IMG/VR virus record: IMGVR_UViG_3300026457_000152
Span: 1 to 20,120 of that record
From: a virus
Direction: 5' to 3' (one strand)
DNA length: 20,120 nucleotides
Of this stretch, positions 1-20,120 are shown piece after piece (positions within the stretch are counted from its first letter, which is position 1; every line of letters begins with the position of its first letter). A program made the translations under genes and the position numbers. The notes below the pieces were generated by a model, which did not search any database, was not told where the DNA came from, and worked only from the letters and a program-made list of their open reading frames with translations.

Positions 1-474
1 ACCCTACAAACACAAAACGATAGCCAATGGATTTATCTACTTAGCAAAGATAAAACATCCATTCTTAAAGAGTGGACCCAGATGGGCGATCAATCATATA
101 TTCGTCAAATAGGAACACCAAAAGGAGTTCCACTTGGAGAATCAGACTCAATCTATCTTTATGATACAGAAGATAGCACAGTAACTTTAGCAGTCGCACC
201 TGGAGTAACATTTCCAGTAACATTTAATTATCTATTTCATTTAGAAACTGGCTATAAGGTTGTTCCATATGAAATTCAAGATGCTACAAAAATGTTAATT
301 GAAGATATCAAGTGCGGTAAGATGGAATACCATAAGAGGTATATTACTAACTACTCTACTGATCAATATAAAATTCAAATTGATAAGTCTGCGTTAGAAG
401 GCACTGGAAATATATTAGTAGATAAAATTCTACAGAAATACATAACAAACTTTGGCACTCCAGGAGTTTTATAA
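1..474 (+). CDS. Head-tail connector (adaptor) protein, 5'-partial
   Basis: Probable neck protein that docks under the portal and starts the head-tail interface. The frame is open from base 1: 27 codons precede the first in-frame ATG at position 82 with no stop, so the true start lies upstream of the window and that ATG is internal. The 157 visible residues are mixed alpha/beta, with a C-terminal stretch (KSALEGTGNILVDKILQKY) of the kind seen in siphophage connector proteins. The stop overlaps the next ATG by one base (TAATG), with AGGAG at 462-466 serving the next gene, so the two are probably translationally coupled. The function rests mainly on position: first of four small genes before the major tail protein. 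It could instead be a different small neck subunit. Confidence 0.6.
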   Translation, partial: TLQTQNDSQWIYLLSKDKTSILKEWTQMGDQSYIRQIGTPKGVPLGESDSIYLYDTEDSTVTLAVAPGVTFPVTFNYLFHLETGYKVVPYEIQDATKMLIEDIKCGKMEYHKRYITNYSTDQYKIQIDKSALEGTGNILVDKILQKYITNFGTPGVL

Positions 475-923
475 TGAACTCTTGCGAGACAACAGATTTT
501 TTATACCCAATGAAGGCTGATATTTATTATCCTATTATTACGCAAAATCAATACGGTCAGGCTAACAAAAATTGGGTATTTGACAGAACTGTTGTCTGCA
601 ATGCTACGCCAGTTGGCGGGGCAGGTACAGAAGAAATCAAGCCTGAAATATTTATTCAATATAAAGATAAACTAGTATCTAGAACAAAAAATGATCTTAG
701 AGTATCATCAACTAATGAACCTTATGCAGAAACAAATATACTGATTACTAACATTAGAAGTTCTAACGATCTTATTATTTATAAAGAAACAGCAGGTCCA
801 AGAACAGGTAAAGGAACTATCTATGAGGTTGGAACGCTAGAACCTTTTATTGGTCCATTTGGAGACATTGAGTATTATAAAATGATGTGGCGTAGATCAG
901 ATAATCAGGATGTTAATGACTAA
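474..923 (+). CDS. Putative head-closure (stopper) protein
   Basis: A 149-residue protein in the slot where siphophages encode the head-closure or stopper subunit, which seals the portal channel after DNA packaging. It is rich in beta-forming segments, with no signal peptide or membrane segment. The N-terminus (residues 10-20, YPMKADIYYPI) followed by a short loop and NWVFDRTVVC is typical of small beta-barrel closure proteins, and the C-terminus is basic then acidic (MMWRRSDNQD). The start is the ATG overlapping the upstream stop by one base, with AGGAG 7 bases before it. The end overlaps the next ATG in the same way. The family assignment is inference from fold impression and gene order; a second adaptor is the main alternative. 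Confidence 0.55.
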   Translation: MNSCETTDFLYPMKADIYYPIITQNQYGQANKNWVFDRTVVCNATPVGGAGTEEIKPEIFIQYKDKLVSRTKNDLRVSSTNEPYAETNILITNIRSSNDLIIYKETAGPRTGKGTIYEVGTLEPFIGPFGDIEYYKMMWRRSDNQDVND

Positions 924-1597
924 TGAGAGTATCACTGACTACTAACGATTTTGAAAAACAGATTTTAAATATTGCTAATTATTCTATTGGCTTTCTTGAT
1001 GGGGTTAATAAGGGTAAAAAAATATTTTTAGATAATATGGGCAAAGGCGTTATATATACTTTAGGTAGATATATAGATGTTGAAGCAAAAGCAAATAGTA
1101 GCGCTTTACACCATGTTTATGAATGGTATCAAACTGGCAGCCCGTCAGCAAGATTATTTGATATTGACTATACCGTAAGCAATCTTGGATTATCAATTAA
1201 TTCTACATTTAGACAATCAAGAACTGTTGCTGAAGACGGAACTGTTCCATTTTATAACAAGGCATCAATTATGGAAAATGGTATTCCTGTTTTAATTAAA
1301 CCAAAAAGAACTGCATTAAGATTCAGAGCAGGCGGGGAAGAAGTTTTTACACGGAGACCAGTTAATGTTCGTAATCCTGGAGGAGAAGAAGTTCAGGGTT
1401 CATTTGAAAGAACATTTGATGAATTTATGAGAAATTATTTTACACAAGGATTTTTAAGAGCAAGCGGTCTAATTGATTATATATCTAATCCTAGAATATA
1501 CAAAAAGAATTTTGCCGCTGGAGCAAAAGGCGGTAAGAGCGTTGGAGTATCTACTGGATTTAAATGGATTACAAATGCAAAGGTTGAGGTAGAATAA
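923..1597 (+). CDS. Putative tail-completion / HK97 gp10-like neck protein
   Basis: A 224-residue basic protein, third of the four neck genes. The N-terminal helix (residues 8-40, including FEKQILNIANYSIGFLDGVN) followed by a beta-rich core resembles HK97 gp10-like minor tail or tail-completion subunits, which join the head-closure ring to the tail tube; at 224 residues it is longer than the usual 110-160. Residues 135-180 hold a basic patch (GGEEVFTRRPVNVR) and a helix (FERTFDEFMRNYF). The ATG overlaps the upstream stop by one base; the only Shine-Dalgarno-like bases (AGGA, 907-910) are distant, so it probably depends on termination-reinitiation. The Arg codons are nearly all AGA, unlike the major tail gene downstream. 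The assignment is inferred from order and general features. Confidence 0.5.
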   Translation: MRVSLTTNDFEKQILNIANYSIGFLDGVNKGKKIFLDNMGKGVIYTLGRYIDVEAKANSSALHHVYEWYQTGSPSARLFDIDYTVSNLGLSINSTFRQSRTVAEDGTVPFYNKASIMENGIPVLIKPKRTALRFRAGGEEVFTRRPVNVRNPGGEEVQGSFERTFDEFMRNYFTQGFLRASGLIDYISNPRIYKKNFAAGAKGGKSVGVSTGFKWITNAKVEVE

Positions 1598-1601
1598 GAT
1601 T

Positions 1602-2141
1602 ATGGCAAATGTAAATCAAACAGCGTTTCCTCCATATTATGTTAATAAATATATTAATGGTCAACTTACAGACTTCGGTATCTTGAGTGGATATGAACAA
1701 ATGATTCCTATTTTTCCAACAAGTCCAACAAATATAGAGGATGTTTTTAAAAATTATATCGGAGCGCCTGGAGTTGGAGATCCTCTGCTTATTCAATATG
1801 AGCGTCTTGTAAGATTTAGGGTTGGTCCTTTTTATCCCCGCAAACGTGAACAACTAATCTATTATTTATATTGCACAGACTTAAGCAAAGTATCTGACGC
1901 ACATAGAATTATAACTGACTGCATGGATCGTGAGGACGCTTCTGCTCAGGACTTAAATAAATGGATAAATAACAATCCAGCCGAATTTCCAGATGGACGA
2001 AATGTATTTTTTCACAATAGCCGTGTTTATCAGGCAGATGAGACTAGAGATATCCTAGAACTAGCCTCAGCCAGGACGGTATATTCAAATAAACTGATTA
2101 TTGAGTATGATTATCACTCTTCCCAATCCTACTATAATTAA
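1602..2141 (+). CDS. Putative tail terminator protein
   Basis: A 179-residue protein directly upstream of the major tail protein, the usual place of the tail terminator, which caps the growing tube and fixes tail length with the tape measure. Visible features are an N-terminal helix region with aromatic residues (AFPPYYVNKYING), a central strand-rich part (YERLVRFRVGPFYP, REQLIYYLYC) and a final strand (RTVYSNKLIIEYDYHSS). This alternation fits the alpha/beta terminator fold. It begins 4 bases after the upstream stop, with GAGGT at 1586-1590 as a rather distant ribosome site. The last codons contain a TATAAT hexamer (2133-2138) just ahead of the promoter of the next gene. The function is inferred from gene order and fold impression. 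Confidence 0.55.
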   Translation: MANVNQTAFPPYYVNKYINGQLTDFGILSGYEQMIPIFPTSPTNIEDVFKNYIGAPGVGDPLLIQYERLVRFRVGPFYPRKREQLIYYLYCTDLSKVSDAHRIITDCMDREDASAQDLNKWINNNPAEFPDGRNVFFHNSRVYQADETRDILELASARTVYSNKLIIEYDYHSSQSYYN

Positions 2142-2147
2142 AAATGC

Positions 2148-2156
2148 TGTTATACT
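2148..2156 (+). promoter_or_regulatory. Extended -10 promoter for major tail protein gene
   Basis: TGTTATACT matches an extended -10 box (TG-n-TATAAT with one mismatch), seven bases after the upstream stop. No convincing -35 is present, which extended -10 promoters tolerate. Initiation near 2163 would give a leader of about 56 bases. A second TATAAT (2133-2138) lies in the upstream stop region but lacks the TG extension. This is inferred from sequence only. Confidence 0.45.
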
Positions 2157-2204
2157 TATGGTGAGGAAACCCGCCAAAAACTTCATATAGATTCTATTGA
2201 AAGT

Positions 2205-2211
2205 AGAGGTG
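2205..2211 (+). promoter_or_regulatory. Ribosome binding site of major tail protein gene
   Basis: AGAGGTG lies 7 bases before the ATG at 2219. It sits at the end of a 77-base gap that also holds the candidate promoter and a short palindrome (ATAGATTCTAT), so this gene has its own translation signal rather than relying on coupling. Confidence 0.6.
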
Positions 2212-2218
2212 AAAAAAT

Positions 2219-2854
2219 ATGGCATATACTCGTGGTACATCGACCAACATTATCGTTGGTGCAGCCGCTCTCTTTGTTGCTGATACAACATTGACAGCAG
2301 GTACATTGCCTGCATTCGTATCATCTGAATCATACAAGGAAACCCTTGCTGATGATGTAGATTTTACAAACGTAGGTTATACCATGAACGGTCTTGAATT
2401 GCAGTTCCAACCAGACTTCGGTGAAGTACAGGTTGACCAGATTCTTGACGTTGCTAAGTTGTACAAGCAGGGTATGCAAGTAAATCTTGCAACTGCTTTT
2501 GCTGAGGCTACCCTTGAGAACCTTCTCTTGGCTCTTGCTTACAATTCTGATGATCTATCAGGAACAAAGTCCACTTCAGCAGGACAAACTCTTAACCTCT
2601 CAGCAGGTGACATTGGAGAATGTCCAGTTGAGCGTGGAATTGTTGCTGTTGGACCTGGAACTGGAGACTGCGCTGACTCTGCATATGTAGAGCGTGTTTA
2701 CGCAGCATATCGTGCACTCTCAATTGAGAATGTAACAGTATCCGCAAAGCGTGATGAACCTTCGATGTTCGAAGTTTCCTTCCGTCTTCTTCCTGAAGAT
2801 GCTTCAGCGTCATACGGTAAGATCGTAGATCGTACTTGGACCCCAGCATCATAA
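2219..2854 (+). CDS. Major tail (tube) protein
   Basis: A 211-residue protein expected to form the stacked rings of the tail tube. The segment at residues 59-108 (LELQFQPDFGEVQVDQ, then a Lys-rich loop, then AEATLENLLLALAY) is the strand-then-helix pattern typical of siphophage tube proteins. Its position, before the chaperones and tape measure and after the terminator gene, is the standard one. Residues 131-155 form a loop with two cysteines (C135, C151). Expression signals stand out: its own extended -10 promoter, a good ribosome site, a downstream hairpin, and codons unlike its neighbours. All 7 Arg are CGT and all 6 Lys are AAG, whereas nearby genes use mostly AGA and AAA. This fits the most abundant tail protein. 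Confidence 0.88.
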   Translation: MAYTRGTSTNIIVGAAALFVADTTLTAGTLPAFVSSESYKETLADDVDFTNVGYTMNGLELQFQPDFGEVQVDQILDVAKLYKQGMQVNLATAFAEATLENLLLALAYNSDDLSGTKSTSAGQTLNLSAGDIGECPVERGIVAVGPGTGDCADSAYVERVYAAYRALSIENVTVSAKRDEPSMFEVSFRLLPEDASASYGKIVDRTWTPAS

Positions 2855-2877
2855 TAATCTTAAATTAGATTAACGAC

Positions 2878-2905
2878 AAGCCCACCCATGCGGTGGGCTT
2901 TGTTG
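2878..2905 (+). terminator. Rho-independent-type terminator after major tail gene
   Basis: AAGCCCACC (2878-2886) pairs perfectly with GGTGGGCTT (2892-2900) around a 5-base loop. It is followed by TGTTGTTGTG, a T-rich but interrupted tract. It lies 23 bases after the stop of the major tail gene and just before the candidate promoter of the next gene. The imperfect T run suggests partial rather than complete termination, which would lower expression of the chaperone and tape measure relative to the tube protein. Confidence 0.8.
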
Positions 2906-2908
2906 TTG

Positions 2909-2917
2909 TGATAGAAT
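2909..2917 (+). promoter_or_regulatory. Extended -10 promoter for a probably leaderless chaperone mRNA
   Basis: TGATAGAAT is an extended -10 box (TG-n-TAgAAT). Its last base is 8 bases before the ATG at 2925, so transcription would begin at or within a base or two of the start codon. No Shine-Dalgarno sequence exists in the 30 bases upstream of that ATG. The spacing matches the leaderless promoter layout common in Actinobacteria. This is inferred from sequence alone. Confidence 0.5.
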
Positions 2918-2924
2918 AGATAAA

Positions 2925-3608
2925 ATGGCTACAGAAGTATATGGTAAAGATAATATATTTTTGATTGACGGTAGAGAGTTAGAAATAATTCCTCTTAAGA
3001 TTAAATATCTAAGAGAATTTATGTTAGAGTTTCAGTCAATGAAAAATGCAACAAATGATGATGAGGCTATAGAAGTCTTAACTAAGTGTGCCTGTATTTG
3101 TATGAAACAATACTATCCTGAAATAGCAAAAAATGCAGATGACTATTTAGATCTTCCTACTGTTTATAAAATTATTGATATTGCTGCTGGTATTAAAATA
3201 AATAAAGAAGTTGATGATTCTGTTAAAGATCAAGCCATACAAAAAGGATCTACCTGGCAAGAGTTAGATTTAGCAAAGTTAGAGGCTGAAGTATTTGTGC
3301 TGGGTATTTGGAAAGATTATCAGGAACTAGAGTCTTCATTATCTATGCCAGAACTTATGGCTACTCTTGGAAGTAAAAGAGAACTAGACTATGAGGAAAG
3401 AAAATTTTTAGCAGCAATTCAGGGCATAGATTTAGATGGAGCATCTGACCCACAACGTGGTCAAAAAGAGTGGGAAGACATGAAAGCCAGGGTATTTAGT
3501 AAGGGTGCTACAAGTGATAGTAATGATGTATTAGCCTTACAAGGACAAAATGCAAAAAAATATGGTTTTGGAATTGGTATGGGATTAGATTACGAAAATT
3601 TAACGTAA
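2925..3608 (+). CDS. Long tail assembly chaperone (GT-like)
   Basis: A 227-residue protein expected to bind the tape measure and guide tube assembly; it is probably absent from the finished virion. Residues 1-93 are homologous to the whole of the next gene: both have L-x-D-G at 13-16, P-L-K-I at 23-26, L-R-x-F-M at 29-33, a conserved Cys, Q-Y-x-P-E, and LDLPTVYKI. By eye about 40% of aligned positions are identical. Residues 110-227 are an added domain with the ELESSLSMPELMATLGSKRE and ERKFLAAIQGIDLDG segments, a pattern found in the extended (T-like) part of siphophage chaperones. It is therefore the counterpart of the frameshift product in other phages, but encoded as one open frame with no slippery heptamer needed. 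Codons are ordinary (4 of 6 Arg AGA) and no ribosome site is visible, suggesting low expression. Confidence 0.75.
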   Translation: MATEVYGKDNIFLIDGRELEIIPLKIKYLREFMLEFQSMKNATNDDEAIEVLTKCACICMKQYYPEIAKNADDYLDLPTVYKIIDIAAGIKINKEVDDSVKDQAIQKGSTWQELDLAKLEAEVFVLGIWKDYQELESSLSMPELMATLGSKRELDYEERKFLAAIQGIDLDGASDPQRGQKEWEDMKARVFSKGATSDSNDVLALQGQNAKKYGFGIGMGLDYENLT

Positions 3609-3629
3609 TAAGCCCTTATCTGATATAAT
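3600..3629 (+). promoter_or_regulatory. Promoter before short tail chaperone and tape measure genes
   Basis: TGATATAAT (3621-3629) is a perfect extended -10 box. TTAACG at 3600-3605 is a 4-of-6 match to a -35 box with an 18-base spacer. Initiation near 3636 gives a leader of about 19 bases that contains the AGGAGG ribosome site. The same 9-mer occurs at 18810-18818. Confidence 0.6.
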
Positions 3630-3644
3630 TAACATAACCTAATT

Positions 3645-3650
3645 AGGAGG
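3645..3650 (+). promoter_or_regulatory. Consensus ribosome binding site of short chaperone
   Basis: AGGAGG, a perfect Shine-Dalgarno core, lies 4 bases before the ATG at 3655. It contrasts with the long chaperone gene, which has no such site. Confidence 0.8.
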
Positions 3651-3654
3651 TAAA

Positions 3655-3975
3655 ATGGCAACGACTAAGCACGAAACTCAAGAACTAGTACTGATGGATG
3701 GTACAAAAATCGAAGTTCGTCCTTTAAAAATCTCTCTTCTTCGTCCTTTTATGAAGAAGTTTGAGGGTGTTGCGGCAGTGGCGGATGATAATGAAAAGTC
3801 AATGACTCTTCTTATTGAATGTGTAAAAATCGCTATGGAACAGTATAAGCCAGAATTGGCAGATACTGCAAAACTAGAAGAGGTTCTAGATTTGCCAACT
3901 GTCTATAAGATCGTAGAGGCTGCATCAGGTGTAACACTTGCTACAGTCGCTGACGCTCTTTCAGCAACAGAATAA
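3655..3975 (+). CDS. Short tail assembly chaperone (G-like)
   Basis: A 106-residue protein that is a paralogue of the first 93 residues of the upstream gene, sharing L-x-D-G, PLKI, LRxFM, QYxPE and LDLPTVYKI at corresponding positions with only 1-2 residue gaps. It stops shortly after the shared domain (A-S-G-V-T-L), as the non-frameshifted gpG-type chaperone does. Only 24 bases separate its stop from the tape measure ATG, so there is no room for a downstream T frame, and no slippery heptamer is seen near the stop. It has its own promoter, a consensus AGGAGG and better codons (both Arg CGT, more C-ending codons), all pointing to much higher expression than the long form. Its role is presumably to coat the tape measure in excess over the long chaperone. 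Confidence 0.75.
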   Translation: MATTKHETQELVLMDGTKIEVRPLKISLLRPFMKKFEGVAAVADDNEKSMTLLIECVKIAMEQYKPELADTAKLEEVLDLPTVYKIVEAASGVTLATVADALSATE

Positions 3976-3999
3976 AACTTAAGAACGAGGTGTAAATAA

Positions 4000-6900
4000 A
4001 TGGCTGACGTTAATGCTAATATTGGCGTTAATATTGATACGACGCAAGCATTAGCGCAACTTAAGTCGTTACAACGTCAGATATCTCAATTTCACAGTTC
4101 TATTGCAAAAAGCAGTGAAACTGCTGCATTAGCACAGCGGGATCTGCAGAGAAACTTCATCAATAGTGTAAATTCTCTTGGTGCCTTCTCTGCAGAACTC
4201 CGTACTGTTAAAACTACTTCGGAGTCATTTACTGATTCATTAGAAAAAAATAAGTTTTCAATGCGTGAATACTTCCGCTATGCGGGAGGCGCAACAAAAA
4301 CATTTGGCAAATTATTCAGGTCTGAATTTGACACAATCGGCAAGGTAGCCGAAGATCGTGTTAAGAAACTACAAACACAATACATTAAACTAGGTCGTGA
4401 TACTACTGGTGCGATGAAGGCTATCGCAGTAATTCCAAACGAATTAGATATGAAGAATTGGTCTACACAGACCCAAATTGCAGCACAAAGACAGGCTTTA
4501 TTTAATCAGTTAGTCAGACAAGGATCTACAAATCTTCTAAACTTTGGTAAGAATACGCAATGGGCTGGTCGCCAGTTGATGGTTGGTTTTACTTTACCTC
4601 TTGCTACTTTGGGAACAACTGCTGCAAGAACATTTATGGAAATGGAAGCAGCAGCACTTAAGTTTAGAAAAGTATATGGAGATTTATTTACACCAAAAGC
4701 AGAAACACAACAAGCGCTTGCTGATATTACTGCCCTTGGGGAAATGTTTACAAAATATGGAATTGCTGTATCTGATACTGTTGGTTTAGCAGCAGAAGCA
4801 GCAGCAGCAGGTTTCCAGGGTATAGATTTACAGCGACAGACTACACAAGCAACACGACTTTCTGTTCTTGGTCAAATTGAAAACCAGAAGGCTCTTGAGA
4901 CTACAATTTCTTTGCAAAATGCATTTAAAATGTCGTCTGAAGATCTTGCTGGATCCATTGACTTTCTTAACGCAGTAGAAAACCAAACAGTCGTATCTCT
5001 TGATGATATTACAACTGCTATTCCTAAAGTTGCTCCAGTTATTCAACAACTTGGCGGAGATGTAAAAGATTTAGCATTCTTTATGGCAGCCATGAAAGAA
5101 GGCGGTGTTAATGCATCAGAAGGTGCAAACGCACTCAAGTCTGGTCTTGCATCTCTTATTAATCCAACTGAAAAAGCAGCAGAAATGCTTGCAAGTATGG
5201 GTATTAATATTAAAAAAATTGTTGAGGCAAATAAGGGAGATCTTAAAGGAACAGTAATTGCTTTTGCACAGGCTCTAGACACACTTGATCCATTAACTCG
5301 TGCTCGTGCTATTGAACAGTTATTTGGTAAATTCCAGTTTGCTCGTCTATCTACTTTGTTTGATAATGTTACAAATCAGACTGGTCAGGCTGCTCGTGTA
5401 CTTGATTTAGCAGGTACATCAATTGAAGATCTTGCTGCACTATCTGAGTCAGAATTAGGAATGACTGCTGACTCTGCTATGAATAAATTCCGTAAGTCTG
5501 TAGAAGACTTAAAAATGTCTTTGATTCCAGTTGGTCAAACATTTTTAGAAGCAGTCACACCAATTGTAGAATTTATTGGTGGCATATTAGAGAAGTTTAA
5601 CAACCTTTCATCTGGAGTAAAGAAAGCAATTGTAGTACTAACAGTTGCTATTGGTGCTATTGGTCCAGTTGCACTTATGACATTTGGTTTGCTTGCAAAC
5701 GGACTTGCAAACATTGTCAAGGGTGCAATGATTCTTCGTAATGGATATTTAAGATTAACTGGTCAAACACAAATACTTGGAGAACAAACAGATTATTTGA
5801 CAATGGAGCAGGTTAACGCTGCTGCTGCTTCACACTCCCTTGATCAGTCACACGCAAGACTAACACAAACATTTACCGCTGAAGTTGGAGCAATTAATCA
5901 ATTAATCCAGGCTTATCGTGCTGCTGCAAATGCTGGGGCACAGTTTGCAATGCAAAATCCTGGAATGATGATACCACCAAGGAAATATAATAATGGTATA
6001 ACAGTAGTTCCTGGAAGTGGCAATAGGGATACAGTTCCCGCAATGCTTACTCCTGGAGAAGCAATTATTCCAAAAGATAGAGCAAAACAATATGCACCAC
6101 TAATTCAAGGAATGATTGCTGGAAATATTCCAGGATTTATGGCAGGTACTGTTAGTGTTGGTGGAAGTTCAACAGGATTAGACTTTGCTAGACGAGATAC
6201 TGCTGCTAAAGCACAAAAACTTATTGATGCAATGCTTGCAGAGGGTATGGGTATTGAAAATGCATTAGAAATTGTTCAAGAAACTTTATCAAGAATGGCA
6301 AATGATACTAAGATTAGTATTGGATCATTTACCAGAGAACTAGACCTTGTTACAAAAGAATTAACTGGATCTGTTATTCCAAAAGAAGTATTTCTTGCTG
6401 CTGGCAGAGGAGAAAGAAAGTTTAGTGCTGGACAAACTAATGTTGGCACAATGGAGCAGCAAGTAGCAGGAAATGCTGCTCTAGAAGAAGAATTAGTTAG
6501 AGCAAAAGAATCTAGCCGTGTAGCACAAGAAGCAATTCGTGAATACTATACAGAACTTGGTATAGATTTAACAAAAACAGATAAGAAAACACAAAATGTT
6601 TTAAATGCTATTGCTCAGTCTGGAGAAGTTCATAGAGCACATGTTATTGAAATGCAAGATAATATTGATAAAATGTTTGATGAAGCATGGGATCCAAATG
6701 CTTGGATTGCACAATCATCAACTTTAAATCAAGTAAGCAATATTCTAGATTCTTCAACATCTACTCGCAATGAATATTTAAAAAATCTTGAAGAGATAAA
6801 TGCTGATGAAACAATTGTTAAATCTATTAGAGAAAAAATTACTAATAATATCGCTTTAACTGAACAAGAATTAATGGTTCAAAAACAAGTCCTTGAGCGT

Positions 6901-9900
6901 ATGCTTTCATCAACAGACTCAATGGCAAAACTATCTACATCATTTATTCCACAGGCAAAGGGAGCCATTGCTGCTACAGATTATTTAATGCAAAATCCTG
7001 CACAACAGGCTGGTGTTGGATATAGAACAGAACAGCAAAGACAAACTGCTAGACAAACGCTTACACAGGCAAGATTTAGAGGTCAGCAGTCATTTGCTCC
7101 AGTTACAGCAGCAGCGCAAGATATTGTAAATCAAACAGTAATGGCAACAGCGCAGGCTGCACAAACACAATCTCCATCTAAGAGAACTATTCCAATTGGA
7201 GAAGATATTGCTCGTGGTCTTTCTGTTGGAATGATGAATCAGGCTGACGATGTTGCAATGGCTGCAGGAGCAGTTACACAGGGTGCAGTTACACAAATGA
7301 GAGACACTGGTCTCTTGGGTCCAGGAGGCAAACCACTTCGTGTACCAGTTACACCAAGTGCCCCAATATCTAACGTAACGCAAGGTTCTGCTATTAATCA
7401 AGAAACAAAGAAGGCAATTGAAGGGGAAATAGCAGCACGTAAAACAATGCAACAGCGTATGGACTCAATGAATAGAGTTCTTATGACTGGAACATTTGCT
7501 CTAACAAGTCTTGCAGGTGCTGGATCAATGGCTGGCGGTAAACTTGGAGAATTATCTCAAGCAGTATTTAAATACTCTGGTCTACTATTTGCATTAATGT
7601 CTGTAACCCAACTACTAACACAGCAAAAAATATTAGAATTGGCTGCTACTAGAGCAGCAACAGCAGGTCTTCTTGTTCAAAATATTAGTACAAAGAAGTT
7701 TAGTATGGTTCCAGGATTATTTGCTGGTGGACTTAAAAAAATTATTCCTAACCTATTAAGATTTGGCGGTATTATTGCAAGATTCTTAGGTCCAATAGGT
7801 ATAGGAATTACAGTAGTTACTGGTTTATATGCTATTGTAAAGAAACTTAATGCTGAAAAAGAAAAGGAAAGATTAGCAACATATGGTCTTTCTGAGGCTA
7901 TGCGTGTTACTGCAGAACAGGCAAAAACTCTTGGAGATTTCTTTGGAGTAGTTGCTGGAAGGTCTGCCTTTGAATCTCGTGCAGATTTACGTAATCGTGA
8001 AGTTGTAGGAGCACAAACTAGATCTGAGCGTGATAGATTAAGACAGGATGAAGGATTCCAAAAAGAGTTTAAAACTCAAATTGAATCATTTAGAACTGCA
8101 AGCAATGAAGAAGCAAAACTTGCATTTCAGTCTCTTGCTATAGATTTACAGTCTAGGGGATTTGCAAAAGAACAAGTTCAAACAATTATCGATGCTCTAC
8201 GTGAAGAGTCTGGTCAAACTGATATAAAGATTGATGTTAAATCTCTTAAGTTTGATGAGGCTGGACTTAAGGAAATGGGCACTGCTTTAGATGCCAACCT
8301 AAAAGTATTTCAGGATAAATATAAAAAGGGATTTGATAAAGTATTTACATATGCCCCATCTGCATCAGGTGGCATAGAATTAGTAGAAAAACTAGTTCCT
8401 ACAAAAGAATTAGAAAGACAAACGGCAAACCTATCATCATTTATAGCAACTACAAGCAAGTCTGCAGCAACTATGTTTGAATCTGGAATTATTACTGGAG
8501 AACAGTATCAAAATATGTTAAGTTCAGTAAATCAAAGAATTTATAGTCTTGATGCAGCACAAAGACAACTTATTTTGACTAAAGTCTTTAAAGAGTTAAA
8601 TGTTGATGCAGGAGCATTTTTAAAGAATCTTTATTCTGCTAAACAACAGATGATGGCTCTAGCACTCATTAGCGCTGGTTTATTAGATAAAGAAAGTGGA
8701 ATATTAAAGGCTTTATCTTCTAATGATTCTAAAACTAGATCTAGAGGTATTTTACAATTAACTAAATTATATGATAAATATTTTGAATCAGTTAATAAAG
8801 TAACAGAAGCAGAAAAGAAAAACAAAGAAGGACAGGGCACTGGCACTGGTGAAAAATCTCCATTCCAAAAGGCTCTTGAAGCACTACAAGGACAAAACGA
8901 AGAACTTTGGGCACAAGCAAAAGCATTTAATATTCTTAAAAAAGCAGGATTTGATGCAGCCACAGCACTAAAGTATGCAAGCGATTCAACTGTTGCGCTT
9001 GGAATTGCTACTGGAAATATTAAACCAGAGAACCTAGAAAAACTTACAAAACTTATGGAGCAGATTGAAAAGAAATCTAAGGCTGCAGCCATTACAGAGT
9101 TCTTTACAAAGATCAATACTGAAAATAAACTAAATGAAAGTTTTGCAAAAGCAATACCACAATTAACAGCCATGGGTGCAAAAATAGAAGATATTAATAC
9201 TATCCTAGACAATCCTGACTTAATGACATACTTAACAGAAGGTCTTAAAGATGGTAAGGTAGATGCTGAAAAGGTAAAGAAACTTCTTGATTCATTTAGA
9301 CAAGAAAAGGCTATTAAGATTCAAATTCAAATGGCTACCCCTGAAGGCAGACGTGATTTCTTTGATAATCTTCAAAACAAGGCTGAACAGTATTTTAGTA
9401 TTCTTGAAGAAGAAATTAATGATAGATATGAAGATGCTATTCGTGTTGAAGAAACAGCAATTAATGGTATTGAGCGTTCAATTCAAGCAGCACAAAAAGA
9501 AATTGATGGATATCAACGTAGCATTGATTTAGCACAAAGATCAATTGAGTTAGAACTAACAAGACCAATTGAAGCATTGCAAGAAGAAGTTAATGATGCT
9601 GCAAGAGAAATTGAAATGCAATTTACTCGTCCAATTGAAGATATTCAAAAGACAATTGATGACCTACAGCGTGGAATTGAAGTTGATTTTGAACGTCCTA
9701 TAGCAGCACTTCAAGAAGAGTCTTCAGATCTTGCTAATGAAATGACCTTGATGGATAAGGTTGCTGAAGGAATTAATCAAAAGTATGATGCTCAGGCTGA
9801 GGCACTTAATAAAGTATCTGAAATTAATCAGCAAATTATTGCACAACAAAAACAACAAATTGGTCTTGCAGATGCTTTAACACAAGGTGATATTTCTGCA

Positions 9901-11247
9901 GCAGCACAGGCTGCACAAGAAATGAGGGCACAGTCAGCAGAGGCTGCTTCACAACGTGCTAGTGGAGTATTAGATGCAGCACGTCAAGCAGAACTAGGCG
10001 GATTACGTACAGCAGGTGGTCTGACAAGAGAACAAGTAGAAGCAAGACAGTTCCAGATTAGTCAACAAGTTTTTGCCCTAGAAGAGCAGCGTGAAGCGGT
10101 ACAAGCAAGAATGCTTATTAAGCAAGATCAAATTTATCAATTAGAGCAAGCCAGGGCATTAAAGCAGGAAGAAATACGCATTAAAGAAGATCAAATTTAT
10201 GCTCTTGAAGAGCAGCGTGAAGCAAGACTTTTGAGTATTAGAAATACAGAAGATTTAATATATAATATTCAAAATAATCAAATTTATAATCTTGAACAAC
10301 AAAAACTTGTACATGAGGCTAATCTTCAAAAAATTAACGACCAGAAGGCTGCTGAAATGGAAAAGATTAGAGTTCAGCGTGAGGCTTGGTCAGATGCACA
10401 ACGTGCCCTTGATTTAGAAAAAATTAAACAGGGTGAATTTAATGATGTGATTACAATGACAAATGATTTATTAGTTGGTACTGCTGGAAAAATTGATACT
10501 ATTATTTCTAAGATTCAGGCTGCTATTCAGGCTGCTATGCAACTTGCCGCTGCTCTTGCTTCTACAGGGGGCGGAGGAGGCGGAGGTGGTGGCGGTGGTG
10601 GAAACGTAACTGGTTCATTCAGTACACAGCAACAATCTATTATAAATACAGCAGCAAGTAAGGCATCAACGCAAGCAGCAAAAGGCAACGTAATGGGTTC
10701 TGGAGGATCTGAAGCAATTGCGGTTCAAGCAATGAAAGATTTAGCAGCAAAACAAACTGTTGATGCAAATCCAAAAATACCTGGTACTCAATTAAGTTCT
10801 ACACAGGTAGTTGCTGCTAGAAAGCAAATACTAGGATATTTAAGTTCTGGTGGAATGGTTCCTAGATATTTCCCTAATGGAGGTTTTGTAGCAAAAGGTT
10901 CAGATACAGTCCCAGCAATGCTTACTCCTGGAGAATTTGTAGTTAATAAAAATAGTGCAAAGGCTTTTCGTCCATTTTTAAGGTCAATTAATGATGCTGT
11001 TTATCCATCAATGATTAAGGATAAAATGAATCAGCCAGTTTATGCAGTTTCTAATCCTGTAAATATTTCTTCTATGCCTACCGCCACAGTAGTTGCCCCT
11101 GTATCAGATAACTCAAGCACAGTGTATAATTATAATGTTGGTATTACAGTTGGCGGTACAAACTCTAATCCAAATGGAATTGCAAGAGCAGTAATAAATG
11201 AAATTAAATATATTGATTCACAAAGAATTAGGAGTCAGAGAGCATAA
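4000..11247 (+). CDS. Tape measure protein
   Basis: A 2415-residue protein that sets tail length and is ejected during DNA entry. Residues about 188-456 (from WAGRQLMVGFTLPLATLG to the ARLSTLFDNV region) match the TP901-type phage minor tail/tape measure domain. Hydrophobic segments lie near 543-577 (IVVLTVAIGAIGPVALMTF) and 1248-1280 (GIIARFLGPIGIGITVVTGL), typical of the membrane-active parts of such proteins. Long coiled coils fill about 1790-2140, with internal 22- and 21-residue repeats. A run of 12 glycines (2190-2201) is a flexible linker. The DTVPAMLTPGE motif, common in tape measures, occurs twice (677 and 2302). No peptidoglycan hydrolase domain was recognised. The start has GAGGTG 7 bases upstream. 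At the usual 0.15 nm per residue the tail would be about 360 nm. Confidence 0.93.
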   Translation: MADVNANIGVNIDTTQALAQLKSLQRQISQFHSSIAKSSETAALAQRDLQRNFINSVNSLGAFSAELRTVKTTSESFTDSLEKNKFSMREYFRYAGGATKTFGKLFRSEFDTIGKVAEDRVKKLQTQYIKLGRDTTGAMKAIAVIPNELDMKNWSTQTQIAAQRQALFNQLVRQGSTNLLNFGKNTQWAGRQLMVGFTLPLATLGTTAARTFMEMEAAALKFRKVYGDLFTPKAETQQALADITALGEMFTKYGIAVSDTVGLAAEAAAAGFQGIDLQRQTTQATRLSVLGQIENQKALETTISLQNAFKMSSEDLAGSIDFLNAVENQTVVSLDDITTAIPKVAPVIQQLGGDVKDLAFFMAAMKEGGVNASEGANALKSGLASLINPTEKAAEMLASMGINIKKIVEANKGDLKGTVIAFAQALDTLDPLTRARAIEQLFGKFQFARLSTLFDNVTNQTGQAARVLDLAGTSIEDLAALSESELGMTADSAMNKFRKSVEDLKMSLIPVGQTFLEAVTPIVEFIGGILEKFNNLSSGVKKAIVVLTVAIGAIGPVALMTFGLLANGLANIVKGAMILRNGYLRLTGQTQILGEQTDYLTMEQVNAAAASHSLDQSHARLTQTFTAEVGAINQLIQAYRAAANAGAQFAMQNPGMMIPPRKYNNGITVVPGSGNRDTVPAMLTPGEAIIPKDRAKQYAPLIQGMIAGNIPGFMAGTVSVGGSSTGLDFARRDTAAKAQKLIDAMLAEGMGIENALEIVQETLSRMANDTKISIGSFTRELDLVTKELTGSVIPKEVFLAAGRGERKFSAGQTNVGTMEQQVAGNAALEEELVRAKESSRVAQEAIREYYTELGIDLTKTDKKTQNVLNAIAQSGEVHRAHVIEMQDNIDKMFDEAWDPNAWIAQSSTLNQVSNILDSSTSTRNEYLKNLEEINADETIVKSIREKITNNIALTEQELMVQKQVLERMLSSTDSMAKLSTSFIPQAKGAIAATDYLMQNPAQQAGVGYRTEQQRQTARQTLTQARFRGQQSFAPVTAAAQDIVNQTVMATAQAAQTQSPSKRTIPIGEDIARGLSVGMMNQADDVAMAAGAVTQGAVTQMRDTGLLGPGGKPLRVPVTPSAPISNVTQGSAINQETKKAIEGEIAARKTMQQRMDSMNRVLMTGTFALTSLAGAGSMAGGKLGELSQAVFKYSGLLFALMSVTQLLTQQKILELAATRAATAGLLVQNISTKKFSMVPGLFAGGLKKIIPNLLRFGGIIARFLGPIGIGITVVTGLYAIVKKLNAEKEKERLATYGLSEAMRVTAEQAKTLGDFFGVVAGRSAFESRADLRNREVVGAQTRSERDRLRQDEGFQKEFKTQIESFRTASNEEAKLAFQSLAIDLQSRGFAKEQVQTIIDALREESGQTDIKIDVKSLKFDEAGLKEMGTALDANLKVFQDKYKKGFDKVFTYAPSASGGIELVEKLVPTKELERQTANLSSFIATTSKSAATMFESGIITGEQYQNMLSSVNQRIYSLDAAQRQLILTKVFKELNVDAGAFLKNLYSAKQQMMALALISAGLLDKESGILKALSSNDSKTRSRGILQLTKLYDKYFESVNKVTEAEKKNKEGQGTGTGEKSPFQKALEALQGQNEELWAQAKAFNILKKAGFDAATALKYASDSTVALGIATGNIKPENLEKLTKLMEQIEKKSKAAAITEFFTKINTENKLNESFAKAIPQLTAMGAKIEDINTILDNPDLMTYLTEGLKDGKVDAEKVKKLLDSFRQEKAIKIQIQMATPEGRRDFFDNLQNKAEQYFSILEEEINDRYEDAIRVEETAINGIERSIQAAQKEIDGYQRSIDLAQRSIELELTRPIEALQEEVNDAAREIEMQFTRPIEDIQKTIDDLQRGIEVDFERPIAALQEESSDLANEMTLMDKVAEGINQKYDAQAEALNKVSEINQQIIAQQKQQIGLADALTQGDISAAAQAAQEMRAQSAEAASQRASGVLDAARQAELGGLRTAGGLTREQVEARQFQISQQVFALEEQREAVQARMLIKQDQIYQLEQARALKQEEIRIKEDQIYALEEQREARLLSIRNTEDLIYNIQNNQIYNLEQQKLVHEANLQKINDQKAAEMEKIRVQREAWSDAQRALDLEKIKQGEFNDVITMTNDLLVGTAGKIDTIISKIQAAIQAAMQLAAALASTGGGGGGGGGGGGNVTGSFSTQQQSIINTAASKASTQAAKGNVMGSGGSEAIAVQAMKDLAAKQTVDANPKIPGTQLSSTQVVAARKQILGYLSSGGMVPRYFPNGGFVAKGSDTVPAMLTPGEFVVNKNSAKAFRPFLRSINDAVYPSMIKDKMNQPVYAVSNPVNISSMPTATVVAPVSDNSSTVYNYNVGITVGGTNSNPNGIARAVINEIKYIDSQRIRSQRA
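6028..6060 (+). repeat. First copy of tape-measure DTVPAMLTPGE motif
   Basis: Codes for DTVPAMLTPGE (residues 677-687), preceded by PGSGNR and followed by AIIPKDRAKQY. The second copy is at 10903-10935; the two DNA segments differ only at a few positions. This motif recurs in tape measure proteins of many siphophages; its role is not established. Confidence 0.85.
9496..9720 (+). repeat. Tape-measure 22-residue coiled-coil repeat
   Basis: Three in-frame 22-residue units carry R-P-I at residues 1855, 1877 and 1899, each with a second basic-x-Ile site 14 residues earlier or 8 later (K1833, R1847, R1869, R1891). The spacing therefore alternates 14 and 8. This equals two 11-residue hendecads per unit rather than pure heptads. 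The segment is highly charged and free of helix breakers other than the conserved Pro. Confidence 0.8.
10126..10287 (+). repeat. Tape-measure 21-residue coiled-coil repeat
   Basis: D-Q/L-I-Y motifs start at residues 2043, 2064 and 2085, exactly 21 residues (three heptads) apart, with a further NQIY at 2093. At DNA level a 14-base stretch (AAGATCAAATTTAT) recurs at 10124 and 10187, and a 17-base stretch (GAAGAGCAGCGTGAAGC) at 10081 and 10207. Recent internal duplication is likely. Confidence 0.8.
10567..10602 (+). repeat. Poly-glycine linker in tape measure gene
   Basis: Twelve consecutive Gly codons, residues 2190-2201, written with all four GGN codons mixed. This makes a local GC-rich island in an AT-rich gene. 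It separates the coiled-coil body from the C-terminal part carrying the second PAMLTPGE motif. Confidence 0.9.
10903..10935 (+). repeat. Second copy of tape-measure DTVPAMLTPGE motif
   Basis: Codes for DTVPAMLTPGE (residues 2302-2312), preceded by NGGFVAKGS and followed by FVVNKNSAKAF. This is the usual C-terminal position of the motif in tape measure proteins; the copy at residues 677-687 is the unexpected one. Confidence 0.85.
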
Positions 11248-11885
11248 TGGCTACGTCTGGTTATATAACTGGTAGAAAAAGATATCAGCGTCCTCAAGCA
11301 GTCTTATGGTCCGATAATGCTGGAACACTGAGCAATGGGCTATATGTTCCTAATGGTTATGAAGTTGGAGCAGATGTTCCTGAAGGAACTGATTCCAGTT
11401 TAATTGATCAATTTTTAATTCTGTCTGACCATAATCGTGGAGATATTTCTATTACACCACAGAGAATAGAACAGCGTCAAAGAACAATTAATGGAAGAAT
11501 GAGATCGTACCACATTGCTGACAAGTTAATTTTTACTTGGTCTTGGAATTTACTTCCATCAAGAGCATTTTATCAAAATGCAGAATTTGATCCAGATACT
11601 GGAATTTCTCCATATCAAAATAATACACAAGAGTTTACAGCAGACGGTGGTGCTGGAGGTGTAGAAATTTTAGATTGGTATCAAAATCATACAGGTCCAT
11701 TTTGGATGTATTTAGCATATGACAAATATTCTAATTTTGGTACAGATAATGCTGCATTTGGTCATCTAGCACAGTATAACCAAATTGTTGAAGTTTACTT
11801 TGCTGACTTTAATTATTCTGTTGTAAAACGTGGTGGCAATAATTTTGACCTTTGGAATATATCGGTAAGCCTGGAAGAGGTCTAA
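11247..11885 (+). CDS. Putative distal tail protein (Dit-like)
   Basis: A 212-residue protein immediately after the tape measure, where siphophages usually encode the distal tail protein that forms the ring joining tube and tip. Visible features are an N-terminal segment GRKRYQRPQAVLW, a strand/helix core (RIEQRQRTINGRM, KLIFTWSWNLLPS) and a final beta strand with FDLWNISVSLEEV. The ending, aromatic residue then alternating hydrophobics then L-E-E-V, is frequent in tail-tube-like and Dit-like proteins. The ATG overlaps the tape measure stop by one base (TAATG), with AGGAG 12 bases and GAGAG 4 bases upstream, so the two are likely coupled. The assignment is by position and fold impression; an alternative is a second tube-like minor tail protein. 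Confidence 0.55.
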   Translation: MATSGYITGRKRYQRPQAVLWSDNAGTLSNGLYVPNGYEVGADVPEGTDSSLIDQFLILSDHNRGDISITPQRIEQRQRTINGRMRSYHIADKLIFTWSWNLLPSRAFYQNAEFDPDTGISPYQNNTQEFTADGGAGGVEILDWYQNHTGPFWMYLAYDKYSNFGTDNAAFGHLAQYNQIVEVYFADFNYSVVKRGGNNFDLWNISVSLEEV

Positions 11886-11886
11886 A

Positions 11887-14800
11887 GTGTTTGTTAGTGA
11901 AGCATTAAAGACTCATTTAGAAACATCGGCAACAGTTCAGTTAAAGTCACTAGTTCTTGCTGAATGGAATATGAATATGCCAGATAATATTTTTTTAGTA
12001 GGAAACTATAGATATCGTCCAAGTACCCCAGGCTCTACATATTATACTTTGCCAAATACATTTGATAATTTAGATGCTGGAAATTATTATACAGGTGCTA
12101 CAGATGCAGACGTAGTTATTGATAATGGGTTTACTGATTCTGGCATCCCTCAACAATTTACTTTACAAAAAGACAAAATGAAGATGATTTATTCTTTAGA
12201 AGATTGTTTAAAACCATTTAGACCAAGATCAGGAATTAATAAACCTTTATATTTTGGCGGACGATATTTAGCAAATTCTGGTGCATCAATAGCAGAACGA
12301 CCAAGATATTATATGCCATCACGATATGATGAGTTTAGATATTGGACTTCTTATAGAACAGAAGATAATGTTGAATATGGCGTATCAAATAAATTATCTA
12401 ATGGACTAAATTATATAGATGATGCAGTTCCTTTTGTTGTATATAAAAATCAAGTTCCAACAAATAGAATTATTGTTAAAATGCAAACTAATGTTGGCTC
12501 TGTAGATCTTGGACCCTTTACAACAGCGTCTGGGTCTATACCAGATCCGCTATACGGAACTGCAAATAAGACAACTCCAGCAAGATGGAAGATACAATAT
12601 CTTTATAATAATAATTGGTCTAATGCAATTTCATTTAATGAAAATACAACAAGAGCAGACGGAACTCCAATTATTGGCACTGATGGATATGTTGAAATTC
12701 ACTATGGACTTATAGTTCCAGAAGCCTACAGAGATATTTTTATATTTGCAGAAACACTTTCTTCATCAACTTTATTGCCAGACACATCTGTAACTGGCTA
12801 TGCATATTTAGTAATTGCAAACGAAGGAAGCCGTGGAACATTTTATATTTGGACTGGAAGTGATTATGAAACATTTTCTCCAACATATGGATGGACTTTA
12901 GGTTCAGAAGAAATAGATAATAATACAAGTTTTGTTACTGATTTTACAAACCCAGAGCAATTTACTGACGAAATTAATGGCGGTACAGAATATAGAGAGT
13001 TTGCATATATTCAAGGATTAAGAGTAGTAGTAGAAACAATGAATAAGTTTGATACTACTTTTGATTTAATTGAGATTTCTCCAAGGCTAGTCGGAGATAT
13101 TTCTGATAAAGTAATTGATTATAAGGTTACTAAAATTTTATCTGATGTTGGAATTACATCTTTACCAGTAGGTCAACTTCTTGCATCTACGGGTCAGATT
13201 AATATTTTTGATGATGATCAGGCTTTTAATCCTAATAATACAAATAGTATTATTGCAGGATATACAAGAAAAAATATTAAATTTAATTTTTATGAAACAA
13301 TTATTGATGTTGATGGGTTTGACTATTTTATTCCTCTTAAAACTTTATATTCAGAAGGTTTTCCGCAAGCAGACGTTACCGCTGGAACAATCTCTATTAA
13401 TCTAAGAGATTTTTATTTCTTTTTCGAATCAATGCCTGCTCCAAGATTATTGATGACTCAAACATCTTTAAGCATGGCTATAAGTACTATTCTTGATTAT
13501 ATTGGTTTTACAAACTATTCTTTCAGAAGAATAGATGGAGAGTCAGACCCAATCATTCCGTATTTCTTTGTTGCACCAGATCAAAATGTTGCAGAAATAC
13601 TTAATCAACTTGCAATATCAACACAAAGCGCAATGTTTTTTGATGAATACAATAATTTTATTGTAATGAGTAAAAACTATTTAATGCCAGATGCAGATAC
13701 TAGAACAACAGATTTTGTTCTATTGGGAAATAATAATCAAACAGATGAAGGCGTTATTGAAAACCAATCCTCTGGTAACCTACCTAATATTATATCTATT
13801 GCGTCTGAAGACAAGCGTGTTTATAATGATGGAAAAATTAATTATACAACTAGATATATTCAGCGTTCATATGGAAGTATTAGAGAAGCAAGCATGGTTG
13901 ATCGTGATAAAACATGGATTTATAAACCTGTTCTTTTGTGGGAAGTTGCAGGAGATGAAGCAACAAAAACTATTAATGAAGTAGCAGCAAAACAGGGTAA
14001 CTATGTTTTAGGTGCAATGCCTTTAAATGCAACGCTTTCAGCAGATTTGCCAACTGTAGTTAACGGAGTTGTTGTAAATAATACGCTAGATCTTGGAGAA
14101 AATATTTACTGGCTTACAAGATATCAAGGATTTTTATATTCAAATGGTGAAATTATTAAATATGATGCTGCAGAGTTTAACGTAACTGGCACTGGTAATG
14201 TTTGGATTAGCAGCAATCAAGAATATCAAAGATACTTTGCGTCTATTCCGTTTAATGGAAAAATATATCCAACAGGTCTTGTTAGAATTTTTTCAGTGCC
14301 TTTTTATGAAACAGTTGATGGTATAGCAAGATTGCAGCCAGGTGCCGTATATGAACATGGTAGAGGACAATTTGGAACACCTGTAACTACTCATACTGCA
14401 GGGATCAGCGACTACTGGGCAGATAATACTTATGTTCGTGGCTGCAATATGCAAACTCAATATTTATTTACTACAACACTAGATGAAGATGTAACAAGAC
14501 CAGCAACCACTGTAGGCGCTGCTGGAGTAAATAATACTTTGGCTCGTCAAACAACTCGTAATGGTATTATTAAAAACTTCATGTCTGCAAACTATTTAAC
14601 TGAAACTGCTATCAATAACTTAAAATCTACACAAACAGGAACTGTTCAATCTTCTGCTCTAGTTATGAATGGACCGTCATTTAAAACTACAGAAACACCA
14701 CTTAACTTTGTTTCATATGTTTATAAAAACTTAAATGGCGCTTATAAAAATTTTGGTACACGTATTCGTATTATTGGTAAAATTGAAAATAATGAAACCC

Positions 14801-16197
14801 GTGGACAAACTCCAATTGGATCTAGTGCATACTATCAAGTTAATAATGTTCAGCCAAATCAAAATGTTAGCATAGGTGGAGGATCTGGCGGTATAGCGGT
14901 ATTACTTAATCCAGAAACAAATAATGGATACTATTTTGAGATTGTTGCACTAACTGAAACTAATGTAGAATCATATCTTAAATTAGATAAAAATGGACAG
15001 GCTGCGGTAAACATTAATAATGTTGTTTTTTATAAAGTTAAAAAAGAATCTGCTAATGATAATGCTATTCCAATTAAATTATGGGGCGGTATAACAAATG
15101 TTATTGTTGACGATGGTCGTTTTACTGGTCAATATAGAATGGCTGGAGAAGACAAGCCTACCGTATATGATCTATCCGTAGAATATCAAGACATTGGTAA
15201 GACTCGTAGATTTTATTTATATATTAATAATAAGTTAATTAAAATTGTTGATGACCCAGATCCGCTTCCAATATATAATAATATGGCTTTGTTTATTCGT
15301 GGATCATCTCGTTGTATGTTTGAACATGTATATGCTTTGTCTGAAAACTATTCTCAAAATACAGTATTTACAACAGGTGAAACATTGTCTGCAGTATTTG
15401 GTGATAAACAAATTGACGCAAATGAATCATTTAGAAAATATGCAATGAATGGCATTATTCAAGGTACCTATTTAACTGGTATTAGTTCAGAGCAACCACC
15501 AAAATATAATATGTATTTTGATGAGTTTGGAACAATTATGCGTGAATGTGCCTATTTTGATATTAGATATGATCGTGCATATCCAGCACTATATTCACAA
15601 CTTTCTCCTACATTTAATCGTATCAAGGGCTACTCAGTATCTGGATTCCAAGCAGACTCGTATGGTGCTGAATTCTTAATATTTAATGCTTCAGATAAGG
15701 CTCTTGTTTTAGATGAAACAAGTGGTAACTATTTAAGAATACAGGGTGTTGCTTTTACACAAGACACAACATATGAATTAACAGTAGATGAATACTTTAG
15801 CAAAAAGAGCAACCTGTCCGACCCACCATTTAGTGGTAGTGCACTAATCTATTCTCCTTTGGTAGAAAAAGCAAAATATGATGACATTAAACTAAGCAGA
15901 CTTATTTATGGAAAAAATGAGTTTAGCCTAGATACCCCATATATACAAACTCAAGATGATGCAGATGCTTTAATGGGTTGGATTATTAATAAAGTCATGA
16001 TTCCTAAAAAGGTAATTGGTCTTAATGTATATTCCATTCCTACGTTACAACTAGGCGATATTGTTACAATTAATTATAAAAATAATGAAAATTTAGATTT
16101 AGTTACAGAAGATACAGATAGGTTTGTTGTGTATAATATAGACTATTCTAGAGGAAATAATGGTCCACAAATGACTATTTATTTAAGCGAGGTATAA
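11887..16197 (+). CDS. Tail-associated hub / tail-tip protein with lectin-like insert
   Basis: A 1436-residue tail-tip protein starting at GTG, one base after the upstream stop, with AGAGG 6 bases before it. Residues about 390-610 (from GDISDKVIDYKV through PAPRLLMTQTSLSMAI and QNVAEILNQLAISTQSAMFF to FIVMSKNYLMPD) read as the hub region found in baseplate hub/tail-associated lysin-type proteins. The C-terminus (1380-1436, LQLGDIVTINY to MTIYLSEV) returns to that hub fold. Between them, about 940-1152 has strand-rich ConA/LamG-like features (YDLSVEYQD, RRFYLYINNKLIKIV, MALFIRGSS), suggesting carbohydrate binding. Residues 190-320 look like another beta-sandwich. No peptidase or lysozyme motif was recognised. 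The role is probably tip assembly and host recognition. Confidence 0.7.
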   Translation: MFVSEALKTHLETSATVQLKSLVLAEWNMNMPDNIFLVGNYRYRPSTPGSTYYTLPNTFDNLDAGNYYTGATDADVVIDNGFTDSGIPQQFTLQKDKMKMIYSLEDCLKPFRPRSGINKPLYFGGRYLANSGASIAERPRYYMPSRYDEFRYWTSYRTEDNVEYGVSNKLSNGLNYIDDAVPFVVYKNQVPTNRIIVKMQTNVGSVDLGPFTTASGSIPDPLYGTANKTTPARWKIQYLYNNNWSNAISFNENTTRADGTPIIGTDGYVEIHYGLIVPEAYRDIFIFAETLSSSTLLPDTSVTGYAYLVIANEGSRGTFYIWTGSDYETFSPTYGWTLGSEEIDNNTSFVTDFTNPEQFTDEINGGTEYREFAYIQGLRVVVETMNKFDTTFDLIEISPRLVGDISDKVIDYKVTKILSDVGITSLPVGQLLASTGQINIFDDDQAFNPNNTNSIIAGYTRKNIKFNFYETIIDVDGFDYFIPLKTLYSEGFPQADVTAGTISINLRDFYFFFESMPAPRLLMTQTSLSMAISTILDYIGFTNYSFRRIDGESDPIIPYFFVAPDQNVAEILNQLAISTQSAMFFDEYNNFIVMSKNYLMPDADTRTTDFVLLGNNNQTDEGVIENQSSGNLPNIISIASEDKRVYNDGKINYTTRYIQRSYGSIREASMVDRDKTWIYKPVLLWEVAGDEATKTINEVAAKQGNYVLGAMPLNATLSADLPTVVNGVVVNNTLDLGENIYWLTRYQGFLYSNGEIIKYDAAEFNVTGTGNVWISSNQEYQRYFASIPFNGKIYPTGLVRIFSVPFYETVDGIARLQPGAVYEHGRGQFGTPVTTHTAGISDYWADNTYVRGCNMQTQYLFTTTLDEDVTRPATTVGAAGVNNTLARQTTRNGIIKNFMSANYLTETAINNLKSTQTGTVQSSALVMNGPSFKTTETPLNFVSYVYKNLNGAYKNFGTRIRIIGKIENNETRGQTPIGSSAYYQVNNVQPNQNVSIGGGSGGIAVLLNPETNNGYYFEIVALTETNVESYLKLDKNGQAAVNINNVVFYKVKKESANDNAIPIKLWGGITNVIVDDGRFTGQYRMAGEDKPTVYDLSVEYQDIGKTRRFYLYINNKLIKIVDDPDPLPIYNNMALFIRGSSRCMFEHVYALSENYSQNTVFTTGETLSAVFGDKQIDANESFRKYAMNGIIQGTYLTGISSEQPPKYNMYFDEFGTIMRECAYFDIRYDRAYPALYSQLSPTFNRIKGYSVSGFQADSYGAEFLIFNASDKALVLDETSGNYLRIQGVAFTQDTTYELTVDEYFSKKSNLSDPPFSGSALIYSPLVEKAKYDDIKLSRLIYGKNEFSLDTPYIQTQDDADALMGWIINKVMIPKKVIGLNVYSIPTLQLGDIVTINYKNNENLDLVTEDTDRFVVYNIDYSRGNNGPQMTIYLSEV

Positions 16198-16198
16198 A

Positions 16199-17128
16199 AT
16201 GGCTGACGATCAATCATTTAATAAAATTCCATTTGAACAATTAGATGCAACAACAAAAAGAGTTATACAGGCAAACGCTGCTGGATATAGTGTATTTAAC
16301 CCTGAAACAAAAACTTTTGAAAGACCAACACCAGAACAATACTATGATCTACGTGGTGGAGTTAATAAGGCAGGGTACTACGGAGATTCTTATACACCTG
16401 GAAAAACTTTAACAGATAAAGAATATTTTGATACTCTTAATGCAGCAAAAGCAGCAGGAGGAAGAGGAACAGACTTAGGTGCTGCAATTAATGCTGCATC
16501 AGCAGCAAAAGCAGCAGAATATGATAAAAATAATCAAATAGTCATACCAACAACGCAGAGTGTTGTTCAAGCAAGTTCTCAATCACCAAATAATGGTAGT
16601 GGATCTAACCAACAGTCTTCTCCAAACCCTATTCCTTTAACACCCTCTACTCTCTCTTCTACCCCGTCTAACATAAGCCCAGTTACACAAGCGCCGCCGC
16701 CACCACCAGTAAAAACTGCTCCAATTGACACTATTTTATTTGACGAAGACGCCGTTCCAATTCAAATTATGTCTGACCTTATTTTTGAAAATATTGGTGG
16801 ACAAGAGTTAATTAATATTGCTAGAAATGATACGGTTAATGGTCAACAAATTATTTATCAGCCTATTAAAAATTTGACACAGATTCAACAACAATATAAC
16901 GCTAATAATATTGTTAGTTTACAGGCTACTTCCGATAAATATTTTCAAAATTTTTCTATTAGATTTGATAATAAAGTTCCAACAGAAGGAACAGGTCCAG
17001 ATGGATCGCATGTATATATAGACCCAGAAACTGGAGAACTGGTAGTAGAGGCTGTAAATTTAGAACTAGATGAGCAGATAGAGGTAGAAATTACCACAGG
17101 TGGTACAATATATGAGGCGGAATTATGA
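16199..17128 (+). CDS. Minor tail / virion protein with Ser-Pro-rich linker
   Basis: A 309-residue protein in three parts. Residues 1-115 are soluble and start with MADDQSFNKIPFEQLD and a Tyr/Gly-rich stretch. Residues about 118-172 are a low-complexity Ser/Gln/Pro/Thr/Asn linker ending in five prolines (166-170). Residues 172-309 form a compact acidic C-terminal domain (DTILFDEDAVPIQIMSDLIF, then YIDPETGELVVEAVNLEL). The linker layout suggests a virion protein whose N-terminal part anchors to the tail while the C-terminal domain is displayed, or the reverse. GCGAGG lies 6 bases before the ATG. The gene ends in a 4-base ATGA overlap with the next. Exact function unknown; tail-tip accessory protein is the best guess from context. 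Confidence 0.5.
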   Translation: MADDQSFNKIPFEQLDATTKRVIQANAAGYSVFNPETKTFERPTPEQYYDLRGGVNKAGYYGDSYTPGKTLTDKEYFDTLNAAKAAGGRGTDLGAAINAASAAKAAEYDKNNQIVIPTTQSVVQASSQSPNNGSGSNQQSSPNPIPLTPSTLSSTPSNISPVTQAPPPPPVKTAPIDTILFDEDAVPIQIMSDLIFENIGGQELINIARNDTVNGQQIIYQPIKNLTQIQQQYNANNIVSLQATSDKYFQNFSIRFDNKVPTEGTGPDGSHVYIDPETGELVVEAVNLELDEQIEVEITTGGTIYEAEL

Positions 17129-18276
17129 TTACAAACACTGGAAAATCTATCATTGGTAAGTATCTTCTTGGTCAGGCACCAGCCTATGCTTCTTATATTG
17201 CCATAGGATGTGGAGCACAGCCACTAGATACTACTGATCCATATGGAGACTACTCAACTAAAGACAACCTAGATTTTGAAATGTTCAGAGTGCCTATTTC
17301 ATCTAGGGGCTTTGTTAATGATGCTGGTACAGAAAAAATTGTATTAACAGCAGAACTACCAACAGAAGAAAGATATGAAATTTCAGAGATTGGCTTGTAC
17401 TCTGCAGGATCAAATCCTTCTGCTGGAGCCTATGATAGCAAAACTGTGTTTGCTTTTACTCAAGGTGAAAACTGGCAATATCATACAGCATCTGCTGCAA
17501 CATCTATTCCAACTATTACAACTCCGTTGGATGATCCGCTAGACGATAACGTAATTGCTACTACAGACCCAGTATTTCAAACAAATGCAGATAACTCTAT
17601 ATTTTATAAATCACCACGCCCAGAAAGATATGAGCGTTGTAGATTTTTAAATAATATTATTTTAATTCGTGGAAATGATTCAGACCTAACTATTGACTCA
17701 TCAACAGGTAGTGCTGAAGGACATTTTGTTGTTGAGGCTGGATCAAATCATATACATTTAACTGGTGCTGATGTTAATTTTACACGTAACTCTCCAATTG
17801 ACGAATTGCGTCTTGCATTTTCTCTTGTAAGTAAGGATGGAGATTCTTCTGCAGTTCCTGACACCGTTCGCATTCTTGTAGATTTTGCAAGTACAGATGC
17901 AGAAGGTTCTGGAGAATTTGCTAGATTTGAGGCTGAACTTGATAATGGAAGCGGTACTGGAGGAACATATGATTTTTCTACTAACCGCTATTTTGTAATA
18001 ACAAAACAACTACAAGAACTATATCAGACACAAGGATTTACGTGGAATGCTGTAACAGTTGTAAAAATATATGCATGTGTTTTAGTTTCAGATGTTCCGT
18101 CTGATGATTATTATGTTGCACTTGATGCAATGAGACTAGAAAATATTGCTACTACAAATCCATTATATGGTCTTACTGGTTATTCAGTTATCAAAACTAC
18201 TAATGCAGAAACAGTTGTCAAGTCTCCCAATACAAGTAATTATATTGAATTTAGATTTTCAGTTGGAGTAACATAA
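17125..18276 (+). CDS. Minor tail / tail-fibre-type protein
   Basis: A 383-residue protein. Residues 1-95 (ITNTGKSIIGKYLLGQAP, YIAIGCGA at 24-31, RVPISSRGFVND, EERYEISEIGLYSAG at 81-95) follow the pattern of the N-terminal domain of phage tail-fibre and baseplate proteins that attach a fibre to the tail tip. Residues 150-340 are beta-rich (LRLAFSLVSKDG, VRILVDFAS, DYYVALDAMRLENI), resembling a carbohydrate-binding jelly roll. The C-terminus ends with YIEFRFSVGV. The start overlaps the previous stop by 4 bases (ATGA), with GAGG 7 bases upstream. The fibre-attachment reading is motif-based; sugar binding is inference. No collagen-like or chaperone domain is seen. Confidence 0.55.
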   Translation: MITNTGKSIIGKYLLGQAPAYASYIAIGCGAQPLDTTDPYGDYSTKDNLDFEMFRVPISSRGFVNDAGTEKIVLTAELPTEERYEISEIGLYSAGSNPSAGAYDSKTVFAFTQGENWQYHTASAATSIPTITTPLDDPLDDNVIATTDPVFQTNADNSIFYKSPRPERYERCRFLNNIILIRGNDSDLTIDSSTGSAEGHFVVEAGSNHIHLTGADVNFTRNSPIDELRLAFSLVSKDGDSSAVPDTVRILVDFASTDAEGSGEFARFEAELDNGSGTGGTYDFSTNRYFVITKQLQELYQTQGFTWNAVTVVKIYACVLVSDVPSDDYYVALDAMRLENIATTNPLYGLTGYSVIKTTNAETVVKSPNTSNYIEFRFSVGVT

Positions 18277-18809
18277 TGGCTACTTCTGAAACAATTAAAA
18301 AGTTTAAAACTTCTCCAAATAATTTACCAGCCATTGACTCTAATACAGAGGGATATTCTGTAAGATATAGGATTATTTCTTCAGATAGAAACAGAACATC
18401 TCATTGGTCTCCTGTCTATTTAATACAACCAGGTTATACATTTGTGCCTGGAAATATTGTATTTAATAAAGCAGGATCAATTGCTACTATTGTTTGGGAT
18501 GCTGTAGAAGTAACCAAAGTTGATGGTGGAAATACTTATTCAATAACTAAAACACATGAATATGATATTTGGGTAAGATGGGATCGTGGTGGTGGAAATG
18601 GTGATTGGCTATATAAAGAAAGAATTGATACAACATCTCTTGCTTTACCAATTCCAAATACATGGACAATTAATGGAGTTGTGCAACCAACCACGCCAAA
18701 TAGAATGAGTGTTGAGATTTATTTAAAAGGAGAACCAATTGAAAGAGCAGATGGCGCTCCAGGAACACCATTTTTAAAAGTTTATAGACTGCTCAATGAG
18801 ACTGTTTAA
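18276..18809 (+). CDS. Putative minor tail protein with FN3-like fold
   Basis: A 177-residue protein, mostly beta strands. Residues 25-50 (EGYSVRYRIISSDRNRTSHW, SPVYLIQPG) and 68-77 (ATIVWDAVEV) followed by YDIWVRWDRGGG resemble fibronectin type III or Ig-like strands, with the characteristic tyrosine and tryptophan positions. Such domains are common decorations on tail-tip proteins and may bind cell-surface sugars weakly. The start overlaps the upstream stop by one base (TAATG), with GGAG 7 bases before it. The final codons lead directly into a promoter-like element for the next gene. No database search was possible; the FN3 call is by strand pattern only. Confidence 0.45.
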   Translation: MATSETIKKFKTSPNNLPAIDSNTEGYSVRYRIISSDRNRTSHWSPVYLIQPGYTFVPGNIVFNKAGSIATIVWDAVEVTKVDGGNTYSITKTHEYDIWVRWDRGGGNGDWLYKERIDTTSLALPIPNTWTINGVVQPTTPNRMSVEIYLKGEPIERADGAPGTPFLKVYRLLNETV

Positions 18810-18818
18810 TGATATAAT
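18810..18818 (+). promoter_or_regulatory. Extended -10 promoter-like element TGATATAAT
   Basis: Perfect extended -10, identical to the 9-mer at 3621-3629, located immediately after the stop of the preceding gene. Its last base is 10 bases before the ATG at 18828, so an mRNA started here would have a leader of about 0-4 bases and lack the GGAG at 18819-18822. No good -35 was found. AT-richness makes chance occurrence possible. Confidence 0.45.
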
Positions 18819-18827
18819 GGAGAGATA

Positions 18828-19271
18828 ATGGCAAAAGTACCACTACCAGAACGAGGTCAACCGTTAGATGTTACATACATTTATCAGTTGGCAGATACAA
18901 TTAATGATATTTCTACGCAGGTTTCATCTGCAACCTACAACTATACTACTGTAGATACTGTTTCTGCAGGTAAGCAGAGTGTAAAAACATCAGAGGCTAG
19001 AGTAGTTGGTGGGTATGTTGAAGTAGCAAATAACTCAACAGTTAGCGCAGGAAACGAAAAGACATTTTCATATGACTTCCCATCTGATTTTAAATATGCA
19101 CCAATAGCATCTGCTACTGCAGTTAATATTGGAAATACTCCAGCAGGACAAAATGTAAATGTTATTTTAAAATCTGTTACTACATCAAGAGTAGAAGGAG
19201 TGGTTAGGTTTGGAGCGTCAGGAGATCTGTCCTTGGCTGTTCACCTAATTATTATTGGAATTCCAAACTAA
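18828..19271 (+). CDS. Small tail-tip / receptor-binding-type protein
   Basis: A 147-residue protein. Residues 1-33 (VPLPERGQPLDVTYIYQLAD, then TINDISTQV) form a short N-terminal helix of the kind used for trimerisation or tail attachment. Residues 60-147 are beta-rich, with FSYDFPSDFKYAPIASATAV and a final segment (EGVVRFGASGDLSLAVHLII) resembling H-type-lectin-like tip domains of phage fibres. It could be the receptor-binding knob, or a small structural subunit. GGAG (18819-18822) lies 5 bases before the ATG and works if the message reads through from upstream. The promoter-like box at 18810 would give an almost leaderless message. It is the last recognisable structural gene of the block. 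Confidence 0.45.
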   Translation: MAKVPLPERGQPLDVTYIYQLADTINDISTQVSSATYNYTTVDTVSAGKQSVKTSEARVVGGYVEVANNSTVSAGNEKTFSYDFPSDFKYAPIASATAVNIGNTPAGQNVNVILKSVTTSRVEGVVRFGASGDLSLAVHLIIIGIPN

Positions 19272-19278
19272 AAGGGGA
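19271..19278 (+). promoter_or_regulatory. Ribosome binding site deciding zinc-ribbon gene start
   Basis: AAAGGGGA lies 9 bases before the ATG at 19288. The alternative in-frame ATG at 19255 has no such site and would overlap the preceding gene by 17 bases, so 19288 is preferred. Confidence 0.55.
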
Positions 19279-19287
19279 ATTGGGTAC

Positions 19288-19479
19288 ATGATCCATTGCA
19301 GACGCTGCAAAGGTAGAATGTTTGTTGATAGACAATATTCTAGCCAAATACACTTAGAGACCTATTGCATCCGTTGTGGATCTAGAAATTTTTATCATCC
19401 ACCTTCAGATAGCAAGGAGGGAAAATGGCTTTTGGACCAAGAAAACTTGAGAGCAAAGACTACAATAGTCAGCCTATAA
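19288..19479 (+). CDS. Small zinc-ribbon protein
   Basis: A 63-residue protein with two CxxC knuckles, C4-x2-C7 and C27-x2-C30, 19 residues apart, the layout of a zinc ribbon that holds one structural zinc ion. The region is basic (CRRCKGRM, CIRCGSR), consistent with contact to nucleic acid or RNA polymerase. The last 18 codons overlap the next gene in another frame (55 bases, 19425-19479), and the strong ribosome site of that gene lies inside this one, so the two are probably made together. The function is not known. Zinc ribbons of this size in phages include transcription regulators and polymerase-binding proteins, but nothing here separates those options. Confidence 0.65.
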   Translation: MIHCRRCKGRMFVDRQYSSQIHLETYCIRCGSRNFYHPPSDSKEGKWLLDQENLRAKTTIVSL

Positions 19480-19970
19480 TTAAAGGTAACCAAAAAATTT
19501 GGTTTTTAAATAATGATTTAGTTAGACTATATCATAGTTCTAGATCAACTGGTATGGTTACATTTTACAATATTACAAAAGATAGACTAGAAACTTGTTT
19601 TCGTAATGACTTCAGAAAAAATAGACAAAGGGCATATACTGTAGCAGAAACTGCAAGACTTGTCAATAGGCATCGTAAATATATTCCATATCTAATTAAA
19701 CGTGGAGTTATTCCGCCTCCAATAGGAGCACAGGTTGGCGGTACAAGAGATTGGCAAGTAAGAGCGTACTACTCTGAATCGCAATTAAAAGAGATACGTG
19801 ATATACTTGCAAGCATACATATTGGTAGACCAAGAAAAGATAATTTAATAACAAACAATATGACTCCTACATCTCAGGAGTTGACACGAAGAACTGGCGA
19901 TGGTATACTGGTTTATACAAAAACTGAAGATGGTAGATTTATTCCTGTTTGGGGAGAGAGCATTAATTAG
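19425..19970 (+). CDS. MerR-like helix-turn-helix DNA-binding protein
   Basis: A 181-residue basic protein. Residues 70-97 (AYTVAETARLVNRHRKYIPY, then LIKRGVIPPP) fit a MerR/excisionase-type winged helix-turn-helix: first helix VAETARLV, recognition helix RHRKYIPYLIKRG. A wing (GGTRDWQVRAY) and a helix YSESQLKEIRDIL follow. Residues 134-138 (GRPRK) resemble an AT-hook core. Residues 25-60 form a separate conserved-looking N-terminal part (KIWFLNNDLVRLYHSSR). The ATG has AAGGAGGG upstream inside the zinc-ribbon gene. No effector-binding domain of classical MerR proteins is present. It probably binds phage DNA as a regulator; an excisionase-like or architectural role is possible. Confidence 0.7.
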   Translation: MAFGPRKLESKDYNSQPIIKGNQKIWFLNNDLVRLYHSSRSTGMVTFYNITKDRLETCFRNDFRKNRQRAYTVAETARLVNRHRKYIPYLIKRGVIPPPIGAQVGGTRDWQVRAYYSESQLKEIRDILASIHIGRPRKDNLITNNMTPTSQELTRRTGDGILVYTKTEDGRFIPVWGESIN

Positions 19971-19976
19971 CCTTTG

Positions 19977-19983
19977 AAGGAGG
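19977..19983 (+). promoter_or_regulatory. Ribosome binding site deciding a GTG start
   Basis: AAGGAGG is a strong Shine-Dalgarno sequence. It lies 2 bases from GTG 19986 and 5 bases from GTG 19989, favouring the second. No ATG exists in this frame in the remaining window. Confidence 0.7.
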
Positions 19984-19988
19984 CAGTG

Positions 19989-20120
19989 GTGGAAGAACGT
20001 AATGACACAAAAGTATCAGTAACACTTGGATATACCCTTAATCTGGGTAATTTCCAGTCTTTAAGAGTTGATCTTGGGGTAGTTGATTATACCCGTGATG
20101 GAGAAACTACAAATGAGGCT
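19989..20120 (+). CDS. Unrecognised protein, 3'-partial
   Basis: A frame open from GTG 19989 (or GTG 19986) to the window end, giving 44 residues: an acidic start (EERNDTK) followed by strands KVSVTLGYTLNLGNF and SLRVDLGVVDYT, then an acidic turn DGETTNEA. The alternating pattern suggests a small beta-sheet domain. It has a strong ribosome site and sits 15-18 bases after the helix-turn-helix gene, so it is probably in the same operon. The 5' part is relatively rich in C-ending codons (ACC, TTC). No family is recognised with confidence and no function is proposed. Confidence 0.6.
   Translation, partial: MEERNDTKVSVTLGYTLNLGNFQSLRVDLGVVDYTRDGETTNEA

Follow-up and report, generated by a model that had tools for sequence, protein, structure and literature searches.

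Probable replacement of programmed frameshifting by gene duplication and fusion in the tail assembly chaperones of a Stanwilliamsviridae-related freshwater phage

In nearly all long-tailed phages, ribosome slippage on one gene yields two forms of the tail assembly chaperone (TAC), a short one that is common and a long one that is rare. This G/GT frameshift ranks among the best-conserved recoding events of phages and is usually attributed to a requirement for a fixed ratio of the two forms. The stretch of viral DNA analyzed here (20,120 nucleotides of IMG/VR record IMGVR_UViG_3300026457_000152; in the following, the window) raises the question of how both forms are obtained by a phage that carries two complete chaperone genes in a row. 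The explanation regarded as probable as a whole is that duplication and fusion replaced recoding, and that the GT:G ratio would now be set by the strengths of the promoters and translation starts, as the upstream sequences of the two genes suggest.

Both reading frames were found where a first-pass annotation had placed them, on the plus strand like all locus features described below. Gene 1 (2925–3608) encodes the fused long chaperone (GT) of 227 amino acids, which is composed of a G domain (approximately residues 1–100), a linker, and a T domain (approximately residues 108–227). Gene 2 (3655–3975) encodes a short chaperone of 106 amino acids (G, also referred to as G2) that comprises the G domain only; it indeed ends after the shared domain, exactly 24 bases (3976–3999) before the ATG of the tape measure gene. 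The pair is located between the genes of the major tail protein and the tape measure protein in the window and likewise in the annotated relatives. The former gene (2219–2854) matches phrog_2175 (E = 7e-33) and phrog_885, "major tail protein" (E = 0.0065), and is syntenic with an annotated Stanwilliamsviridae gene, and the latter (4000–11247), which encodes the client of the chaperones, has the same position as the annotated tape measure gene of the relatives. The tape measure protein (2,415 residues) contains the sequence DTVPAMLTPGE twice, each time in a similar glycine-rich context.

A common domain in both proteins, with a T part in the first alone, had been proposed from inspection of the translations and was borne out by sequence comparison. 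The shared G domains are identical at 40 of 100 positions and similar at 64 (BLASTP, E = 3e-24), phrog_10504 matches the N-terminal parts of both proteins (E = 8e-20 for gene 1 and 2e-20 for gene 2), and phrog_10474 matches only the C-terminal part of gene 1 (E = 4e-13). These two profiles form separate families because other phages carry the two domains in different frames. In tblastn searches, the domains matched annotated TACs of Streptomyces phages with E-values of about 1e-31. Other TAC PHROGs yielded several weak matches by family members (best phrog_1932, E = 0.0028), no TAC model of Pfam recognized the proteins (DUF4778 matched weakly), and searches of PDB sequences with alignments of both proteins returned chance matches only. 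AlphaFold models were of middling confidence (pLDDT 65 for GT and 64); the GT model had no Foldseek match in the PDB, and its fold matched the GT protein of phage N15 (probability 0.90), the frameshift chaperone EfaCPT1 (0.92), and the TAC of Arthrobacter phage Kitkat (0.90). Gene position, a short and a long form with a common N-terminal domain and T in the long form only, and kinship in sequence and fold together identify the pair as TACs of the G/GT type.

Like gpG and gpGT of phage lambda, the pair consists of a short and an extended chaperone with a common N-terminal domain encoded before the tape measure gene, although no sequence similarity to the lambda proteins was detected. In lambda, frameshifting yields G and GT at a ratio of about 30:1; both form a coat on the tape measure protein, and the major tail protein is bound by T (PMC5009743). 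By analogy, many G and few GT molecules would coat the tape measure protein of the phage studied here, and T would recruit its major tail protein. The principle of one short and one fused long gene is not new, since some T4-like phages have exactly such genes and no frameshift in the account of PMC10885494, which cites Vladimirov et al. (2022). There, too, the long gene fuses the short and the downstream parts; compared by this description, those chaperones belong to myophages, whereas the present locus belongs to Stanwilliamsviridae-related actinophages and differs from the T4-like case as described in that frameshifting sister groups, a lost slip site, and contrasting promoter and Shine-Dalgarno (SD) signals are available for direct comparison. 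An earlier description of this siphophage arrangement was not found in the open literature, outside of which most subscription papers lie. The contribution of the present locus is an apparently separate siphophage case, distinguished by relatives that frameshift at this locus, by loss of the slip site, and by a conserved promoter/SD contrast.

The homologous locus of the relatives was examined in annotated phages, all of them Stanwilliamsviridae apart from one Rhodococcus phage, and in environmental sequences. Both domains were detected by tblastn in 127 Streptomyces phage records, and five Rhodococcus phages matched in the T domain. The annotated relatives carry one overlapping −1 pair between the major tail protein and tape measure genes, which is annotated as a joined frameshift CDS in Yaboi, Patelgo, and Rhodococcus phage Dorin. 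Frameshift G/GT loci of the Stanwilliamsviridae (Coruscant, BillNye, Yaboi, Patelgo) and of freshwater phages thus share domains and gene order with the window, as well as the layout of terminator, extended −10 box, and SD sequence before G, but they are single loci with a −1 slip (CCCAAA[C/T] in most, or CCCGGAA in the Boydwoodruffvirinae) instead of two genes. The zero-frame heptamer CCCAAAC or CCCAAAT occurs at the same L-N-D-P codons in the Loccivirinae and nearly all environmental frameshift relatives, including the freshwater group close to the window, with the variants GGGAAAA in Dorin and GGGAAAC in two environmental phages (L374 and L398). In the Boydwoodruffvirinae (L162, L163, L165, L170, and L172–L180), the G/T junction lacks a standard XXXYYYZ heptamer, and a conserved C-CCG-GAA stands at those same codons where the Loccivirinae have C-CCA-AAT; this conservation suggests an unusual −1 slip site.

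The tandem layout was searched for in relatives and recovered, with the fused GT gene followed by G, in 173 distinct environmental loci, each with one short and one fused long TAC gene as described for T4-like phages. The unusual long-first order is invariant among them, and this recurrence in many independent assemblies rules out an assembly fault or a chance arrangement. The frameshift layout was found in 62 distinct loci, and among all loci fetched none contained both layouts, the few other patterns being cuts at contig ends. After dereplication, 61 tandem loci remained, on which all following counts of heptamers and control signals in tandem loci are based. The assertion that slippery heptamers are missing held for the G/T junction, but not for the genes as a whole, since zero-frame XXXYYYZ heptamers occur elsewhere in these A + T-rich genes by chance: AAAAAAT at codon 68, AAAAAAA at codon 210, and AAATTTA at codon 224 of gene 1, and TTTAAAA at codon 23 of gene 2. 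The −1 products from all of these sites would have 2–22 residues. Could the tandem nevertheless conceal recoding, with slippage at the GT junction giving rise to an additional short product that resembles G, or with gene 2 slipping into another frame? The few chance heptamers and the rapid end of a −1 shift near the GT junction (after a median of 9 residues) would permit such a product. However, no conserved slip site of the kind that marks frameshift-expressed TACs (Xu et al. type) was found at the tandem GT junction, where any heptamer in codons 89–125 was present in only 10 of 61 loci and almost all of these differed. Moreover, gene 1 continues into T without a change of frame, and no T frame follows gene 2, in whose homologs the ancestral slip codons C-CCA-AAC are gone and the proline codon is replaced (e.g., D-P-N-A-L to D-A-N-A-L). 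Hidden recoding is therefore considered very improbable. The proposed replacement of a programmed frameshift by duplication and fusion is strongly supported by these loci, which lack the ancestral slip site and encode a fused product colinear with the Stanwilliamsviridae frameshift product, and by the −1 pair at the homologous locus of the Stanwilliamsviridae and freshwater neighbors.

Since the frameshift is found throughout the more distant relatives, it represents the ancestral state, and the comparison indicates that ancestors of this siphophage relied on −1 frameshifting for the production of G and GT. The G/T unit would then have been duplicated; the upstream copy would have become the continuous GT gene observed today, and the downstream copy would have been stripped of T and of the slip site, so that G now immediately precedes the tape measure gene. 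How early the duplication took place was examined with trees of the T domain, the tail protein, and the G domain. The two paralogs formed separate clades, N1 (N-terminal part of GT; support 92–95) and N2 (gene 2; support 99), and the freshwater frameshift G proteins grouped with gene 2 to the exclusion of the GT N-terminal part (support 98–99). In the combined and tail-protein trees, the freshwater frameshift phages were nested inside the tandem ones. Both groupings would fit a duplication that predates the split from these freshwater phages, which would later have lost GT. However, neither a single tandem clade (p-AU 0.498 and 0.219), which even had the higher likelihood in the T-domain tree, nor a clade uniting N1 and N2 (p-AU 0.266) was rejected, and the fast-evolving GT N-terminal part invites long-branch artefacts. 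Slightly less than even weight is given to the early duplication. Mean identities were 0.775 for G2, 0.769 for the frameshift G proteins, and 0.602 for the GT N-terminal part, and by this measure the latter is the diverged copy.

Leaderless initiation is common in the Actinobacteriota, the phylum in which the host is placed by the following evidence. A scan of genome contigs gave one frameshift-type relative, a 110 kb contig (L252, CAINGU010000031.1) in a metagenome-assembled genome binned as a cyanobacterium, which probably is a mis-binned phage contig. Since this match could not assign a host, WhiB genes were used instead. A WhiB gene is present on a 73.8 kb contig that is identical to the window at 7,999 of 8,000 bases compared, and also on 13 of 18 other related contigs. 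WhiB is exclusive to the Actinobacteriota (PMC10202952), and the gene content thereby marks this freshwater virus as an actinobacterial phage. E7 and F5, two isolated phages of Planktophila, were set aside as 39 kb phages that belong to a different group (PMC10202952).

The two genes have contrasting control signals. In the window, an intrinsic terminator with a 9-bp stem (AAGCCCACCC/GGTGGGCTT) and a T-rich tail lies between the major tail protein and GT genes (2878–2909), followed by the extended −10 box TGATAGAAT of a predicted leaderless promoter (2909–2917), 7 nt 5′ of the GT start codon. Gene 2 is preceded by the consensus extended −10 box TGATATAAT (3621–3629), 25 nt 5′ of its start codon, and by the SD sequence AGGAGG (3645–3650) with strong anti-SD pairing. 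A terminator before the TAC gene was detected in 59 of 61 tandem loci (5′ of GT) and 30 of 33 frameshift-type loci, compared to none in shuffled sequences. All 61 GT genes have an extended −10 box (TGnTAnnnT) 5–21 nt 5′ of the ATG, with the hexamer TAGAAT or TAAAAT in 46 loci, and a motif of this type at such distances precedes only 13 of 389 other genes of the same loci. The anti-SD duplex of GT is weak (median −2.9 kcal/mol), whereas that of G is strong in all loci (median −10.2 kcal/mol, all ≤ −6). The hexamer TATAAT is present 22–35 nt upstream of G in 60 of 61 loci, as opposed to 6 of 389 other genes. With TGnTATAAT, a short leader, and AGGAGG, the upstream region of G resembles that of the ancestral frameshift G gene, and 31 of 33 frameshift-type G genes have the motif at 22–35 nt together with a strong SD sequence.

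A −10 box located 6–9 nt before the ATG places the predicted start of transcription at the start codon, as is typical of leaderless transcripts in actinobacteria. This spacing, combined with the lack of an SD sequence, occurs before GT in 52 of 61 loci, and this sequence pattern suggests that the GT mRNA is leaderless. The feature is not universal, since in the remaining 9 loci (L114, L115, L124, L131, L133, L137, L206, L215, and L246) the box lies 14–20 nt from the ATG and a modest G-rich SD sequence is present, apparently reflecting the acquisition of a leader by a formerly leaderless GT.

According to the preferred reading, GT would be produced in small amounts from a weaker promoter of its own and a leaderless mRNA, and G abundantly from a consensus extended −10 promoter and a strong SD sequence. 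Because a terminator between GT and G was found in none of the 61 tandem loci, read-through from the GT promoter would add to G. The G:GT ratio would thus be set at initiation and not by ribosome slippage. The fixed ratio that the first-pass annotation had envisaged is plausible, and the conserved difference in promoters and ribosome-binding sites offers a concrete way to set it; that the ratio moved from frameshifting to such a paired promoter code throughout a large environmental clade is, by itself, a finely balanced proposition. The divergence of the GT N-terminal part and the separation of the paralogs into two clades would also agree with a division of labor without a set ratio, in which GT acts as a specialized initiator or as recruiter of the major tail protein, G2 forms the main coat of the tape measure protein, the diverged G part of GT has ceased to mix freely with G2, and exact dosage would be of little importance. 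This appears unlikely, since the promoter/SD asymmetry is conserved in all 61 loci, suggesting selection on relative amounts, and the G domains of both GT and G2 keep the shared motifs.

The locus offers sister groups with and without a frameshift at the same position, together with the readable control signals that would have replaced it, and allows a direct test of whether selection maintains the ratio or merely requires that the two forms both be present. If the paired promoter code is real, it governs a chaperone ratio for which ribosomal frameshifting was long considered necessary. For genome annotation, a TAC locus without a slip site may simply consist of two genes.

Further downstream in the window (18810–18828), another copy of TGATATAAT is found 9 nt from an ATG at 18828 with GGAGAG in between, and extended −10 promoters may be used more widely inside the late region of these phages. 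Near the end of the window, a small ORF of the CxxC zinc-ribbon-like type (19255–19479) overlaps a gene (19425–19970) with a helix-turn-helix match (PF12728, E = 0.003; phrog_9440, E = 2e-22).
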